A stretch of 64,000 nucleotides of DNA from Rhizobium phaseoli (GTDB lineage Bacteria; Pseudomonadota; Alphaproteobacteria; Rhizobiales; Rhizobiaceae). The notes under the pieces are model-generated. The model was not told the origin of the DNA, ran no database searches, and saw only the letters and a program-made list of their open reading frames with translations. Below are positions 1 through 64,000 of the stretch, piece by piece. The stretch is from NCBI RefSeq assembly GCF_010668805.1, contig NZ_WUFT01000008.1, forward strand, positions 1 to 64,000. The letters run 5' to 3'. A program made the translations under genes and the position numbers. Within the stretch, counting starts at the first letter, position 1. Each line of letters starts with the position of its first letter.

Positions 1-238
1 CGCGAGTGTCGGAATTGCCGACCCGATCGCCAACGTTGACCTGGAAACGGATGTAGCCTTCGATCTTGAGGCAGGTTTCGGTGCCCGGGATGTAGAAGTA
101 GCCGGTGCCGTAAGCGTCGCAGACGCGGACGTATTCAACCGGTTCCGGCTCGGCAGCAACAATAGCGTCAGCAGCCTGAGCACCGGAAACTACTGCGAGA
201 GCAGCAGCGGAGCCGAGAAGAAGGCTCTTGATGTTCAT
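1..238 (-). CDS. ropA: RopA-type outer-membrane porin, 5' part only
   Basis: This is the first 79 codons of an outer-membrane porin; the rest lies beyond position 1. The protein begins [20 protein letters not shown] with a typical signal peptide cleaved after AQA. The next segment contains [20 protein letters not shown] and a Cys-bearing ETCLKIEGY stretch, which is the mature N-terminus of the rhizobial RopA/Omp porin family (Porin_2). An ideal Shine-Dalgarno sequence (GGAGGT on the minus strand, 244-249) fixes the start at 238. The family forms trimeric beta-barrels for diffusion of small solutes and is usually among the most abundant outer-membrane proteins. Rhizobia carry several paralogues, so the exact ropA number is uncertain. 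Confidence 0.85.
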
Positions 239-831
239 AAATGACCTCCAATTCAAAGTTTCGATCGGGTTTGAGATCTTTCGCTGAGCAGCGTTCCCTG
301 CCCCATCCCCGTGTTTCAAGAAGTGGACGATCCGTCGCCCTTGCTTCCGAGAGTGAAAATACAAGACGGCGGCCGTCACGCAATCACCAACTTGCTCGGA
401 TGGGTGGTTTGGGGAAGCCTTCCCGAAATCCTGTTGCTGAAAGGACACAAGTCGGGCAGCCGGCCGCGATTTCCTTTATTCTTTGTTAAGAAAAGCCTGA
501 TTTTGCGGCGGTTTAGGTTGGATCAACAGTGAACCGGACATGGGCTGCGCAACACATTTGCGACGGTTTTTTGACGAAATCCGGAGGCTGAAGGGATATC
601 GCGGCTGCGGCAAGCGTAACCAGAGATGCACAGAACCGGTTCTGCTGCTTGTCGGGGCATGCGAGCGGGCAGTGATTCCCTGCTGGCGATTCTCCCGCTC
701 AAAGGCGGAACGATTTTGTCATCGCGCCGCCACGAAGCAGACCGTCCAGCGACCGCAAGACATAGCTTGCCTAACCCCAGGTGGCTTCCGGCCGCACGAT
801 AAGGATTGAACTGAACTGGGGGAAATCAAAA
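239..831. other. Intergenic region between ropA and tRNA-Ser
   Basis: No convincing gene. The part next to ropA (about 239-530) would be its promoter and 5' leader on the minus strand. It includes an A/T-rich patch near 470-500, but I could not pick out a clean -35/-10 pair. The short open frames here have poor ribosome sites and no recognisable composition. An unrecognised small RNA cannot be excluded. Confidence 0.5.
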
Positions 832-923
832 TGGCGGAGAAGATGGGATTCGAACCCACGATACGCTTTTGACGTATACTCCCTTAGCAGGGGAGCGCCT
901 TCGACCAACTCGGCCACCTCTCC
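832..923 (-). tRNA. tRNA-Ser (anticodon GCU)
   Basis: On the minus strand this reads GGAGAGGTGGCCGAGTTGG at the 5' end and ends in TTCTCCG plus an encoded CCA. The acceptor stem pairs over seven positions with one G-U pair. The anticodon GCT (genomic AGC at 886-888) sits in the loop CTGCTAA, flanked by a CCCC/GGGG-type stem. A long variable arm (TATACG...CGTATC) and the T-loop GGTTCGAATCC follow, which is the class II architecture expected of serine tRNAs. It decodes AGC/AGU. Confidence 0.97.
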
Positions 924-932
924 GGTGCGGCC

Positions 933-961
933 TAACTATGGTGACCGGTCTGTGAATGCAA
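933..961 (-). promoter_or_regulatory. Sigma-70 type promoter of tRNA-Ser
   Basis: On the minus strand a -35 box TTGCAT (956-961) and a -10 box TAGTTA (933-938) are separated by exactly 17 bp. The -10 ends nine bases before the mature 5' end of the tRNA, so transcription would begin only a few bases upstream of it. Confidence 0.75.
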
Positions 962-1177
962 GGGTTTTTTCAGGTTTCACCAGAAGAAATGCAGTCGGCG
1001 GCATTTAGGCCGGTTCGGCAAACAGACCGCATTTGCTGGGGTGATCCGCGGAATTTGATCGCGCTTCGTTCTCTTTAGCGAAGAAGCTGCGCTTTGCCCC
1101 CCGGCGTCCGATAGGATTGGCGCGCCGAGCACGGCGTTTCCGCCGGCTGTGATTCCTTGCGAGGATCGGTCTTGAGC

Positions 1178-2395
1178 TCAGCCAAGCAGGCGCTTGAGGT
1201 CGGCGGAGGGATCGGCCAGAATCGATCTGTCGGGGTTGGTCCCGGATTCCAGTAGTTTTTTGCCGGTCACATAGGCTTTGGCGTCGTTGATGGCATCGAC
1301 GGCAATCAGCAGGCCTTGCCTGAAGTACCAGACCGAATGGGCGCCTTCGCGGGCGCCGGGGCGCAGCAGCGTTTCGTCATAACCGAGGTTGAAGCCGGCG
1401 ATCTGCAGCTTGACATCATACTGGTCGGACCAGAACCACGGCTTCGGATCATATGGCGCGCTGCCACCGGCGATGACGGCTGCCGCCGCTTCGGCCTGGT
1501 CGACGGCGTTCTGCACCGATTCGAGCCTGATGCGGCCACCCTGCCAGGGAAGGGCTGCGCAATCGCCGGCGGCAAAGATCGCCGGATCGGAGGTGCGGGC
1601 GAATTCGTCGACGACAATGCCGTTGGCGACGTCGAGGCCGGCTTCCTTGGCGAGCTGGTCATTCGGCACGACGCCGATGCCGACGACGGCAAAGTCGATG
1701 TCGATTACCGATCCGTCGGAAAGCGCGGCGCCAGTGACGCGGCCATCCTTACCGACCAGATGCTTGAGCCCTGTTTTCTCGCGGATCACCACGTCATGGG
1801 CCTGATGGATCCCGCGCATGATGTCGGCGGTCTCCTTCGCAGCCACGCGCTGCAGGATGCGGTCGGCCATTTCGATGACGGTGACCTCAAGGCCGCGGTA
1901 GCGGGCAACGGCTGCCGCCTCGAGGCCGATATAACCGCCGCCGATGATGAGGACGCGGCGACCGGGGCGCATTTCGTCAGCGAGCAGATCGGCATCGCGC
2001 TTGTCGCGGGCGACGTAGACGCCGTCGAGATCACCGCCGATTGCGGCCGGCAGCCGGCGCGGCGTCGAGCCGGTGGCGAGCGCCAGCATGCCATAATCGA
2101 GAACGGAGCCGTCCTGCAGCAGAACCTGCTTGCTGTCCGGCTTGATCTGCTCGGCCCATGTGGAAAGGCGAAGGTCGACGTCATTGTCGCCGTACCAGTG
2201 CTCGTCGCGGAACAGCAAACGGTCGAAGGCCATTTCGCCGAGCAGGTATTTCTTCGAAAGCGGCGGGCGCTGATAAGGCGCCACGTCTTCGGCGCCGATA
2301 AGGGTGATCGGGCGCGTGTCCTTCAAGGCACGCAGCTTGGCCGCCAATGCAAAACCAGCCTGCCCCGCGCCGATGATCACCAGTCTATCCGTCAC
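1178..2395 (-). CDS. FAD-dependent ferredoxin/rubredoxin reductase-like oxidoreductase
   Basis: 405 residues. The N-terminus has a Rossmann FAD motif (VIIGAGQAGFALAAKL, about residues 5-20). A second nucleotide-binding motif (VLIIGGGYIGLEAAAVARYRG) for NAD(P)H follows near 145-165, then the late FAD motif IFAAGDCAALP near 270 and a reductase C-terminal domain. This is the arrangement of the ferredoxin reductases that feed Rieske or P450 systems (BphA4/putidaredoxin reductase class). I start it at the GTG at 2395 because AGGAG lies seven bases upstream (2403-2407); the ATG at 2428 has no such site. It lies 87 bases downstream of iolY on the same strand and may be co-transcribed. No ferredoxin or oxygenase partner is adjacent, so the substrate is unknown. 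Confidence 0.88.
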   Translation of the reverse strand: MTDRLVIIGAGQAGFALAAKLRALKDTRPITLIGAEDVAPYQRPPLSKKYLLGEMAFDRLLFRDEHWYGDNDVDLRLSTWAEQIKPDSKQVLLQDGSVLDYGMLALATGSTPRRLPAAIGGDLDGVYVARDKRDADLLADEMRPGRRVLIIGGGYIGLEAAAVARYRGLEVTVIEMADRILQRVAAKETADIMRGIHQAHDVVIREKTGLKHLVGKDGRVTGAALSDGSVIDIDFAVVGIGVVPNDQLAKEAGLDVANGIVVDEFARTSDPAIFAAGDCAALPWQGGRIRLESVQNAVDQAEAAAAVIAGGSAPYDPKPWFWSDQYDVKLQIAGFNLGYDETLLRPGAREGAHSVWYFRQGLLIAVDAINDAKAYVTGKKLLESGTNPDRSILADPSADLKRLLG

Positions 2396-2482
2396 GATCT
2401 CACTCCTGAAACGAGGCCCGACACTCATGCCAAGGCCTATCCCCTGCCCTATGCGCCGTCAACGGAAAGCAGCTTCTTACCT

Positions 2483-3598
2483 TCAGCCGATCTCGATCCA
2501 GCGACGCTCGTGGAAGGACTGTGCCATGGCATGCACCGACTTCTCTATCCTGAGACCGTCTTTAAATGTCACGATCGACGACGGCTCGCCCGATATCGCC
2601 CGGATCAGCTCGCGGCATTCGATGATCTTCAGATCGTTGAAGCCGAGGCCGTGGCCGGGCGCCGGGATGAACCGATCATAGGGCCGATGGGCTGGTGCCG
2701 CCAGTATCTTGCGGAAACCTTGTTCCGAGCCGCGACCCTCCGCCTGATAGAGTTCGAATTCGTTCATCCGCTCCTGGTCGTAGACGATCGAGCCCTTCGA
2801 ACCGTAAATCTGCAGGGCGATGCGGCCCTTGCGGCCCCAGGCGGCGCGATTCGCCATCAAGACAGCGGAGATGCCGCCGCCAAGCCGCATCAGCACGTTG
2901 GCAGCATCGTGATTTTCGACGGCACGGCGGCCACCGTCGCTGAGCGGTCGGTCGGCATAGGGCTTCAGCATATCGGTTATAACAGCCTCGACATGGCCAA
3001 AGAGATACCAGAGCAGCGACAGCGGGTGCACGGCGAAATCGTCGAGCGCGCCGTAGCCGGCGGAAAGCTCGCTCTTCCAATAGAAGAAGACATCGGGATC
3101 GGCCATGAAATCCTCGTCCATCTCGACGCGGATATGATTGACCGTGCCGATGGCGCCCTCGCCGACAAGCGTCTTGATATGCCGCATGACGGGATTCTGA
3201 ATGTAATTATAGCCGAGGGCGGCAATCTTGCCGGAGCGCTCCGCCGTTTGCAGCATGCGCTCGGCTTCGGCATAGGCAGGCGCCATCGGCTTTTCGCACC
3301 AGATGTGCTTGCCGGCCTCAAGGGCTGCAATCGCCATCTCGGCGTGGAACTGGTTGGGCGTGGTGACCGAGACGACGTCGACCTCGGGGTCGGCGATCAG
3401 TTCCCGCCAGTCGGCCGTCGCCTTCTGGAAGCCGAATTCACTGGCCCGCGTCTGCGCCAGCCCGGCATTGGCTTCGGCCAGATGCACGAGACGCGGACGC
3501 TCGACATCGCCGAACACCGTCTTCACCGCATTCCACGCCAGCGCATGGCATTTGCCCATGTAGCCGGTGCCGATCAAACCGATGCCAAGTGACTTCAT
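2483..3598 (-). CDS. iolY: Gfo/Idh/MocA-family inositol dehydrogenase-like oxidoreductase (IolY-type)
   Basis: 371 residues. The N-terminal NAD-binding Rossmann motif is LGIGLIGTGYMGKCHA and the family's EKP signature appears as HIWCEKPMAPAY near residue 95. The C-terminal half is the alpha/beta substrate domain of GFO_IDH_MocA enzymes. The start at 3598 is set by GGAGGAG (3605-3611) six bases upstream; an earlier ATG at 3613 has no site. It is divergent from iolR. In Sinorhizobium meliloti the gene in this position is iolY, an oxidoreductase linked to use of inositol isomers such as scyllo-inositol and controlled by IolR (from memory). The family and location support the call; the isomer specificity is inferred. 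Confidence 0.8.
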   Translation of the reverse strand: MKSLGIGLIGTGYMGKCHALAWNAVKTVFGDVERPRLVHLAEANAGLAQTRASEFGFQKATADWRELIADPEVDVVSVTTPNQFHAEMAIAALEAGKHIWCEKPMAPAYAEAERMLQTAERSGKIAALGYNYIQNPVMRHIKTLVGEGAIGTVNHIRVEMDEDFMADPDVFFYWKSELSAGYGALDDFAVHPLSLLWYLFGHVEAVITDMLKPYADRPLSDGGRRAVENHDAANVLMRLGGGISAVLMANRAAWGRKGRIALQIYGSKGSIVYDQERMNEFELYQAEGRGSEQGFRKILAAPAHRPYDRFIPAPGHGLGFNDLKIIECRELIRAISGEPSSIVTFKDGLRIEKSVHAMAQSFHERRWIEIG

Positions 3599-3631
3599 TT
3601 CCGTCTCCTCCAAAGCTGCGCGCGGATTTTT

Positions 3632-3645
3632 GGAATATTTGGATC
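3632..3645. promoter_or_regulatory. Imperfect IolR-type operator upstream of iolY
   Basis: GGAA-TATTTG-GATC: the left half-site is perfect and the right half diverges (TTCC expected). It lies 34 bases upstream of the iolY start, in its 5' leader or promoter. It shares GGAATATTTG with the site at 3773. Confidence 0.45.
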
Positions 3646-3772
3646 ATTTTGACAAGAGAGTTGTCCGCAGGCATTTTCGCGCTTCTCCCGAAAAATTGTT
3701 CAAAACCCTTCAATTACAGAGGATTAAAAACAATTAGGCGTGTGATTTGAAATCGTCTATGCTCAACAATAT

Positions 3773-3786
3773 GGAATATTTGTTTC
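3773..3786. promoter_or_regulatory. IolR-type operator upstream of iolR
   Basis: GGAA-TATTTG-TTTC matches the GGAA-N6-TTCC architecture with one mismatch and lies 19 bases before the iolR start. A weak -35 (TTGAAA, 3747-3752) with a 17-bp spacer would put the -10 at 3770-3775, so a bound repressor would cover the -10/+1 region. This suggests autorepression. Confidence 0.5.
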
Positions 3787-3804
3787 ATCTCGCGGGCAGC
3801 AAGC

Positions 3805-4680
3805 ATGGATAACGATCCCCAGAGGCAGGCGCGCGTCCCGCGCGATTTCGAAAGCCTGCGCAGCACCATCATCGAGCGCAAGGCGAATATGCCGAAGCGG
3901 CTGGCGCAGGTCGCCGCCTTCGCGCTCGGCAATCCCGACGAGATCGCCTTCGGCACGACGGCAAGCATTGCAGCCGCCTCCGACGTCCAGCCTTCGACGC
4001 TGGTGCGCCTGGCGCATCATCTGGGTTACGAAGGCTTCTCCGACCTGCAGAGCATCTTCCGCGAACGGCTGCGCGACCGAACGCTGAGCTATGAAGAGCG
4101 GCTCGTCACGCTGGAGCAAACCAGCGGCGACGACGAGGACGCCAATCTGCTTTCCGGTTTCATTGCCGCTGCCAGCCAGTCGGTCAATCGGCTGGCGGCG
4201 ACCGTGCAGAGCGATACGTTCACGAAAGCGGTGAGTATCCTTGCCGCCGCCGAAACGATCTATCTGATCGCCAAACGGCGTTCCTACCCGCTGACGGCGC
4301 ACATGACCTATGCTTTTTCCAAGCTCAACATCCGCCACCAGATCGTCGCCTCGCCGAACGGCGTCGACCCCGAAATGGTGCAGTTCGCAACACCGAAGGA
4401 TGCGGCGATCGCCGCGAGCTTCTCGCCCTATGCGGCCGACAGTCTCAGTCAGAGCCAGGAACTTGCCGACCGCGGCGTCCCCGTCATCGCGATCACCGAT
4501 TCGGCGTTCTCGCCGCTTGCCGCCTGCGCCACGCACTGGTTCGAGGTGGCGGAAGCCGATTTCGCCGGCTTCCGCTCGCTTTCTGCTTCGATGGCGCTCA
4601 CCATGGCGCTCCCGGTGGCGATCGCCGAACGGCGCCGCAAGCTTCACCATCCAAAAGCTGGGAAAGCGAAAATGGAATAA
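3805..4680 (+). CDS. iolR: RpiR-family transcriptional repressor of inositol catabolism
   Basis: 291 residues. Residues about 10-85 form the HTH_6/RpiR DNA-binding domain (KRLAQVAAFALGNPDEIAFG, then SDVQPSTLVRLAHHLGYEGF). Residues about 125-260 form a SIS sugar-phosphate isomerase fold, which binds phosphorylated ligands in this family. It sits between divergent iolY and downstream iolCDEB, as in other rhizobia where IolR represses the pathway. The inducer there is thought to be a late phosphorylated intermediate made by IolC. Its stop codon lies inside the operator at 4674. The ATG at 3805 begins the family-like N-terminus (MDNDPQRQARVPRDFE). Confidence 0.9.
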   Translation: MDNDPQRQARVPRDFESLRSTIIERKANMPKRLAQVAAFALGNPDEIAFGTTASIAAASDVQPSTLVRLAHHLGYEGFSDLQSIFRERLRDRTLSYEERLVTLEQTSGDDEDANLLSGFIAAASQSVNRLAATVQSDTFTKAVSILAAAETIYLIAKRRSYPLTAHMTYAFSKLNIRHQIVASPNGVDPEMVQFATPKDAAIAASFSPYAADSLSQSQELADRGVPVIAITDSAFSPLAACATHWFEVAEADFAGFRSLSASMALTMALPVAIAERRRKLHHPKAGKAKME

Positions 4681-4687
4681 ACATTCC
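4674..4687. promoter_or_regulatory. Perfect IolR-type operator upstream of iolC
   Basis: GGAA-TAAACA-TTCC is a perfect inverted pair with a 6-bp centre. It overlaps the iolR stop codon and ends three bases before the iolC -35 box. The site at 4704 begins exactly 30 bp later, nearly three helical turns. Confidence 0.65.
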
Positions 4688-4690
4688 GAA

Positions 4691-4719
4691 TTGACAAAAT
4701 AACGGAACCGATGTTTCAT
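4691..4719 (+). promoter_or_regulatory. iolC promoter
   Basis: A -35 box TTGACA (4691-4696), a 17-bp spacer and a -10 like TTTCAT (4714-4719). It lies between and under two IolR-type sites, about 55 bases upstream of the iolC start, and fits a repressible sigma-70 promoter. Confidence 0.6.
4704..4717. promoter_or_regulatory. Second IolR-type operator in the iolC promoter
   Basis: GGAA-CCGATG-TTTC differs from GGAA-N6-TTCC at one position, and it has the same right half as the site at 3773. It covers the spacer and the -10 of the iolC promoter, a position from which a bound protein would block RNA polymerase. Confidence 0.5.
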
Positions 4720-4773
4720 TATTCACAAATTCGCAGGCACTGGAAGCCGCGCAAAATCTAGCGGGAGGACATC

Positions 4774-6708
4774 ATGGTACAATCGAATCCGAGCTCACAG
4801 CCGGAGCCGGCGCTTGATGTAATCACAATCGGCCGCTCCTCGGTCGATCTTTACGGCCAGCAGATCGGTTCGCGGCTGGAGGATATTGCCTCCTTCGCCA
4901 AGTCCGTCGGCGGCTGCCCGGCCAATATCGCCATCGGCACGGCACGGCTTGGCCTCAAATCCGGTCTCATCACCCGCGTCGGCGACGAGCAGATGGGACG
5001 CTTCATCCGCGAGCAGTCGGCGCGCGAAGGCGTGGCAACAGACGGTATCGTCACCGACAAGGAGCGGCTGACAGCGCTGGTGCTGCTTGCGGTCGAGGCC
5101 GAGGGCGTGTCGCCGATGATCTTCTATCGGTCCGACTGCGCCGACATGGCGCTCGATGAAGGCGATATCAATGAGAACTTCATTAAATCGTCGCGCGCCG
5201 TTCTGGTTTCCGGCACGCATTTCTCCAGGCCAAATACCGAGGCCGCGCAACGCAAGGCGATTCGCATCGCCAAGGCGAACGGCCGCAAGGTGATCTTCGA
5301 CATCGACTACCGGCCGAACCTCTGGGGCCTTGCCGGCCATGCGGAAGGCTTCGAGCGCTACGTGAAATCCGACCGGGTCTCCTCGAAGATGAAGGAGACG
5401 CTGCCGGATTGCGATCTCATCATCGGCACCGAAGAGGAGATCCTGATCGCTTCCGGCGCCGACGACGTGCTCGGCGCGCTGAAGGAGATTCGTCGCCTGT
5501 CGCCGGCGACGATCGTGCTCAAGCGCGGCGCGATGGGCTGCATCGTTTATGACGGGCCGATCGCCGACGATCTTGAAGCCGGCATCGTCGGCGAGGGTTT
5601 TCCGATCGAAGTCTTCAACGTGCTCGGCGCCGGCGATGCTTTCATGTCCGGCTTCCTGCGCGGCTTCCTGCGCGACGAGCCGCTAAAGACCTGCGCCACC
5701 TGGGCCAATGCCTGCGGCGCGTTTGCCGTCTCCCGTCTGCTCTGCTCGCCGGAATATCCGACCTGGGCGGAACTCGATTACTTCCTGAAGACCGGCAGCC
5801 AGCATCGGGCGCTGCGCAAGGACGAGGCGATCAACCATATCCACTGGGCATCGACCCGGCGCGGCGAAATCCCGCTGCTGATGGCGCTGGCGATCGATCA
5901 CCGTTCGCAGCTTGTCAGCGTCGCCGATGAGCTCGGCGTCGGTCATGAGAAGATCGTCGCCTTCAAGCGGCTGGCGGTCGCCGCAGCGGCGCGGGTTTCG
6001 AATGGCCGTGACGGCTACGGCATGCTGATCGACGAACGGTTCGGCCGCGACGCCTTCTTCGACGCGGCGACGAAGAATTTCTCCTGGATCGGCCGGCCGG
6101 TGGAACTGCCGGGCTCGAAGCCGCTGCGTTTCGAATTCAGCCAGGATATCGGCTCGCAGCTGGTGGAATGGCCGCTCGGCCATTGCATCAAGTGCCTGTG
6201 CTTCTACCATCCCGACGATCCGGCCGAATTGAAGAGTGAGCAGCAGGAGAAGCTGCGCACCCTGTTCGAGGCCGCCCGCAAGGTCGGGCGCGAGCTGCTG
6301 GTCGAGATCATTGCCGGCAAGAACGGACCGCTGACGGACGATACGATCGCAACCGCGCTGGAGGAACTCTATGCACTCGGCATCAAGCCGGACTGGTGGA
6401 AGCTCGAGCCGCAGGCATCGAGCGAAGCCTGGAAGAAGATCGATGCGGTGATCGCCAAAAACGATCCCTTGTGCCGCGGTATCGTGCTCTTGGGGCTCGA
6501 AGCGCCCGCCGACGAGCTGATCTCCTGCTTCGAGGCGACGCTGGCCGCCCCTTCGGTGAAGGGCTTCGCCGTTGGCCGGACGATCTTTGCCGATGCGGCG
6601 CGCGCCTGGCTTTCGGGCGCAATGAACGACGAGGAAGCGATCACCGATATGGCCGGCCGCTTCCGGCAGCTGACAGAGGCGTGGCTGAAGACGCGCGAGC
6701 GTCGGTAG
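4774..6708 (+). CDS. iolC: Bifunctional IolC: 5-dehydro-2-deoxygluconokinase fused to a DUF2090 aldolase-like domain
   Basis: 644 residues, about twice the length of Bacillus IolC. Residues about 15-330 are a PfkB-family sugar kinase. VGGCPANIAIGTARLG lies near the N-terminus and the anion-hole/catalytic signature NVLGAGDAF falls near residue 285, with the Asp as catalytic base. This half phosphorylates 2-deoxy-5-keto-D-gluconate. Residues about 340-640 are a DUF2090 domain with TIM-barrel aldolase-like sequence, often annotated as the following aldolase step that yields malonate semialdehyde and DHAP. The fusion is common in alphaproteobacteria. GGGAGG (4762-4767) precedes the ATG. It is first gene of iolCDEB. 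Confidence 0.93.
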   Translation: MVQSNPSSQPEPALDVITIGRSSVDLYGQQIGSRLEDIASFAKSVGGCPANIAIGTARLGLKSGLITRVGDEQMGRFIREQSAREGVATDGIVTDKERLTALVLLAVEAEGVSPMIFYRSDCADMALDEGDINENFIKSSRAVLVSGTHFSRPNTEAAQRKAIRIAKANGRKVIFDIDYRPNLWGLAGHAEGFERYVKSDRVSSKMKETLPDCDLIIGTEEEILIASGADDVLGALKEIRRLSPATIVLKRGAMGCIVYDGPIADDLEAGIVGEGFPIEVFNVLGAGDAFMSGFLRGFLRDEPLKTCATWANACGAFAVSRLLCSPEYPTWAELDYFLKTGSQHRALRKDEAINHIHWASTRRGEIPLLMALAIDHRSQLVSVADELGVGHEKIVAFKRLAVAAAARVSNGRDGYGMLIDERFGRDAFFDAATKNFSWIGRPVELPGSKPLRFEFSQDIGSQLVEWPLGHCIKCLCFYHPDDPAELKSEQQEKLRTLFEAARKVGRELLVEIIAGKNGPLTDDTIATALEELYALGIKPDWWKLEPQASSEAWKKIDAVIAKNDPLCRGIVLLGLEAPADELISCFEATLAAPSVKGFAVGRTIFADAARAWLSGAMNDEEAITDMAGRFRQLTEAWLKTRERR

Positions 6709-6719
6709 GAAAATTAAGG

Positions 6720-6873
6720 CCCCTCCCCAACCCCTCCCCACAAGGGGGAGGGACTTACGCGGAGCACCGCTCAGTGTCAGGCAGCGCCCTCCTATAGGAA
6801 GAGACGCTGAAATTTGCCTGAGGTAGCGCCGCAAATTAAGTCCCTCCCCCTTGTGGGAGGGGTTGGGGAGGGG
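6720..6873. repeat. RIME-type palindromic intergenic element, copy 1
   Basis: Arms of 38 bp (6720-6757) and 37 bp (6837-6873) are inverted copies differing by a single C. Each arm holds its own smaller hairpin (CCCTCCCC, ACAA, GGGGGAGGG). Two palindromes around a roughly 80-bp core fit the Rhizobium-specific intergenic mosaic elements (RIME). It fills most of the gap between iolC and iolD and would be transcribed as a very stable stem within the operon mRNA. Confidence 0.75.
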
Positions 6874-6909
6874 AAAACAGATAGAGTGTCAAAAGTCCGG
6901 GAGGCCCCG

Positions 6910-8760
6910 ATGGGCAAGACGATACGGTTGACGATGGCGCAGGCCGTCGCACATTTCCTCAAAAAGCAGATGACTGTTGTCGACGGCAAAAAGGTGCCGA
7001 TCTTCGGCGGCGTCTGGGCGATCTTCGGTCACGGCAACGTCGCCGGTATGGGCGAGGCGCTCTATCAGGTGCGTGGCGAGTTGACGACCTATCGCGCCCA
7101 CAACGAGCAGGGCATGGCGCATGCCGCGATCGCCTATGCCAAGGCGAATTTCCGCAGCCGCTTCATGGCCTGCACCACCTCGATCGGCCCCGGCGCGCTG
7201 AACATGGTCACGGCCGCCGGCGTCGCGCATGTCAATCGTATTCCCGTTCTTTTCCTGCCGGGCGACGTCTTTGCCAACCGCGCGCCGGACCCGGTGCTGC
7301 AGCAGATCGAGGATTTCGGCGACGGCACGGTTTCGGCCAATGATGCCTTCCGTCCGGTTTCGCGCTATTTCGACCGTATCACCCGGCCCGAGCAGATCAT
7401 TTCCGCGCTGAAGCGCGCCATGCAAGTGCTCACGGATCCGCTGGATTGCGGCCCGGTGACCTTGTCGCTCTGCCAGGACGTCCAGGCAGAAGCCTATGAT
7501 TATCCGGAAAGCCTGTTTGATGAAAAAGTCTGGACGACCCGCCGGCCGCAGCCGGATGCGGACGAGCTGGCGAATGCCATTGCGCTGATCAAGGCCTCGC
7601 AGAAGCCGGTGATCGTTGCCGGCGGCGGCGTGCTTTATTCGCAGGCGACGAAGGAGCTTGCCGCCTTTGCCGAGGCCCACGCCATTCCGGTCGTCGTCAC
7701 CCAGGCCGGCAAGTCGTCGATCAACGAGACCCATCCGCTGGCGCTTGGCTCGGTCGGCGTCACCGGCACATCGGCGGCGAATGCGATTGCCGAAGAGACG
7801 GATCTCGTTATCGCCGTCGGCACCCGCTGCCAGGATTTTACCACCGGCTCCTGGGCGCTGTTCAAGAACGATAGTCTGAGGATGATCGGTCTCAATATCG
7901 CCGCCTATGATGCGGTGAAGCATGACAGCCATCCGTTGGTCGCCGATGCCCGCGAAGGGCTGAAGGCGCTTTCATCAGGGCTTTCCGGCTGGAAGGCACC
8001 GGCGGCACTGGCCGAAAAGGCAACTGCGGAGAAGAAGGTCTGGATGGAGGCTGCCGCCAAAGCGTTGGCGACGACCAATGCCGCCCTGCCCTCCGACGCC
8101 CAGGTGATCGGCGCGGTGGCGCGCACGATGGGCGGCGAAAATACGACGGTACTTTGCGCTGCGGGCGGCCTTCCCGGCGAGTTGCACAAGCTCTGGCCGG
8201 CGACAGCGCCGGGCAGCTATCACATGGAGTATGGCTTTTCCTGCATGGGCTACGAGATTGCCGGCGGGCTCGGCGCCAAGATGGCGCATCCCGAACGCGA
8301 TGTGGTCGTCATGGTCGGCGACGGTTCCTACATGATGATGAATTCCGAGATCGCCACCTCGGTCATGCTCGGCCTCAAGCTCAACATCGTCGTGCTCGAC
8401 AATCGCGGCTATGGCTGCATCAACCGACTGCAGATGGGCACCGGCGGCGCCAACTTCAACAATCTGCTCAAGGACTCCTATCACGAGGTGATGCCGGAGA
8501 TCGATTTCCGCGCGCATGCCGAAAGCATGGGCGCCATTGCCGTCAAGGTCGCCTCGATCACCGAGCTGGAGCAGGCGATCGCCGACTCGAAGAAGAACGA
8601 TCGCACCTCGGTCTTCCTCATCGACACCGATCCGCTGATCACCACGGAAGCCGGCGGCCACTGGTGGGATGTCGCGGTGCCGGAGGTCAGCCCCCGCGAA
8701 CAGGTCAACGAAGCGCGCAAGGGCTATGTCGACGCACGCGCCGCCCAGCGCATCGGCTAA
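6910..8760 (+). CDS. iolD: 3D-(3,5/4)-trihydroxycyclohexane-1,2-dione hydrolase (IolD)
   Basis: 616 residues. A thiamine-diphosphate enzyme that opens the trihydroxycyclohexanedione ring to 5-deoxyglucuronate. The ThDP N-terminal domain (FGHGNVAGMGEAL, with the catalytic Glu region in YRAHNEQGMAHAAI) is followed by a central domain (VIVAGGGVLYS). The C-terminal ThDP-binding motif VVVMVGDGSYMMMNSEIAT extends to NIVVLDNRGYG. The reading frame stays open upstream through the repeat, but GGGAGG (6899-6904) and family length place the start at 6910. It follows iolC and precedes iolE by 65 bases. Confidence 0.95.
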   Translation: MGKTIRLTMAQAVAHFLKKQMTVVDGKKVPIFGGVWAIFGHGNVAGMGEALYQVRGELTTYRAHNEQGMAHAAIAYAKANFRSRFMACTTSIGPGALNMVTAAGVAHVNRIPVLFLPGDVFANRAPDPVLQQIEDFGDGTVSANDAFRPVSRYFDRITRPEQIISALKRAMQVLTDPLDCGPVTLSLCQDVQAEAYDYPESLFDEKVWTTRRPQPDADELANAIALIKASQKPVIVAGGGVLYSQATKELAAFAEAHAIPVVVTQAGKSSINETHPLALGSVGVTGTSAANAIAEETDLVIAVGTRCQDFTTGSWALFKNDSLRMIGLNIAAYDAVKHDSHPLVADAREGLKALSSGLSGWKAPAALAEKATAEKKVWMEAAAKALATTNAALPSDAQVIGAVARTMGGENTTVLCAAGGLPGELHKLWPATAPGSYHMEYGFSCMGYEIAGGLGAKMAHPERDVVVMVGDGSYMMMNSEIATSVMLGLKLNIVVLDNRGYGCINRLQMGTGGANFNNLLKDSYHEVMPEIDFRAHAESMGAIAVKVASITELEQAIADSKKNDRTSVFLIDTDPLITTEAGGHWWDVAVPEVSPREQVNEARKGYVDARAAQRIG

Positions 8761-8825
8761 TCTATTGCTGTCATTTTTTCGGAGGAGCGGAACCGCTCTT
8801 CCGCAGTGCTTTTAAGGAGAATGTG

Positions 8826-9743
8826 ATGAAGGCCAAACTCGGCATGTCGCCCATCGCGTGGTGGAACGACGATCTTCCTGAACTCAGCGACGACGTATCG
8901 TTGGAGGAATGCCTTCGGCAATCGCGCAGCGCCGGGTTTACCGGCATGGAGCAAGGCCGTCGTTTCCCCAGCAATCCCGAGGATATGCTGCCCATCCTGC
9001 GCGCCGCCGACGTGACGCTCTGCGGCGGCTGGTTCTCGGGCACGCTGGTTATGGAGGAGCTTGCCGCCAACAAGGACCGCATCGCTCCGATGATCGAGCT
9101 GTTCAAGGCGGTCAATGCGCCCTGCATCGTCTATGGCGAGGTCGGCCGCTCGATCCAGGGCGACCGGTCCAAGCCGCTCGCGACCAAGCCGCGCCTTTCC
9201 GACGACGAGATGAAGGCCTATGCGCGCCGCGTCACCGAGTTCGGGGAATGGTGCGCCGAACAAGGCATGCCGCTCTCCTATCACCATCATATGGCTGCGG
9301 TCGTCGAAACCGAGCCGGAACTCGACGCCTTCATGCGTTCTTCGGGCGAAGGCATTCCGCTGCTGCTCGATGCCGGCCATCTCGCCTTTGCCGGCGGCGA
9401 CGTGCTGCGTGCCATCGGCAACCACCACGCCCGCATCAACCACGTTCACGTCAAGGACATCCGCAAGCCTGTCGTCGACGGGCTCGACCGCAGCCGGCAA
9501 TCCTTCCTCGACGCGGTGGCGCTCGGCGCCTTCACGGTGCCGGGCGACGGCTCGCTCGATTTCGGCGCCATCGTCCAGCGGCTGGCCGATCACGGTTATG
9601 AAGGCTGGTTCGTCGTCGAGGCAGAACAGGATCCACGCAAGTCACCTCCGCAGAAGATGGCCGAGATCGGCCATGCGGAATTGATGCGGGTGATGACGGC
9701 CGCGGGTTATACGGTGGAGACCGAAGGTTTCCCGAAGAGATAA
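8826..9743 (+). CDS. iolE: Myo-inosose-2 dehydratase (IolE)
   Basis: 305 residues. A xylose-isomerase-like TIM-barrel enzyme that dehydrates 2-keto-myo-inositol to the trihydroxycyclohexanedione consumed by IolD. It begins KLGMSPIAWWNDDLPEL, which is the family N-terminus, and contains the metal-site segments SYHHHMAAVVE, LLLDAGHLAFAGGD, NHVHVKDI and the C-terminal EAEQDP. AAGGAG (8814-8819) sits upstream of the ATG. It is third gene of the operon; a RIME-like element separates it from iolB. Confidence 0.95.
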   Translation: MKAKLGMSPIAWWNDDLPELSDDVSLEECLRQSRSAGFTGMEQGRRFPSNPEDMLPILRAADVTLCGGWFSGTLVMEELAANKDRIAPMIELFKAVNAPCIVYGEVGRSIQGDRSKPLATKPRLSDDEMKAYARRVTEFGEWCAEQGMPLSYHHHMAAVVETEPELDAFMRSSGEGIPLLLDAGHLAFAGGDVLRAIGNHHARINHVHVKDIRKPVVDGLDRSRQSFLDAVALGAFTVPGDGSLDFGAIVQRLADHGYEGWFVVEAEQDPRKSPPQKMAEIGHAELMRVMTAAGYTVETEGFPKR

Positions 9744-9755
9744 CGGAAAAGAAAA

Positions 9756-9908
9756 CCCCTCCCCAACCCCTCCCCACAAGGGGGAGGGACTTAACTTGAG
9801 GCACCGCCCCGCTCCAGACAGCGCTACCTTGCAAAAGGAACGCCGCAACATGGGGGAGACAGCGCCGCAGATTAAGCCCCTCCCCCTTGGGAGGGGTTTG
9901 GGGCGGGG
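9756..9908. repeat. RIME-type palindromic intergenic element, copy 2
   Basis: The left arm (9756-9793) is identical over 38 bp to the left arm at 6720-6757. The right arm (about 9872-9908) is a degenerate inverted copy. The core shares GCACCGC and a GCGCCGCA(A/G)A segment with copy 1, so the two are related over their length. It lies between iolE and iolB and ends 28 bases before the iolB start. Confidence 0.72.
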
Positions 9909-9936
9909 AATTTTCAACGTACGAGGAGAACCACCA

Positions 9937-10734
9937 ATGCCAAACCTCAAGGTGAAACCATCAGGCACGCATGGCCGCGTCACGCATGTCACCCCTGAGA
10001 ATGCCGGCTGGACCTATGTCGGCTTCGATCTGCACCGGCTAAAGTCGGGCGAGACGGTTTCGGGAGAAACCGGCGATCGGGAAGTCTGCCTCGTCTGGGT
10101 CACAGGTAAGGGCAAGGCCTCTGCCGGCACCAAGGATTTCGGCACGCTCGGCGGCCGCATGAACCCGTTCGAAGGAGCACCGCATGCACTCTACATCCCG
10201 ATGGAATCGGCGTGGTCGGTGACGGCTGAAACCGATCTGGAGCTCGCCGTCTGCTCGGCGCCCGGCGGTGGCACCTATCAGGCGAAGGAAATCCCGCCGG
10301 GCACGCATCCGCAGGTGACGCGCGGCAAGGGAACGAATCTGCGCTACGTCAACAATATCATGCCTGAGGACGACAGCTCGGCGCATTCGCTGCTTGTCGT
10401 CGAGGTGATCACGCCCGGCGGCCATACGTCGTCCTATCCGCCGCACAAGCACGACCAGGATGACCTTCCGAACGAGAGCTTCCTGGAAGAGACCTATTAC
10501 CATCGCCTCAACCCGCCGCAGGGCTTCGGTTTCCAGCGTGTCTACACCGACGATCGCTCGCTTGACGAAGCGATGGCGATCGAGGACGGCGACGTGACGC
10601 TGGTGCCGAAAGGCTATCATCCCTGCGCCGCCTGCCATGGCTACGATCTCTATTACCTCAACGTCATGGCCGGGCCGACGCGGATCTGGAAATTCCACAA
10701 TGCCGTCGAGCACGAGTGGCTGGTCAAGGCGTGA
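9937..10734 (+). CDS. iolB: 5-deoxy-glucuronate isomerase (IolB)
   Basis: 265 residues. A bicupin isomerase converting 5-deoxy-D-glucuronate to 2-deoxy-5-keto-D-gluconate, the IolC substrate. Metal-site segments of the second cupin are visible: SSYPPHKHDQDDLPNESFLEETYY (residues about 167-190, two His and a Glu) and a later His in PKGYHPCAACHGYDLYY. The ATG at 9937 is preceded by GAGGAG (9923-9928) and gives the normal family length; the frame upstream runs through the repeat and is not used. It is the last gene of the iol operon, followed by a weak hairpin at 10742-10764. Confidence 0.94.
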   Translation: MPNLKVKPSGTHGRVTHVTPENAGWTYVGFDLHRLKSGETVSGETGDREVCLVWVTGKGKASAGTKDFGTLGGRMNPFEGAPHALYIPMESAWSVTAETDLELAVCSAPGGGTYQAKEIPPGTHPQVTRGKGTNLRYVNNIMPEDDSSAHSLLVVEVITPGGHTSSYPPHKHDQDDLPNESFLEETYYHRLNPPQGFGFQRVYTDDRSLDEAMAIEDGDVTLVPKGYHPCAACHGYDLYYLNVMAGPTRIWKFHNAVEHEWLVKA

Positions 10735-10823
10735 GGACTGCGTCAGATCGCTAAATAATCTGACAGCGCCAAACTGCCGTCGATGGTTCACTGCCTCCAT
10801 CCAAACACGGATGGAGGATCACC

Positions 10824-11051
10824 ATGCACAGCTCGAATGTCACAATCTCGGCCCGGAATATTCGACCTTCGCGTCATTTTCGTCCCGGCCTGCTTCTTGC
10901 CGTCATCACGGCGGCACGCTGGCTGGCGCGCAAGATTGGCGAACGGCGCAACAGCAATGCGCTGATGGAACTTTCCGACGATCAGCTAAAAGATATCGGT
11001 CTCTCCAGGGGGCAGACAGAAAGCGACGTTCACGTCTATAGTCGCATCTAA
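10824..11051 (+). CDS. Small DUF1127 (YjiS-like) protein
   Basis: 75 residues. The C-terminal 45 residues carry the DUF1127 pattern: an aromatic/basic helix (AARWLARKIGERRNSNALMEL) followed by LSDDQLKDIGLSRG. Such proteins are very common in rhizobia; some bind RNA and affect phosphate or carbon regulation, but this one has no assigned role. GGAGG (10813-10817) precedes the ATG. It stands alone between iolB and the AraC gene, with a GC-rich hairpin at 11083-11103 downstream. Confidence 0.85.
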   Translation: MHSSNVTISARNIRPSRHFRPGLLLAVITAARWLARKIGERRNSNALMELSDDQLKDIGLSRGQTESDVHVYSRI

Positions 11052-11119
11052 AATACAGGTTTCAGTTGTGATACTGTACCTCGGGCCGCCTCGTCGGCGG
11101 CCTGTCCTGGGAATATCAA

Positions 11120-11956
11120 ATGTCGCAGTTTTCGACAGCACCGCTCTTGCAAACGAAGATGGTCACCATTCGTGATATCGTCTGCAATGGTGCGTGCCGC
11201 CATAAGAGCGACGAGGAATGCGCCCACGCAACAAGCCTTGTCTATCCCTATCGCGGCGTCTTCATGCGGCATGTCGGCCGCAATGACACGGTGGCCGAAG
11301 CCAATCAGGTGTTGTTCTTCAACCCCGGCCAGGGATATCGGATCAGCCACCCGATCGAGGGCGGCGACGCCTGCATCGATCTGGCAATCGACGAGACCAT
11401 GCTCGAAGAACTCGCGCCGAAAGATCAGGTGCAGCCCGGCCCGGCTTTTTCGTTCCGCCGCCAGCGCCGGCGGATCGATCCGCGTGCACAGGCGCTGGTC
11501 GCGCTTCTGCGTCATGGTTTGAGCCGCAATGTCGCCGAAACGCTGGAGGCAGAAACACTCGCCCTGACGCTGGTCCGACGCTCGCTCGGCGAGCGCACAT
11601 CGCATGCGGCGGGTGCCAGCGCCGGCCGGCAAAAACTCGTCGACCGGGCAAAGCTGGTGCTTTCCTCCGATCTCGCGCGGCGCTGGACGCTCGGCGACAT
11701 CGCCGCCGAAGTGGGCGTCTCGCCGGTTTATCTCACCCAGGTGTTCCAGCAGGTCGAGGCGACGCCGCTCTATCGCTATCAGCTGCGGCTCAGACTTGCC
11801 CGTGCGCTCGATCTGCTCGGCCAATACGACGATCTGACAGCGCTTGGGCTCGATCTCGGATTTTCCAGCCATAGCCATTTCAGCGCTTCCTTCAAACAAT
11901 CTTTCGGGCAGACCCCGGCCGAATTCCAGCGCGCGACGCAGCTGCGCCGGAGGTGA
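11120..11956 (+). CDS. AraC-family transcriptional regulator
   Basis: 278 residues. The C-terminal roughly 100 residues are a double helix-turn-helix of AraC type: WTLGDIAAEVGVSPVYLTQVF, then ALGLDLGFSSHSHFSASFKQ and the closing FGQTPAEFQRATQ. The N-terminal part is a cupin-like sensing domain with an unusual early Cys/His group (IVCNGACRHKSDEECAH, residues about 20-36), which might bind a metal or react with a thiol-active ligand. The next gene, 102 bases downstream, encodes a Cys-rich miniprotein that could be its target. The ligand is unknown. Confidence 0.88.
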   Translation: MSQFSTAPLLQTKMVTIRDIVCNGACRHKSDEECAHATSLVYPYRGVFMRHVGRNDTVAEANQVLFFNPGQGYRISHPIEGGDACIDLAIDETMLEELAPKDQVQPGPAFSFRRQRRRIDPRAQALVALLRHGLSRNVAETLEAETLALTLVRRSLGERTSHAAGASAGRQKLVDRAKLVLSSDLARRWTLGDIAAEVGVSPVYLTQVFQQVEATPLYRYQLRLRLARALDLLGQYDDLTALGLDLGFSSHSHFSASFKQSFGQTPAEFQRATQLRRR

Positions 11957-12058
11957 TGATCCAGTTCGATCGCTAAAGATTTCGACAGCGGCATTGCGGT
12001 CTTCGATGATCTTATCAGCCTGTCCCGATCCGGGGACGATCAACCGGAGGATCACCAG

Positions 12059-12220
12059 ATGAAGAAGACAACCTGTGCCGCCTGCGACTGCGAACTCGGC
12101 GCCGAGACTATATCCGTCAAGCTCGGCGGCAAGACTGTCGAGGTCTGCTGCCAGGAATGCGCCGAGGCGCTGAACGAGGCGGAAGCCGCGACATCGGCAG
12201 CTCCAACAGGCAAGGAATAG
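12059..12220 (+). CDS. Cys-rich small protein, zinc-ribbon-like
   Basis: 53 residues, too short for most gene callers. It starts MKKTTCAACDCELG and continues VEVCCQECAEALNEAE, giving CxxCxC followed by CCxxC. This resembles TRASH/YHS-type or short zinc-ribbon metal-binding folds. A strong CCGGAGG (12044-12050) precedes the ATG, and a perfect hairpin follows the stop, which supports a real gene. It follows the AraC regulator on the same strand. A role in metal handling or thiol stress is a guess. Confidence 0.7.
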   Translation: MKKTTCAACDCELGAETISVKLGGKTVEVCCQECAEALNEAEAATSAAPTGKE

Positions 12221-12230
12221 ACGACATCCG

Positions 12231-12262
12231 GCAAGAGCCGCGCTCGCCAGCGCGGCTCTTGC
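12231..12262. terminator. Strong hairpin between convergent genes
   Basis: A perfect 14-bp stem (GCAAGAGCCGCGCT, loop CGCC, then its complement) followed by GTTTC. It lies between the Cys-rich protein gene and the end of the MATE gene on the opposite strand, so it may terminate both. The U-run is weak. Confidence 0.65.
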
Positions 12263-12265
12263 GTT

Positions 12266-13633
12266 TCAGGCCGGCAGTAGCCCGTAACGCCAGCCGCGGC
12301 GTTTTGCATTCTGTGACAGCACCAGGAAGGCGAGGATAAACATGCCGGCCTCGGCAAAGACCGGCACCATCCAGATCCCCTGCTCGCCGAAGATAAGGGG
12401 CAGCAGGAAAGTGAGCGGTAGGGTCAGCAGATAAGGCCGCGACAGGCCGAAGATCGCCGCGCGCGGCGCATCGCCGATCGACTGGAAATAGGACGACAGG
12501 ATCAGCATCTGCCCAAAAAGAAAATAGGCGCCGATTGTCCAGGGCAGAATTCGCCTGACCTCGGCGATAATGGCGGGATCGGCGACAAAGACGGCGCCGA
12601 GGCGGCCAGCCAGCAATTCGACGGTGATTTCCACCAGGGTGCAATAGACCAGCGCTGAGAGCATGGCGATCTGCAGGCTTTGGCCGACGCGAAGCCTGAG
12701 ACCAGCACCATGATTGTTGCCGGCGATCGTCTGCAGGGCGATGCTGAGGCCGAGCAGCGGCAGATAGGTGAAGGTCATGATCCGGGTGATGATGCCGTAG
12801 GCGGCGATCGTCGCGACGTGGTCATGCACGCTCCAGAGCGAGACGTTGATCAGAATGGCTGCCGAGGCCAGCGATATGCCGATGAAGCCGAGGCTCATCG
12901 GCGCGCCGAAGGTGGCGATGCCGCGCCAATCGGTCAATGCGGTTTCCAAAGAAGGTCTGAGTGCCGCCGGCCGGCGCTGGCGATAGGCAAGCACGGCTGC
13001 GAGACAGACGAATTGTGCGGCGATGGAGCCGACCGCCGAACCGAGCACGCCCCAATGCATGACCGCCATGAACAGCCAATTGGCGAAGATGTTGAGCAGC
13101 GAGGCCGACAGCGTCACCAGGGTCATGAAACCAATCTTGCCTTCGCAGCGCAATCCGTCGAGATGCAGCGACAAGAAGAAGCTGACCGGCGCAAAGGCGA
13201 TCATCGCGCCCATGAACAGCATGGCGCCCTCAGCCACCGCGGCATTGCCGGCAGCACCGGCGTCGATGATCTGCCGGCCGAGGGTCCAGTAGACCAGGTT
13301 GAGCACCAGGGTGACTGCGAGCGCCAGCGTATGGGCACCCGTGAATACCTGGTGCGCGCCTTGGCGATCGCCAGCGCCGAGCCGGCGGGCAAGGATGCTG
13401 GCCATGCCGTTCGAGACCAATGACTGCAAGGCGACGAGCAGCATCAACCCCGGGAAAATCAAGCTGACGGCAGAAAGCGCATCAGGGCCGACATAGGCCC
13501 CGAGGAAATAGGCGTCGACGACGGTGAACAGGCCGTTGACGGTGGTGATCGCGACGATCGGCGCTGCCGTTTTGATGAAGACGGCCGGCAGCCAGCCGGT
13601 GAGAAAGGTATTGCCTTCTGAAAGAGCGGTCAT
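12266..13633 (-). CDS. MATE-family multidrug/metabolite efflux transporter
   Basis: 455 residues with about twelve hydrophobic segments in two homologous halves, the MATE pattern. The N-terminal segment holds TAAPIVAITTVNGLFTVVDA and FLGAYVGPDALSAVSLIFP, followed by a GMASILARRLGAGDRQGAHQ loop typical of the family. Members export drugs or metabolites using a Na+ or H+ gradient across the inner membrane. The substrate is not evident. The gene is convergent with the Cys-rich protein gene and has no adjacent regulator. The ATG at 13633 has a weak ribosome site. Confidence 0.9.
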   Translation of the reverse strand: MTALSEGNTFLTGWLPAVFIKTAAPIVAITTVNGLFTVVDAYFLGAYVGPDALSAVSLIFPGLMLLVALQSLVSNGMASILARRLGAGDRQGAHQVFTGAHTLALAVTLVLNLVYWTLGRQIIDAGAAGNAAVAEGAMLFMGAMIAFAPVSFFLSLHLDGLRCEGKIGFMTLVTLSASLLNIFANWLFMAVMHWGVLGSAVGSIAAQFVCLAAVLAYRQRRPAALRPSLETALTDWRGIATFGAPMSLGFIGISLASAAILINVSLWSVHDHVATIAAYGIITRIMTFTYLPLLGLSIALQTIAGNNHGAGLRLRVGQSLQIAMLSALVYCTLVEITVELLAGRLGAVFVADPAIIAEVRRILPWTIGAYFLFGQMLILSSYFQSIGDAPRAAIFGLSRPYLLTLPLTFLLPLIFGEQGIWMVPVFAEAGMFILAFLVLSQNAKRRGWRYGLLPA

Positions 13634-13710
13634 GGAGAAATCCGTACAATAGGAGGCAAGGCCCGAGCCGACTAAATCATCCGGTTCTGGACGGCCTCAA
13701 AAAAAGCAAT

Positions 13711-14154
13711 TTAGAGATCGAGCACCAAATGCGGCACGCCGTTCGAGGTCTTTCGCGGCGAGACGCCGTCGGCGTCGATCTGCGCGTTCACGCGCCGGCG
13801 AAAGGCCGAAAAGCTTTCGAAGGTGACGACATCCACCGGCTCGTCGAAATGGATGGTGATCCTGTGGAGATCGCCGCCCGGCAAGGCCGAAAGCGCCAGG
13901 ACTTCGCCGGTGAACGGCTGATTGAGATAGCGGCCGCGAATATAGGCGCCGACGAAGAGCTGTGTCTTCGGGCCGGCATTGGGCTTTGCCGCGAGGGCGG
14001 CCAGCGTGTTCCAATCGCGGACGCCGTGCTGGCGGGCAATCATTTCGAGGGCGGCACTGTGGGTCAGTGTGGTGCCGCGATCGTTCATCGCCTGGCGCAA
14101 GCGCTTGGCCTGGGCCTTCAATTCTTCAATGGCAGGATAATAGGTCGTCGTCAT
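13711..14154 (-). CDS. Glyoxalase-related protein
   Basis: 147 residues starting MTTTYYPAIEELKAQAKRLR. The N-terminal half carries a helical segment with the pattern LKAQAKRLRQAM...LTHSAALEMIARQHGVRDWNTL, found fused to or related to glyoxalase-superfamily proteins (Glyoxalase_8-like). The C-terminal half (GRYLNQPFTGEVLAL through VVTFESFSAFRRRVNAQID) is uncharacterised. I start it at 14154 rather than the open-frame ATG at 14205, because homologues of this type start at MTT-like sequences. Biochemical function is unknown. Confidence 0.7.
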   Translation of the reverse strand: MTTTYYPAIEELKAQAKRLRQAMNDRGTTLTHSAALEMIARQHGVRDWNTLAALAAKPNAGPKTQLFVGAYIRGRYLNQPFTGEVLALSALPGGDLHRITIHFDEPVDVVTFESFSAFRRRVNAQIDADGVSPRKTSNGVPHLVLDL

Positions 14155-14508
14155 GGAGTGAGCCTTCGCAAGGCATGCTCTTCGACTGTGAATGGGAGCT
14201 CGCATTACCGCCAGTCAGCATGCACAAGGGCCGTGACCATGATCGCGAAGACTTCACCATGGATTTTCATCCGCGAGCGGCTGGTGCCTCGAACCGGCCT
14301 CTGTATGCGCGAACGCCACCGACATGTCAAGAATGGCGCATGCGCACTTTAGAATGAGCAAATTTGGGGCAAAACTGCACGAAATCGATGCGGTTTTCCC
14401 GCAGGGTCCACATAAACATTCAATCTTATCGATGTTGTTCAGCAGCTGTCAGCATTCTTCGGCTAATATCCTGTGGTAGAACAAGCGGAGGCTAAAAGGG
14501 CCTTTCAG
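14155..14508. other. Intergenic region upstream of a PilZ-like gene
   Basis: About 350 bases between divergent genes. The right half (14340-14470) is relatively A/T-rich and contains TAATAT at 14464-14469 as a possible -10, without a matching -35. No gene with a credible ribosome site was found. Confidence 0.4.
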
Positions 14509-14841
14509 ATGCACCTCGACACAGAACACCCCAAGCCGGAACGTGCTTACAGGGAATTCAATCTCGACAGGCCCGGCAACATCATCTTCGTCGGCCATCA
14601 TCTCAGCACCGGAACGCAGGTGCGCTGCCTGATCCGCACGATCACACTTGCCGGCGCATTGCTCGAAGTCAGCCCGAACCTGGAAATGCCGAGCCATTTC
14701 TTCCTCGAAATCCTCGGCATCCATGACGAGATCGGCGCGACCATGGTCAAGCGCGAAGGCGAATGGGTGACGGTCAGCTTCAACATGCTGCTCAATCCGG
14801 AATTTCTGCACCACGCGCTGCGGCTGAGCTTCGAAACCTGA
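14509..14841 (+). CDS. Small PilZ-like domain protein (degenerate)
   Basis: 110 residues if started at the ATG 14509 (AAAAGGG at 14493-14499); a GTG at 14473 would add 12 residues. The pattern of short beta-strands (VRCLIRTITLAGALLEVSP, HFFLEILGIHDEIGATMVKR, EWVTVSFNMLL) resembles PilZ domains, and it matches the general layout of the clearer PilZ gene at 16406. The c-di-GMP-binding RxxxR and D/NxSxxG residues are not evident, so it may not bind the nucleotide. Confidence 0.55.
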   Translation: MHLDTEHPKPERAYREFNLDRPGNIIFVGHHLSTGTQVRCLIRTITLAGALLEVSPNLEMPSHFFLEILGIHDEIGATMVKREGEWVTVSFNMLLNPEFLHHALRLSFET

Positions 14842-14847
14842 GGCCTT

Positions 14848-15096
14848 GCAATTGGTAAATCATTGCGGCGCGGCATGGGGCGCGCCGGCCGCGGCGTGCT
14901 CCCCTGTTTCATCGGCGACCAGGACCGCAACCTCGTCCACGCCGGGCCGCTCATCGATGAACTGACCTATGAAATGTGGATCGTTGCGCATGACGACGAG
15001 CGGCAATAGCCGGAGGTCAGGATCGTCATCGATCGGCTGGCGGCGCTCTTTGCCGATCATGAAAACCTGTTTGCCGGGCAGAGGCCGTCGCTTTGA
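14848..15096 (+). pseudogene. C-terminal remnant of a LysR-type regulator with in-frame stop
   Basis: One frame reads GRGVLPCFIGDQDRNLVHAG, then LIDELTYEMWIVAHDDERQ, a TAG (15007-15009), then PEVRIVIDRLAALFADHENL and a TGA at 15094-15096. This is the last 75-80 residues of the LysR substrate-binding domain: LPCF...D near the start, then E/W-containing strand, then a closing helix. The conserved frame continues past the stop, so it is a decayed gene rather than a short real one. Nothing of the N-terminal HTH is left upstream, where the PilZ-like gene ends. Confidence 0.7.
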
Positions 15097-15159
15097 CACG
15101 CAAACGCGGGCCTCTCGACCCGCGTCCCCATCATTCAAGGTATAGAGGTTTCTATCGGT

Positions 15160-15606
15160 TCAGGCGGCGAGATGGCGCTCGATCTCGTTGACCGGCATAT
15201 TGGTATAGTCCTTCGCCACCTCCGCGGTGATGACCGCCTGCGTATCGGCACGGAGCGCCGGCCGCAATGTACCGAGCGCTCTTGGCGGTGCGACGAGGAC
15301 GATGCGGCGGGCATTCTTTTCCTGCACCAGCGCGTCAAGCTTTTCCGCCACCTGTTTCAGGAATTCCGCTTCGGCCTGATCCTGCCAGTTGGTCTCCTCG
15401 ACAGCGCTGCCGCTGAAGCCATTCGCTGCATGGGTTCGGCCGGGCTTGTCGGCGCCGATCTCGCGATCCGGCGCACTCGGCTGCGTCAGGGTTTCCAGCA
15501 CCTTCAGGTTCATCAGTTGGGCATCGCCCGCATTCTGCATGATCAGAGCCTTGGCTCCGTCACAGACCACAACCCATGATTCCAAAGGGATTTTAACGTT
15601 GGTCAT
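15160..15606 (-). CDS. Host attachment family protein
   Basis: 148 residues. It starts MTNVKIPLESWVVVCDGAKA, then has a charged acidic/basic linker with GRTHAANGFSGSAVEE, and ends with a RIVLVAPPRALGTLRPAL segment. This matches the 'host attachment protein' family (Host_attach, related to baeRF/eRF1-like folds), originally linked to Agrobacterium attachment. The molecular function is not established. The start at 15606 is chosen from GAGGAG a few bases upstream; the open frame extends further but lacks a site. It is divergent from the DUF2177 gene. Confidence 0.82.
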   Translation of the reverse strand: MTNVKIPLESWVVVCDGAKALIMQNAGDAQLMNLKVLETLTQPSAPDREIGADKPGRTHAANGFSGSAVEETNWQDQAEAEFLKQVAEKLDALVQEKNARRIVLVAPPRALGTLRPALRADTQAVITAEVAKDYTNMPVNEIERHLAA

Positions 15607-15767
15607 TTTCAACTCCTCGCTGTCGTCATTCGAAGCGCGCCCTGCGTCATCGATCAAGACAGAACGCCCGGCAGTTGAAAGAGTTCGGGAAAATTGCACC
15701 GAAATCGAACCGGCGGCGATCCGGTCGGCCTTTGCTGCGTAGAAAGGGCTGGTTCGGGAGATTGACG

Positions 15768-16169
15768 ATGAAGACATCACTGTTGGCCTATGCCGGCACC
15801 TTTCTCACCCTTCTCGTCTGCGACGGGATATGGCTTGGCCTCATCGCCCGCAACTTTTATCGCGACCAGTTGGGGGCACTGATGCTGCCTTCCCCCAATC
15901 TAGCGGTCGCCGCATTGTTCTACCTCTTCTTCGCCGCAGCAGTGGTCGTGCTTGCAGTGCTGCCGGCGCTGTCGGCAGGCTCGATCGCCACAGCGTTTCT
16001 TCACGGTGCCATTCTCGGATTGGCGGCCTATGGCACTTATGACGTCACCAATCTTGCCACACTCCGCAACTGGCCACTCGCCATGAGCCTGGTCGACATG
16101 GCGTGGGGCACGTTGCTGACGGCGCTGACCGCCGCCGGCGGATACCTCGCCGTCAGAATTCTTGCGTGA
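15768..16169 (+). CDS. DUF2177-family membrane protein
   Basis: 133 residues with four predicted membrane segments (LLAYAGTFLTLLVCDGIWLGL, NLAVAALFYLFFAAAVVVLA, IATAFLHGAILGLAAYGTYD, MAWGTLLTALTAAGGYLAV). The conserved GLAAYGTYDVTNLATLRNWP loop is diagnostic of DUF2177. No function is known for the family. CGGGAG (15755-15760) precedes the ATG. It is divergent from the host-attachment gene, with a 161-bp shared upstream region. Confidence 0.88.
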   Translation: MKTSLLAYAGTFLTLLVCDGIWLGLIARNFYRDQLGALMLPSPNLAVAALFYLFFAAAVVVLAVLPALSAGSIATAFLHGAILGLAAYGTYDVTNLATLRNWPLAMSLVDMAWGTLLTALTAAGGYLAVRILA

Positions 16170-16309
16170 AACGATACCAAGGAGTGAAAGCCCGCGTCCC
16201 GATAATGGACATGACGGCGTCCCGCATAGGAACAAAGTTTGAACTCGTTAAAATTGTAATTTTATATTTGACGAATGTGCAAAACATTCATGTGACCTTG
16301 GTTGGGAGC

Positions 16310-16351
16310 AAGACCAGCTTGCTCGGGATGAAGACCAGCCTGCTCGATCAA
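16310..16351. repeat. Two tandem 21-bp units
   Basis: Two adjacent imperfect copies, 16310-16330 and 16331-16351, both beginning AAGACCAGC(C/T)TGCTCG. They lie 55-96 bases before the PilZ gene at 16406, so they could sit in its leader or promoter. Confidence 0.5.
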
Positions 16352-16405
16352 AACCCGCCCTGATCGAGATCACGGACCCCAAATGCGTCCTGACGGAGAA
16401 TGTGA

Positions 16406-16807
16406 ATGTCTATGCTCCGCGCCACACACCTTGCCACGGTCAAGTCCGCTGTCTACGACCTGCGCTGGGAAGAATTCAGCGTCAAGCGGCCAGCCCGCAT
16501 CGTCGCCGTCCGGCCGTGCCTCACAGGCGTCTCGATGCGAAGCGCCGAGATCATCGATATTTCCCAGGGTGGCGCCACCTTCGTCGTATCGACCACGGCC
16601 GGCCTGCCGAAGCACTATTATCTGAACATTCTCGGCCTCGCCTATCGCATCGGCTGCGCCGAGGTCTATCGCCATAAGGAACGTATCGGCGTGCGGTTCA
16701 TCAACATCATGGACCCCGAGGTTCTGCGCCGCGTCGTCCGCACCGATTTCCTCGTCGGCAACATGGAAGCGATCGCCGCCCGGCGCGGGCCGATCTTCCG
16801 GGCGTGA
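16406..16807 (+). CDS. PilZ-domain protein
   Basis: 133 residues. The segment RSAEIIDISQGGATFVVSTT contains the D-x-S-x-G-G element of PilZ domains (residues about 48-55), followed by strands KHYYLNILGLAYRIGCAEVY and the closing RIGVRFINI. An arginine-rich stretch (SVKRPARIVAVRP) stands where the RxxxR c-di-GMP-contact motif occurs. A role as a c-di-GMP effector in motility or exopolysaccharide control is possible but unproven. A GGAG lies seven bases before the ATG. Confidence 0.75.
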   Translation: MSMLRATHLATVKSAVYDLRWEEFSVKRPARIVAVRPCLTGVSMRSAEIIDISQGGATFVVSTTAGLPKHYYLNILGLAYRIGCAEVYRHKERIGVRFINIMDPEVLRRVVRTDFLVGNMEAIAARRGPIFRA

Positions 16808-16967
16808 ACAGGCCAACAGGCTGCATAATTCCTTGAATCGGGATTGGCGTCTCGCGCGTCTGAAAAGACGCGCTGGACTGTCGTTGCGGATATAATCTTG
16901 CTTGCGTTGGTCGTGCCCGGGCCTATTGTTTCGCCAATTGTCACGTTATCCGGGAAACCGCCGTCGC

Positions 16968-18080
16968 ATGTCCGCCTTTTCGCGCTTTACGCCTCTTGCC
17001 AGCGCCCTGCCCTCCACAGTCCCCTTCGTCGGCCCCGAGGCGATCGAGCGCCAGCGCGGGTTTGCCGTTTCGGCGCGCATCGGCGCCAATGAGAACGGCT
17101 TTGGTCCAGCGCCTTCGGTGTTTGCGGCGATGCGCGAGGAGGCGGGCAATATCTGGAAATACAATGATCCGGAGAATTTCGCGCTCAGGCAAGCGCTTGC
17201 CGCCCATCTCGGCATCTCCCCCGCCAATATCGCCATCGGCAGCGGCATTGACGAATTGCTCGGCCAAATCGTCCGACTGGTGATCGAGCCGGGCGCGCCT
17301 GTCGTCACCTCGCTCGGCGCCTACCCGACCTTCAACTTCCACGTCACCGGTTTCGGCGGCCGGCTGGTCACCGTTCCCTACGCAAACGACCGTGAGGATC
17401 TCGACGGGCTGCTGGATGCCGTGAAGCGCGAGAACGCGCCGCTCGTCTATTTCGCCAATCCCGACAACCCGATGGGAAGCTGGTGGGATGCCGACAGGAT
17501 CGTCGCTTTCGCCAGGGCGCTGCCCGAGCCGACGCTGATGGTGCTCGACGAGGCCTATAGTGAGACAGGGCCGGCAGGGTCGCTGCCGTCGATCGCCTCG
17601 CTCATCGACCTGCCGAACGTCGTTCGCACCCGCACTTTCTCCAAGGCCTACGGACTTGCCGGCTCACGCACCGGCTACGTGATCTCGACCGCCGGCACAG
17701 CGCAGGCCTTCGACAAGATCCGCAATCATTTCGGGATGAACCGGCTGGCGACGGCCGCAGCGCTCGCCGCCCTCAAGGACCAGGCCTATCTCGTCGAGGT
17801 GGTGGGGAAAATCCACGCGGCGCGGGAGAGGATCGCCGGTATCGCCCGGGCAAACGGCCTTGAGCCCCTGCCCTCGGCAACGAATTTCGTGGCGATCAAC
17901 GCCGGGCGCGACGGCGCTTATGCCAGGGCGATCGTCGACGGGCTGATGGAACGCGGCGTCTTCATCCGCATGCCTGGTGTGGCGCCGCTCAATCGCTGCA
18001 TTCGCATCAGCGTCGGGCCAGAGGCGGATATGGCGCTTCTCGAAGAAACCCTGCCGCAGGTGCTGAAAAAGATCGGCTGA
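16968..18080 (+). CDS. PLP-dependent class I/II aminotransferase (HisC-like)
   Basis: 370 residues. Fold-type I aminotransferase: ISARIGANENGFGP-like N-terminus (here VSARIGANENGFGP), YFANPDNPMGSWW, the Asp-bearing LMVLDEAYSETGP, and the PLP lysine in TRTFSKAYGLAGSRTGY (near residue 228), then the substrate-carboxylate Arg in RCIRISVG. It resembles histidinol-phosphate aminotransferase but stands alone, away from a his operon, so its amino-acid substrate is open. A repeat and a terminator-like hairpin follow. Confidence 0.88.
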   Translation: MSAFSRFTPLASALPSTVPFVGPEAIERQRGFAVSARIGANENGFGPAPSVFAAMREEAGNIWKYNDPENFALRQALAAHLGISPANIAIGSGIDELLGQIVRLVIEPGAPVVTSLGAYPTFNFHVTGFGGRLVTVPYANDREDLDGLLDAVKRENAPLVYFANPDNPMGSWWDADRIVAFARALPEPTLMVLDEAYSETGPAGSLPSIASLIDLPNVVRTRTFSKAYGLAGSRTGYVISTAGTAQAFDKIRNHFGMNRLATAAALAALKDQAYLVEVVGKIHAARERIAGIARANGLEPLPSATNFVAINAGRDGAYARAIVDGLMERGVFIRMPGVAPLNRCIRISVGPEADMALLEETLPQVLKKIG

Positions 18081-18082
18081 TA

Positions 18083-18129
18083 GAGCATGTGCCGAAAAGT
18101 GTCAGTGGTTTTCGGGCGGCATGATGCTC
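18083..18129. repeat. Short palindromic dispersed-type repeat
   Basis: A 47-bp imperfect palindrome beginning GAGCATGTGCCGAAAAGTG and ending CATGATGCTC, with an internal GGTTTTCGG. This GAGCAT...CCGAAAA...TTTTCGG...ATGCTC sequence is familiar to me as one that recurs in intergenic regions of Rhizobiales genomes. It follows the aminotransferase stop by two bases. Confidence 0.6.
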
Positions 18130-18153
18130 TCACTCTTTGCCGTAAAACAGCGA

Positions 18154-18187
18154 GAACCGCGACCGGTGGAGGATCCGGTCGCGGTTC
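18154..18187 (+). terminator. Terminator-like hairpin after aminotransferase
   Basis: A perfect 13-bp stem (GAACCGCGACCGG and complement) with an 8-base loop, followed by CGTTCTCCC. No long U-run, so termination may be partial. Confidence 0.5.
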
Positions 18188-18253
18188 CGTTCTCCCGGCG
18201 TCGGCCCCATCTAAAGTGCCCGCCAGCCCCTCTTTTCGAGGTTGTTATATCGT

Positions 18254-18275
18254 TCCTGCCGATTTGCCGGCAGGA
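18254..18275 (-). terminator. Hairpin after the Sel1-like gene
   Basis: TCCTGCCG and CGGCAGGA form an 8-bp stem around a 6-base loop just past the stop of the minus-strand Sel1-like gene. The downstream side is AT-rich but lacks a pure U-run. Confidence 0.45.
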
Positions 18276-18280
18276 TAGTA

Positions 18281-18547
18281 TCAGTGAACCGTCATCCACT
18301 CGCGGGCGGCGCGCAACGCTGCCACGAGCTGCATCTTGTCCATGGCGGCGGCCACGTCGGCACGCAGCTCGGCGGCGCGGTCGTTGCCCTTGATTGCGGC
18401 GATGTTCAGCCATTTGTGAGCTGCGACCAGATCGATTTCGCAGCCGCGGCCGGTCGCATACATCAGACCCATTTCACAGAAGACATCGGCGCTGTTGTCG
18501 CCACCCATGGTGGCCGTTTCAGCATTATGCATTTCAAAGCGTGCCAT
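18281..18547 (-). CDS. Small Sel1-repeat-like protein
   Basis: 88 residues. It contains one Sel1-like repeat unit: DVFCEMGLMYATGRGCEIDLVAAHKWLNIAAIKGNDRAAE, matching the pattern ...LGxMYxxGxGvxxDxxxAxxWLxxAAxxG. Sel1 proteins are helical solenoids for protein contacts; a single unit at this length suggests a small adaptor. AGGGA lies nine bases upstream of the ATG. No operon partner is seen. Confidence 0.75.
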   Translation of the reverse strand: MARFEMHNAETATMGGDNSADVFCEMGLMYATGRGCEIDLVAAHKWLNIAAIKGNDRAAELRADVAAAMDKMQLVAALRAAREWMTVH

Positions 18548-18989
18548 CGGTTTTATCCCTGTTAGCCTGTTTATGACTTACCCTGTTTTACCTCTGGGCT
18601 TGCCGACTATCGCGGCTTGCGGCCCTTGCGGTCCGGCGGGTTTGCCCCGCTCGTTTGATGGGTTCACTATGCCAAACGGCCTTCAAAAAACGCCTAAAAT
18701 GCATGATTAATTCTAGGCAAACGAAATGCAAATGCTTGGTAAATTTGGGTTTTTGTTAAACATCACATGCCTTGCGAATTAAGGACTTTCGCTCGACTTT
18801 TACGAAACATTCAGATTTGAAAATAAAGGGATCGTTCATCATGAAATCAGCAGGCGATATCATTGCAAGCGCGCCGCACGGCTTTTTCTCGCGTCTTTGG
18901 CCCAGTCTGCGGGATAACGATCATGCTTATTTACCTTTACGTTCGCGTCAGTTATTTTCGCGGCCGATCAGGACATCATGGAGGAAAAG
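18548..18989. other. A/T-rich intergenic region with a doubtful 50-codon frame
   Basis: The region is noticeably A/T-rich (about 18680-18840). An open frame at 18841-18993 (begins MKSAGDIIASAPHGFF) ends by overlapping the next start codon as ATGA and has AGGG ten bases upstream. Its arginine-rich tail looks random, and another frame over the same bases encodes a hydrophobic stretch, so I do not call a gene. The rest shows nothing firm. Confidence 0.35.
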
Positions 18990-19328
18990 ATGATCCGCAG
19001 CTTCGTTCTCGCCGCCGCCATCGCAATGACCGCGGGCATAGCTCGCGCCGAGGAGCCGATCGTCGGCAACTGGAAGACGGCCGCCGGCGATACGGCGGTG
19101 ATCGTATCCTGCGGCGGCAGTTATTGCGTGACGCTGAAGACCGGTAAATATGCCGGCCGGAAGATCGGCACGCTTGCTGGAACCGGCGGCAGCTATGCCG
19201 GCGAGATCACCGACCCCGCCGCCGACAAGACCTATAGCGGCTCGGGCAAGATTTCCGGCAATTCGCTGAGGATGCAAGGCTGCGTGATGAAGATCCTCTG
19301 CAAGGCGCAGACCTGGACACGGCTCTGA
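18990..19328 (+). CDS. Secreted DUF2147-like protein
   Basis: 112 residues. The N-terminus MIRSFVLAAAIAMTAGIARA is a Sec signal peptide with an ARA cleavage site. The mature part begins EEPIVGNWKTAAGDTAVIVS and has CGGSYCVTLKTGKYAG and a CVMKILCKAQTWTR end, the pattern of DUF2147 periplasmic proteins (IVGxW...). Four Cys residues could form two disulfides. Function unknown. GGAGG (18980-18984) fixes the start at 18990, not at the ATG twelve bases earlier. Confidence 0.78.
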   Translation: MIRSFVLAAAIAMTAGIARAEEPIVGNWKTAAGDTAVIVSCGGSYCVTLKTGKYAGRKIGTLAGTGGSYAGEITDPAADKTYSGSGKISGNSLRMQGCVMKILCKAQTWTRL

Positions 19329-19599
19329 GCCTGTAAGGCGGCTGCACAACGATTATCAAACGCGCGCATGCCAACGCGCCGGCATGCCCCGCGGCCCTTT
19401 TTCTGCCCCTTCACCCAAGCGACCCGGCAAAGTCGAACGCGTTGAGCCGGGCCTAGCGAACCCTTGTAAATCCTCTCCGCAACCCGCACCGAGCCTCCCC
19501 GGCAAGCTGAACGCTGGATGAACCGGTATCTCAGCACTCGTTCAGCCGCCCCATGGCAAAACCCTTGTCACGATAGAGTTGCGTATCGGGGGCAAGGCA

Positions 19600-19779
19600 A
19601 TGGACATGTATATTCTGGCAAGGCGTTTCAGCATCATCACACTGTTTGCGGCGATCTTCGCGATCACGTTTTCGGCGGTGGTGGTGCACAATGGCGGCGG
19701 TGGCGCACAGTCGCATTTCGGCGCTAGCTATACCTGCCTGGAGAGAAACGGCACCTTCTGCGCGCCATCGGTGCAGTGA
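19600..19779 (+). CDS. Small single-pass membrane protein
   Basis: 59 residues. One strong hydrophobic helix (FSIITLFAAIFAITFSAVVV, residues about 10-29) is followed by a short glycine-rich outer part with two Cys (SYTCLERNGTFC). A G-rich GGGGGCAAGG precedes the ATG. No family is recognised. It stands alone between the DUF2147 gene and amn. Confidence 0.55.
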   Translation: MDMYILARRFSIITLFAAIFAITFSAVVVHNGGGGAQSHFGASYTCLERNGTFCAPSVQ

Positions 19780-19828
19780 CGGCATCTGGCGCGGAATAAA
19801 ATAATCGGATTCCGCCGGCGCGCGTCGT

Positions 19829-19856
19829 TTGCTTGTCAAAAACAACTCTCTATAAT
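19829..19856 (+). promoter_or_regulatory. amn promoter placed for a leaderless transcript
   Basis: A perfect -10 TATAAT (19851-19856) with a -35 TTGCTT (19829-19834) at 16-bp spacing. Only five bases separate the -10 from the ATG at 19862, so RNA would begin at or next to the start codon. No Shine-Dalgarno sequence is present. Confidence 0.55.
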
Positions 19857-19861
19857 GCGTC

Positions 19862-21364
19862 ATGAACAAACGAATCTCCCCTTTGTCGCCGCTCGACATA
19901 TCCTCACCACCCCCTTTCCAGCCGCAGAGCTTTGATGATCCCGCTAAGGCGGTGGAGGCGCTGACGGCGCTTTACGAGCGCAATACGGCGTTCCTGATCA
20001 AGAGCTTCACCGAGCTGGCGCAAGGCGCTCCAATCTCCTCGCGCTACCGTGCCTTCTATCCGCAGGTCAGCATCGAGACGACAAGCTTCGGCCATGTCGA
20101 TTCGCGCCTTTCCTACGGCCATGTCACGGCACCGGGCATCTATACGACGACAGTCACTCGGCCCAAGCTCTTCAAGCACTACTTGAAGGAGCAACTGGCG
20201 CTGCTGTTGAAGAGCCACAATGTTCCGATCATCGTCTCGGAATCGACGACGCCGATCCCCCTGCACTTCGCCTTCGGCGAGGGTGCGCATGTGGAAGCAT
20301 CGACAAACGCCTTCATCGACATTCCGATGCGCGATATTTTCGACACGCCCGACCTCAACACCACCGATGACGAGATCGCCAACGGCGAATATATCCCGCC
20401 GCCGGGAGAGCCCTCGCCGCTTGCGCCGTTCACCGCGCAACGCATCGACTACTCGCTCGCCCGTCTGTCGCATTATACGGCAACGCATGCCGAGCATTTT
20501 CAGAATTTCGTGCTGTTCACGAACTATCAGTTCTATATCGACGAATTCTGCAGCTGGGCACGCAAGCTGATGGCGGAGGGCGGCGACGGCTATACGGCCT
20601 TTGTCGAGCCCGGCAACATCGTTACCCTCCCCGGCTCGAGCGCTCCGGAAACGGATGCCGCGCTTACCCGTCTGCCGCAGATGCCGGCCTACCATCTGAA
20701 GAAGAAGGGCCATGCCGGGATCACCATGATCAATATCGGCGTCGGCCCCTCCAACGCCAAGACGATCACCGACCATGTCGCCGTGCTGCGCCCGCATGCC
20801 TGGTTGATGCTCGGCCATTGCGCCGGTCTTCGCAACAGCCAGCGGCTCGGCGATTATGTGCTTGCCCATGCCTATATGCGTGAGGACCATGTTCTCGACG
20901 ACGACCTGCCGGTCTGGGTACCGATCCCGGCGCTGGCCGAAGTGCAGGTGGCGCTAGAAGCGGCTGTTGCCGAAATCACCGGCTACGAGGGCTTCGAGCT
21001 GAAACGCATCATGCGCACCGGCACCGTCGGCACGATCGACAACCGCAACTGGGAACTGCGCGACCAGCGCGGGCCGGTGAAGCGGCTGTCCCAGGCGCGC
21101 GCAATCGCGCTCGACATGGAATCGGCGACGATCGCCGCCAACGGCTTCCGCTTCCGCGTGCCCTACGGCACGCTGCTCTGCGTCTCCGACAAGCCGCTGC
21201 ACGGCGAATTGAAGCTGCCGGGCATGGCGACAGCCTTCTACCGCACACAGGTCAACCAGCATCTGCAGATCGGCATCCGCGCCGTGCAGAAGCTTGCCGC
21301 CATGCCGACGGAAGCGCTGCATTCGCGCAAACTGCGCAGCTTCTTCGAAACCGCCTTCCAATAG
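19862..21364 (+). CDS. amn: AMP nucleosidase
   Basis: 500 residues, the normal length. The enzyme hydrolyses AMP to adenine and ribose 5-phosphate. The N-terminal AMP-nucleosidase-specific domain includes RYRAFYPQVSIETTSFGHVD, SRLSYGHVTAPGIYTTTVTR and TPIPLHFAFGEG. The C-terminal half is a purine phosphorylase-type fold with VGPSNAKTITDHVAVLRPH, MLGHCAGLRNSQRLGDYVLA and the base-binding ALDMESATIAANGFRFRVPY. The ATG directly follows a consensus -10 (see promoter entry). It is followed by the minus-strand 71-residue membrane protein. Confidence 0.95.
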   Translation: MNKRISPLSPLDISSPPPFQPQSFDDPAKAVEALTALYERNTAFLIKSFTELAQGAPISSRYRAFYPQVSIETTSFGHVDSRLSYGHVTAPGIYTTTVTRPKLFKHYLKEQLALLLKSHNVPIIVSESTTPIPLHFAFGEGAHVEASTNAFIDIPMRDIFDTPDLNTTDDEIANGEYIPPPGEPSPLAPFTAQRIDYSLARLSHYTATHAEHFQNFVLFTNYQFYIDEFCSWARKLMAEGGDGYTAFVEPGNIVTLPGSSAPETDAALTRLPQMPAYHLKKKGHAGITMINIGVGPSNAKTITDHVAVLRPHAWLMLGHCAGLRNSQRLGDYVLAHAYMREDHVLDDDLPVWVPIPALAEVQVALEAAVAEITGYEGFELKRIMRTGTVGTIDNRNWELRDQRGPVKRLSQARAIALDMESATIAANGFRFRVPYGTLLCVSDKPLHGELKLPGMATAFYRTQVNQHLQIGIRAVQKLAAMPTEALHSRKLRSFFETAFQ

Positions 21365-21373
21365 GCGGCTTCC

Positions 21374-21589
21374 TCACCGTCCCGCCACAACAGGTGCCGG
21401 GTGATCCGCAAGCATCTGCGGTCTGCCGGCGGCAAGGTTCAACCCTGCTATCAGCAGGGTGAAGGCGACGAAGGCGAAAGCGACGCGCTGGAGAATCTTC
21501 AGCCCATCGCTTTCGAGGAACTCCAGCTGACGTTTTTCATGGCGGCGTGCCCAGATCTGGCTTGCCAGCGCGATTTCAAGAATGCTCAT
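21374..21589 (-). CDS. 71-residue single-pass membrane protein divergent from the ECF42-type operon
   Basis: It starts MSILEIALASQIWARRHEKR, a charged amphipathic N-terminus, followed by one membrane helix (VAFAFVAFTLLIAGLNLAAG, residues about 37-56) and a short tail. The start at 21589 is fixed by GAGGAGAA upstream; the open frame extends further but is not needed. Its promoter on the minus strand (21624-21650) has the same TGTCGA-N17-CGAC form as that of the DGPF/sigma operon, so it is probably co-regulated. Known ECF42 loci lack an anti-sigma factor. Whether this protein modulates the sigma factor is only a hypothesis. Confidence 0.72.
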   Translation of the reverse strand: MSILEIALASQIWARRHEKRQLEFLESDGLKILQRVAFAFVAFTLLIAGLNLAAGRPQMLADHPAPVVAGR

Positions 21590-21623
21590 TGTCGTTCTCC
21601 TCGACAGGTTTCGATGAAGCCTT

Positions 21624-21650
21624 GTCGAGTGCTGCCTTGCGATTTCGACA
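21624..21650 (-). promoter_or_regulatory. ECF42-type promoter of the 71-residue protein
   Basis: On the minus strand TGTCGA (21645-21650), 17 bp, then CGAC (21624-21627). This agrees with the ECF42 consensus as I recall it (TGTCGA at -35, CGA/TC at -10). Transcription would begin near 21617, about 28 bases before the start codon. Confidence 0.65.
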
Positions 21651-21681
21651 GCCGACCGGCACAAAAGATTTTTTCCGCCGC

Positions 21682-21708
21682 TGTCGAAATGCATGGAGGT
21701 CGTTCGTC
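21682..21708 (+). promoter_or_regulatory. ECF42-type promoter of the DGPF/sigma operon
   Basis: TGTCGA (21682-21687), a 17-bp spacer, then CGTC (21705-21708), oriented toward the first DGPF gene at 21745. Both promoters share TGTCGAAAT. The operon contains the sigma gene, so this implies positive autoregulation. Confidence 0.68.
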
Positions 21709-21744
21709 CAGGAGTATGGAACACGACAAAGGAGGCTGCCTGCG

Positions 21745-22101
21745 ATGAAGTATCTCTGTCAGGTGTGGTTCGACGGCGCGATACTCGACGCCATGACGCA
21801 AGAGGAGAAGGCCGAGCTCGACACCAATTCGTTGAACTACGACAAGGACCTCGCCGAAAGCGGACATATGATCGTCGCCCAGGCGCTGCAGCCCCCGACA
21901 TCGGCGGTCACTGTCCGGGTGCGAGACGGCGACACGTCCGTGACGGACGGTCCCTTCGCCGAGACCAAGGAGGCGCTCGGCGGCTTCATCCTGATCGAGG
22001 CCAAAGATCTCAACGATGCGATCCGCATTGCCGCCGGCATTCCGCTTGCCAAGCTCGGCGCGATCGAGGTGCGGCCCATCCACGAATTCGCAGCTCAATG
22101 A
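21745..22101 (+). CDS. DGPF/YciI-family protein 1
   Basis: 118 residues. A ferredoxin-like alpha/beta fold of the YciI/YCII superfamily with the defining VTDGPFAETKEALGGF motif (residues about 71-86), for which DGPF proteins are named. Such proteins occur with ECF42-type sigma factors and are regarded as their targets; enzymatic activity is unproven. GGAGG (21731-21735) precedes the ATG. First gene of a four-gene operon with a 10-base gap to the next. Confidence 0.9.
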   Translation: MKYLCQVWFDGAILDAMTQEEKAELDTNSLNYDKDLAESGHMIVAQALQPPTSAVTVRVRDGDTSVTDGPFAETKEALGGFILIEAKDLNDAIRIAAGIPLAKLGAIEVRPIHEFAAQ

Positions 22102-22111
22102 GGAGGAACCA

Positions 22112-22471
22112 ATGAAGTTTCTATGCCAGATCTGGTTCGACACCGAAAAAAGCAAGCTGGTCCCTCAGAGCGAATGGGATGCGCTCACACAGGAGTGCAT
22201 CGCCAGCGACAATCGCTGGCGCGAGAGCGGTCATCTACAAGCGGCGTTTGCCTTGCATGAGCCGTCAACGGCGATCACGGTCCGGCTGCACAATGGCGAA
22301 GTCTCCGCGACCGATGGCCCGTTTGCCGAGATCAAAGAACATCTCGGCGGTTTTGTGCTTGTAGAAGCCGAGAACATCGAGGAGGCGAAGACCATCGCGT
22401 CCAGTTTTCCCATCCTCAAATATTGCTCGATCGAAGTGCGTCCGGCCTATTCCATCCAGGATGGGAAATAG
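22112..22471 (+). CDS. DGPF/YciI-family protein 2
   Basis: 119 residues, beginning MKFLCQIWFDTEKSKLVPQ and containing SATDGPFAEIKEHLGGFVLV. It is clearly paralogous to the protein encoded before it: shared Met-Lys-x-Leu-Cys-Gln start, DGPF motif and ending IEVRP. AGGAGG lies eight bases before the ATG. Only two bases separate its stop from the next gene. Function unknown; inferred member of the ECF42-type regulon. Confidence 0.9.
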   Translation: MKFLCQIWFDTEKSKLVPQSEWDALTQECIASDNRWRESGHLQAAFALHEPSTAITVRLHNGEVSATDGPFAEIKEHLGGFVLVEAENIEEAKTIASSFPILKYCSIEVRPAYSIQDGK

Positions 22472-22473
22472 GC

Positions 22474-22833
22474 ATGCGCTACATCTGCCTGATCTACAAT
22501 CGCGCCGATACCGACGGTACGCTGACACCTGATGAAACCGATGACCTCGTCAAGGCGCATTTCGCCTTCGACGAAGAACTGCGCAGCAACGGCATCATGA
22601 TCCATGCCGATGCGCTTGAAATGCCTGACAAGGCGACCGTGCTGCGTGTTCGAGACAACACTCTGTCCGCGACCGACGGTCCGTATGTCGAGACGAAGGA
22701 GCATCTGGCCGGCTTCTACGTTATCGAAGCACCTGATATGGCGACGGCAATAAAGATCGCCGGGCGGATCCCTTCGGCGCGTTTCGGCGCGGTTGAACTC
22801 CGGCCCGTGCGGATGCTGACCCTGCCGGACTGA
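22474..22833 (+). CDS. DGPF/YciI-family protein 3 (DGPY variant)
   Basis: 119 residues, beginning MRYICLIYNRADTDGTLTPD. Its motif reads ATDGPYVETKEHLAGFYVIE, with Tyr replacing the Phe of DGPF. The rest of the fold, including the closing FGAVELRPVRML, matches the two preceding paralogues. It ends nine bases before the sigma gene start and is translationally close-packed with it. Function unknown. Confidence 0.9.
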   Translation: MRYICLIYNRADTDGTLTPDETDDLVKAHFAFDEELRSNGIMIHADALEMPDKATVLRVRDNTLSATDGPYVETKEHLAGFYVIEAPDMATAIKIAGRIPSARFGAVELRPVRMLTLPD

Positions 22834-22842
22834 GGTGCGCCG

Positions 22843-24084
22843 TTGGAAAGCGTGATCGAGGAGATTTATCGAACCCAATCGCGCCGGGTGCTGGCGACGC
22901 TGATCCGCCTGCTCGGGGATTTCGACCGGGCTGAGGAAGCGCTGCACGACGCCTTCGCCGCGGCCGCGCGGACATGGCCGGCCGACGGCATTCCCGGCAA
23001 CCCCTTCGCCTGGCTTGTTTCGACGGGACGTTTCAAGGCGATCGACACGATCCGGCGCCGGGCGCGCTTCGATGCGTCGCAGCATCACATCGAGGACAGC
23101 CTCTACACGCCTGAGGCAACTTACATCGGCGACATGGAACCGATCGAGGACGACCTGCTGCGGCTGATCTTCACCTGCTGCCATCCCGCTATCCCCTCCG
23201 ACGCGCAGACGGCGATGGCGCTTCGGGAAATTTGCGGGCTGACCACCGAAGAGATCGCCCATGCCTTCCTTACTCCCGCACCGACAGTTGCCCAGCGGAT
23301 CGTGCGCGCCAAGAACACGATCCGGGCGGCGAAGATCCCTTACGAGGTGCCGGGCCACGAGGCGCTGCCGCAGCGGCTCGACCAGGTTCTGCACGTCATC
23401 TACCTGGTCTTCAACGAAGGTTATTCCGCCTCTTCTGGCGAAGACGTGGTCCGTGCCGATCTGACCGCAGAGGCGATCCGTCTGGCGCGGCTGCTTCTGA
23501 CGCTGCTGCCGCATCCCGACGTCTCCGGCCTGCTGGCGCTGATGCTGCTGCAGGATTCCCGCCGCACCGCCCGCAGCAGCGAGCGGGGGGCGCTGGTGCT
23601 GCTTGCCGATCAGGACCGCTCGCTCTGGGATCATGCGAAGATTGCGGAAGGTCTGGCGCTGCTTGCCGAAGCAATGAGAACGGGAGAGGTCGGCAGCTAT
23701 ACGCTGCAGGCGGCGATCGCCGCCGAGCACGCCAGGGCGCCTGCTGCCGATGAGACCGACTGGCAGCGGATCGCCTTCTATTACGATCTGCTTCTGACGG
23801 CCCAGCCCTCGCCGATCGTCGAGCTCAACCGCGCCGTGGCGATCGCGATGGCGGAAGGGCCAGCGAAGGGGCTGAAGCTGGTCGATGCCATTCTGGAACG
23901 CCAGGAGCTACAGACCTATCATCTCGCCCATTCGGCGCGCGCCGATTTCCTGCGGCGCCTCGGCCGGAGGCAGGAGGCGATCGCGGCCTATAAAACGGCG
24001 CTGTCGCTTTGCCGGCAGGAGCCGGAGCAGGCATTTCTCAGAAAACGGATTTCAGATCTTGCCACGACGCCCGAGCGGCAGTGA
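22843..24084 (+). CDS. ECF42-type RNA polymerase sigma factor with TPR-like C-terminus
   Basis: 413 residues, more than twice a minimal ECF sigma factor. Residues about 5-75 are sigma region 2 (YRTQSRRVLATLIRLLGDFD, then AEEALHDAFAAAARTWP). Residues about 105-160 are region 4 (ALREICGLTTEEIAHAFLTP, then VAQRIVRAKNTIR). The long C-terminus has a DUF6596-type domain (VLHVIYLVFNEGYSASSGED) and a helical TPR-like end (ARADFLRRLGRRQEAIAAYK). This matches group ECF42, which uses the C-terminal extension instead of an anti-sigma factor. The start is a TTG at 22843 behind GAGGTG; a GTG at 22852 is the alternative. Its last 33 bp overlap the convergent gene. Confidence 0.9.
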   Translation: MESVIEEIYRTQSRRVLATLIRLLGDFDRAEEALHDAFAAAARTWPADGIPGNPFAWLVSTGRFKAIDTIRRRARFDASQHHIEDSLYTPEATYIGDMEPIEDDLLRLIFTCCHPAIPSDAQTAMALREICGLTTEEIAHAFLTPAPTVAQRIVRAKNTIRAAKIPYEVPGHEALPQRLDQVLHVIYLVFNEGYSASSGEDVVRADLTAEAIRLARLLLTLLPHPDVSGLLALMLLQDSRRTARSSERGALVLLADQDRSLWDHAKIAEGLALLAEAMRTGEVGSYTLQAAIAAEHARAPAADETDWQRIAFYYDLLLTAQPSPIVELNRAVAIAMAEGPAKGLKLVDAILERQELQTYHLAHSARADFLRRLGRRQEAIAAYKTALSLCRQEPEQAFLRKRISDLATTPERQ

Positions 24085-25014
24085 GATCGCCGTTCCCGTC
24101 AGCGCCGAGACGATGATCAGCAGATGGGCGTTGACGCTCGCCTGGGCCAACGCGGCCAGGGCCAGCCGCTCACTCGAAGCCCCAAGAGCAATGGCGCCGG
24201 CGGTGATGCCGGCCGGATAGGTGCCGACGCCACCCGGCGCGTGGACCGGCAGCACGGAGGAGAGTTCACCGCCGAGCGCACCGCCGAAGCTTGCCGCCAT
24301 CGGCAGCACGCCCATCAGGCCGAGCGCCCAGGCAAGCACCATCACCTTCACCAGCCAGTTGACGATGGTCATCGCCCAGGCGCGTGTAAAAGCGATGGCA
24401 TCGACCGGCAAACCGTTTTCGATCTCGGCGACGAATTTCTGCGCCTTTTCCGGCAGCAGCCTGGCGGCGAGGCGCAGCAGCGGCTTGCGGGCGGCAAAGG
24501 CTGCGACCGGCAGCAGCAGAAAGCCGGTCCACAGCGACCAGGCAACGATCGGATCGGCAGAGGCGACGGCAAAACCGATGCCGGCGGCGGCGACAAGCGC
24601 GTGCAGGTCGAGCAGCCGCATGACGAACAGCGCCGAGGTTCCGCGTGTCAGCGGAATACCGAACTCCGAGCGCATCAGCAGCGGAAAGCTGGTCTCGCCG
24701 GTGCGAAAGGGCAGCATGATGTTCAACAGGTTGTGGATCTGCGTGACGCGGAAGAGGACTGCGAACCGGCCGGCCGTCTCCTTCGGAAAATAATCATAGA
24801 TGCGCCAGGTGCGCAGGAAATAGGTGCTCGTCAGGAGCACCAGCGCACCGATCACCGGGCCGGCGCCGACATTGGCCCACTGCCTGATAATGACAGGCCA
24901 ACCCCAGAACCATTGGATAAAGAGCGCATAGGCTGCGACGATGACGACCGTCAGCACCGTCATGCGATTGCGCATAAACCAGGATTGCCGGCTTTCAACG
25001 ATCGAACTCTTCAT
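24052..25014 (-). CDS. Lysylphosphatidylglycerol synthase TM-domain (flippase-like) membrane protein
   Basis: 320 residues, polytopic, of the LPG_synthase_TM/UPF0104 family: WGWPVIIRQWANVGAGPVIG, then NLLNIMLPFRTGETSFPLLM, and a C-terminal SSVLPVHAPGGVGTYPAGIT. The PxRxGE and PGGxGxxE/Y-type motifs are typical. The catalytic domain of LPG synthases is absent; members of this membrane family are often proposed as lipid flippases. It is divergent from the GT39/GT2 cluster, which suggests a role in handling lipid-linked sugars. The start at 25014 is a choice; 25092 is also open. Its 3' end overlaps the sigma gene by 33 bp. Confidence 0.8.
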   Translation of the reverse strand: MKSSIVESRQSWFMRNRMTVLTVVIVAAYALFIQWFWGWPVIIRQWANVGAGPVIGALVLLTSTYFLRTWRIYDYFPKETAGRFAVLFRVTQIHNLLNIMLPFRTGETSFPLLMRSEFGIPLTRGTSALFVMRLLDLHALVAAAGIGFAVASADPIVAWSLWTGFLLLPVAAFAARKPLLRLAARLLPEKAQKFVAEIENGLPVDAIAFTRAWAMTIVNWLVKVMVLAWALGLMGVLPMAASFGGALGGELSSVLPVHAPGGVGTYPAGITAGAIALGASSERLALAALAQASVNAHLLIIVSALTGTAISLPLGRRGKI

Positions 25015-25193
25015 GTAGTAGGCATTCCTCGCTTGGCGTCGGCATTGGCCCCGTTCGCCAGGCCTTTTAGGAGAAATGACGGTTGCGCACAACGGCGGAG
25101 TTGATGGGCAGTGGCGGCAAACTCCGCTTCACCGCCGACGATCCGAGCGCTGACCGGTAAATCACATGCCTTGCCGGCTTGACGTGGAGATCG

Positions 25194-26687
25194 ATGTTGG
25201 AGCGGATTACCAAAAGCATTACGAGCGCAAGCCTTTTTCTGGCAGTCTATTTCCTGCTCAATATCGCGCTGCGCATCGCCTTGCCTCATACGCTCGATCT
25301 CGACGAGGCGGAGCAATCTTTCTATTCACAATACCTGCTTGCCGGCTATGGCCCGCAGCCGCCGTTCTACAACTGGATTCAATATGCCATCGTTTCGGTG
25401 ACCGGCATATCGATGTGGGTGCTCTCGGTCCCTAAGAATATCATTCTCTTCGGCTGCTATCTCTTCTACGGGCTTGCTGCCCGCGAGGTGCTGAAGAACC
25501 GTTCGCTGGCAGCCGTGGCCATGCTGAGCCTGATTACGCTGCCGCAGGTGGGTCTGATGGCGCAGCGCGAATTGACCCATACCGTCGCCCTGCTATTTGC
25601 GACCTCGCTGTTCCTCTTCGGTTTTTTCCGGACGCTGCGCCGGCCGACGCTTGCAAGCTTCCTCGTCATCGGCATCGCCACCGGCATCGGGCTGATCTCG
25701 AAATACAATTTCGCCATCCTGCCGGCTGCAGCACTCCTCGCCGTGCTGCCGGACCGGGAATGGCGCAGCCGTCTGATCGACTGGCGTTTGCTGCCGGCAA
25801 TCGTCATCGCCATTCTGATCGTGCTGCCGCATGCGCTCTGGCTGCCTGACAATCTCCTCAGCGCCTCTGCGCCGACATTGGAGCGGATGACCGCCGAAGA
25901 CTTGGCCCCCGCCGGCATGCCCCGCATCGGACAAGGACTATTATCTCTCCTCATCGCCGTGCTCGGCTTCGTCGCCTTGCCGATCGTTCTCGTCGCAGCC
26001 GCCTTCCGGCGGGATTTCTTTGGCGCACTCTCCTCGTCCAGCCCGATGATCCGGCTGATCGACCGGCTGATGATCATCAGTCTGGTCGCTTTCGTCGGCG
26101 TGGTGCTCTTTGCCGGTGCAAGCGATATCCACGAGCGCTGGCTCGATCCCTGCCTGCTCGTCCTGCCGCTCTATCTGTTCCTGAAACTGGAAACCGCAGG
26201 TGTCGATCTTTCCGCCGGCCTTGCGCGCTTCCGGCCCGTGGTGCCGGTCTTCATGGTCGTCATCCTGTCGATCCTTCTCTTCCGGATCATCGGCATTCAA
26301 TATATCGGCACCTATACGAGAACGAACGTACCCTTTGCGGGCTACGTCGCTGAACTGACCGCGACCCGCAAGCCGGTTCTCATCGTCGCTGGAACCAAAT
26401 TCGTGGCCGGCAATCTGAAGCTGGCGCTTCCCGATGTGCCCGTGGTGATACCGTTCTTCCCGGGATCCGGGGTTCCCGAATATGCGACTGCGAAGGGACC
26501 GGTTCTGGTTATCTGGCGCGGCGAGACCGCAGACGACCCGACGATCTCCCCCGGCTTCGCCAACGATCTCTCGAGATCAGGCATTCATCTGCAGGAGTTG
26601 AACACGCTGACGCTGCCCTATCTCTTCGGTGACGGCAAACGCAGCTTCTCCATTGGGTATTCCTGGGTTGAGGGCGGCGCGAAATAG
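25194..26687 (+). CDS. GT39-type membrane glycosyltransferase (Rgt-like) 1
   Basis: 497 residues with about ten to twelve membrane segments, of the ArnT/PMT2 (GT39) class that transfers sugars from polyprenyl phosphate outside the inner membrane. The first periplasmic loop holds the acidic motif [20 protein letters not shown] followed by PQPPFYNW (residues about 34-60). The soluble C-terminal part includes [17 protein letters not shown]. It is paralogous to the proteins starting at 27854 and 29353. The set resembles the R. leguminosarum galacturonosyltransferases RgtA/B/C, which add GalA to LPS core. Which of the three it is cannot be told here. The start is aligned to the paralogue MLERATR. 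Confidence 0.85.
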
Positions 26688-26824
26688 CGTTGCGGCAGGT
26701 CAAGCGATTGCGGGGAAACCGGCATTGCCCGCTGGCAACCAGCGGACAGTTCATGTACTAGCCTTCCGCAAGCGCGACGGCAGCCGTAAGATTGCTCAAC
26801 CGTCCGGCCTTTTGGAGATGAACG

Positions 26825-27841
26825 TTGCAGACAACCGTAGAGCCCATTCGCGGTACGAATGATCCGGTACAATCGCTAGAGCTGTCGCTGGTCGTGCCGA
26901 TTTTCAACGAAGAGGATAGCGTCGGTCCACTCGTCGAGCGTGTCGTGGCTGCGATGGCAGCCTATCCCGATCGCTGGGAGCTGATCCTCGTCGACGACGG
27001 CAGCACGGATGCGACGCTCGTCAACGCCCGCAAGTTCGTCGGACGCGACGGGCTGGTGCTCAGGATCGTCGAGCTGCAGCGCAACTTCGGCCAGACCGCT
27101 GCCATGCAGGCCGGTATCGACACCGCCCAGGGCCGGCTGATCGCAACGATGGACGGTGACCTGCAGAACGATCCGAAGGACATTCCTGCGATGGTCGCCG
27201 AACTGGAACGGCGCGAACTCGATCTCCTTGTGGGATGGCGCAAGAACCGCAAGGACGGTCTGTTCCTGCGCAAGATCCCCTCCTGGTGCGCCAACTACCT
27301 GATCGGTCGGATCACCGGCGTCAAGCTGCACGATTACGGCTGCAGCCTGAAGATCTACCGTGCCTCGATCATCAAGCAGGTGAAGCTGATGGGCGAAATG
27401 CACCGCTTCATCCCGGCCTGGGTGGCCGGTGTCGTCCCGAGCTCGCGCATCGGCGAGATGGCCGTCACCCACCACGCCCGCGAACACGGCGTTTCGAAAT
27501 ACGGTATTTCGCGCACCTTCCGCGTAATCCTCGACCTGCTGTCGGTGATGTTCTTCATGCGCTACAAGGCCCGGCCCGGGCATTTCTTCGGCTCGCTGGG
27601 TCTCGGCCTCGGCGCGGTCGCGATGCTGATCCTCATCTATCTCGGCTTCGACAAGTTCATCATGGGCAATGATATCGGCACGCGCCCGATGCTGATGGTC
27701 GGCGTCGTGCTGCTGCTGTCGTCGGTGCAGATGATCACGACCGGCATCCTGGCGGAGATGATCGCGCGCACCTATTACCGCGACGACGCCTCTCCAAATT
27801 ATATCGTGCGGCAGATCTTCGACGATCGAAGCCAAGCCTAA
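26825..27841 (+). CDS. rgtE: Polyprenyl-phosphate GT2 glycosyltransferase (RgtE-like)
   Basis: 338 residues. GT2 fold: LVVPIFNEEDSVGPL, LILVDDGSTDATL, TMDGDLQNDPKDIP (nucleotide-sugar and metal Asp residues) and the dolichyl-phosphate-mannose-synthase-like HDYGCSLKIYR. Two C-terminal membrane helices (GSLGLGLGAVAMLILIYLGF and LMVGVVLLLSSVQMITTGIL) match the ArnC/GtrB subtype. It would load a sugar from a nucleotide donor onto polyprenyl phosphate. Its position among Rgt-like GT39 genes fits RgtE, which makes dodecaprenyl-phosphate galacturonic acid. TTG start at 26825 behind GGAG (26814-26817). The symbol rests on context. Confidence 0.8.
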   Translation: MQTTVEPIRGTNDPVQSLELSLVVPIFNEEDSVGPLVERVVAAMAAYPDRWELILVDDGSTDATLVNARKFVGRDGLVLRIVELQRNFGQTAAMQAGIDTAQGRLIATMDGDLQNDPKDIPAMVAELERRELDLLVGWRKNRKDGLFLRKIPSWCANYLIGRITGVKLHDYGCSLKIYRASIIKQVKLMGEMHRFIPAWVAGVVPSSRIGEMAVTHHAREHGVSKYGISRTFRVILDLLSVMFFMRYKARPGHFFGSLGLGLGAVAMLILIYLGFDKFIMGNDIGTRPMLMVGVVLLLSSVQMITTGILAEMIARTYYRDDASPNYIVRQIFDDRSQA

Positions 27842-27853
27842 GCCGGCAGCACG

Positions 27854-29356
27854 ATGCTGGAGCGCGCGACGAGGACGATCAAAACCGCGGGCCTGCTGCT
27901 TGCGGCCTATTTCGTGCTCAACGTCGTGCTGCGCATCGCGCTTCCGCATTCGCTGGAGCTCGACGAGGCAGAGCAATCCTTCTTCTCGCAATATCTGCTG
28001 GCGGGCTACGGCCCGCAGCCACCCTTCTACAACTGGATGCAATATGCCGTCGTTTCGGTGACGGGCATGTCGATCGGAGCACTGATCGTGCCGAAGAACA
28101 TCCTGCTGTTCCTGTGCTACCTTTTCTACGGCCTTGCCGGGCGCGAAGCCTTGAAGGACCAGGCGCTTGCCGCCGTCGGCATGCTGGCGCTGATCACCCT
28201 GCCCCAGGTCTCCTATATGGCCCAGCAGGATCTGACCCACACGACGGCGCTGCTCTTTGCCAGCGCATTGTTTCTCTACGGCTTCTTCCGCACGCTCGAC
28301 CGTCCCGATATCGGCAGCTATCTCCTGCTCGGGCTTGCCACAGGCATCGGGCTGATCTCGAAATATAACTTCGCGCTGATGCCGGCCGCTGCCTTGACCG
28401 CCATCCTGCCGGATGCCGAATGGCGGCGCAGGGCACTCGACTGGCGCATGCTGGCGGCGATCGCCGTCGCGCTCGTCATCGTCCTGCCGCACGCGATCTG
28501 GCTGCGGGGCAATCTCGCATTCGCGTCCTCCGATACTCTGGTGAAGATGGCCGCCGGCAACGAACCGGCCGGCATCGCGCGAGCCGGCAAAGGCTTCATC
28601 GCCTTTGTCGTCGCCATCATCGCCTTTGCGGCCCTGCCGGTCGCCATCTTCGCCGCCGCCTTCCGCCGGGATTTTGTCCGTGCCCTTTCGGCCGGCAACC
28701 GCTGGACCGGGATGATGGAGCGGATGATGCTCGCAAGCCTTGCCGGCATCGTTCTTATCGTGCTCTTCACCGGCTCCACCACCGTGCGCGAGCGCTGGCT
28801 CGACCCGTTCCTGCTGGTGCTGCCGATCTATTTCCTGGCGAAAATGCAGGCGGCCGGCATCGACCTTTCTGCCGGCTTGCGCCGCCTCCGGCCGGTGCTG
28901 CTGGTGCTGATGGCCTGCGTGCTGATCGCACTCGGCTTGCGTGTCGTCGGCGCCGGCCTGATCGGCGTCTACGCCAGGCCGAACGTGCCGATGGCCGCGC
29001 TTTCCCGCGAGATGACGCGACAAGCGGAACCGGCGCTAGTGATCGCCTCGGATACCTATATCGGCGGCAACATGCGGCTGCAATTTCCCGATGTGCCGGT
29101 GGTCATCCCGGATTTCCCGGCACCGGGCATATCAGCCTATGCCGAGGCGAAGGGACCGGTGCTCATCGTCTGGCGCGGCAAAAAGACGGCGACGGCCGCC
29201 GATGCAGTGATGCCGGAACGGTTTTCGTCGGCACTGGCAACGGCTGATATCGCACCGCAGGAGATCGGCTCGCTGTCGCTTCCCTATTATTTCGGCCGCC
29301 AGGGCGACAATTTCGCGCTCGGTTACGCCTGGGTTCAGCCGAGGGCCAATAGATGA
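27854..29356 (+). CDS. GT39-type membrane glycosyltransferase (Rgt-like) 2
   Basis: 500 residues, polytopic. The motif [20 protein letters not shown] plus PQPPFYNW is nearly identical to that of the first GT39 protein, and overall similarity to it is higher than to the third (for example LTHTTALLFASALFLYGFFR). The C-terminal [16 protein letters not shown] is also conserved. It starts 12 bases after the GT2 stop and overlaps the next start as ATGA, so the three genes are translationally coupled. Probable lipid-A/LPS-core sugar transferase of the inner membrane; acceptor position unknown. Confidence 0.85.
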   Translation: MLERATRTIKTAGLLLAAYFVLNVVLRIALPHSLELDEAEQSFFSQYLLAGYGPQPPFYNWMQYAVVSVTGMSIGALIVPKNILLFLCYLFYGLAGREALKDQALAAVGMLALITLPQVSYMAQQDLTHTTALLFASALFLYGFFRTLDRPDIGSYLLLGLATGIGLISKYNFALMPAAALTAILPDAEWRRRALDWRMLAAIAVALVIVLPHAIWLRGNLAFASSDTLVKMAAGNEPAGIARAGKGFIAFVVAIIAFAALPVAIFAAAFRRDFVRALSAGNRWTGMMERMMLASLAGIVLIVLFTGSTTVRERWLDPFLLVLPIYFLAKMQAAGIDLSAGLRRLRPVLLVLMACVLIALGLRVVGAGLIGVYARPNVPMAALSREMTRQAEPALVIASDTYIGGNMRLQFPDVPVVIPDFPAPGISAYAEAKGPVLIVWRGKKTATAADAVMPERFSSALATADIAPQEIGSLSLPYYFGRQGDNFALGYAWVQPRANR

Positions 29357-30840
29357 GCGAAACCGACAGTCGCGACATCCGCTGGATTTTCGTCCTGCTG
29401 GCCGCCTATTTCGTGCTTCAGATCGGCGTGCGGCTGGCGACCTCGCATTCGCTCGATCTCGACGAAGCCGAACAAGCCTTCCGCTCGCAATGGCTTGCCG
29501 CCGGCTATGGCCCTCAGCCGCCCTTCTACAACTGGCTGCAATACACCGTCTTCCAATTTACAGGCGTCTCGCTTGCCGCACTTTCGGTGGTGAAAAACCT
29601 TCTGCTGTTCATGTCCTACCTGCTCTATGGCCTGACCGCGCGTCTTCTGCTGCGCGACAAGGCGCTGGTGGCGATATCAACACTGGGGCTGCTCACGATC
29701 CCGCAGATGGCTTTCGAGATGCAGCGCGACCTCACGCATACGGTCGCGGTATTCTTCTCGGCCAGCATCTTCTTCTACGGATTCATCCGCAGCCTGAAAC
29801 AGCCAAGCCTTGCCTCCTATCTGATCGCCGGCATCGGCATCGGTTTCGGCCTGCTGGCCAAATATAATTTCGCGATCCTGCCGGCGGCAGCGCTGATTGC
29901 GGCGCTGGCGGATGCGCGCCTGCGGCCGCGGATCTTCGACCGGCGGCTGATGCTGACGGCGGTGGTGGCGCTGATCATCGTCCTGCCGCATCTTTTCTGG
30001 CTGAAGGACAATCTCGATTTTGCCACCGCCCGCACGCTGGAGAAGATGACTGCGAGCGGCCATGCGAGCTATCTCATGCAGGTGACCATGGGGGTCAGCT
30101 CGCTTGCTCTCGCCATCATCAGCTTTGCCGGATTGACGGTGGCGGTCTTCGCCGTCGTCTTCGGCAAGGGCCTTCGTTCGGCGTTCACTGCCGGCTCGCA
30201 ATGGACACGGCTCATCGAGCGGATGATGCTCGTCTTCCTCATCGGCATTCTGTTTCTGATCGTCTTCGGCGGCGCGGCCGGCATCAAGGACCGCTGGCTG
30301 GTGCCGATGCTCTTCATCCTGCCGCTCTATTTCTGCCTGAAGATCGAAGCCGCCGGCGTTGCGACAGGCCGGGCGTCCCGGCGTTTCGCGGTCGCCGTCG
30401 CCATCCTCATGATCGGCGTGCCGGCCGCCCTTTACGGCAGCGTCGCGGCGGCACGCTTCACCGGTCACTACGAACGATTGAACAGGCCCTATGCCACGAT
30501 GCTGGAAAACCTGCGCAAACAGGCCGAGCCGACGGCGATCCTTGCCGGCGACAGCCTGCTTGCCGGCAATCTCAGACAGGATATTCCCGGCGTGCCGGTC
30601 CTCTCCGTCGATTATCCCGGCTTCCATCCGGATCTTGCCGGCCGGCGACCGCTTCTCCTCGTCTGGCTGATACCGCCGAAGGGCGGCAGCGAAGCACTCC
30701 CGCCGGCCATGGCGCAATGGCTCCAAGCCAATCTCGGCGCCTCCGCGCCTGAGGCCTCGGTGATCGACGTGCCCTATTTCTACAGGCGCGGCGACGACAG
30801 CTACCGTTTCGGCTATGCCTGGATCAAGCAGCCGGGCTGA
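29353..30840 (+). CDS. GT39-type membrane glycosyltransferase (Rgt-like) 3
   Basis: 495 residues, the most divergent of the three: the loop motif is [20 protein letters not shown] with PQPPFYNW conserved, and the C-terminus has DIPGVPVLSVDYPGF. It begins in an ATGA overlap with the previous gene and ends seven bases before the convergent transaminase. As the last gene of the cluster it probably adds a further residue, using the lipid-linked donor made by the GT2 protein. The three-paralogue arrangement argues for three distinct acceptor positions, as known for RgtA, B and C. Confidence 0.85.
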   Translation: MSETDSRDIRWIFVLLAAYFVLQIGVRLATSHSLDLDEAEQAFRSQWLAAGYGPQPPFYNWLQYTVFQFTGVSLAALSVVKNLLLFMSYLLYGLTARLLLRDKALVAISTLGLLTIPQMAFEMQRDLTHTVAVFFSASIFFYGFIRSLKQPSLASYLIAGIGIGFGLLAKYNFAILPAAALIAALADARLRPRIFDRRLMLTAVVALIIVLPHLFWLKDNLDFATARTLEKMTASGHASYLMQVTMGVSSLALAIISFAGLTVAVFAVVFGKGLRSAFTAGSQWTRLIERMMLVFLIGILFLIVFGGAAGIKDRWLVPMLFILPLYFCLKIEAAGVATGRASRRFAVAVAILMIGVPAALYGSVAAARFTGHYERLNRPYATMLENLRKQAEPTAILAGDSLLAGNLRQDIPGVPVLSVDYPGFHPDLAGRRPLLLVWLIPPKGGSEALPPAMAQWLQANLGASAPEASVIDVPYFYRRGDDSYRFGYAWIKQPG

Positions 30841-30846
30841 ACGAAA

Positions 30847-32214
30847 TCAGGATTTCAACTCCTTCCAGGCCAAGTCCAGCGCCAGCCTGGTAATCCTTGC
30901 CATCTCGTCCACCTCCGCATGGCTGATGACAAGCGGTGGCGAGGCCAGCATGCGGTCGCCGGTGGCGCGCAGCACGAGGCCGTTCGCCAGCGCGTGGTTG
31001 CGCACCAGCGCACCGACCTGATCGGGCTTTTCGTAACGGCTGCGCGTGCTCTTGTCGGCGGCAAGCTGCAGGGCACCCATCAGGCCGATGCCGACGGCCT
31101 CGCCGATCAGATCATGCTCGGCAAGGGCCGTCCAGGCCTTGCCGAAATAAGGCCCGATATCGTCGCGCACCCGTTCGACCAATTTCTCCTCCTCGATGAT
31201 GCGCAGATTTTCAAGGGCGGCGGCGGCGCAGACCGGGTGGCCGGAGTAGGTGAAGCCGTGATTGAACTCGCCGACCTCGTTGATCAGCACATCGGCGATG
31301 CGGTCGCTGACCAGCACGCCGCCGATCGGCAGGTAGCCGGAGGACAGTCCCTTGGCAATCGGCACCAGATCGGGCTCGACGCCGAAATGCTGATAACCGA
31401 ACCAGGCGCCCAGCCGGCCGAAACCGCAGATCACCTCGTCGGTCACCAGCAGGATATTGCGCGCCTTGCAGATGCGGTTGATCTCCGGCCAGTAGGTCTC
31501 GGGCGGGATGATGACGCCGGCAGCCCCCTGCACCGGTTCGGCGACGAAGGCGGCGACATTTTCCTCGCCGAGCTCGTCGATCTTCGCTTCGAGTTCGCGG
31601 GCGACCTTGAGGCCGAATTCATCAGGCGAGAGATCGCCGCCCTCGCCGTACCAATAGGGCTGGCCGATATGGACGATGCCGGGGATCGGCAGGTCGCCCT
31701 GCTCGTGCATATATTTCATGCCGCCGAGGCTGGCGCCGGCGACGGTTGAACCGTGATAGCCGTTCTTCCTTGCTATAACGATTTTCTTCGACGGCTTGCC
31801 GACGGCGCTCCAGTATACGCGGGCCATGCGGAACCAGGTGTCGTTCGCCTCCGAGCCGGAGCCGGTGAAGAAGATGTGATTGAAACGTTCTCCGGCGTGG
31901 GAGGTGACCTTCTGGGCAAGCAGTGTCGCCGGCGCCGAACTCGTGCCGAAGAAGGTGTTGTAATAGGGCAGCTCGTTCATCTGCCTTGCGACTGCGTCGG
32001 TGATCTCGCGGCGGCCATAGCCGATATTGACGCACCAGAGGCCGGCGAAGCCGTCGAGATATTTCCTGCCGTGATTGTCGAAGATATGAACACCCTCACC
32101 GCGCTGGATGATGCGCGTGCCTTCGGCATTCAGCTTCTTCATGTCGGCGAAGGGGTGCAGGTGATGCGCGGCGTCGATCGCTGCAAGGTTCGAGGGTGGG
32201 TAGGTATCGGGCAT
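30847..32214 (-). CDS. Class III omega-transaminase, putrescine-pyruvate type (SpuC-like)
   Basis: 455 residues. Class III PLP aminotransferase: IFFTGSGSEANDTWFRMARV (PLP phosphate loop), KNGYHGSTVAGASLGG, LLVTDEVICGFGRLG (PLP-ring Asp), and the Schiff-base lysine in LVPIAKGLSSGYLPIGG near residue 288. The N-terminal HLHPFADMKKLNAEGTRII and GFAGLWCVNIGYG match putrescine/beta-alanine:pyruvate transaminases. A divergent glutamine-synthetase-like ligase gene 80 bases away supports polyamine use, because SpuC and gamma-glutamyl-polyamine synthetases are commonly paired. Substrate inferred. Confidence 0.85.
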   Translation of the reverse strand: MPDTYPPSNLAAIDAAHHLHPFADMKKLNAEGTRIIQRGEGVHIFDNHGRKYLDGFAGLWCVNIGYGRREITDAVARQMNELPYYNTFFGTSSAPATLLAQKVTSHAGERFNHIFFTGSGSEANDTWFRMARVYWSAVGKPSKKIVIARKNGYHGSTVAGASLGGMKYMHEQGDLPIPGIVHIGQPYWYGEGGDLSPDEFGLKVARELEAKIDELGEENVAAFVAEPVQGAAGVIIPPETYWPEINRICKARNILLVTDEVICGFGRLGAWFGYQHFGVEPDLVPIAKGLSSGYLPIGGVLVSDRIADVLINEVGEFNHGFTYSGHPVCAAAALENLRIIEEEKLVERVRDDIGPYFGKAWTALAEHDLIGEAVGIGLMGALQLAADKSTRSRYEKPDQVGALVRNHALANGLVLRATGDRMLASPPLVISHAEVDEMARITRLALDLAWKELKS

Positions 32215-32294
32215 AAGGTGAAGACCCTCGCGGATTGAAAGGCTGTTATCGATGGGATAGGAGCTTGGCCTTGTCCCGGAGGATTTTCAAGGTC

Positions 32295-33647
32295 ATGGCG
32301 AGCGACAGGGTGGACGGCAAGGCCGAGGGCGGCGATCCTCGTTTCGAGATCTTGATCGTCGGCATGAACGGCGATCTGCGCGGCAAGCAGCTTCCATCAG
32401 GCGCCGAAGACAAGATCTGGGCCGGCGACATCCGCCTGCCGACCTCGACGCAATCGCTCGACATCTGGGGCGACGACAATGACGACATTACAGGCCTGTC
32501 GCTGACGATCGGCGACCCGGACGGCAAGCTCGTCCCCGACCGGCGCAGCCTCGCGCCGATGCCCTGGGCGCCTGAGGGCTCGATGCAGGTGCTTGCCACC
32601 ATGCATGAATTCGACGGCAGCCCGAGCTTCATGGATCCGCGCGCCATCCTCGCCTCGGTGCTCGATCGCTATCGTGCACGCGGCCTGACACCGGTGATGG
32701 CGACCGAGCTGGAATTCTACGTGATGTCAGGGGACTGGCGCGAGGCCGGCCGCCCCTCCCCGCCCGAAAGCCTCACCTATCGCGGCGAACCGAACGGTTT
32801 CCAGCTTTACGACATGAGCGCCGTCGATGCACTCGACACCTATCTCGGGACGCTGAGGGCCTATGCGAAGGCGCAGGGGCTGCCGGCGGATGCGACGACG
32901 GCGGAATTCGGCCCTGGTCAGCTCGAGGTCAACCTGCTGCATCGCCCCGATGCGCTGGCGGCCGCCGACGACTGCCTCTACCTCAAGCGCATCGCCGAGC
33001 AGGCGGCGCGTCGCCACGGGCTGAAATCGACCTGCATGGCCAAGCCCTATTCCGACCATGCCGGTTCCGGCCTGCATGTGCATGCGAGCATCATCGACGC
33101 ACAAGGCCGCAACATTCTCGATGCCAAGGGCGGCGAGCCGAAGCGGCTGAAATCGGTCACGGCAGGCCTGCTTGACACGATGCGCGCGGCGCAGCTGATC
33201 TTCGCCCCTTTCGCCAACTCCTATCGCCGCTTCCAGCCGGGCTCGTTTGCACCTGTCGATCTGACCTGGGGCAGCGGCCATCGCGGCACGGCGATCCGCA
33301 TACCCGACAAGGACGGGCCGGCCGCCCGCATCGAGCACCGCGTCGCCGGCGCCGATGCCAACCCCTACCTGCTGCTTGCGGCGATCCTCGGCGGCATGCT
33401 CCTCGGCCTCGACGGCGAACTCGACCCAGGAGAGGAAACGACGCCGTCGCACACACCGGCGAATACCGCGCGACTGACGCATGATTTCCTGAGCGCCGCC
33501 GAGACCTTCCGCGCCTCACCCTTCATCGCCGATATCTTCGGCGCACGTTATCAGGCGCTCTATGGCGACACCAAGCGCAAGGAGGCGCTGGCGCATCTGC
33601 GCACAGTCTCGGATTTCGATTACCGCACCTATCTGCCGCGGCTCTGA
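32295..33647 (+). CDS. Glutamine-synthetase-family ligase, probable gamma-glutamylpolyamine synthetase
   Basis: 450 residues. GS fold with ATELEFYVM (metal ligand Glu), TAEFGPGQLEVNLLH, the HVHASIIDAQGRN His loop and the EHRVAGADANPYLLLAAILG C-terminal signature. It lacks the Tyr-adenylylation loop of GlnA, as in PuuA/SpuI-type enzymes that join glutamate to putrescine or similar amines. The start at 32295 is preceded by GGAGGA (32278-32283). It is divergent from the SpuC-like transaminase and is best read as part of amine catabolism rather than ammonia assimilation. Confidence 0.82.
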   Translation: MASDRVDGKAEGGDPRFEILIVGMNGDLRGKQLPSGAEDKIWAGDIRLPTSTQSLDIWGDDNDDITGLSLTIGDPDGKLVPDRRSLAPMPWAPEGSMQVLATMHEFDGSPSFMDPRAILASVLDRYRARGLTPVMATELEFYVMSGDWREAGRPSPPESLTYRGEPNGFQLYDMSAVDALDTYLGTLRAYAKAQGLPADATTAEFGPGQLEVNLLHRPDALAAADDCLYLKRIAEQAARRHGLKSTCMAKPYSDHAGSGLHVHASIIDAQGRNILDAKGGEPKRLKSVTAGLLDTMRAAQLIFAPFANSYRRFQPGSFAPVDLTWGSGHRGTAIRIPDKDGPAARIEHRVAGADANPYLLLAAILGGMLLGLDGELDPGEETTPSHTPANTARLTHDFLSAAETFRASPFIADIFGARYQALYGDTKRKEALAHLRTVSDFDYRTYLPRL

Positions 33648-33662
33648 AATTCGGCAGAAGAC

Positions 33663-34607
33663 CTACACAGCCGGCTCGCGCCGCTCGGCCGCATCCACCT
33701 GCGCGGCGAGACCCTGCTTGACGAGAACCTTCAATTCGCCCGGATGCAGCCGGATCGAGACGTCGCGTTCGAGCGGCAGCAACTCGCCGTCCATGACACA
33801 ATTGGCCTTGGAGCGCAGTTTGGGGAAATGCAGTTGCACCTCGGCCGGATGCATCACCATGACGTCGGCATTCTCGCGGACCTTGCCGCGCAGCATGTCG
33901 ATGGCGAGACGAGCGACGCCGACGGGTTTCAGCGGATTTGCCGTATAGAAGCCGAGTTCGCCGCTTCTCAGATTATCGGCATAAAGCAGCGCATTCTCAC
34001 CGAAGGGATTGTTGGAGACGGAGATTGCCGACACCCTCCGGCGCTCGCGCATGCCGGCCGCCTCGAACTCGACTTCGAATTCCGGCGGGTTGAAGATAAC
34101 GCCCAAGGCCGCCTTTGTGCTCGCCCGGATCTTACCCAGCCGCGAACGATAGCTGTAGGCGTTGCGGTAGCGCACCATGCGGGCGTGCAGGCCGGCGGAA
34201 AACTGGTGGATGAAGGGCCGGCCGTTGGCGCTGGCGATATCGACATTGTCGATCTCGCCGGAGGCAAGCACATCCAGCGCCTGCCAGATATCGAGCGGTA
34301 CACGCAGCGAGCGGGCAAACAGATTCATGGTGCCGGCCGGCACGACGCCGAGCGCAATGCCGTTCTTCCAGGCGATCGAGGCCGCCGCCGAAATCGTGCC
34401 GTCGCCGCCGCCCGCGACGATGCCGTCGATATCGTCGCGCTTGGCCGCCCGCTCCATGGCGGGAATGATCTCCTTTCCGGAGAAGACGATGGCGTCGAAA
34501 TCATGCCCGGCGTCGCGAAAAGCCGCCTCCGCCCTCTTTTCATAGGCCAGCATGTCGGTGGTCTTGAAGGTACCGCCGTCGCGATTGAAAAAGCCTACCA
34601 GCTTCAT
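33663..34607 (-). CDS. Diacylglycerol kinase-family lipid kinase
   Basis: 314 residues. The N-terminal domain has the nucleotide-binding GIVAGGGDGTISAAAS (residues about 62-77) and LGVVPAGTMNLFARSLRVPL, the GGGDGT and GT-N signatures of the DAGK/YegS/sphingosine kinase family. The C-terminal beta-sandwich includes ISVSNNPFGENALLYADNLR and a CVMDGELLPL element. It probably phosphorylates a lipid alcohol at the membrane; the substrate is not evident. The start at 34607 matches the family N-terminus MKLVGFFNRDGG. It is convergent with the glutamine-synthetase-like gene. Confidence 0.85.
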   Translation of the reverse strand: MKLVGFFNRDGGTFKTTDMLAYEKRAEAAFRDAGHDFDAIVFSGKEIIPAMERAAKRDDIDGIVAGGGDGTISAAASIAWKNGIALGVVPAGTMNLFARSLRVPLDIWQALDVLASGEIDNVDIASANGRPFIHQFSAGLHARMVRYRNAYSYRSRLGKIRASTKAALGVIFNPPEFEVEFEAAGMRERRRVSAISVSNNPFGENALLYADNLRSGELGFYTANPLKPVGVARLAIDMLRGKVRENADVMVMHPAEVQLHFPKLRSKANCVMDGELLPLERDVSIRLHPGELKVLVKQGLAAQVDAAERREPAV

Positions 34608-34711
34608 GAGCGATCCCGTCTCTGGCGCGGAAACAATCCTGCCTTGCCCATCAGATGGTTGCGGGATCGGCGATTTCAAGCGCCAGCGCCTTTCCCGAGA
34701 GACGACAGAAA

Positions 34712-34724
34712 TGCAAAAATTGCA
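34712..34724. promoter_or_regulatory. Small perfect palindrome in a divergent promoter region
   Basis: TGCAA-AAA-TTGCA, a 13-bp perfect inverted repeat in the region shared by the lipid kinase and the MFS transporter. TGCA-containing A-rich sequence recurs at about 34751-34768. A regulator site is possible; its protein is unknown. Confidence 0.3.
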
Positions 34725-34906
34725 ACGGACATATGCACATAGCAGGACGCTGCACTGCAAAAAATGCACTCGACGCCGGCCGGGTCGTCACGGATAGATG
34801 GAAGGATCGGAGACAGGTCTCCACCTCCCGCCATTTTGAACGATCGGCCACGGTCGCGCCTGCGCCAGTGCCATCGCCCATCAGAAAACCGCATCCAGGA
34901 GCTCTC

Positions 34907-36133
34907 GTGAGTGAGATCACCGTCAATGATTCCATCGATAGCCAGGATGAAGGGCTGCCCTCGGCAACGACGGTAGCGCTGGTCCAACTGGCGCTCGCCT
35001 GCGGCGGCTTCGGCATCGGCACCGGTGAATTCGCGATCATGGGCCTATTGCCCAATGTCGCCAAGACCTTCTCGGTGACGACGCCGCAAGCCGGATACGT
35101 CATCAGCGCCTATGCGCTCGGCGTCGTCATCGGCGCGCCCGTCATCGCCGTGCTCGCCGCGAAGATGGCGCGCCGTACACTTCTTTTGATATTGATGCTG
35201 ATTTTTGCCGCCGGCAATATCTTCAGCGCCATGGCGCCGACCTTCGAAACCTTCACTTTGCTGCGCTTCGTCAGCGGCCTGCCGCATGGCGCCTATTTCG
35301 GCGTCGCGGCCCTTGTTGCCGCCTCGATGGTGCCGGTGCACCGCCGCGCGCGCGCCGTCGGCCGCGTCATGCTCGGCCTCACCGTCGCAACACTTCTCGG
35401 CACGCCATTGACGACGTTCTTCGGCCAGTCGCTCGACTGGCAGATCGCATTTTTCTCGGTTGGCGTGCTCGGCCTGCTGACGGTAGCACTGATCTGGTTC
35501 TACGTGCCCAAGGACAGGGTTTCCGAGGAGGCAAGCTTCCTGCGCGAACTCGGCGCTTTCCGCCGGCCGCAGGTGTGGCTGACGCTCGGCATCGCCGCCG
35601 TCGGTTACGGTGGGATGTTCGCGATGTTCAGCTATATCGCCTCAACGACAACAGAGGTGGCGATGTTGCCGGAAACAGCCGTTCCGATCATGCTGGTGCT
35701 CTTCGGCGTCGGCATGAATGCCGGCAATTTCATCGGTTCGTGGCTCGCCGACAAATCGCTGCTCGGCACGATCGGCGGCTCGCTCGTCTATAATATCGTC
35801 GTGCTGACCACCTTCTCGCTGACCGCCGCCAATCCCTATATGCTCGGCCTCTCGGTTTTCCTCGTCGGCTGCGGTTTTGCCGCCGGCCCGGCGCTGCAGA
35901 CCCGGCTGATGGATGTCGCCGCCGATGCGCAGACGCTTGCCGCCGCCTCCAACCATTCCGCCTTCAACATCGCCAATGCGATCGGCGCCTGGCTCGGCGG
36001 CCTGGTCATCGCCGGGGGCTACGGTTTTGCGGCAACCGGTTATGTCGGCGCAGCACTGTCTTTCCTCGGCCTCTTCGTGTTTGCCGCTTCAGCACGGCTG
36101 GAGCGTCGCAGCCGGAGCACGCAGGCCGCGTAG
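34907..36133 (+). CDS. MFS transporter of the sugar/nucleoside efflux type (AraJ/NepI-like)
   Basis: 408 residues and twelve membrane segments. Motif A appears as LAAKMARRTLLLILMLIFAA after TM2, and FLVGCGFAAGPALQTRLMD and SNHSAFNIANAIGAWLGGLV are typical of the arabinose-efflux/purine-nucleoside-exporter group (GEFAIMGLLPNVAKTF at TM1). It exports small metabolites by proton exchange. A GTG start at 34907 is chosen because AGGAG lies at 34897-34901; the open frame extends 84 codons further upstream but with non-protein-like composition. Confidence 0.87.
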   Translation: MSEITVNDSIDSQDEGLPSATTVALVQLALACGGFGIGTGEFAIMGLLPNVAKTFSVTTPQAGYVISAYALGVVIGAPVIAVLAAKMARRTLLLILMLIFAAGNIFSAMAPTFETFTLLRFVSGLPHGAYFGVAALVAASMVPVHRRARAVGRVMLGLTVATLLGTPLTTFFGQSLDWQIAFFSVGVLGLLTVALIWFYVPKDRVSEEASFLRELGAFRRPQVWLTLGIAAVGYGGMFAMFSYIASTTTEVAMLPETAVPIMLVLFGVGMNAGNFIGSWLADKSLLGTIGGSLVYNIVVLTTFSLTAANPYMLGLSVFLVGCGFAAGPALQTRLMDVAADAQTLAAASNHSAFNIANAIGAWLGGLVIAGGYGFAATGYVGAALSFLGLFVFAASARLERRSRSTQAA

Positions 36134-36192
36134 AGCATCTCCGCCCGCAATGCGTGGAGGTGCGACATTCTGGCGTTAAGCATTTACCCCGC

Positions 36193-36224
36193 TTGACTTT
36201 TTTCGCGTTCGGGACCACCTAGCA
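36193..36224 (+). promoter_or_regulatory. Candidate mgtE promoter
   Basis: TTGACT at 36193-36198 is a good -35. The best -10-like sequence, CTAGCA (36219-36224), is at a long 20-bp spacing, so the call is tentative. It would give a 5' leader of about 165 bases before mgtE. Confidence 0.4.
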
Positions 36225-36334
36225 TCTCACGTGGATGGCACTTGTCTTCCGCGGATTTTAACGGAGCCATCTTAACGATGCCAAGCGACAGTAGCAGTCG
36301 ATTGCCCCTGCCGTACGCGGCCCTCGTGCGCTGA

Positions 36335-36393
36335 CCGACTCCTGTCGGCTCGCCCGGTCGGGACGCTACGGCGGATCGACGGAAAGGCGAGCC
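36335..36393 (+). promoter_or_regulatory. Structured mgtE leader sequestering the ribosome site
   Basis: GGCTCGCC (36347-36354) is perfectly complementary to GGCGAGCC (36386-36393), which contains the purine-rich ribosome site just before the ATG at 36398. A competing hairpin CCGAC-TCCT-GTCGG (36335-36348) shares two Gs with the first arm, and another GTCGG copy lies at 36357-36361. Mutually exclusive folds that hide or free the ribosome site suggest a magnesium-responsive switch; this is an inference. Confidence 0.45.
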
Positions 36394-36397
36394 TCAA

Positions 36398-37771
36398 ATG
36401 AATATCAATCGCTTCCCTCTTCGGGCAGGCCATGCCGCCCGTGCCTTCATCAACAACAGCCGCGGCGCGACGATCGCCGAACATGTCGAGTCGTTGAACG
36501 CGCTGACCGCCCAGGACGCCGGGCGCGTGCTGACCGGCATGCCGCTCGACTATGCCGTCAACATTCTCGACCGGCCGGAGCTTCGCAACGCTGCACAGAT
36601 CCTGGCGCTGATCGGCGCCGAGGACGCTGCACGGCTGCTGCACGGCATGTCCAACGACCGTGTCGCCGACGTGCTGCTCGAACTCGACGGCGAGACCCGC
36701 GCCCGGCTGTTTGCCAGCCTCGACGAGCCGGTGCGCATTGCGATCCAGCATCTGATGGGCTACCCGCCGCGCACGGCCGGCGGCATCATGACGACGGAAT
36801 TCGTCAGCGTGCCCGTGAACTGGACCGTCGCCCAGACACTTGATCATGTGCGCCAGGTCGAACGCTCGCGCGAGACCGTCTACGCCATCTATGTGCTCGA
36901 CGAGATCAGCCACGCGCTCATGCATGTGGTGACGCTGCGCCGCCTGATCACCGGCGAGCCGGATGCTTCCATCCTCTCGGTGGCGCAGAAGGGCACACCG
37001 GTTTCGGCCGATCCGCTGATGAAGCAGGAGGATGTCGCCCGGCTGATCCGCAAACACGACCTGCTCGCCTTGCCGGTCACCGACGAACACGGGCAAGTGC
37101 TCGGCATCGTCACTGTCGACGACGTGATCGACACGATGATCTCCGATACGACGGAAGCGGCCCAGAGGTTCGGCGGCATGGAGGCGCTCGGCCAGCCCTA
37201 TATGAAGATCGGCTTCGCCGGCATGATCCGCAAGCGCGCCGGCTGGCTCGCCGCCCTGTTCCTCGGCGAGATGCTGACGGCAAGCGCCATGCAGCATTTC
37301 GAAGGCGAGCTGGAAAAGGCCGTCGTGCTGACGCTGTTCATCCCGCTGATCATGAGCTCGGGCGGCAATTCCGGTTCGCAGGCGACCTCGCTGATCATTC
37401 GGGCCTTAGCGCTTGGCGAGTTGAAGCTTTCGGACTGGTGGAAGGTGCTGCTGCGCGAACTTCCCACAGGCATCGTGCTCGGCGCAATCCTCGGCTTCGT
37501 TGGCTTTATCCGCATCGTCTTCTGGCAGTCGGCCGGCCTCTACGACTACGGCCCGCACTGGCAGATGGTCGCCATCACGGTGTTTGCCGCCCTGATCGGG
37601 ATCGTCACCTTCGGCTCGATCTGCGGCTCGATGCTGCCCTTCCTGCTGCAGAAGCTCCGGCTCGATCCGGCCAGCGCCTCGGCGCCCTTCGTTGCCACGC
37701 TGGTCGACGTCACCGGGCTCGTCATCTACTTCTCGGTGGCGCTGCTCATCCTCAGCGGGACGCTGCTGTAG
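36398..37771 (+). CDS. mgtE: Magnesium transporter MgtE
   Basis: 457 residues. Domain order: MgtE N domain (LNALTAQDAGRVLTGMPLDY, residues about 27-130), two CBS domains (GGIMTTEFVSVPVNWTVAQT, then LLALPVTDEHGQVLGIVTVD; about 130-255), a connecting helix and five membrane helices with LFIPLIMSSGGNSGSQATSL, the conserved pore region. MgtE is a Mg2+-gated Mg2+ channel of the inner membrane. The leader upstream is long and structured. A minus-strand Lrp gene follows 31 bases later. Confidence 0.95.
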   Translation: MNINRFPLRAGHAARAFINNSRGATIAEHVESLNALTAQDAGRVLTGMPLDYAVNILDRPELRNAAQILALIGAEDAARLLHGMSNDRVADVLLELDGETRARLFASLDEPVRIAIQHLMGYPPRTAGGIMTTEFVSVPVNWTVAQTLDHVRQVERSRETVYAIYVLDEISHALMHVVTLRRLITGEPDASILSVAQKGTPVSADPLMKQEDVARLIRKHDLLALPVTDEHGQVLGIVTVDDVIDTMISDTTEAAQRFGGMEALGQPYMKIGFAGMIRKRAGWLAALFLGEMLTASAMQHFEGELEKAVVLTLFIPLIMSSGGNSGSQATSLIIRALALGELKLSDWWKVLLRELPTGIVLGAILGFVGFIRIVFWQSAGLYDYGPHWQMVAITVFAALIGIVTFGSICGSMLPFLLQKLRLDPASASAPFVATLVDVTGLVIYFSVALLILSGTLL

Positions 37772-37802
37772 CACCCGCAAATGGCAACAAGCCCGAGGGG
37801 AT

Positions 37803-38276
37803 TTATTTTCCCTCGGGCAATTTCAACGGCCCATGTGTCTTGATGCTGCGGATGGCGAAGTTGGAGCGGATGTCGCTGACATTCGGCAGGGTCAACAGCG
37901 TTTCCGTCAGAAGCCGTTCGTAGGCGGCGAGATCCTCGACCACCACTTCGGCGAGGAAATCGGCGGTGCCCGAAATCAGGAAGCATGAGACGATCTCGGG
38001 GATGGCGAGCAGCGCCCTCTGCTGCGCGTCGGAATTCTCGCGGCTGTGATGAACGACTTTCAATTCGACGAAGACGGTCAGGCCGAGCCCGACCTCCTTG
38101 CGGTCGATATCGGCCGTGTAGCCGCGGATGATGCCGGAGCGTTCGAGATTGCGGATGCGGCGCAGGCAGGGCGACGGCGAAAGGTTCACCTTCTCGGCGA
38201 TTTCGACATTGGTGGCCCGCGCATCCTCCTGCAGGCACTTCAGGATGGCAATATCGAACTTATCGAGATTTGGCAT
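37803..38276 (-). CDS. Lrp/AsnC-family transcriptional regulator
   Basis: 157 residues. The N-terminal wHTH reads LDKFDIAILKCLQEDARATN, then NVEIAEKVNLSPSPCLRRIR, and the RAM ligand-binding domain follows (VELKVVHHSRENSDAQQRAL, then FLISGTADFLAEVVVEDL). Lrp-family proteins bind amino acids and often control a neighbouring transporter. Here an EamA exporter is divergent, sharing a 144-bp upstream region, so it is the likely target. The start at 38276 matches the family N-terminus (MPNLDKFD) and has GAGGAT upstream. Confidence 0.92.
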   Translation of the reverse strand: MPNLDKFDIAILKCLQEDARATNVEIAEKVNLSPSPCLRRIRNLERSGIIRGYTADIDRKEVGLGLTVFVELKVVHHSRENSDAQQRALLAIPEIVSCFLISGTADFLAEVVVEDLAAYERLLTETLLTLPNVSDIRSNFAIRSIKTHGPLKLPEGK

Positions 38277-38420
38277 TTTCGCGATCCTCGCTGGCGTCGA
38301 TTGGCAGAAGATTGCGCGTAGCATGATTTTTGAGCCAGAGATAGCAAGGACATGCCCTGCCCTGTGCGGCTAATCTTTTCCTCGACCGGAAAGGCTCCGG
38401 ACGAAGGGAAGGACAGGACG

Positions 38421-39326
38421 ATGACCACCATTGCATTGACGAACGACAAGTCGCCTTCACAGGCACTGGGTTATGCCGGCGGCACTGTTACCGTACTGAT
38501 CTGGGCGACATGGTTTCTCGTCACCCGCCACAGCGCCGCAACGCCGCTCGGCTCGATCGACATCGGACTGATCCGCTTCGGCATTCCGGCGCTGGTGCTT
38601 TCGCCGGTCTGGCTGAAGACCGGGCTGTTGCCGAAGTCCCTGCCGCTGCATCTGCTGGCGATCATGGTGTCCGGCTCGGGCGCCGTTTTCTTCCTGCTCA
38701 CCACGCTGGCAATCCATTCCACGCCGGCCGCCTCCTCAGGCATCCTGCTCGGCGGCTCGATGCCGCTTGCGGCGGCGCTGATCGGCATCGTGCTGTTTGG
38801 CGAAAGACCCGATAGCACCCGCATCTTCGGGCTGGTCGCAATCGTCACCGGCGTGCTGATCCTGCTCACGCACAGCCTTGCAGACGCCTCGCTGCCATGG
38901 ACGAGCTTCGTGCTGCTGCCGGCCGGCGCCGTTTTGTGGGCGAGCTATACGCATGCCTTCCGCCGCTCGGGCCTGACGGCCGTGCAGGCAAGCGCGCTGA
39001 TCGCCGTCTGGTCCTTCCTGATCATGGGCGCGCTTGCCCTCATCTTCGGCATCTCGCTGCCGCAGGCACCGCTTCCGGAAATCGGCCTGCAGGTGTTGAG
39101 CCAGGGCATTCTTTCCGGCCTCGTCGCAATGGTCGCCTACGGCACCGCCGTCAGAACACTCGGCGGAACGCAGGCCGCCGCCTTCACGGCGCTGACGCCG
39201 GTGCTGGCAACGCTGGGCGGCGGCTTCCTGCTTGGCGAACCGATCGGCCTGACGGAAATCAGCGCCGCGGTGATCACCGGCATCGGCGTTGCACTTTCCA
39301 CGGGGATCGCCGCCCAGCGCAGCTGA
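38421..39326 (+). CDS. EamA/DMT-family transporter
   Basis: 301 residues with ten membrane segments in two EamA repeats (TVTVLIWATWFLVTRHSAAT, PAASSGILLGGSMPLAAALI in the first; AVLWASYTHAFRRSGLTAVQ and AAFTALTPVLATLGGGFLLG in the second). Such proteins export amino acids or other metabolites. It is divergent from an Lrp-type regulator, which fits an amino-acid exporter such as those for threonine or cysteine. The substrate cannot be read from sequence. A strong terminator follows. Confidence 0.87.
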   Translation: MTTIALTNDKSPSQALGYAGGTVTVLIWATWFLVTRHSAATPLGSIDIGLIRFGIPALVLSPVWLKTGLLPKSLPLHLLAIMVSGSGAVFFLLTTLAIHSTPAASSGILLGGSMPLAAALIGIVLFGERPDSTRIFGLVAIVTGVLILLTHSLADASLPWTSFVLLPAGAVLWASYTHAFRRSGLTAVQASALIAVWSFLIMGALALIFGISLPQAPLPEIGLQVLSQGILSGLVAMVAYGTAVRTLGGTQAAAFTALTPVLATLGGGFLLGEPIGLTEISAAVITGIGVALSTGIAAQRS

Positions 39327-39351
39327 CCGCCAGCCAGGCCCAACAAAGTCG

Positions 39352-39387
39352 AAAGCCGCCGACAGCCATCGCTGCGGCGGCTTTTTC
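39352..39387 (+). terminator. Intrinsic terminator of the EamA gene
   Basis: AAAGCCGCCG (39352-39361) and CGGCGGCTTT (39375-39384) form a 10-bp stem around a 13-base loop, ending in CTTTTTC. A classic Rho-independent terminator. Confidence 0.85.
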
Positions 39388-39408
39388 AATGAAGGTGATT
39401 TGGACCGC

Positions 39409-40023
39409 TCACGCCTGGATGACGACGACCCTGGCGCCGACTTCGACGCGGCTATAGAGATCGATCACGTCGTGGTTCATCATGCGGATACAGCCGCTTG
39501 ACATGGCGAGACCGATCGATTGCGGCTGGTTGGTGCCGTGAATGCGAAAATGCGTGTCGCCGCCACCGCGATAGAGATACATCGCCCGTGCGCCGAGCGG
39601 GTTGTTCGGGCCGCCCGGCATGCCGCCGGCGAGCTTGCGGTAGCGCTCTTCGCGGCGCTGCATGTTTTCGGTGGGCGTCCAGCTCGGCCATTCGGCCTTG
39701 CGGCCGACATAGGCGTCGCCGGCAAATGCCAGCCCCTCGCGACCGACGCCGACGCCGTAGCGCACCGCCCTGCCATCGCCGAGCACGTAGTAGGCGCGGC
39801 GTGCAGGTGTGTCGACGATCACGGTGCCGGCCGCATGGGTGGTTTCATAGGCCACTTCCTGGCGGCGGAGTTCCGGCTTAATCTTGTCGATCGGCACCTG
39901 CCTCAACGGGAATTTTTCATCCGGGAGTGCGGCGTAATTCGTCTGGCTGTTCAGGCCGGTCGAAGAGCAGCCGGCGACAAAAAGCGGCAGAGCGATCAGG
40001 AAGCCCCGGCGGGAGATCGTCAT
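39409..40023 (-). CDS. L,D-transpeptidase (YkuD) lipoprotein
   Basis: 204 residues. The N-terminus MTISRRGFLIALPLFVAGCS combines a twin-arginine-like RRGF and a lipobox (VAGC), so it is probably a lipoprotein. The YkuD catalytic motif HGTNQPQSIGLAMSSGCIRM (residues about 165-184) has the His and the nucleophile Cys in SSGCIRM. It would make 3-3 cross-links in peptidoglycan or attach proteins to it. The start at 40023 gives the signal sequence directly. A CtrA-like sequence lies upstream at 40076-40090. Confidence 0.93.
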   Translation of the reverse strand: MTISRRGFLIALPLFVAGCSSTGLNSQTNYAALPDEKFPLRQVPIDKIKPELRRQEVAYETTHAAGTVIVDTPARRAYYVLGDGRAVRYGVGVGREGLAFAGDAYVGRKAEWPSWTPTENMQRREERYRKLAGGMPGGPNNPLGARAMYLYRGGGDTHFRIHGTNQPQSIGLAMSSGCIRMMNHDVIDLYSRVEVGARVVVIQA

Positions 40024-40160
40024 AAAATGTGTCCTTAGTGCGTCAACAAGATGTCGCAAGCTAAGAAGATTATGGTTAACGAACGGCTAACGACCGCCCA
40101 CCGCAAGTAATCACGAAGGCGTCAGCACGTAAAAATTGTCGGCGGCGTGGATAATCCGCC

Positions 40161-41825
40161 TCACATATTCGGATAGACCGGCCCCTCGCCGCCCTGCGGC
40201 GGTACCCAGTTGATGTTCTGGTTGGGATCCTTGATGTCGCAGGTCTTGCAGTGCACGCAGTTCTGGGCGTTGATGACGAAGGTCTCCTGCCCGTCCTTCT
40301 CCACCCATTCATAGACCCCAGCCGGACAGTAACGCGTCGACGGGCCGGCGTAGATGTCGTGCTCCGAACGTTTCTGCAGGCCGATGTCCTTGACCTGAAG
40401 ATGCACCGGCTGGTCTTCCTCGTGATTGGTGTTCGACAAGAACACCGAGGACAGGCGGTCGAAGGTCAGGACGCCATCCGGTTTCGGATAGGCAATCGGC
40501 TTGTGGTTTGCTGCCGGCTCGAGCGACTGCGCATCGGTCTTGCCATGCTTCAGCGTGCCGAAGAACGAGAAGCCGAACAAGGTGTTGGTCCACATGTCGA
40601 GACCGCCGAGAGCCACGCCGAGCGCCGTGCCGAACTTCGACCACAGCGGCTTGACGTTGCGCACCCGCTTGAGATCCTTGCCGATGTCGCCCTTGCGCCA
40701 TTCGGTTTCGATCTCGGTGACCTCGTCATGGCTGCGGCCGGCTGTAATTGCGGCGGCGATCTTTTCGGCCGCCAGCATGCCCGACAGCACCGCATTGTGA
40801 CTGCCCTTGATGCGGGGAACGTTGACCAGACCGGCCGAACAGCCGATCAGCGCCCCGCCCGGGAAGGAGAGCTTCGGCACCGACTGGTAACCGCCCTCGG
40901 TGATCGCACGCGCGCCATAGGACAGCCGCTTGCCACCCTCGAAGGTGCCGCGGATCGCCGGATGGGTCTTGAAGCGCTGGAATTCCTCGAAGGGATAGAG
41001 ATAGGGGTTCTTGTAGTTCAGGTGGACGACGAAGCCGACGGCGACCAGATTGTCTTCGAGATGATAGAGGAAGGAGCCGCCGCCGGTCTTCATTCCGAGC
41101 GGCCAGCCGAAGGAGTGCTGCACCAGGCCGAGACGGTGGTTCTCAGGCTTGACCTGCCAGAGCTCCTTGATGCCGATGCCGAACTTTTGCGGTTCGCGAT
41201 CTTTCTGCAGATCGAACTTGGCGATCAGTTGTTTGGCGAGCGAGCCGCGCACGCCCTCGCCGATCAGCACATATTTGCCGAGCAGTTCCATGCCGCGGGT
41301 ATAGTTCGGGCCAAGCTCGCCGTTCTTCTCGATGCCCATGTCGCCGGTGGCGACGCCGATGACGGCGCCCTCGTCATTGTAGAGCACTTCGGTTGCGGCA
41401 AAGCCCGGATAGATCTCGACGCCGAGTTCTTCGGCTTTCGCCGCCAGCCACCGACAGACGAGCCCGAGCGAGACGATGTAGTTGCCGTGATTGTTCATCA
41501 GCGGCGGCATCAAAAAATTCGGCAGGCGGATCGAGCCGGCAGGGCCGAGCAGCAGGAAGTGGTCGGCATTGACCTCGGTCTTGAAGGGATGGTCGCTTTC
41601 GCTGCGCCAGCCGGGCAGCAGTCTATCGATGCCGATCGGATCGACGACGGCGCCTGAGAGAATATGAGCGCCGACTTCCGAGCCCTTCTCCAGCACCACG
41701 ACCGAAAGCTCCGGATTGACCTGCTTCAGCCGGATCGCCGCGGAAAGACCGGCCGGACCGGCGCCGACGATCACCACGTCGAATTCCATGCTCTCGCGTT
41801 CGGGCAGCTCAGTCGTCTCGGTCAT
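40161..41825 (-). CDS. Electron transfer flavoprotein-ubiquinone oxidoreductase
   Basis: 554 residues, the usual length. The N-terminal FAD motif is DVVIVGAGPAGLSAAIRLKQ; the membrane/quinone region includes FLMPPLMNNHGNYIVSLG; and KLSFPGGALIGCSAGLVNVP precedes the substrate area. The C-terminal 4Fe-4S site has Cys residues in RYCPAGVYEWV and NCVHCKTCDIKDP. The enzyme passes electrons from ETF (fatty-acid and branched-chain amino-acid oxidation) to ubiquinone. A LiuR-like site in the upstream region shared with the divergent SDR gene fits control by amino-acid/fatty-acid catabolism. Confidence 0.95.
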   Translation of the reverse strand: MTETTELPERESMEFDVVIVGAGPAGLSAAIRLKQVNPELSVVVLEKGSEVGAHILSGAVVDPIGIDRLLPGWRSESDHPFKTEVNADHFLLLGPAGSIRLPNFLMPPLMNNHGNYIVSLGLVCRWLAAKAEELGVEIYPGFAATEVLYNDEGAVIGVATGDMGIEKNGELGPNYTRGMELLGKYVLIGEGVRGSLAKQLIAKFDLQKDREPQKFGIGIKELWQVKPENHRLGLVQHSFGWPLGMKTGGGSFLYHLEDNLVAVGFVVHLNYKNPYLYPFEEFQRFKTHPAIRGTFEGGKRLSYGARAITEGGYQSVPKLSFPGGALIGCSAGLVNVPRIKGSHNAVLSGMLAAEKIAAAITAGRSHDEVTEIETEWRKGDIGKDLKRVRNVKPLWSKFGTALGVALGGLDMWTNTLFGFSFFGTLKHGKTDAQSLEPAANHKPIAYPKPDGVLTFDRLSSVFLSNTNHEEDQPVHLQVKDIGLQKRSEHDIYAGPSTRYCPAGVYEWVEKDGQETFVINAQNCVHCKTCDIKDPNQNINWVPPQGGEGPVYPNM

Positions 41826-41971
41826 TCACTCGTCTCCGCTTGGCGGCACGCGGCCGTCATCCCGTCATAGGCACTTTCTTGTCAAAACGAGAAAGCATTG
41901 TCGAGCCGGGATACGACAGCCAATCTTCAATTCGCACAATGATATGCCCTGGGCGCCAGAATTATATGTCG

Positions 41972-41987
41972 TTTACGTCAACGTCAA
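41972..41987. promoter_or_regulatory. LiuR-like operator between ETF-QO and SDR genes
   Basis: TTTACGTCAACGTCAA resembles the MerR-type LiuR consensus TTTACGTxxACGTAAA with one mismatch. ATTATAT next to it (41961-41967) could serve as a -10. LiuR controls branched-chain amino-acid and fatty-acid degradation genes in proteobacteria, which suits the neighbouring ETF-QO. Confidence 0.45.
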
Positions 41988-42077
41988 TTATCAAACGGCG
42001 CCGAAGCGACCACCTGCCCTTCCCTTTTCCGCCGCATGCGCCTTATACATCGCTCAAAGATATCGGAGGGAACGATC

Positions 42078-42866
42078 ATGGATCTCGGCATCGAAGGCAA
42101 ACGGGCGCTCGTCCTCGCCTCCTCGCGTGGGCTCGGCCTTGGCATCGCCACAGCACTGGCGCGCGAAGGCGCAAATGTGCTGCTCTGCGGGCGCAGCGGC
42201 GAGCAGCTGGAGGCCAATTGCAAGGCAATCAATGCCGAAGGCAAAGGCCGGGCCGACTGGATCTGGGCCGATCTCGGCGATGAACGCTTCGTCGAGACGA
42301 CGACGGCGGCGGTGAACGAGAAATTCGGCGGGCTCGATATCCTCGTCAACAACACCGGCGGGCCGAAGCCCGGCACGACCGAGGACATGACCGGTGAAAA
42401 GCTCGAGACCTATTTTATCTCCATGGTCGCCCGCGTCATCACGCTGACCAATGCGCTGCTGCCCGGCATGAAGGTGCAAGGATGGGGCCGTATCCTGACG
42501 GTCGCCTCCTCGGGGGTGATCGAACCGATCGCCAATCTGGCGCTGTCGAATACGCTGCGCCCGGCACTTGCCGGCTGGAGCAAAACGCTTGCCTCCGAAG
42601 TCGGCGGCTTCGGCATTACCACCAACCTGCTTCTGCCGGGCAGCATCCTGACCGCAAGACTCGACGATCTCGACGGGGCGGCGGCAAAGCGGACGGGCAA
42701 GAGCCTCGAAGATATCCGCACCGACAAGGAAGCGCGCATTCCGGTCGGCCGCTATGGCAGGGTGGAGGAATTTGCCGCAACGGCTGCCTTCCTTTGCAGC
42801 CAGCCGGCAAGCTACATCACCGGCTCGCTGATCCGCTGCGACGGCGGTGCGGCCCGATCGGTCTGA
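42078..42866 (+). CDS. Short-chain dehydrogenase-family protein lacking the YxxxK pair
   Basis: 262 residues. SDR Rossmann fold: ALVLASSRGLGLGIATALAR at the N-terminus, NNTGGPKPG in place of NNAG, the conserved Ser region (TVASSGVIEPIANLALSN) and a C-terminal FLCSQPASYITGSLIRCDGG. Where YxxxK is expected the sequence reads LSNTLRPALAGW, so the catalytic Tyr and Lys are replaced (Ser and Arg by my alignment). It belongs to the atypical SDR group often labelled 3-oxoacyl-ACP reductase, whose activity is unproven. GGAGGG (42065-42070) precedes the ATG. Confidence 0.85.
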   Translation: MDLGIEGKRALVLASSRGLGLGIATALAREGANVLLCGRSGEQLEANCKAINAEGKGRADWIWADLGDERFVETTTAAVNEKFGGLDILVNNTGGPKPGTTEDMTGEKLETYFISMVARVITLTNALLPGMKVQGWGRILTVASSGVIEPIANLALSNTLRPALAGWSKTLASEVGGFGITTNLLLPGSILTARLDDLDGAAAKRTGKSLEDIRTDKEARIPVGRYGRVEEFAATAAFLCSQPASYITGSLIRCDGGAARSV

Positions 42867-42876
42867 CGGCTTCGCC

Positions 42877-43755
42877 TCAGCCGGCGTGTACGGCCCCAGC
42901 CCATGTCGCGGCACTTCGGATCATCTGTTCGACATAGGCGGGGTCGTCGGCAAATTCGGCGAGCTCGGAAAGACGATGGAAGCCCGTCAGGATCGCAATG
43001 CGCCGCCGGTCGAGCCGGCGTCCGGTCAACATTTCATAGGCCGATACGATCCGGGCGGTGAGATCGGGCGAGATGAAGTTCGAGTAGATGAACTCTTGGT
43101 GCAACGGACCGAAGCCCGAATCGGCGAAATCATAGATGCCGTTGAGCCTCCCTTGCGCATGGTCGAAAGCCATGTTCCAGCCATGGCCGTCGAAGAAGCC
43201 GTAGATGTTGCCGTGAGGATCCGGCGGCAAGGTTTCGAAATCGGCAAGAATGGCCTGCGCAAAGCTCCTGATGTCGGGCGGCAGAAGCGGTAAGGCCTTG
43301 GTTCGCACCACCTCCGGCGATTGCCATGGCTGGATCGGCCCGGCGCCGGCCGACCGCATGCGATCGGCATCGAGCACGTGCAGCTCGGCGTAAAAACGAG
43401 CAAGATCATCGGCGAGACGTCGACGATAATTCTCGCCAAGCGCATCGTAATCCTCGGCAATGAGATGTTCCCCCTCGAGCTTGGCATGGCTGGAGAAGAT
43501 CGGCGGCCCGTCGTGAATGCGCATGTCTGGAACCGCCATCGACAGCGACGGCCTGATGATGTCGAGCAAGGCGGCTTCCTTGACAAGCGCTCTTTCCGCG
43601 CCTGAATGGCGAGGAAATTTAAAGATCAACGTGTCATCGACGTCGACGGCAAGCGAGTCCCAACCCTTCGCCGCCAGCTTGAACACGGAGGCCGTGAGTT
43701 CGGGAAACACGCTTATGATGAGAGAGCGAAATTCGCTGGCGTTCAACTCGGTCAT
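42877..43755 (-). CDS. APH-like phosphotransferase-family protein
   Basis: 292 residues of the aminoglycoside phosphotransferase/choline kinase fold. The nucleotide-site strand DVDDTLIFKFPRHSGAERAL includes a Lys at the expected place, and the C-terminal lobe has GHGWNMAFDHAQGRLNGIYD followed by FADSGFGPLHQEF. The usual HGDxxxxN catalytic loop is changed to FDGHGWNMAF, so the Asp precedes the HG, while the metal-binding D in YDFADSG is kept. It may phosphorylate a small metabolite or be inactive. It is convergent with the SDR gene. Confidence 0.72.
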   Translation of the reverse strand: MTELNASEFRSLIISVFPELTASVFKLAAKGWDSLAVDVDDTLIFKFPRHSGAERALVKEAALLDIIRPSLSMAVPDMRIHDGPPIFSSHAKLEGEHLIAEDYDALGENYRRRLADDLARFYAELHVLDADRMRSAGAGPIQPWQSPEVVRTKALPLLPPDIRSFAQAILADFETLPPDPHGNIYGFFDGHGWNMAFDHAQGRLNGIYDFADSGFGPLHQEFIYSNFISPDLTARIVSAYEMLTGRRLDRRRIAILTGFHRLSELAEFADDPAYVEQMIRSAATWAGAVHAG

Positions 43756-43895
43756 GACGACCTGCCTTCTCTGGTTTTTCCGTATTCTTCCCGTGCCATC
43801 GCCGGATGGCGGGGTAATCTCGTCTTCTCGCGAAGGATCTCCCGCCGCAGCCGTCGAACGGCACTCAGGTAAACGCGGCCTATATTAGTATAGTT

Positions 43896-43997
43896 TGAAT
43901 ATTACGGAATATTCATTACAAAAATTTAAGCCGTTATAACCACTTAGTGATTGCGACCCGGGAATTATGTCTTTTTTGCGCCGCAATATAAGTGGTT
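43896..43997. promoter_or_regulatory. Operator-like palindrome and inverted repeat upstream of RND efflux genes
   Basis: TGAATATT-ACGG-AATATTCA (43896-43915) is a perfect palindrome with 8-bp arms, followed by arms AACCACTT (43938-43945) and AAGTGGTT (43990-43997) with an inner TTGCG/CGCAA pair. The region is unusually A/T-rich for this genome. The first looks like a repressor operator, the second like a transcribed hairpin or a second site. Confidence 0.4.
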
Positions 43998-44047
43998 CAA
44001 TCGGGGCATAAAATTTGCAACCCCATTCAACACCCGGTCTGTCGCCC

Positions 44048-45355
44048 ATGAAGAAATTTTGGATCACTGTCAGCGTTATCGCAGTTGCCGCCGTCGGCGT
44101 CTGGCAATTCGGGAATCTGATCCCTTATGCCTCTCGCATTCCCTACCTCTCGCAGTTCATCAAGCAGCCGGCCGGGAGCAATGGCGGCGGGCAGCAAGCA
44201 CAGGGTGATCAGGCGCAGGCCGATCAAGCGCAGAACGGTGGGCAACATCAGGGCGGCGGGCGCAAACGCGGCGGCGGTGGCCCGACTGTCGTCAAAACAG
44301 TCGCAGCGGTGAAAACGACGCTGCCGACGGATGTGACGGCGACCGGCTGGGCCGATGCCGATGACAACACGACCATTGCCGCCCAAGAACAGGGCCTGAT
44401 CGTCAGCATCGATGCGCAGGATGGGGCGACCGTCAAAGCCGGCGACCTGATCGCCAAGCTGGATGGGCGTACGGCCAAGGCAGCGGTCGACAAGGACAAT
44501 GCGATGATCGTGCGCGACACCGCCACCCTTTCGGAGGCCGCGACCGCCTTGACGCGCGCGCAGGACCTGTTCGACCAGAAGGCCGGCACCCAGCAGAGCC
44601 TCGACCAAGCGGTCGCCGCCCGCGATACTGCCGCAGCCACCGTCGACGCTGACAAAGCATCGCTTGCCTCCGATCAGGTCACCCTCGAGCACACCGACAT
44701 TCGCGCGCCCTTCGATGGCCGGCTCGGCGATATTGCCGTCAGCAAAGGCGCTTTCCTCGGTGCCGGCGCGGCAATCGTCACCATCGCCAAATACGATCCG
44801 ATCTATGTGAAATTCCACCTGCAGGAACGCTATCTGCGGACGTTGAAAAACGCTCTGGCAGCCGGTCCGGTCGAGGTCAGCACGGTTCCCAAATCAACCA
44901 AGGGACAGGTCCGAAAGGGCGAGATCAGCTTCTACGACAACACGGTCGACACGGCCTCGGGCACGATCCTCGCCAAGGCGAAATTCGAGAATGCCTCCGG
45001 CGCGCTCTGGCCCGGCCAGTCGGTCAACATCGTGGTGCATTTCAACAATGACGAACAGCAGGTCGTGGTGCCGACGGTTGCCGTCAGCCCTGGTCCGGAG
45101 GGATTCTTCGCCTTCGTCGCCAAGGACGGCAAATCGCATCTGACGCCGGTCACCGTCGCCCGCGCAAACGGCGGCTTCACCGCCATCGAATCGGGTCTTT
45201 CGGCGGGCGACCACGTCGTCGTCGAGGGCCAGGGCCAGCTCAGCGATCAACAGGCGATCGACGAGCAGTTCAACGAAAAGGCGCTTGATGTCGCGTCCGC
45301 CGAAGAGCCTCGGCAGCAGCAGTCCGAGACGATCGCGGTGGGAGCTCAGCAATGA
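44048..45355 (+). CDS. RND efflux periplasmic adaptor (MdtA/AcrA-type)
   Basis: 435 residues. One N-terminal membrane anchor (FWITVSVIAVAAVGVWQFG), then a Q/G-rich linker (QGDQAQADQAQNGG), a lipoyl half-motif (IVSIDAQDGATVKAGDLIAK), a coiled-coil hairpin (residues about 150-215), the second lipoyl half (IRAPFDGRLGDIAVSKGAFL) and beta-barrel/MP domains. It links the inner-membrane RND pump to an outer-membrane channel; no TolC-type gene is adjacent. No ribosome site is evident before the ATG. It overlaps the pump gene by four bases (ATGA). Confidence 0.92.
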   Translation: MKKFWITVSVIAVAAVGVWQFGNLIPYASRIPYLSQFIKQPAGSNGGGQQAQGDQAQADQAQNGGQHQGGGRKRGGGGPTVVKTVAAVKTTLPTDVTATGWADADDNTTIAAQEQGLIVSIDAQDGATVKAGDLIAKLDGRTAKAAVDKDNAMIVRDTATLSEAATALTRAQDLFDQKAGTQQSLDQAVAARDTAAATVDADKASLASDQVTLEHTDIRAPFDGRLGDIAVSKGAFLGAGAAIVTIAKYDPIYVKFHLQERYLRTLKNALAAGPVEVSTVPKSTKGQVRKGEISFYDNTVDTASGTILAKAKFENASGALWPGQSVNIVVHFNNDEQQVVVPTVAVSPGPEGFFAFVAKDGKSHLTPVTVARANGGFTAIESGLSAGDHVVVEGQGQLSDQQAIDEQFNEKALDVASAEEPRQQQSETIAVGAQQ

Positions 45356-48300
45356 TCCCCAATTTCTGTATTCAGCGGCCCGTCGCGACGACGCTGCTTG
45401 CCATCGGCGTCATTCTGGCCGGCCTTGCCGGTTACCAGCTCGTACCTGTCGCCGCATTGCCGCAGGTCGATTTCCCGACGATCAACGTTTCGGCGCAATT
45501 GAGCGGCGCATCGCCGCAGACGATGGCGACCTCGGTTGCAACACCGCTGATCAAGCAGTTCGAGACCATTCCCGGGATCAGCGAAATCAGCGCTTCGAGT
45601 TCGCTCGGCAGCAGCAGCATCGTGCTGCAGTTCGATCTCAACCGCAGTATCGACGCTGCCGCAGCCGACGTGCAGGCAGCAATCTCGCATGCGACAAGGC
45701 AGCTGCCCGACAATCTGACGACACCGCCGAGCTACCGCAAGACCAATCCGGCCGATGCGCCGGTGATGCTGCTCTCGGTGCAGAGCAACACCATGCCGCG
45801 CAGCAAGCTCGACGAGATCGCCGAGGACATCATCTCGCCGTCGCTTTCCACGCTTCCCGGCGTTGCCCAGGTCAGCGTCTACGGTGCGCAGACCTATGCC
45901 GTGCGCGTCGAGGTCGATCCGAACAAGCTTTTGACCCGCGGCATCGGCATCGATACCGTCAACAAGGCGCTCGCTGCGGCCAACAGCCAGCAGCCGGTGG
46001 GAACGCTGCAGAACAACTCGCAGAGCATGACCATCACGGCGAATACGCAGCGCACCAACGCCGAACAATTCCGCTCGCTCGTCATTGCCAATCCGAACGG
46101 TGCGCCGATCCATCTCGGCGATATTGCCGATGTGCAGGACAGTGTCGAGAACCAGTATACCGGCAGCTGGTATGACGGCCAGCGCGGCATCATTCTCGCC
46201 ATTCAGCGTCAGCCGGATGCCAACACGGTCGATGTCGTCGATGCGATCAATGCCAAGCTGCCGCAGCTTCACGCCGAAATCCCGCCCTCGGTCAACACCG
46301 TCGTCATGAACGACGCGGCAAAACCCATTCGCGATGCCATTTCCGACGTGAAGTTCACGCTGCTCTTGACGATCGGTCTCGTCGTTCTCGTCATTTACCT
46401 CTTCACCGGCCATGCGACCGCAACCATCATTCCGGGACTTGCGGTTCCGCTGTCGCTGATCTCGACCTTCGGCATGATGTATGTGCTTGGCTACAGCATC
46501 GACAACATTTCGCTGCTCGGGCTGACGCTGGCGGTGGGGCTGGTGGTCGATGATGCGATCGTTATGCTCGAAAACATCCTGCGCCATGTCGAGGAAGGCA
46601 TGCCGGTGCGGGAAGCGGCGATCAAGGGTGCGGGCGAAGTCAGCTACACCATCATTTCCATGTCGGTGTCGCTGATCGCGGTCTTCATCCCGATCCTGCT
46701 GATGGGCGGCGTCGTCGGCCGCGTGTTCAACGAATTCGGCATGGTGGTCGCCATCGCCATCATCTCGTCGGCGATCGTCTCGCTGACCGTGACGCCGATG
46801 CTCGGCTCGCGTCTGTCCAATAACCACAGCCGCCGGCCGCTCATCATCCGCGTCTTCGATGCCGGCTTCGAGCGGACACTCAATGGGTACGACAAAGCGG
46901 TTGGCTGGTGCCTTCAGCATCGCCCCACAATCATCGGAGTTTTCCTCGCCTCGGTGGCGCTGACGATCTATCTCTTCATGACGCTGCCTACGAGCTTCTT
47001 CCCGCAGGAAGATATCGGCCGCCTGACGATCAGCACGCAGGCCCGGCAGGACATTTCCTATTCCGCCATGGAAGCGCTGCAGCAGCAGGCGGCGGCGGTC
47101 GTCAAAGCCAACCCGGCGGTCAACCACGTGATGTCGACGATCGGCGGCAACCCGAACAAACCGCAGAACAACGGCTCGATGTTCGTCGAACTCAAGGACA
47201 AGAAGGCGCGTCCGCCGCTTGACCAGACGCTGCGCGAACTGCGCACGGCGATCAACAAGATCCCCGGACTGCAGGCCTTCGTGACGCCGAACCAGAGCCT
47301 GCGCTTCGGCGGCCGCCAGACCGCCAGCCAGTATCAGTTGGTGGTGCAGGCACTAAGTGCCGATCAGACCAACCTCTGGGCCGGCAAGATCCAGGCGGCG
47401 ATGCGCAAGGACCGGCTGTTCACCGACGTGACTTCGGACGCCCAGAACAACGCCCTGCAGGCCAATATCGTCATCGATACCGAGCGGGCGGCCGCTTATG
47501 GGATCGACAACGACACGCTGCGCACGACGCTGCAGGAATCCTTCAGCGGCTATTCAGCGGCGGAAATCCAGTCGACCGGCGACAGCTACGACGTCATCGT
47601 CGAATACGACACCAGCAAACCCTGGGACGACCAGAAGCTTTCGGAAATTCAGGTCGCCTCCGCCAATGGCAGTCTGGTGCCGCTGTCGAACTTCGCCCAT
47701 GTGCAACGCACCACCGGCCCGGTCACCATCAACCAGACGGGCCAGCTGGTCTCGACCACCGTTTCCTTCAACCTGCCGGAAGGCGTCTCGCTCAGCGATG
47801 CGACGGCGGCGGTCGACCAGATCAAGAAGGACATCGCCACGCCGGCTGATGTTTTCACCTCCTATGGCGGTACGGCGGAGATTTTCCAGCAGTCGCAGGG
47901 CAATACGCCCTATCTGATCCTGGCGGCGGTGCTAACCATCTATGTCGTGCTCGGCGTGCTTTATGAGAGCTTCATCCATCCGCTCACCATCCTCTCCGGC
48001 CTGCCGGCCGCAGCCTTCGGCGCGCTGCTGGCATTGAAGATCATGGGTTTCGACCTGTCGATCATCGCGCTTATCGGCCTGTTGATGCTGATCGGCATCG
48101 TCAAGAAAAACGCGATCATGATGATCGACGTGGCGGTGGAGACCATGCGCACGACAGGCGAAAAGGCGACGGCGGCGATCCACGAGGCCTGCGTGCGGCG
48201 CTTCCGGCCGATCATGATGACGACCTTCTGCGCCCTGCTCGGCGCCCTGCCGATCGCGCTCGGCACCGGCGCAAGCTCGGAACTGCGCCAGCCGCTCGGC

Positions 48301-48468
48301 ATCGCCGTCGTCGGCGGCCTGATCGTCTCGCAGATGCTGACACTGTTCATCACCCCCGTCATCTTCGTCGAGATGGACCGCTTCGGAAACTTCCTCGGCC
48401 GCCTGATCGGCGGAAAGAAGGTCGAGGAGCCGGTGGTGCAGGAGGTAAGGGCGATGGCTGCCGAATGA
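45352..48468 (+). CDS. RND-family multidrug efflux permease (MdtB/AcrB-type)
   Basis: 1038 residues, the full RND length, with twelve membrane segments and two large periplasmic loops. The N-terminus [20 protein letters not shown] and the TM4 proton-relay sequence [20 protein letters not shown] (double Asp) are diagnostic of HAE1 pumps. TM10-12 include [20 protein letters not shown]-type segments. It resembles MdtB/MdtC more than AcrB. It forms an operon with the adaptor by an ATGA overlap. Substrates are unknown; no regulator gene is adjacent. Confidence 0.94.
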
Positions 48469-48504
48469 TGATGGCCCTCTGATTTCAGCATTGCCAACCC
48501 TTGC

Positions 48505-48543
48505 GGCGCACTTCTTTTCCCCGACCGGGAGAAGAAGTGCGCC
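48505..48543 (+). terminator. Long hairpin after the RND operon
   Basis: GGCGCACTTCTT (48505-48516) and AAGAAGTGCGCC (48532-48543) form a perfect 12-bp stem that continues inward through TCCC/GGGA. It begins 36 bases after the pump stop. It lacks a U-run, so it may protect the mRNA end or terminate partly. Confidence 0.55.
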
Positions 48544-48685
48544 CGCGATCACATCAAGCCTCCATCCTCTTGAATGTGTCACGCCTCTGTGGCATCACGC
48601 GCCCTCCTGAATCCGGGGCGTGCTTACGTCCCTTCGCGGAGCCACGCTCCGTCTCCAATAACAATCGGCATGAAGAGGTGCGGGC

Positions 48686-49978
48686 ATGGCTCAGGCGCTG
48701 GGTTTGGACTTTGGCACGACGAATACGGTTCTCGCCATGGCGGATGGCGGGGCAACGCGCTCGCTGGCGTTCACGAGCACGGAAGGCACGGCCGACAGCA
48801 TGCGCACGGCACTTTCCTTCATGAAGGATGCGCAACTCGGCGCGTCGGCATTGAAAGTGGAGGCGGGCCATGCGGCGATCCGCCAGTTCATCGACAATCC
48901 CGGCGAATGCCGCTTTCTGCAATCGATCAAGACCTTCGCGGCAAGCGCGCTGTTCCAGGGCACGCTGATTTACGCCAAGCGGCATAATTTCGAGGATCTG
49001 ATGGAGGTTTTCGTCAGGCGCCTGCGCAATTACGCCGGCGACCACTGGCCTTCGGATGTCAGCCGCATCGTCACCGGCCGGCCGGTGCATTTTGCCGGCG
49101 CCAGCCCCGATCCTGACCTGGCGACCCAACGCTACAACGAGGCGCTGTCGCGCTTCGGCTTTCCCGAAATCCACTACGTCTACGAGCCGGTCGCCGCCGC
49201 GTTCTACTTCGCGCAGAACCTGAAGCAGGATGCGACCGTGCTGGTTGCCGATTTCGGCGGCGGCACGACCGACTATTCGCTGATCCGCTTTGCGACGGTC
49301 GCCGGCAAGCTGACGGCAACGCCGATCGGCCATTCCGGCGTCGGCGTTGCCGGCGACCATTTCGACTACAGGATGATCGACAACATCGTTGCACCGCTGA
49401 TCGGCAAGGGCAGCCATTTCAAAAGCTTCGACAAGATCCTTGAAGTCCCGTCCAACTACTATTCCAGCTTCGGCCGCTGGAACCAGCTGTCGATCTTCAA
49501 GACGACGCGCGAATTCGAGGATCTGAAGAAGCTGGTGCGCACCAGCCTGGAGCCGGAAAAGCTCGAAATCTTCATCGACCTCATCGACCATGACGAGGGC
49601 TATCCGCTCTATCAGGCGGTGTCGGCGACAAAGATGGCGCTGTCGGCCGCCGAAGAAGCGCCTTTCGATTTCGCGCCGCTCGGCCGCAGCGGACATCGCA
49701 GCATCCGGCGCAGCGACTTCGAAGGCTGGATCGCCGAGGATCTCGCCCGTATCGAAGGCGCGCTCGACGACCTGCTCGACAAGACCAGGACAAAGCCCGG
49801 GGAAATCGACAAGGTGTTTCTGACCGGCGGCACCTCCTTCGTGCCGGCGGTGCGCCGCATCTTCACCGAGCGTTTCGAGCGCGACCGGATCGAAAGCGGC
49901 GGTGAGCTGTTGTCGATCGCCCATGGCCTGGCGCTGATCGGCGAACGCGACGACATCGCGCAATGGACTGTGCAATAA
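48686..49978 (+). CDS. Hsp70-family (YegD-like) ATPase without substrate-binding domain
   Basis: 430 residues, corresponding only to the Hsp70 actin-like nucleotide-binding domain. The phosphate-1 loop is LGLDFGTTNTVLAMADGG, phosphate-2 is VADFGGGTTDYSLIRFATVA, and the adenosine motif is VFLTGGTSFVPAVRRIF. There is an inserted region with LRNYAGDHWPSDVSRIVTGR. The beta-sandwich and lid domains of DnaK are absent, as in YegD. A chaperone-like or regulatory ATPase role is inferred. GAGGTG lies about ten bases before the ATG. Confidence 0.87.
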   Translation: MAQALGLDFGTTNTVLAMADGGATRSLAFTSTEGTADSMRTALSFMKDAQLGASALKVEAGHAAIRQFIDNPGECRFLQSIKTFAASALFQGTLIYAKRHNFEDLMEVFVRRLRNYAGDHWPSDVSRIVTGRPVHFAGASPDPDLATQRYNEALSRFGFPEIHYVYEPVAAAFYFAQNLKQDATVLVADFGGGTTDYSLIRFATVAGKLTATPIGHSGVGVAGDHFDYRMIDNIVAPLIGKGSHFKSFDKILEVPSNYYSSFGRWNQLSIFKTTREFEDLKKLVRTSLEPEKLEIFIDLIDHDEGYPLYQAVSATKMALSAAEEAPFDFAPLGRSGHRSIRRSDFEGWIAEDLARIEGALDDLLDKTRTKPGEIDKVFLTGGTSFVPAVRRIFTERFERDRIESGGELLSIAHGLALIGERDDIAQWTVQ

Positions 49979-50046
49979 CATCGGCAGGGGTGGGCAATCT
50001 GTCGCCTGCCCTTCCAATGCCACTGTCTCTCCGCTAAACCCGTCAG

Positions 50047-50952
50047 ATGATCTCCGCCAACGACCTTTCCCCCGCCGAGCTTGCAGCGCTTCTGCATTTC
50101 CACGCGGATGCCGGCGTGGAATGGCTGCTGGAGGAAGAGGCGATCGACCGCTTCGCCGAGTTCGAGGCGATGAAGGCCGCCCGACGCCCGGCGGCACAGG
50201 CGCAGCCACAAGCTCCCATCGCTGGGGAAGGTCCCGTCGCTCGGGATGGTCGGACACCGCCGCGTCCGAATGGAGTGGCACGCCCAGCTCCAGCCGAACG
50301 CGCCGCTTCCGGCCCGCAGCCGGCGATCCCGGACGGCGAGGCAGTGCAGCAGGCGCGTTTCGTCGCCGAGAGCGCGCGATCCCTGAGCGAGCTCAAGACT
50401 GCGATTGAAGCCTTCAACGGCTGCAACCTCAAGCACAGCGCCCGCTCGACCATCTTTGCCAGCGGTGATGCCGAAAGCGGTATCATGGTGATCGGCTCGG
50501 CGCCGGGCGCCGAAGACGATCGCGAAGGCGTGCCCTTCTCGGGAAAATCCGGCCAGTTGTTCGACAAGATGCTGGCGGCGATCGGGCTGACGCGCTCGAG
50601 CGTTCTGCTGACGCAGGTCATCCCCTGGCGACCACCGGGCAATCGTGCGCCTTCGGCGGCGGAAATGGACATCTGCCGGCCCTTCATCGAACGGCAGATC
50701 GCCCTGGCTGAACCCAAGGTAATCCTGTTGCTCGGCAATTTTTCGGCCCGCTTCTTCTTCGGCGAAAACGACACGATCCACGGCCTGCGCGGCCGCTGGA
50801 AGGAGATTACCGCTGCAGACTGTGTCATTCCTGCCATAGCCAGCCTGCATCCGCAGGATCTGTTGACCGCGCCGGTCAATAAGCGGCTGGCCTGGAATGA
50901 TCTGCTCGCCTTTCAAGCGAAGCTTAAGTCCCTCTCCTTGCTTAGAAATTAG
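50047..50952 (+). CDS. Uracil-DNA glycosylase superfamily protein, Fe-S ligands incomplete
   Basis: 301 residues. After a proline/alanine-rich N-terminal extension (about residues 45-95), the family 4-like core begins at FNGCNLKHSARSTIFASGDA. Motif A is GSAPGAEDDREGVPFSGKSG (family 4 has GEAPG), and the C-terminal motif is ASLHPQDLL (HPS-like). Family 4 uses four Cys for a 4Fe-4S cluster; here I see only the Cys in NGC and the Cys in DICRPF, with His and Trp at the other two places (VIPWRPPGNR). It resembles the Fe-S-free broad-specificity enzyme reported from Bradyrhizobium (BdiUNG), from memory. No Shine-Dalgarno is obvious. Confidence 0.85.
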   Translation: MISANDLSPAELAALLHFHADAGVEWLLEEEAIDRFAEFEAMKAARRPAAQAQPQAPIAGEGPVARDGRTPPRPNGVARPAPAERAASGPQPAIPDGEAVQQARFVAESARSLSELKTAIEAFNGCNLKHSARSTIFASGDAESGIMVIGSAPGAEDDREGVPFSGKSGQLFDKMLAAIGLTRSSVLLTQVIPWRPPGNRAPSAAEMDICRPFIERQIALAEPKVILLLGNFSARFFFGENDTIHGLRGRWKEITAADCVIPAIASLHPQDLLTAPVNKRLAWNDLLAFQAKLKSLSLLRN

Positions 50953-51083
50953 CCAAAGTTGAAGATATTATGAATTGATCTATGCGCCTTGCGCATGGCT
51001 GCATCCCGCCGTGGCGCATTGCGGAATCAATGCTGCACCGCAATATGAGGGGTGTCTTGGGAGGAACCAAAGGAACCAAGGCC

Positions 51084-51275
51084 ATGAACAAACGATTTCG
51101 TCCTATCCATAGCGGGTTTGAAACCCTTCGCCTCGCCGGCGACCAGGTTCGTACCACTCACGGCCACAGCCGTTTCGGCTTTGCCGCAAACGAACAGATG
51201 ATTGCCCGCGGCACTGGCATCAACGGCCGCACAGCGCGCCCCGACGCGATTTTTTCGGACTTCCAGCAATATTGA
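51084..51275 (+). CDS. Small hypothetical protein
   Basis: 63 residues, beginning MNKRFRPIHSGFETLRLAGD, mildly basic and without membrane segments. AAAGGA lies upstream of the ATG and a good terminator lies just after the stop, which supports expression. Two small hairpins (50982-50996 and 51018-51044) precede it. No family recognised. Confidence 0.55.
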   Translation: MNKRFRPIHSGFETLRLAGDQVRTTHGHSRFGFAANEQMIARGTGINGRTARPDAIFSDFQQY

Positions 51276-51277
51276 GC

Positions 51278-51300
51278 GGCAGGCGCATCGCCTGCCGTTT
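51278..51300 (+). terminator. Intrinsic terminator of the small gene
   Basis: GGCAGGCG and CGCCTGCC form a perfect 8-bp stem with a 3-base loop, followed by GTTT. It starts two bases after the stop codon. Confidence 0.75.
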
Positions 51301-51404
51301 AGAGCAGTTCAGCTTTTCATGGAAGCGCCGAACCGCTCTAACCTTTTGTTATTACGCAATTCCGGACGGAAAACCGCTTCGCACTTTTCCTGGAATTGCT
51401 CTAG
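51301..51404. repeat. Rhizobial dispersed intergenic repeat
   Basis: About 104 bp bounded by AGAGCAGTTCAGC at the left and GAATTGCTCTAG at the right, with an internal CCGGACGGAAAACCGCTTCG and GAACCGCTCTA. I recognise this as a sequence that recurs, often as here with GAGC-type ends, in intergenic spaces of Rhizobium genomes. It contains no gene. Confidence 0.6.
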
Positions 51405-51423
51405 CGTTAAGAGTAACTCCAAG

Positions 51424-51579
51424 ATGACGATCCTGATATCGCTTCTGCGCAACATCGAAACTTTCGAGCATATCCGCGTCGCGGTCTCAGCCGCGCGGGA
51501 ATATGAGCGCGAGCTATCGCTCAAGCCGGTCGACGCCGCCCCCTGCATCGGCCCAAGTGCCGCGGCCATCGTTCTCTGA
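51424..51579 (+). CDS. Possible small protein
   Basis: 51 residues (MTILISLLRNIETFEHIRVA...), with a hydrophobic start and an amphipathic charged helix (AAREYERELSLK). It lacks a clear ribosome site (TAAGAGTAA lies upstream) and its stop abuts the stop of the opposite-strand gene. No family recognised; it could be spurious. Confidence 0.35.
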   Translation: MTILISLLRNIETFEHIRVAVSAAREYERELSLKPVDAAPCIGPSAAAIVL

Positions 51580-52452
51580 TCAGACGGCAATTTCCTCGAT
51601 CTGGGTTTTTGCCCATTCGAAGGCTTCGTCGACATAGGCGAACTTGACCGCCTGCCAGGCGCAGTATTGCTCGACGAAATCCCGCGATATCCAAATGTGC
51701 GTCTTGCGTGGTTCGTCATCCCAGCCGACGCAGCCGCGCTGCGCCGCCTTTGCCAAGAGCCGTTGGAGGTGGGTGCGCGACATCATGAAATCGGCGGCGA
51801 GCGCACGGGTTTCGACGCGACCGACGGAAAACCTGTCCGGCTCGCTGCTTTCCATATCCATTCGGGCGATGAAGTTGTCGACGACGAGGCCGCCGGCCTC
51901 CGTCCAGAGGAACAGCGCCACCTGTTCGGGCGGCTCGCGCCAGGCGGCATCCTCCAGGCAATGGCGAGCGATGCGCGGCTGAACCAGCCGCATCATTGAT
52001 GGGTTTGACTGGAAAAACGCTGCCCTTTGACCGCCGTCAAGCAGATCGAGCGCGCCGAGATTGGAATGAATCCAGGCAAACATCGCCTGATGGCTGACGT
52101 CGGCCGGCTCGAAATGACGTGGCCGCCGCCGCTCATCGCCGGGCGTGTGAACAATGAAGCGGTAGGTATAGAGTTCTTCGATGAAGGCGAGAACGGTGTT
52201 GCGGCTCGCCACCTTATGCGCGGTGATGCGTCCGGTCAGCCGAACGGCGGTGAAACCCGAGGTCGGGTCGCGCGGGTCATATTCCAGATTGAGGGCATAG
52301 GCAGTCTGGGTCAGAAGCCAGCGCTGGTGCGAAGCGAGCAATCGCGCCAGGCGCGGGCCGGCATCGAACATACCGCGCATCTGCCCAGCCAAAAAGCGGA
52401 TGCTCATCAGAAAGGAGGAGTTCCCCGCCAATTGCTCCGCCGTGAATGCCAT
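51580..52452 (-). CDS. Uncharacterised protein with winged-helix-like segments
   Basis: 290 residues from the ATG at 52452, which has GGAGGTGGAG upstream; an earlier ATG at 52530 has none. I do not recognise a family. Two segments look like winged helices: RLTGRITAHKVASRNTVLAF followed by IEELYTYRFI with a basic wing (GDERRRPRHF), and near the C-terminus VETRALAADFMMSRTHLQRL followed by LLAKAAQRGCVGWDDEPRKT. This suggests a DNA-binding regulator with two HTH domains, perhaps MarR-like in the second. Divergent and convergent neighbours give no functional hint. Confidence 0.6.
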   Translation of the reverse strand: MAFTAEQLAGNSSFLMSIRFLAGQMRGMFDAGPRLARLLASHQRWLLTQTAYALNLEYDPRDPTSGFTAVRLTGRITAHKVASRNTVLAFIEELYTYRFIVHTPGDERRRPRHFEPADVSHQAMFAWIHSNLGALDLLDGGQRAAFFQSNPSMMRLVQPRIARHCLEDAAWREPPEQVALFLWTEAGGLVVDNFIARMDMESSEPDRFSVGRVETRALAADFMMSRTHLQRLLAKAAQRGCVGWDDEPRKTHIWISRDFVEQYCAWQAVKFAYVDEAFEWAKTQIEEIAV

Positions 52453-52697
52453 TATGCTTTTCTCCACCTCCGCGCGCCGGCCGGCGTTCGGAGCAGCAAT
52501 ACCGAAAGCTTCCCCGGTATCAGCGGCCATTCAGACATGCACAGCTTCGAATAAATGATACTCTCTCATCTTCAACAAACATATTCCGCGAGGCAGCGAT
52601 ATCCCAAGAATTCACCATTCTTTTCGCTCTTTGCGAGCATTTTTCCCCAAGCGGCGATATTCGCCTTAAAAGCTTTCATATCAGGCGGTTGCAAGCG

Positions 52698-53636
52698 TCA
52701 GGCTTGCGGCGTCGTGGCTCTGCGCGCCTCCCTCTGCTCGATGCCCAGCTGATGCTCGCGATAGATGATGAAGATGCCGGCGGAGATGACGATGAGAGTG
52801 CCGATCAGCATGGTAAAGCTCGGCACATCGCCGAAGACGAAATAGGCGACGATGATCCCGAGCAGGATCGAGGTATATTCAAACGGCGCGATGGTGGAGA
52901 CATCGGCATGGCGGTAGCTTTCCGTCAGCAGGATCTGCGCGATGCCGCCGCAAAAACCGGCGGCGACGAGGCAGAGTGCCGACGGCCATGGCAGGACGAG
53001 CCAGCCGAACGGCAGGGAGGCCAGCGAGAAGACCGATGCGATGAGCGAGAAATAGAGTACGATCGTCGCCGTTTTCTCCTCCTCGACGAGACGACGCACC
53101 TGGATCATCGCCATGCCGCCGAGAACGGCCGAGAGCAGCACTGCGAGCGCGCCGACGGCCTGTTCGGCTTCCATGCCGCCGTCACGGAACAGCGTGAGTT
53201 TCGGCCAGGAGACGATGGCGACGCCGACGATGCCGACCAGGACGGCGCTCCAGCGATAGATCCGCACGGTCTCGCCGAGAAAAACCGCGGCGAAGACGAC
53301 GGCGACGAGCGGCAAGGCGTAGCCGAGCGCAATCGCTTCCGGCAACGGCAGATGCAGCAGGCCATAGAAACCGAAAGCCATCGACATGATACCGATCGTG
53401 CCGCGCTTTAGGTGGCCGATCGGATTGGCGGTGTAAAAGGCCGCGCGCAGTTGCCCGATATAGGCGAGATAGGCCATGATCGGGAAAAGCGCGAAGAAGG
53501 ACCTGCAGAAAGTGACCTGACCGGGTGGGATGTCTGAGCCCGCCAGCTTGATGAAGGTCTGCATGGCCAGGAAGACCACGACCGACGACACCTTCAGCGC
53601 AATGCCTCTCATCGGGTTTTTGAGAACCACGTGCAT
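52698..53636 (-). CDS. EamA/DMT-family transporter 2
   Basis: 312 residues, ten membrane segments in two EamA repeats (KVSSVVVFLAMQTFIKLAGS, RGTIGIMSMAFGFYGLLHLP in the first; MAMIQVRRLVEEEKTATIVL and STIAPFEYTSILLGIIVAYF in the second), of the RhaT/SAM-transporter-like class. The start at 53636 has AGGA upstream; 53612 is an alternative. No neighbouring gene indicates the substrate. Confidence 0.85.
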   Translation of the reverse strand: MHVVLKNPMRGIALKVSSVVVFLAMQTFIKLAGSDIPPGQVTFCRSFFALFPIMAYLAYIGQLRAAFYTANPIGHLKRGTIGIMSMAFGFYGLLHLPLPEAIALGYALPLVAVVFAAVFLGETVRIYRWSAVLVGIVGVAIVSWPKLTLFRDGGMEAEQAVGALAVLLSAVLGGMAMIQVRRLVEEEKTATIVLYFSLIASVFSLASLPFGWLVLPWPSALCLVAAGFCGGIAQILLTESYRHADVSTIAPFEYTSILLGIIVAYFVFGDVPSFTMLIGTLIVISAGIFIIYREHQLGIEQREARRATTPQA

Positions 53637-53972
53637 GATCCTGGCTCTTATATCGACTTAACAGCAACGGGGAGACGCGTTCGACTCGGGAACGCAGAAG
53701 ATGACGTTTCTATCGTAGCGAAGAAAATCCCGATTGGCGAAAAAATCGCAAGCAGCGTGGAAGAATCGCAAGATCACCTTCCCGCGCAGGCCCGACGGTG
53801 CGGAATGCGCGCCCTCGCGTCGTTTTTTTGCTCTCTTCAGCCATTTCGCCCCAAAATGTTCACCTCTGACCGGCCGCTGTTAACCAATTGAAAACCATAG
53901 GCACGCATCGTTTTTGCTTGTTCGAAATTTTCCTCGCCCTGCAACGATTGCCCGCCCTTCCAGGATCATTTG
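53637..53972. other. Intergenic region before the chemoreceptor-like gene
   Basis: About 335 bases between divergent genes, with several A-rich and T-rich stretches (for example the T-run at 53823-53829). I could not assign a promoter or operator with confidence, and no gene was found. Confidence 0.4.
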
Positions 53973-55079
53973 ATGAAGCCGCTTAGCGCCGAAACCATTG
54001 CCCAGTCGCAAAATGCGACGCCACGTTCGATGCGCGTCGTCACCGACGGCATCAGCATCGACCTTGAGCGCTTCAGCGCCGACAACACCAATATCGTCAA
54101 GCAGATCAAGCTGCTCGCCATCAATGCGCTGATCGAAGCGGCAAGAGCCGGCGAGACCGGAAAGGGCTTTGCGGTCGTTGCCAACGAGGTGCAGCGGCTG
54201 GCGCAGATCGCCACCGACATCACCGGCAGGTTCGAGAGCAACGTGCTCGGGCGCATCGGCCTCAGCCGCGCCATGGCGGATTCGCTGGTCGAGGAGATGG
54301 AGGGCGTTCGCCTCACCGATCTGGCGCAGACGCTGGTGCAGCTCATTGTCCGCAACCTTTTCGAGCGCACGGCCGATGTGCGCTGGTGGGCGACGGACCC
54401 GGCGCTCTGGCAGGCGCTGCGAAACCCGGATCGGGAAGCCATCGCCTTTGCCGCGGAGCGTCTCGGCGCCATCAACCGCTTCTACACCGTCTATCTCGAT
54501 CTGGTCATGACCGATCTTTCGGGCAAGGTGATCGCATCGGCCAATCCCAAGTTCCAACGCAAGATTGCCGGCACGAGCTTTGCCGGCGATGCATGGTTCC
54601 GCGCGGCGTCTGCCTGCGCCTCCGGCGACGCGTATAGTGTCGACGAGGTCAAAGCGAGCCCCATCCATGACAACAGGCATGCGCTCGTCTATGCCACCGG
54701 CATCCGCGAAGAAGGCAAGCTCGACGGACGGCTGATCGGCACGCTCGGCGTCTATTTCGACTGGCAGAACCAGGGCCAGGCGATCGTCGAGAAAGAGGCG
54801 AACCTGCCGCCGCAACTGGCGGAGAAAACGACGGTCATGCTGCTCGACGGCAAGAGCCGGGTGATCGCCACCACCAATCCCGCCTTGCTGTTTTCCCATT
54901 TCGCCCTCGCCAACCCATCCGGCCGTGCCAAGGGCAGCTACTACGACAATAACGGCTCGATCGTCGCTTTCGCGCGCACCCTCGGCTACGAGGACTATGA
55001 CGGGCTCGGCTGGTACGGCGTCGTCGTGCAGCGGACGGAAAGCGACGCGACGATCAAGGCGGCACTCAATCTAAAATAG
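53973..55079 (+). CDS. Soluble chemoreceptor-like protein with inverted domain order
   Basis: 368 residues, no signal peptide or membrane helix. Residues about 25-80 carry the MCP signalling tip: [20 protein letters not shown], then [20 protein letters not shown]. The remaining two thirds form a sensor-like region with [34 protein letters not shown] and [12 protein letters not shown], reminiscent of a double Cache/PAS-type ligand domain. Normally the sensor precedes the signalling part; here the order is reversed and the usual methylation helices are short or missing. It may report an intracellular signal to a chemotaxis array or act apart from CheA. Confidence 0.72.
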
Positions 55080-55125
55080 CACCTTTCGCCCAGCAGCCGC
55101 GTCCTTCAGTTCTCAAGAGGATATT

Positions 55126-55154
55126 TTGCCCGTGAACTTGGTGTTCGCGGGCAA
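55126..55154 (+). terminator. Intrinsic terminator of the chemoreceptor-like gene
   Basis: TTGCCCG-T-GAAC and GTTC-G-CGGGCAA form a 12-bp stem with one G-T pair around a 5-base loop, followed by TTTGCTTT. Confidence 0.8.
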
Positions 55155-55266
55155 TTTGCTTTAACTTTAGTTCAGACTTTAATGTAATCATGCCCGGCAA
55201 AATTATGGCAGAGTGCGCCCGCCTCTGTATTCCGCGGTTGTCAAATAACGGTCTTCAGGAAACACC

Positions 55267-57915
55267 ATGCGAACAGATACCGGCCAGGTCATTCATCTGG
55301 CAGATTACCGTACCACCGACTTTGTGCTGGAACGCGTGGACCTGACCTTCGAACTCGACCCGACGGAGACAAAGGTCGAGGCACGCCTGATCTTTCATCG
55401 CCGCCCGGGCGCCGATCCGACAGCGCCGATCGTGCTCGACGGCGATGAGCTGACGCTGTCCGGGCTGCTGTTCGACCAAGTGGAGCTCGACCCTTCGCGT
55501 TATGACGCAACAGGCGAGAGCCTGACGGTGCGCGACCTGCCGGAGAGCGCGCCTTTCGAGCTGACGATCACTACGGTCATCAACCCCGAGGCCAATACCA
55601 AGCTGATGGGCCTTTACCGCACCGGCGGCATCTACTGCACGCAATGCGAGGCGGAGGGCTTCCGCCGCATCACCTATTTCCCCGACCGGCCCGACGTGCT
55701 TGCACCATTCACGGTCAACATTATCGCCGACAAGGACGCCAACCCGCTGCTCTTGTCGAACGGCAACTTCCTCGGCGGCGCCGGCTACGGCCCGGGCAAG
55801 CATTTCGCCGCCTGGTTCGACCCGCATCCGAAGCCGAGCTATCTGTTCGCGCTCGTCGCCGGCGATCTCGGCGTCGTCGAAGACATTTTCACCACCATGT
55901 CCGGCCGCGAGGTGGTGCTGAAGATCTATGTCGAGCACGGCAACGAGCCGCGCGCGGCCTATGCGATGGACGCGCTCAAACGCTCGATGAAGTGGGACGA
56001 AGAGAGGTTCGGACGCGAATACGATCTCGACATCTTCATGATCGTCGCCGTCTCCGACTTCAACATGGGGGCGATGGAGAACAAGGGCCTCAACGTCTTC
56101 AACGACAAATACGTCCTTGCCGATCCGGAACTCGCCACCGACGCCGACTACGCCAATATCGAGGCGATCATCGCGCATGAATATTTCCACAACTGGACCG
56201 GCAATCGTATCACCTGCCGCGACTGGTTCCAGCTGTGCCTCAAGGAAGGCCTGACGGTCTATCGCGATCACGAATTCTCTTCAGACCAGCGCTCGCGGCC
56301 GGTCAAGCGCATCGCCGAGGTGCGCCACCTGAAATCGGAGCAGTTCCCGGAAGATGGCGGCCCGCTCGCTCATCCGGTGCGGCCGACGCAATATCGCGAG
56401 ATCAATAATTTCTACACGACGACCGTCTACGAGAAGGGCAGCGAAGTCACGCGGATGATCGCGACGCTGCTCGGCAAGGATGGCTTCAAGAAGGGCATGG
56501 ACCTTTATTTCGATCGCCATGACGGCCAGGCCGTGACGATCGAGGATTTCGTCAAATGCTTCGAGGATGCAAGCGGGCGCGACCTCACGCAATTCTCGCT
56601 CTGGTACCATCAGGCCGGCACACCGCTCGTCACCGCATCGGGCAGCTATGATGCGGCGGCCGGCAGCTTCACCCTGTCGCTGGAACAGATGACGCCCGCT
56701 ACACCAGGCCAGCCGAACAAGGAGCCGATGCATATCCCGCTCAGCCTGGCGCTGTTCGGCGAAAACGGCGGCAAGATCGAGCCTCGCTCGGTCGACGGCG
56801 CGGAATATGCCGGCGAGGTGCTGCATCTCACCGGCCGCACGCAGACGGCGGTGTTTCATGGGATTGGCTCGCGGCCGGTCGTTTCGATCAACCGCAGCTT
56901 CTCGGCGCCGATCAACCTGCATTTCGATCAGAGCCCGGCCGATCTCGCCCACCTCGCCCGCCATGAGACCGATCATTTCGCCCGCTGGCAGGCGCTGACC
57001 GATCTGGCGTTGCCGAACCTCCTGAAAGCAGCCCGCGACGCTCGCGAGGGCAAGCCTGTCGTCTGCGAGGCGACCTTCGTCGAGACGCTGATTGCGGCGG
57101 CCGCCGACGAGCGCCTCGAGCCTGCCTTCCGCGCTCAGGCACTCGCTCTGCCGAGCGAATCCGATATCGCCCGCGAACTCGGCGGCAACAACGATCCCGA
57201 TGCCATCCATGCCGGCCGGCAGGCGGTCGTGAAGCAGATCGCCGATGCCGGAAAGGATGTTTTTGCCGGCCTCTATGCGGCGATGACGACATCGGGCGAT
57301 TTCAGCCCCGACGCGAAAAGCGCCGGCCTCAGGGCCTTGCGCAATAGCGCGCTTACCTACCTCTCCTACGCCGAGCAGACGCCGGCCCGCGCCAAAGCCG
57401 CCTTCGATGCGGCCAACAACATGACCGATCTCAGCCATGCGCTGACGATCCTCGCCCATCGTTTTGCCGACAGCGCCGAGACAGCCGAGGCGCTGGCAAG
57501 CTTCCGCGACCGTTTCGCGGAAAATGCGCTCGTCATCGACAAATGGTTCGCAATCCAGGCCGGCATTCCGGGCGCAGCAACCCTGGAGCGGATCCGCGCG
57601 CTGATGGACGATCCGCTGTTCAAGCGGACCAATCCGAATCGGATGCGGGCGCTGGTCGGCACCTTCGCCTTTGCCAATCCGACCGGCTTCGGCCGCACCG
57701 ACGGTGAAGGCTATCGTTTCCTTGCCCGTCAGATTCTCGATATCGACGAACGCAACCCGCAGCTTGCCGCCCGCATTCTCACCTCGATGCGCTCCTGGCG
57801 GGCGCTTGAACCGGCGCGTGCGGATCACGCTCGTAAGGCGCTGATCGAGATCGAGCAGGCTGCCGCTTTGTCGACCGACGTGCGCGATATCGTCGAGCGC
57901 ACGCTTAAAGGGTGA
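55267..57915 (+). CDS. pepN: Aminopeptidase N (M1 metallopeptidase)
   Basis: 882 residues, the normal size of gammaproteobacterial-type PepN. The exopeptidase motif GAMEN (near residue 268) lies in NMGAMENKGLNVFN, and the zinc site HEYFHNW has His304 and His308 with the third ligand Glu327 in CLKEGLTVY. It removes N-terminal residues from peptides in the cytoplasm. CAGGAAAC lies upstream of the ATG. It is followed by a GC-rich inverted repeat near 57931-57960 and then pleC on the same strand. Confidence 0.96.
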   Translation: MRTDTGQVIHLADYRTTDFVLERVDLTFELDPTETKVEARLIFHRRPGADPTAPIVLDGDELTLSGLLFDQVELDPSRYDATGESLTVRDLPESAPFELTITTVINPEANTKLMGLYRTGGIYCTQCEAEGFRRITYFPDRPDVLAPFTVNIIADKDANPLLLSNGNFLGGAGYGPGKHFAAWFDPHPKPSYLFALVAGDLGVVEDIFTTMSGREVVLKIYVEHGNEPRAAYAMDALKRSMKWDEERFGREYDLDIFMIVAVSDFNMGAMENKGLNVFNDKYVLADPELATDADYANIEAIIAHEYFHNWTGNRITCRDWFQLCLKEGLTVYRDHEFSSDQRSRPVKRIAEVRHLKSEQFPEDGGPLAHPVRPTQYREINNFYTTTVYEKGSEVTRMIATLLGKDGFKKGMDLYFDRHDGQAVTIEDFVKCFEDASGRDLTQFSLWYHQAGTPLVTASGSYDAAAGSFTLSLEQMTPATPGQPNKEPMHIPLSLALFGENGGKIEPRSVDGAEYAGEVLHLTGRTQTAVFHGIGSRPVVSINRSFSAPINLHFDQSPADLAHLARHETDHFARWQALTDLALPNLLKAARDAREGKPVVCEATFVETLIAAAADERLEPAFRAQALALPSESDIARELGGNNDPDAIHAGRQAVVKQIADAGKDVFAGLYAAMTTSGDFSPDAKSAGLRALRNSALTYLSYAEQTPARAKAAFDAANNMTDLSHALTILAHRFADSAETAEALASFRDRFAENALVIDKWFAIQAGIPGAATLERIRALMDDPLFKRTNPNRMRALVGTFAFANPTGFGRTDGEGYRFLARQILDIDERNPQLAARILTSMRSWRALEPARADHARKALIEIEQAAALSTDVRDIVERTLKG

Positions 57916-58000
57916 TTTGCTTCGGCCGGCCGTCGCGAAGAATTCGGCGGCCGGTTGCCCAGCAGGTCAGATCGCCCGAAAAACGCGAAATCATAGATAG

Positions 58001-58015
58001 TTAACGGATTTTTAC
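58001..58015. promoter_or_regulatory. CtrA-box-like sequence upstream of pleC
   Basis: TTAA-CGGATTT-TTAC, one mismatch from the CtrA consensus TTAA-N7-TTAA. It lies about 92 bases before the pleC start. Cell-cycle control is plausible but the match is imperfect. Confidence 0.35.
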
Positions 58016-58106
58016 CTTTGCCTCTGGACAAGGCGAATCACCCATGATTCTCTAGGTCAGGTTCGAGCGAGCGGCGCGCGAATCACACGAGGGACAAGGC
58101 GAAGAG

Positions 58107-60416
<2,310 letters not shown>

Positions 60417-60445
60417 TTTAAAGCACGTCGCAGTTCGTCGATGCA

Positions 60446-63403
60446 TCAAACCTTCACGACTTTCAGGAAAATCTTCCTGACCGCTTTCGAAAGCCGCTTC
60501 AGCTCGCCCTCCAACGTCCGGATGTCGGGGCAATCGCCGGCGCGGCAGACGAGTTCGACGAGGCCCGCCGGCGCGTCCTTCGGATCGAACACGCCGTCGA
60601 TGGAGAGGCGGATCAGTTGTGAAAGGCCGGTATAGAGCGCGAAGGCTTCGAGGCAAATGTCGAGATCGACTGCTTCCATCAGCCTGTCGCCGAGCAGCTT
60701 CAAAGCCTCGCCGGTGCTCAAGCCGTTCACTGCAATGCCGACGCCTCGGGTCGGCGCGATCAGCGCCAGATACTGGGCGATGAATTCGAGATCAATGACG
60801 CCGCCGGGAATCAGCTTCAGGTCCCATGGGCCAGCGGGCGGCTTTTCCCTATCGATCAGGTCGCGCATTTCGGCGACGTCATGCGCCACCTTGGCGATGT
60901 CGCGATCGGCCGACAGCACCTCGCTGACGATGTGTTCGGCCTCGGCGATGAGGCTCTCATCGCCTGAGATCAGCCGGGCGCGGCTGAGTGCCATATGCTC
61001 CCAGGTCCATGCCTCTTCGCGCTGGTATTTGCCGAAGGCGTTGATGCGGGTGGCGACCGGTCCCTTGTTGCCCGAGGGGCGCAGCCGCATGTCGACCTCA
61101 TAGAGCACGCCTTCGGCGGTCGGCGCCGAGAAGGCGGCGATCAGCCGCTGAGTGATGCGGGTGAAATAACGCGTCGCGTCGAGCGGCTTTTCCCCATCGG
61201 ATTCGGAAGCGGTGTCGTCATAGTCATAGAGCAGGATCAGATCGATGTCGGACCCTGCCGTCAGCTCGAAGCTGCCGAGCTTGCCCATGCCGGCAACAGC
61301 GATGCGCCCGCCGGGATAGTCGCCGTGCGCTGCCCGCATCTCACTCACCACAGCCTCGAGTGCGGCTGCGATGATCAGGTCGGCGAGATGGGTGAAGGCG
61401 CGCGCGGCCATCTGGCCGTTGATCGCGCCGGTCAGCAGGCGGATGCCGATCAGGAAACGCTGCTCGGCGGCGAAGATACGCAGGCGGTCGAGCACTTCCT
61501 CATAGTGGCGCGCCTGAACAAGCGAGCCCTTCAGCCGTTCGCCGAGATAATCGCGGGTCGGCAGCTCGGCCATCAGGCCGGGATCGAGCATACCGTCGAA
61601 GACATGGGGCTTCGCAGCAATCACCTCGGCAAGCCGCGGTGCCGAGGACATGATGTTGACGATCAGCGACAGCAATGCCGGGTTGCTGCCGAGCAGCGAG
61701 AACAGCTGGATCCCGGAGGGAAGGCCCGAGATGAAGCTGTCGAAGCGCAACAGCGCTTCGTCGGCGCGCTTGCTTTCGCCGAAAACCCGCAAAAGCTCCG
61801 GCGCCAGCTCCGTCAGCCTTTCGCGCGCCTCGACCGATTGCGTCGCGCGGTAGCGGCCATAGTGCCAGGTGCGGATGATGCGGGAAATGTCGGACGGCCT
61901 GCTAAAACCGAGTTTCTTCAGCGTCTCCAGCGTATCGGGATCGTCGCCCTGGCCGGTGAAGACCAGGTTTCCGGTGCCGGTTGAAAGCTTGCTTTCCTGT
62001 TCGAACAAGTGGGCATAACGCCGCTCGACCGTCTTCAGCACGCCGACCAGCCGTTCGGCAAAGCTCGGCGTATCGGTAAAGCCCATCATGAAGGCGATGC
62101 GCTTCAGGTCGGCATCGGTTTCCGGCAGCAGGTGGGTCTGCTCGTCGCGCACCATCTGGATGCGATGTTCGACATCGCGCAGGAACCAGTAGGCTTCGGT
62201 CAGTTCGTCCCGCGTCTCGGCATCGATCCATTTCGCCTTGGTGAGTTCGCCGAGCGTCTCTTCCGTCGCCCGGCCGCGCAAGGCCGGCATGCGGCCGCCG
62301 GCGATCAGCTGTTGCGTCTGAACGAAGAATTCGATCTCGCGGATGCCGCCGCGGCCGAGCTTGACGTTGTGGCCCTTGACCGCGATGGCGCCGTGACCCT
62401 TGTGGGCGTGGATCTGCCGCTTGATCGAATGGATATCGGCGATCGCCGCATAATCGAGATATTTGCGGAAGACGAAAGGGGAAAGCCCGCGCAGGAAATC
62501 GCCACCCGCCGCAAGGTCGCCGGCAACCGCACGCGCCTTGATGAACGCTGCCCGCTCCCAGTTCTGGCCCCTGCCCTCATAATAGATCATCGCCGCCTCG
62601 ACCGGGATCGCCAGCGGCGTCGAGCCGGGATCGGGGCGCAATCTCAAATCGGTGCGGAAGACATAACCATCGGCCGTGCGCTCCTGCAGGATGCGCACCA
62701 GCCGCCGCATCATCCGGGGAAAGATCTCGATCGCGTCATCCGGGTCGGGCACGATGCCCACCTCTTCATCGAAGAAGACGACGAGGTCGATATCGGAGGA
62801 ATAGTTGAGTTCGCAGGCGCCGAGTTTGCCCATGCCGAGCACGATCAGCCCGGAGCCGTCGCTAGGCGACGCCGGATCCCGCAGCCGCAGCTTTCCGCCC
62901 TCATGGGCCGACAGCAGCAGGTGGTCGATTGCCGCCGCGACCGAAGCTTCGGCAAGCTCGCTCAGCCAAGCCGTCGTCGCCCGCCCGTCGAATATCCGCG
63001 AGAGATCGGCGAGTGCGACAAGGAAGGCGACCTTCCGCTTGATGATGCGCAGCCTGCTCATCACCGCCGATTCCGCCGGTGCGCCCCCCTCGCCGTCCGG
63101 CCGCCAGCAATCGCGCGCCTCGGCGACCAGCGCCTCGATTTGCGGCTCCAGCGGCTGGCTGATGGCGCCAGCGAGGACGGCAGGGTCGAGATTGGCGATT
63201 TCGCGCAGGTAAGGTGACAGCGTCAGCGCCGCGGCGATGAAATCGCGCAGCGGGCCGTCGGTCTTCAGCATCGCAGCCACCGACGGCTCTTGTCTGCCGG
63301 CCTCCTGGAGGTCGGCCAGCGCCAGCTTCAGCTCCGTCTGGCTCAGCGGACGCAACAGCCCTTCGGCCACATCCTTCAGGCCATGCGTCGATTTCGTCAG
63401 CAT
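60446..63403 (-). CDS. glnE: Bifunctional glutamine-synthetase adenylyltransferase/adenylyl-removing enzyme
   Basis: 985 residues. Two nucleotidyltransferase domains are visible, each with the G-S-x-x-D-x-D type metal motif: GACELNYSSDIDLVVFFDEE (near residue 200, deadenylylation half) and GSFELTAGSDIDLILLYDYD (near residue 715, adenylylation half). Conserved FRTDLRLRPDPGSTPLAIP and YEVDMRLRPSGNKGPVATR follow each. It tunes GlnA activity according to nitrogen status through PII. GGGAG upstream supports the ATG at 63403. Only 29 bases separate its end from pleC's. Confidence 0.96.
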   Translation of the reverse strand: MLTKSTHGLKDVAEGLLRPLSQTELKLALADLQEAGRQEPSVAAMLKTDGPLRDFIAAALTLSPYLREIANLDPAVLAGAISQPLEPQIEALVAEARDCWRPDGEGGAPAESAVMSRLRIIKRKVAFLVALADLSRIFDGRATTAWLSELAEASVAAAIDHLLLSAHEGGKLRLRDPASPSDGSGLIVLGMGKLGACELNYSSDIDLVVFFDEEVGIVPDPDDAIEIFPRMMRRLVRILQERTADGYVFRTDLRLRPDPGSTPLAIPVEAAMIYYEGRGQNWERAAFIKARAVAGDLAAGGDFLRGLSPFVFRKYLDYAAIADIHSIKRQIHAHKGHGAIAVKGHNVKLGRGGIREIEFFVQTQQLIAGGRMPALRGRATEETLGELTKAKWIDAETRDELTEAYWFLRDVEHRIQMVRDEQTHLLPETDADLKRIAFMMGFTDTPSFAERLVGVLKTVERRYAHLFEQESKLSTGTGNLVFTGQGDDPDTLETLKKLGFSRPSDISRIIRTWHYGRYRATQSVEARERLTELAPELLRVFGESKRADEALLRFDSFISGLPSGIQLFSLLGSNPALLSLIVNIMSSAPRLAEVIAAKPHVFDGMLDPGLMAELPTRDYLGERLKGSLVQARHYEEVLDRLRIFAAEQRFLIGIRLLTGAINGQMAARAFTHLADLIIAAALEAVVSEMRAAHGDYPGGRIAVAGMGKLGSFELTAGSDIDLILLYDYDDTASESDGEKPLDATRYFTRITQRLIAAFSAPTAEGVLYEVDMRLRPSGNKGPVATRINAFGKYQREEAWTWEHMALSRARLISGDESLIAEAEHIVSEVLSADRDIAKVAHDVAEMRDLIDREKPPAGPWDLKLIPGGVIDLEFIAQYLALIAPTRGVGIAVNGLSTGEALKLLGDRLMEAVDLDICLEAFALYTGLSQLIRLSIDGVFDPKDAPAGLVELVCRAGDCPDIRTLEGELKRLSKAVRKIFLKVVKV

Positions 63404-63540
63404 GCGCTCTCCCTGCCTTTTGAGCGGAAGAAAACGGCCACATGGAATCGCAAACCGTCTGCTTCGATCGGAATTAAACTAGGGTCTTGGCGCCAAACAG
63501 CCAATACGCGATTCAGCCGATGGTCATTCGGCAGAAGAGT

Positions 63541-64000
63541 TCAGGCCGCCTTGGCCGGAAAAATCATGCTGACGGTCAAGCCGCGCTGTCCGGGCCTGTC
63601 GGGATCGGTATCGGAGAGCTCCAGCCGGCCGTTGTGCAGCTCCATCACCGCTTCCACCAGCGAAAGGCCGAGCCCCGTGCCGGGCTTCGAACGGCTTTCG
63701 TCGAGGCGGACGAAGCGCTTCACCACGTCGTCGCGCCGTTCGGCGGGAACGCCCGGTCCGTGGTCGGCCACCGAAAGGCAGATGCCATCCGGGCGGCGGG
63801 CAAGCTTCAGCGACACTGTGCCCGCCCCTTGGGTATCGGAGGAATATTTGATGGCATTGTCGAGCAGATTGAAGATCGCCTGGCCGATCAGCTCACGATT
63901 GCCCTGCACTTCGACACCCGGTTCGACGCTGGCGCTGAGGCCGAGCCCGGCTTCCTCGGCCGCCGGTTCGTAAAGCTCGGCGCTGTCGGAGACGATCGCC
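63541..64000 (-). CDS. Sensor histidine kinase, 3' part only
   Basis: The last 152 codons of a histidine kinase that continues past position 64000. The HATPase_c domain is complete in essentials: N-box ELIGQAIFNLLDNAIKYSSD, G1 LSVADHGPGVPAERRDDVV, an F-box KRFVRLDESRSKPG, and G2 GTGLGLSLVEAVMELHNGRL. The H-box is outside the window. It is upstream of glnE on the same strand, 137 bases away. A response-regulator partner would be expected beyond the window. Confidence 0.9.
   Translation of the reverse strand, partial: AIVSDSAELYEPAAEEAGLGLSASVEPGVEVQGNRELIGQAIFNLLDNAIKYSSDTQGAGTVSLKLARRPDGICLSVADHGPGVPAERRDDVVKRFVRLDESRSKPGTGLGLSLVEAVMELHNGRLELSDTDPDRPGQRGLTVSMIFPAKAA

Follow-up and report, generated by a model that had tools for sequence, protein, structure and literature searches.

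Putative divergent ECF42-type promoters between a YCII/DGPF-sigma factor operon and a small membrane protein gene in Rhizobium phaseoli

The locus and its two sites

We analysed a 64,000-nucleotide stretch of Rhizobium phaseoli DNA (contig NZ_WUFT01000008.1, positions 1 to 64,000; hereafter the window), in which a gap of 155 bp (21590-21744) lies between a leftward gene for a 71-residue protein and a rightward operon of three YCII/DGPF-domain genes and a sigma factor gene. The neighbours recognised by Pfam are an AMP nucleosidase (19862-21364) and a lysylphosphatidylglycerol-synthase-type membrane protein. The features of the locus are listed below; promoter elements are predictions, and counts refer to the Rhizobium relatives described in the following section.

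21374-21589, minus strand: gene for a 71-aa single-helix membrane protein, ATG at 21589 after GAGGAG
21624-21627, minus strand: putative -10 element CGAC (TCGAC with the last spacer base); CGAC in 50 of the 51 relatives whose spacing is 17 bp
21645-21650, minus strand: putative -35 element TGTCGA (TGTCGAAA); GTCGA[AT] in 52 of 52
21663-21674, no strand: A/T tract AAAAGATTTTTT, flanked by the two -35 elements, read from the sequence
21682-21687, plus strand: putative -35 element TGTCGA, kept in 52 of 52 relatives
21705-21708, plus strand: putative -10 element CGTC; CGTC in 51 of 52, CGAC in one (L051)
21745-22101, plus strand: first YCII/DGPF-domain protein, 118 aa (PF03795, E = 4.4e-23)
22112-22471, plus strand: second YCII/DGPF-domain protein, 119 aa (PF03795, E = 4.1e-14 on the longer reading 22106-22468)
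22474-22833, plus strand: third YCII-domain protein, 119 aa, with DGPY replacing DGPF (PF03795, E = 9.6e-19 on 22477-22830)
22843-24084, plus strand: ECF42-type sigma factor, 413 aa, putative TTG start (PF04542, PF08281, PF20239)

Two or three YCII/DGPF genes also occur in several relatives.

ECF42 factors have DGPF genes as neighbours and a promoter consensus of TGTCGA (-35) and CGA/TC (-10). An earlier note on this DNA had placed a sigma gene of this kind last in the operon, and the Pfam domains bear out both its position and its architecture. The protein has sigma regions 2 and 4 only (PF04542 and PF08281, both above cut-off), followed by a C-terminal extension with DUF6596 at residues 178-278 (E = 1.9e-37) and TPR-type matches at residues 361-396, the latter below the Pfam gathering scores and with TPR_2 counted as one stretch. 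Three PF03795 genes lie directly upstream of the sigma gene, and the predicted promoters have a TGTCGA-type -35 element, a CGA/TC -10 element and a spacing of 17 bp. A C-terminal extension of about 200 residues with TPR repeats is given as an ECF42 criterion in the available text of PMC8999054.

The two sites that had been proposed for the gap are both present: on the plus strand, TGTCGA (21682-21687) is followed after 17 bp by CGTC (21705-21708), and on the minus strand TGTCGA (21650-21645) is followed after the same interval by CGAC (21627-21624). Both start with TGTCGAAAT in the window sequence. By analogy with SMc01149 of Sinorhizobium meliloti (PMC6180224, available text), the rightward start site would be expected about 9 nt past CGTC, and the A/T tract between the two -35 elements is possibly a shared UP-type element. 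The minus site also forms an inverted repeat, TGTCGA-N16-TCGACA, in the window. Over 21601-21650, TCGACA/TGTCGA elements alternate in orientation every 22 bp (21601, 21623 and 21645).

The pattern TGTCGA-N17-CGWC occurs three times in the 64-kb window, each time inside the gap 21590-21744, the third match (plus strand, 21623-21649) arising from the inverted repeat that the minus site forms. Shuffled windows gave a mean of 0.44 matches per 64 kb, or about 0.0009 for the gap, and the Poisson probability of at least two sites there is about 4e-7, a post hoc figure, uncorrected for how many gaps the window contains. When the genome was searched (6.6 Mb, 168 contigs), TGTCGAAAT-N14-CGWC matched three times, twice in the gap (reversed-pattern control, 0), and TGTCGAWW-N14-TCGWC, a pattern picked after the relatives' sequences had been viewed, matched four times, likewise twice in the gap (control, 0). 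Two other genome matches were rejected as regulon members: C53:173010 (L009), which by its orientation sits within a 441-aa transporter-like frame, and C135:300069 (L192), which sits within a 399-aa frame.

Conservation of the two sites in Rhizobium

Among the 60 Rhizobium genomes searched, the operon was present in 52 and absent from eight. Orthologues of the first YCII protein (E <= 1.7e-47 in the carriers) and of the sigma factor (E <= 3.3e-176) were found in the same 52 genomes; six of the eight operon-less genomes contained distant copies only, and two contained none. The upstream gap was read in all 52 carriers. The earlier note had proposed that related genomes be scanned for both motifs in the same gap, a lack of conservation being among its refuting outcomes, and both were conserved there: the plus site, as TGTCGA-N17-CG[AT]C, in 52 of 52 gaps, and the minus site, as NGTCGA[AT]-N17-CGA[CT], in 51 of 52, the single exception being L028 with its 16-bp spacer. 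The full TGTCGA at the minus -35 position was found in 44 of the 51 gaps with 17-bp spacing, and in 7 of the 51 the first T has been lost, which, like the L028 spacer, tells against the promoter reading. Boxes were kept while spacers diverged, as evidenced by the mean information content: at the plus site the boxes have 1.99 bits per base and the spacer 0.85, and at the minus site the values are 1.89 and 0.68 bits per base. Ungapped identity over the upstream 150 bp was set aside because indels distort it, and some of the observed conservation is due to the common descent of the genomes.

Apart from two gaps with 43 and 42 bp, the interval from one -35 element to the other, which contains the A/T tract, measured 28-34 bp. 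The two -10 boxes were consistently unlike each other, with CGTC rightward and CGAC leftward (gaps of L012-L063), a contrast that perhaps reflects different strength or selectivity.

A third site and the sigma factor that may read all three

A third TGTCGA-N17-CGTC site (TGTCGATTTTCGCATCCGCCGATCGTC) lies on another contig (C32:179987-180013, L191), 52 bp upstream of a DUF899 gene (PF05988, E = 3.2e-63). Close orthologues of this gene (at least 73% identity), unlinked to the operon, were found in 35 of the 60 genomes, comprising 35 of the 52 operon carriers and none of the eight operon-less genomes; the chance of the latter result is about 4e-4 if relatedness is ignored. All 35 close orthologues have NGTCGA-N17-CG[AT][CT] upstream, 32 with TGTCGA and three lacking only its first T, and the -10 forms are CGTC, CGTT or CGAC. 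No match to this motif was obtained in 3148 random 250-bp slices, which overlap and come from 30 of the 35 loci. In the genome group L215-L220 the -10 form at the DUF899 site is CGTT, and three of these genomes also lack the first T of TGTCGA at the minus site. Distant DUF899 copies (50-53%) carry TGTCGA-N17-CGTC in five of seven cases when they come from operon carriers; thus the motif reaches beyond a single set of orthologues.

We infer that these sites are promoters and that the window's sigma factor reads them, from which positive autoregulation would follow. In our judgement it is highly probable that the gap is a divergent ECF42-type promoter region, read by the operon's own sigma factor and driving both the operon and the small protein. 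RNA polymerase with the ECF42-like sigma factor (22843-24084) would start rightward at the plus site and transcribe the three YCII/DGPF genes together with the sigma gene, while the same holoenzyme would start leftward at the minus site and transcribe the gene for the small single-helix membrane protein. The third site, of the same type and on the other contig, would drive the DUF899 gene, a probable further member of the regulon.

The genome encodes three ECF sigma factors of the DUF6596 (ECF42) type, and this number by itself lends something to the improbable alternative that the sites are ECF42 promoters read mainly by, or shared with, another paralogue, in which case cross-regulation and not autoregulation would be at work. 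The paralogous YCII-sigma operon on contig C85 has TGTCGG-N17-CGTC (L223:2384-2410) 22 bp before its YCII gene, a promoter that differs by a single -35 base, and in S. meliloti over-expression of the ECF42 factor RpoE10 failed to raise SMc01151, which heads that factor's own operon (PMC6180224, available text); both facts could likewise be taken to favour cross-regulation. The adjacent sigma factor is nevertheless indicated, since TGTCGA stands at the window's operon whereas the other two ECF42 operons have TGTCGG (C85, where a divergent site is absent upstream) or no recognisable site of the TGTCGA/TGTCGG-N17 type (C113). The distant DUF899 copies from operon-less genomes that keep another ECF42 factor also argue against cross-regulation, in small numbers: TGTCGA-N17 was found in none of four and TGTCGG-N17-CGTC in two of four, a result that would be predicted if the final base of the -35 element follows the sigma factor present. 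The simplest reading is that the window's factor would read TGTCGA and the C85 factor TGTCGG, a reading with few operons behind it; it offers the hypothesis that a single base (A or G ending the -35 element) keeps the ECF42 paralogues of a cell separate.

The consensus that the earlier note had given for ECF42 promoters is backed by the three promoters listed for RpoE10 in Table 1 of PMC6180224, all of which are TGTCGG-N17-CGTC. According to the available text of that paper, over-expression of RpoE10 raised SMc01149-SMc01148 and SMb20475-SMb20474, and the motif at the factor's own operon overlaps the mapped start site; like the absence of an effect on SMc01151, this speaks against autoregulation. 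The window's factor resembles RpoE10 in its TPR-type C-terminal extension and in having a YCII-type gene ahead of its sigma gene, and its sites have the same layout and the same 17-bp spacing as the RpoE10 promoters; unlike these, they end the -35 element with A where S. meliloti has G. The TGTCGG site of the C85 paralogue resembles the RpoE10 promoters in sequence. A divergent small membrane protein and a DUF899 target go unmentioned in the account of RpoE10, as far as the available text of PMC6180224 extends.

It is very improbable that the TGTCGA/TCGACA elements serve a dimeric repressor or activator as binding sites instead of being promoter elements. Such operators would suit the inverted repeat at the minus site and the recurrence of the elements every 22 bp at 21601, 21623 and 21645, but just 30 of 51 gaps retain the full inverted repeat, versus 50 of 51 for the -10 CGAC, on which ground a palindromic operator was rejected, and the distances to the start codons and Shine-Dalgarno-like sequences suit promoters. 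Moreover, CGTC stands at the plus -10 position in 51 of 52 gaps, so that conservation takes a different form at each of the two sites, which also argues against operators.

The small membrane protein and its possible role

The 71-aa protein comprises an amphipathic N-terminal part of cytoplasmic type, a hydrophobic stretch at residues ~36-54 and a short tail, and the AlphaFold2 model is one long helix over residues 3-54 (mean pLDDT 73; 92-93 over residues 31-50). No Pfam or NCBIfam family matched it above cut-off. A small frame lies past the minus site in 51 of the 52 gaps, usually about 28-35 bp beyond the -10 element; the remaining gap is on a contig that breaks off within the beginning of the gene. 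The encoded proteins are 54-76 residues long, each with one hydrophobic segment (best 19-residue mean at least 1.59, 50 tested); their identity to the window's copy is 19-93%, and three positions are invariant. Approximate pN/pS, calculated over single-change codons in 16 close copies of equal length, was 0.24, and the codons look to be under selection. On the strength of this ratio and of the conservation in 51 of 52 gaps, the 71-residue frame that the earlier note had taken for a protein gene is very probably one. It is scarcely credible that the minus site is a promoter followed by a frame without a functional protein: fast divergence (down to 19% identity) and the lack of a family match in Pfam and NCBIfam would fit that reading, but the frame with its hydrophobic segment follows the site in every gap except the one cut by a contig end, and the low pN/pS of the close copies opposes it as well.

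A profile of the small proteins (A1), for which 50 of the 52 genus proteins were used, matched 51 of the 52 operon-carrying genomes versus none of the eight others. In those 50 genomes the matches exist by construction, because their proteins built the profile, and the independent results are thus G035, in which a match was found, and the operon-less genomes, in which none was found.

It is common among ECF systems for the sigma factor to drive both its own operon and a divergent target. The present pair differs from divergent ECF promoters in general in that its -10 forms are unlike each other, CGTC for the rightward and CGAC for the leftward site, and in that the leftward gene is unnamed. 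No description of the divergent pair was found in a literature search that covered few subscription papers. The arrangement described here is an ECF42 operon with a conserved, predicted divergent promoter and an unnamed small membrane protein behind it.

The ECF42 factors of Streptomyces venezuelae and ECF-10 of Pseudomonas putida are non-canonical factors whose TPR extension is essential, and the available text of PMC8999054 describes ECF42 factors as widespread, with no anti-sigma factor and no interaction partner identified. The window's factor is like these in being an ECF sigma factor with a TPR-type extension; unlike theirs, its system has three YCII/DGPF genes and a divergent, co-conserved small membrane protein. 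There is a low but appreciable probability that this protein is more than a mere target and is the missing membrane partner of the ECF42 factor. The twin promoter would yield it in step with the sigma factor, and by contacting the TPR extension or the YCII/DGPF proteins it would link the activity of the sigma factor to the envelope. If this were true, fast-evolving small proteins, co-inherited with the Rhizobium operon, would supply the interaction partner that has been missing from studies of ECF42. The promoter pair and the unlinked DUF899 site would make up a compact, testable regulon that includes a concrete candidate for such a partner.

Beyond the genus, loci were scored for a divergent gene, defined as a minus-strand GTCGA[AT]-N16-CGA[CT] ahead of a frame of 40-100 aa that has both a hydrophobic segment and a Shine-Dalgarno-like sequence. 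Such a gene was found in 50 of the 52 genus gaps and at eight of 24 first-YCII loci from other Rhizobiaceae genera. The second copies L189 and L190 were excluded from the family count. Among the best 80 named loci of a capped listing, such a gene was found at 10 of the 11 from Rhizobium and at none of the 69 others, and of 23 loci from the order two had it, one of the same genus and one doubtful. The small-protein family itself is seen in several other Rhizobiaceae genera too. A family-wide search with the small-protein profile scored part of the candidates in most genomes, and seven of its eight matches outside the genus were discarded as chance, having no YCII neighbour (G195 excepted). In other families of the order, two loci have a GFA-family gene behind the minus site instead (L233:1993-2406 and L236:940-1350). 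The divergent site thus predates the small protein or moves more readily than it does, and this favours the protein as a target of the sigma factor and disfavours it as an essential regulator.
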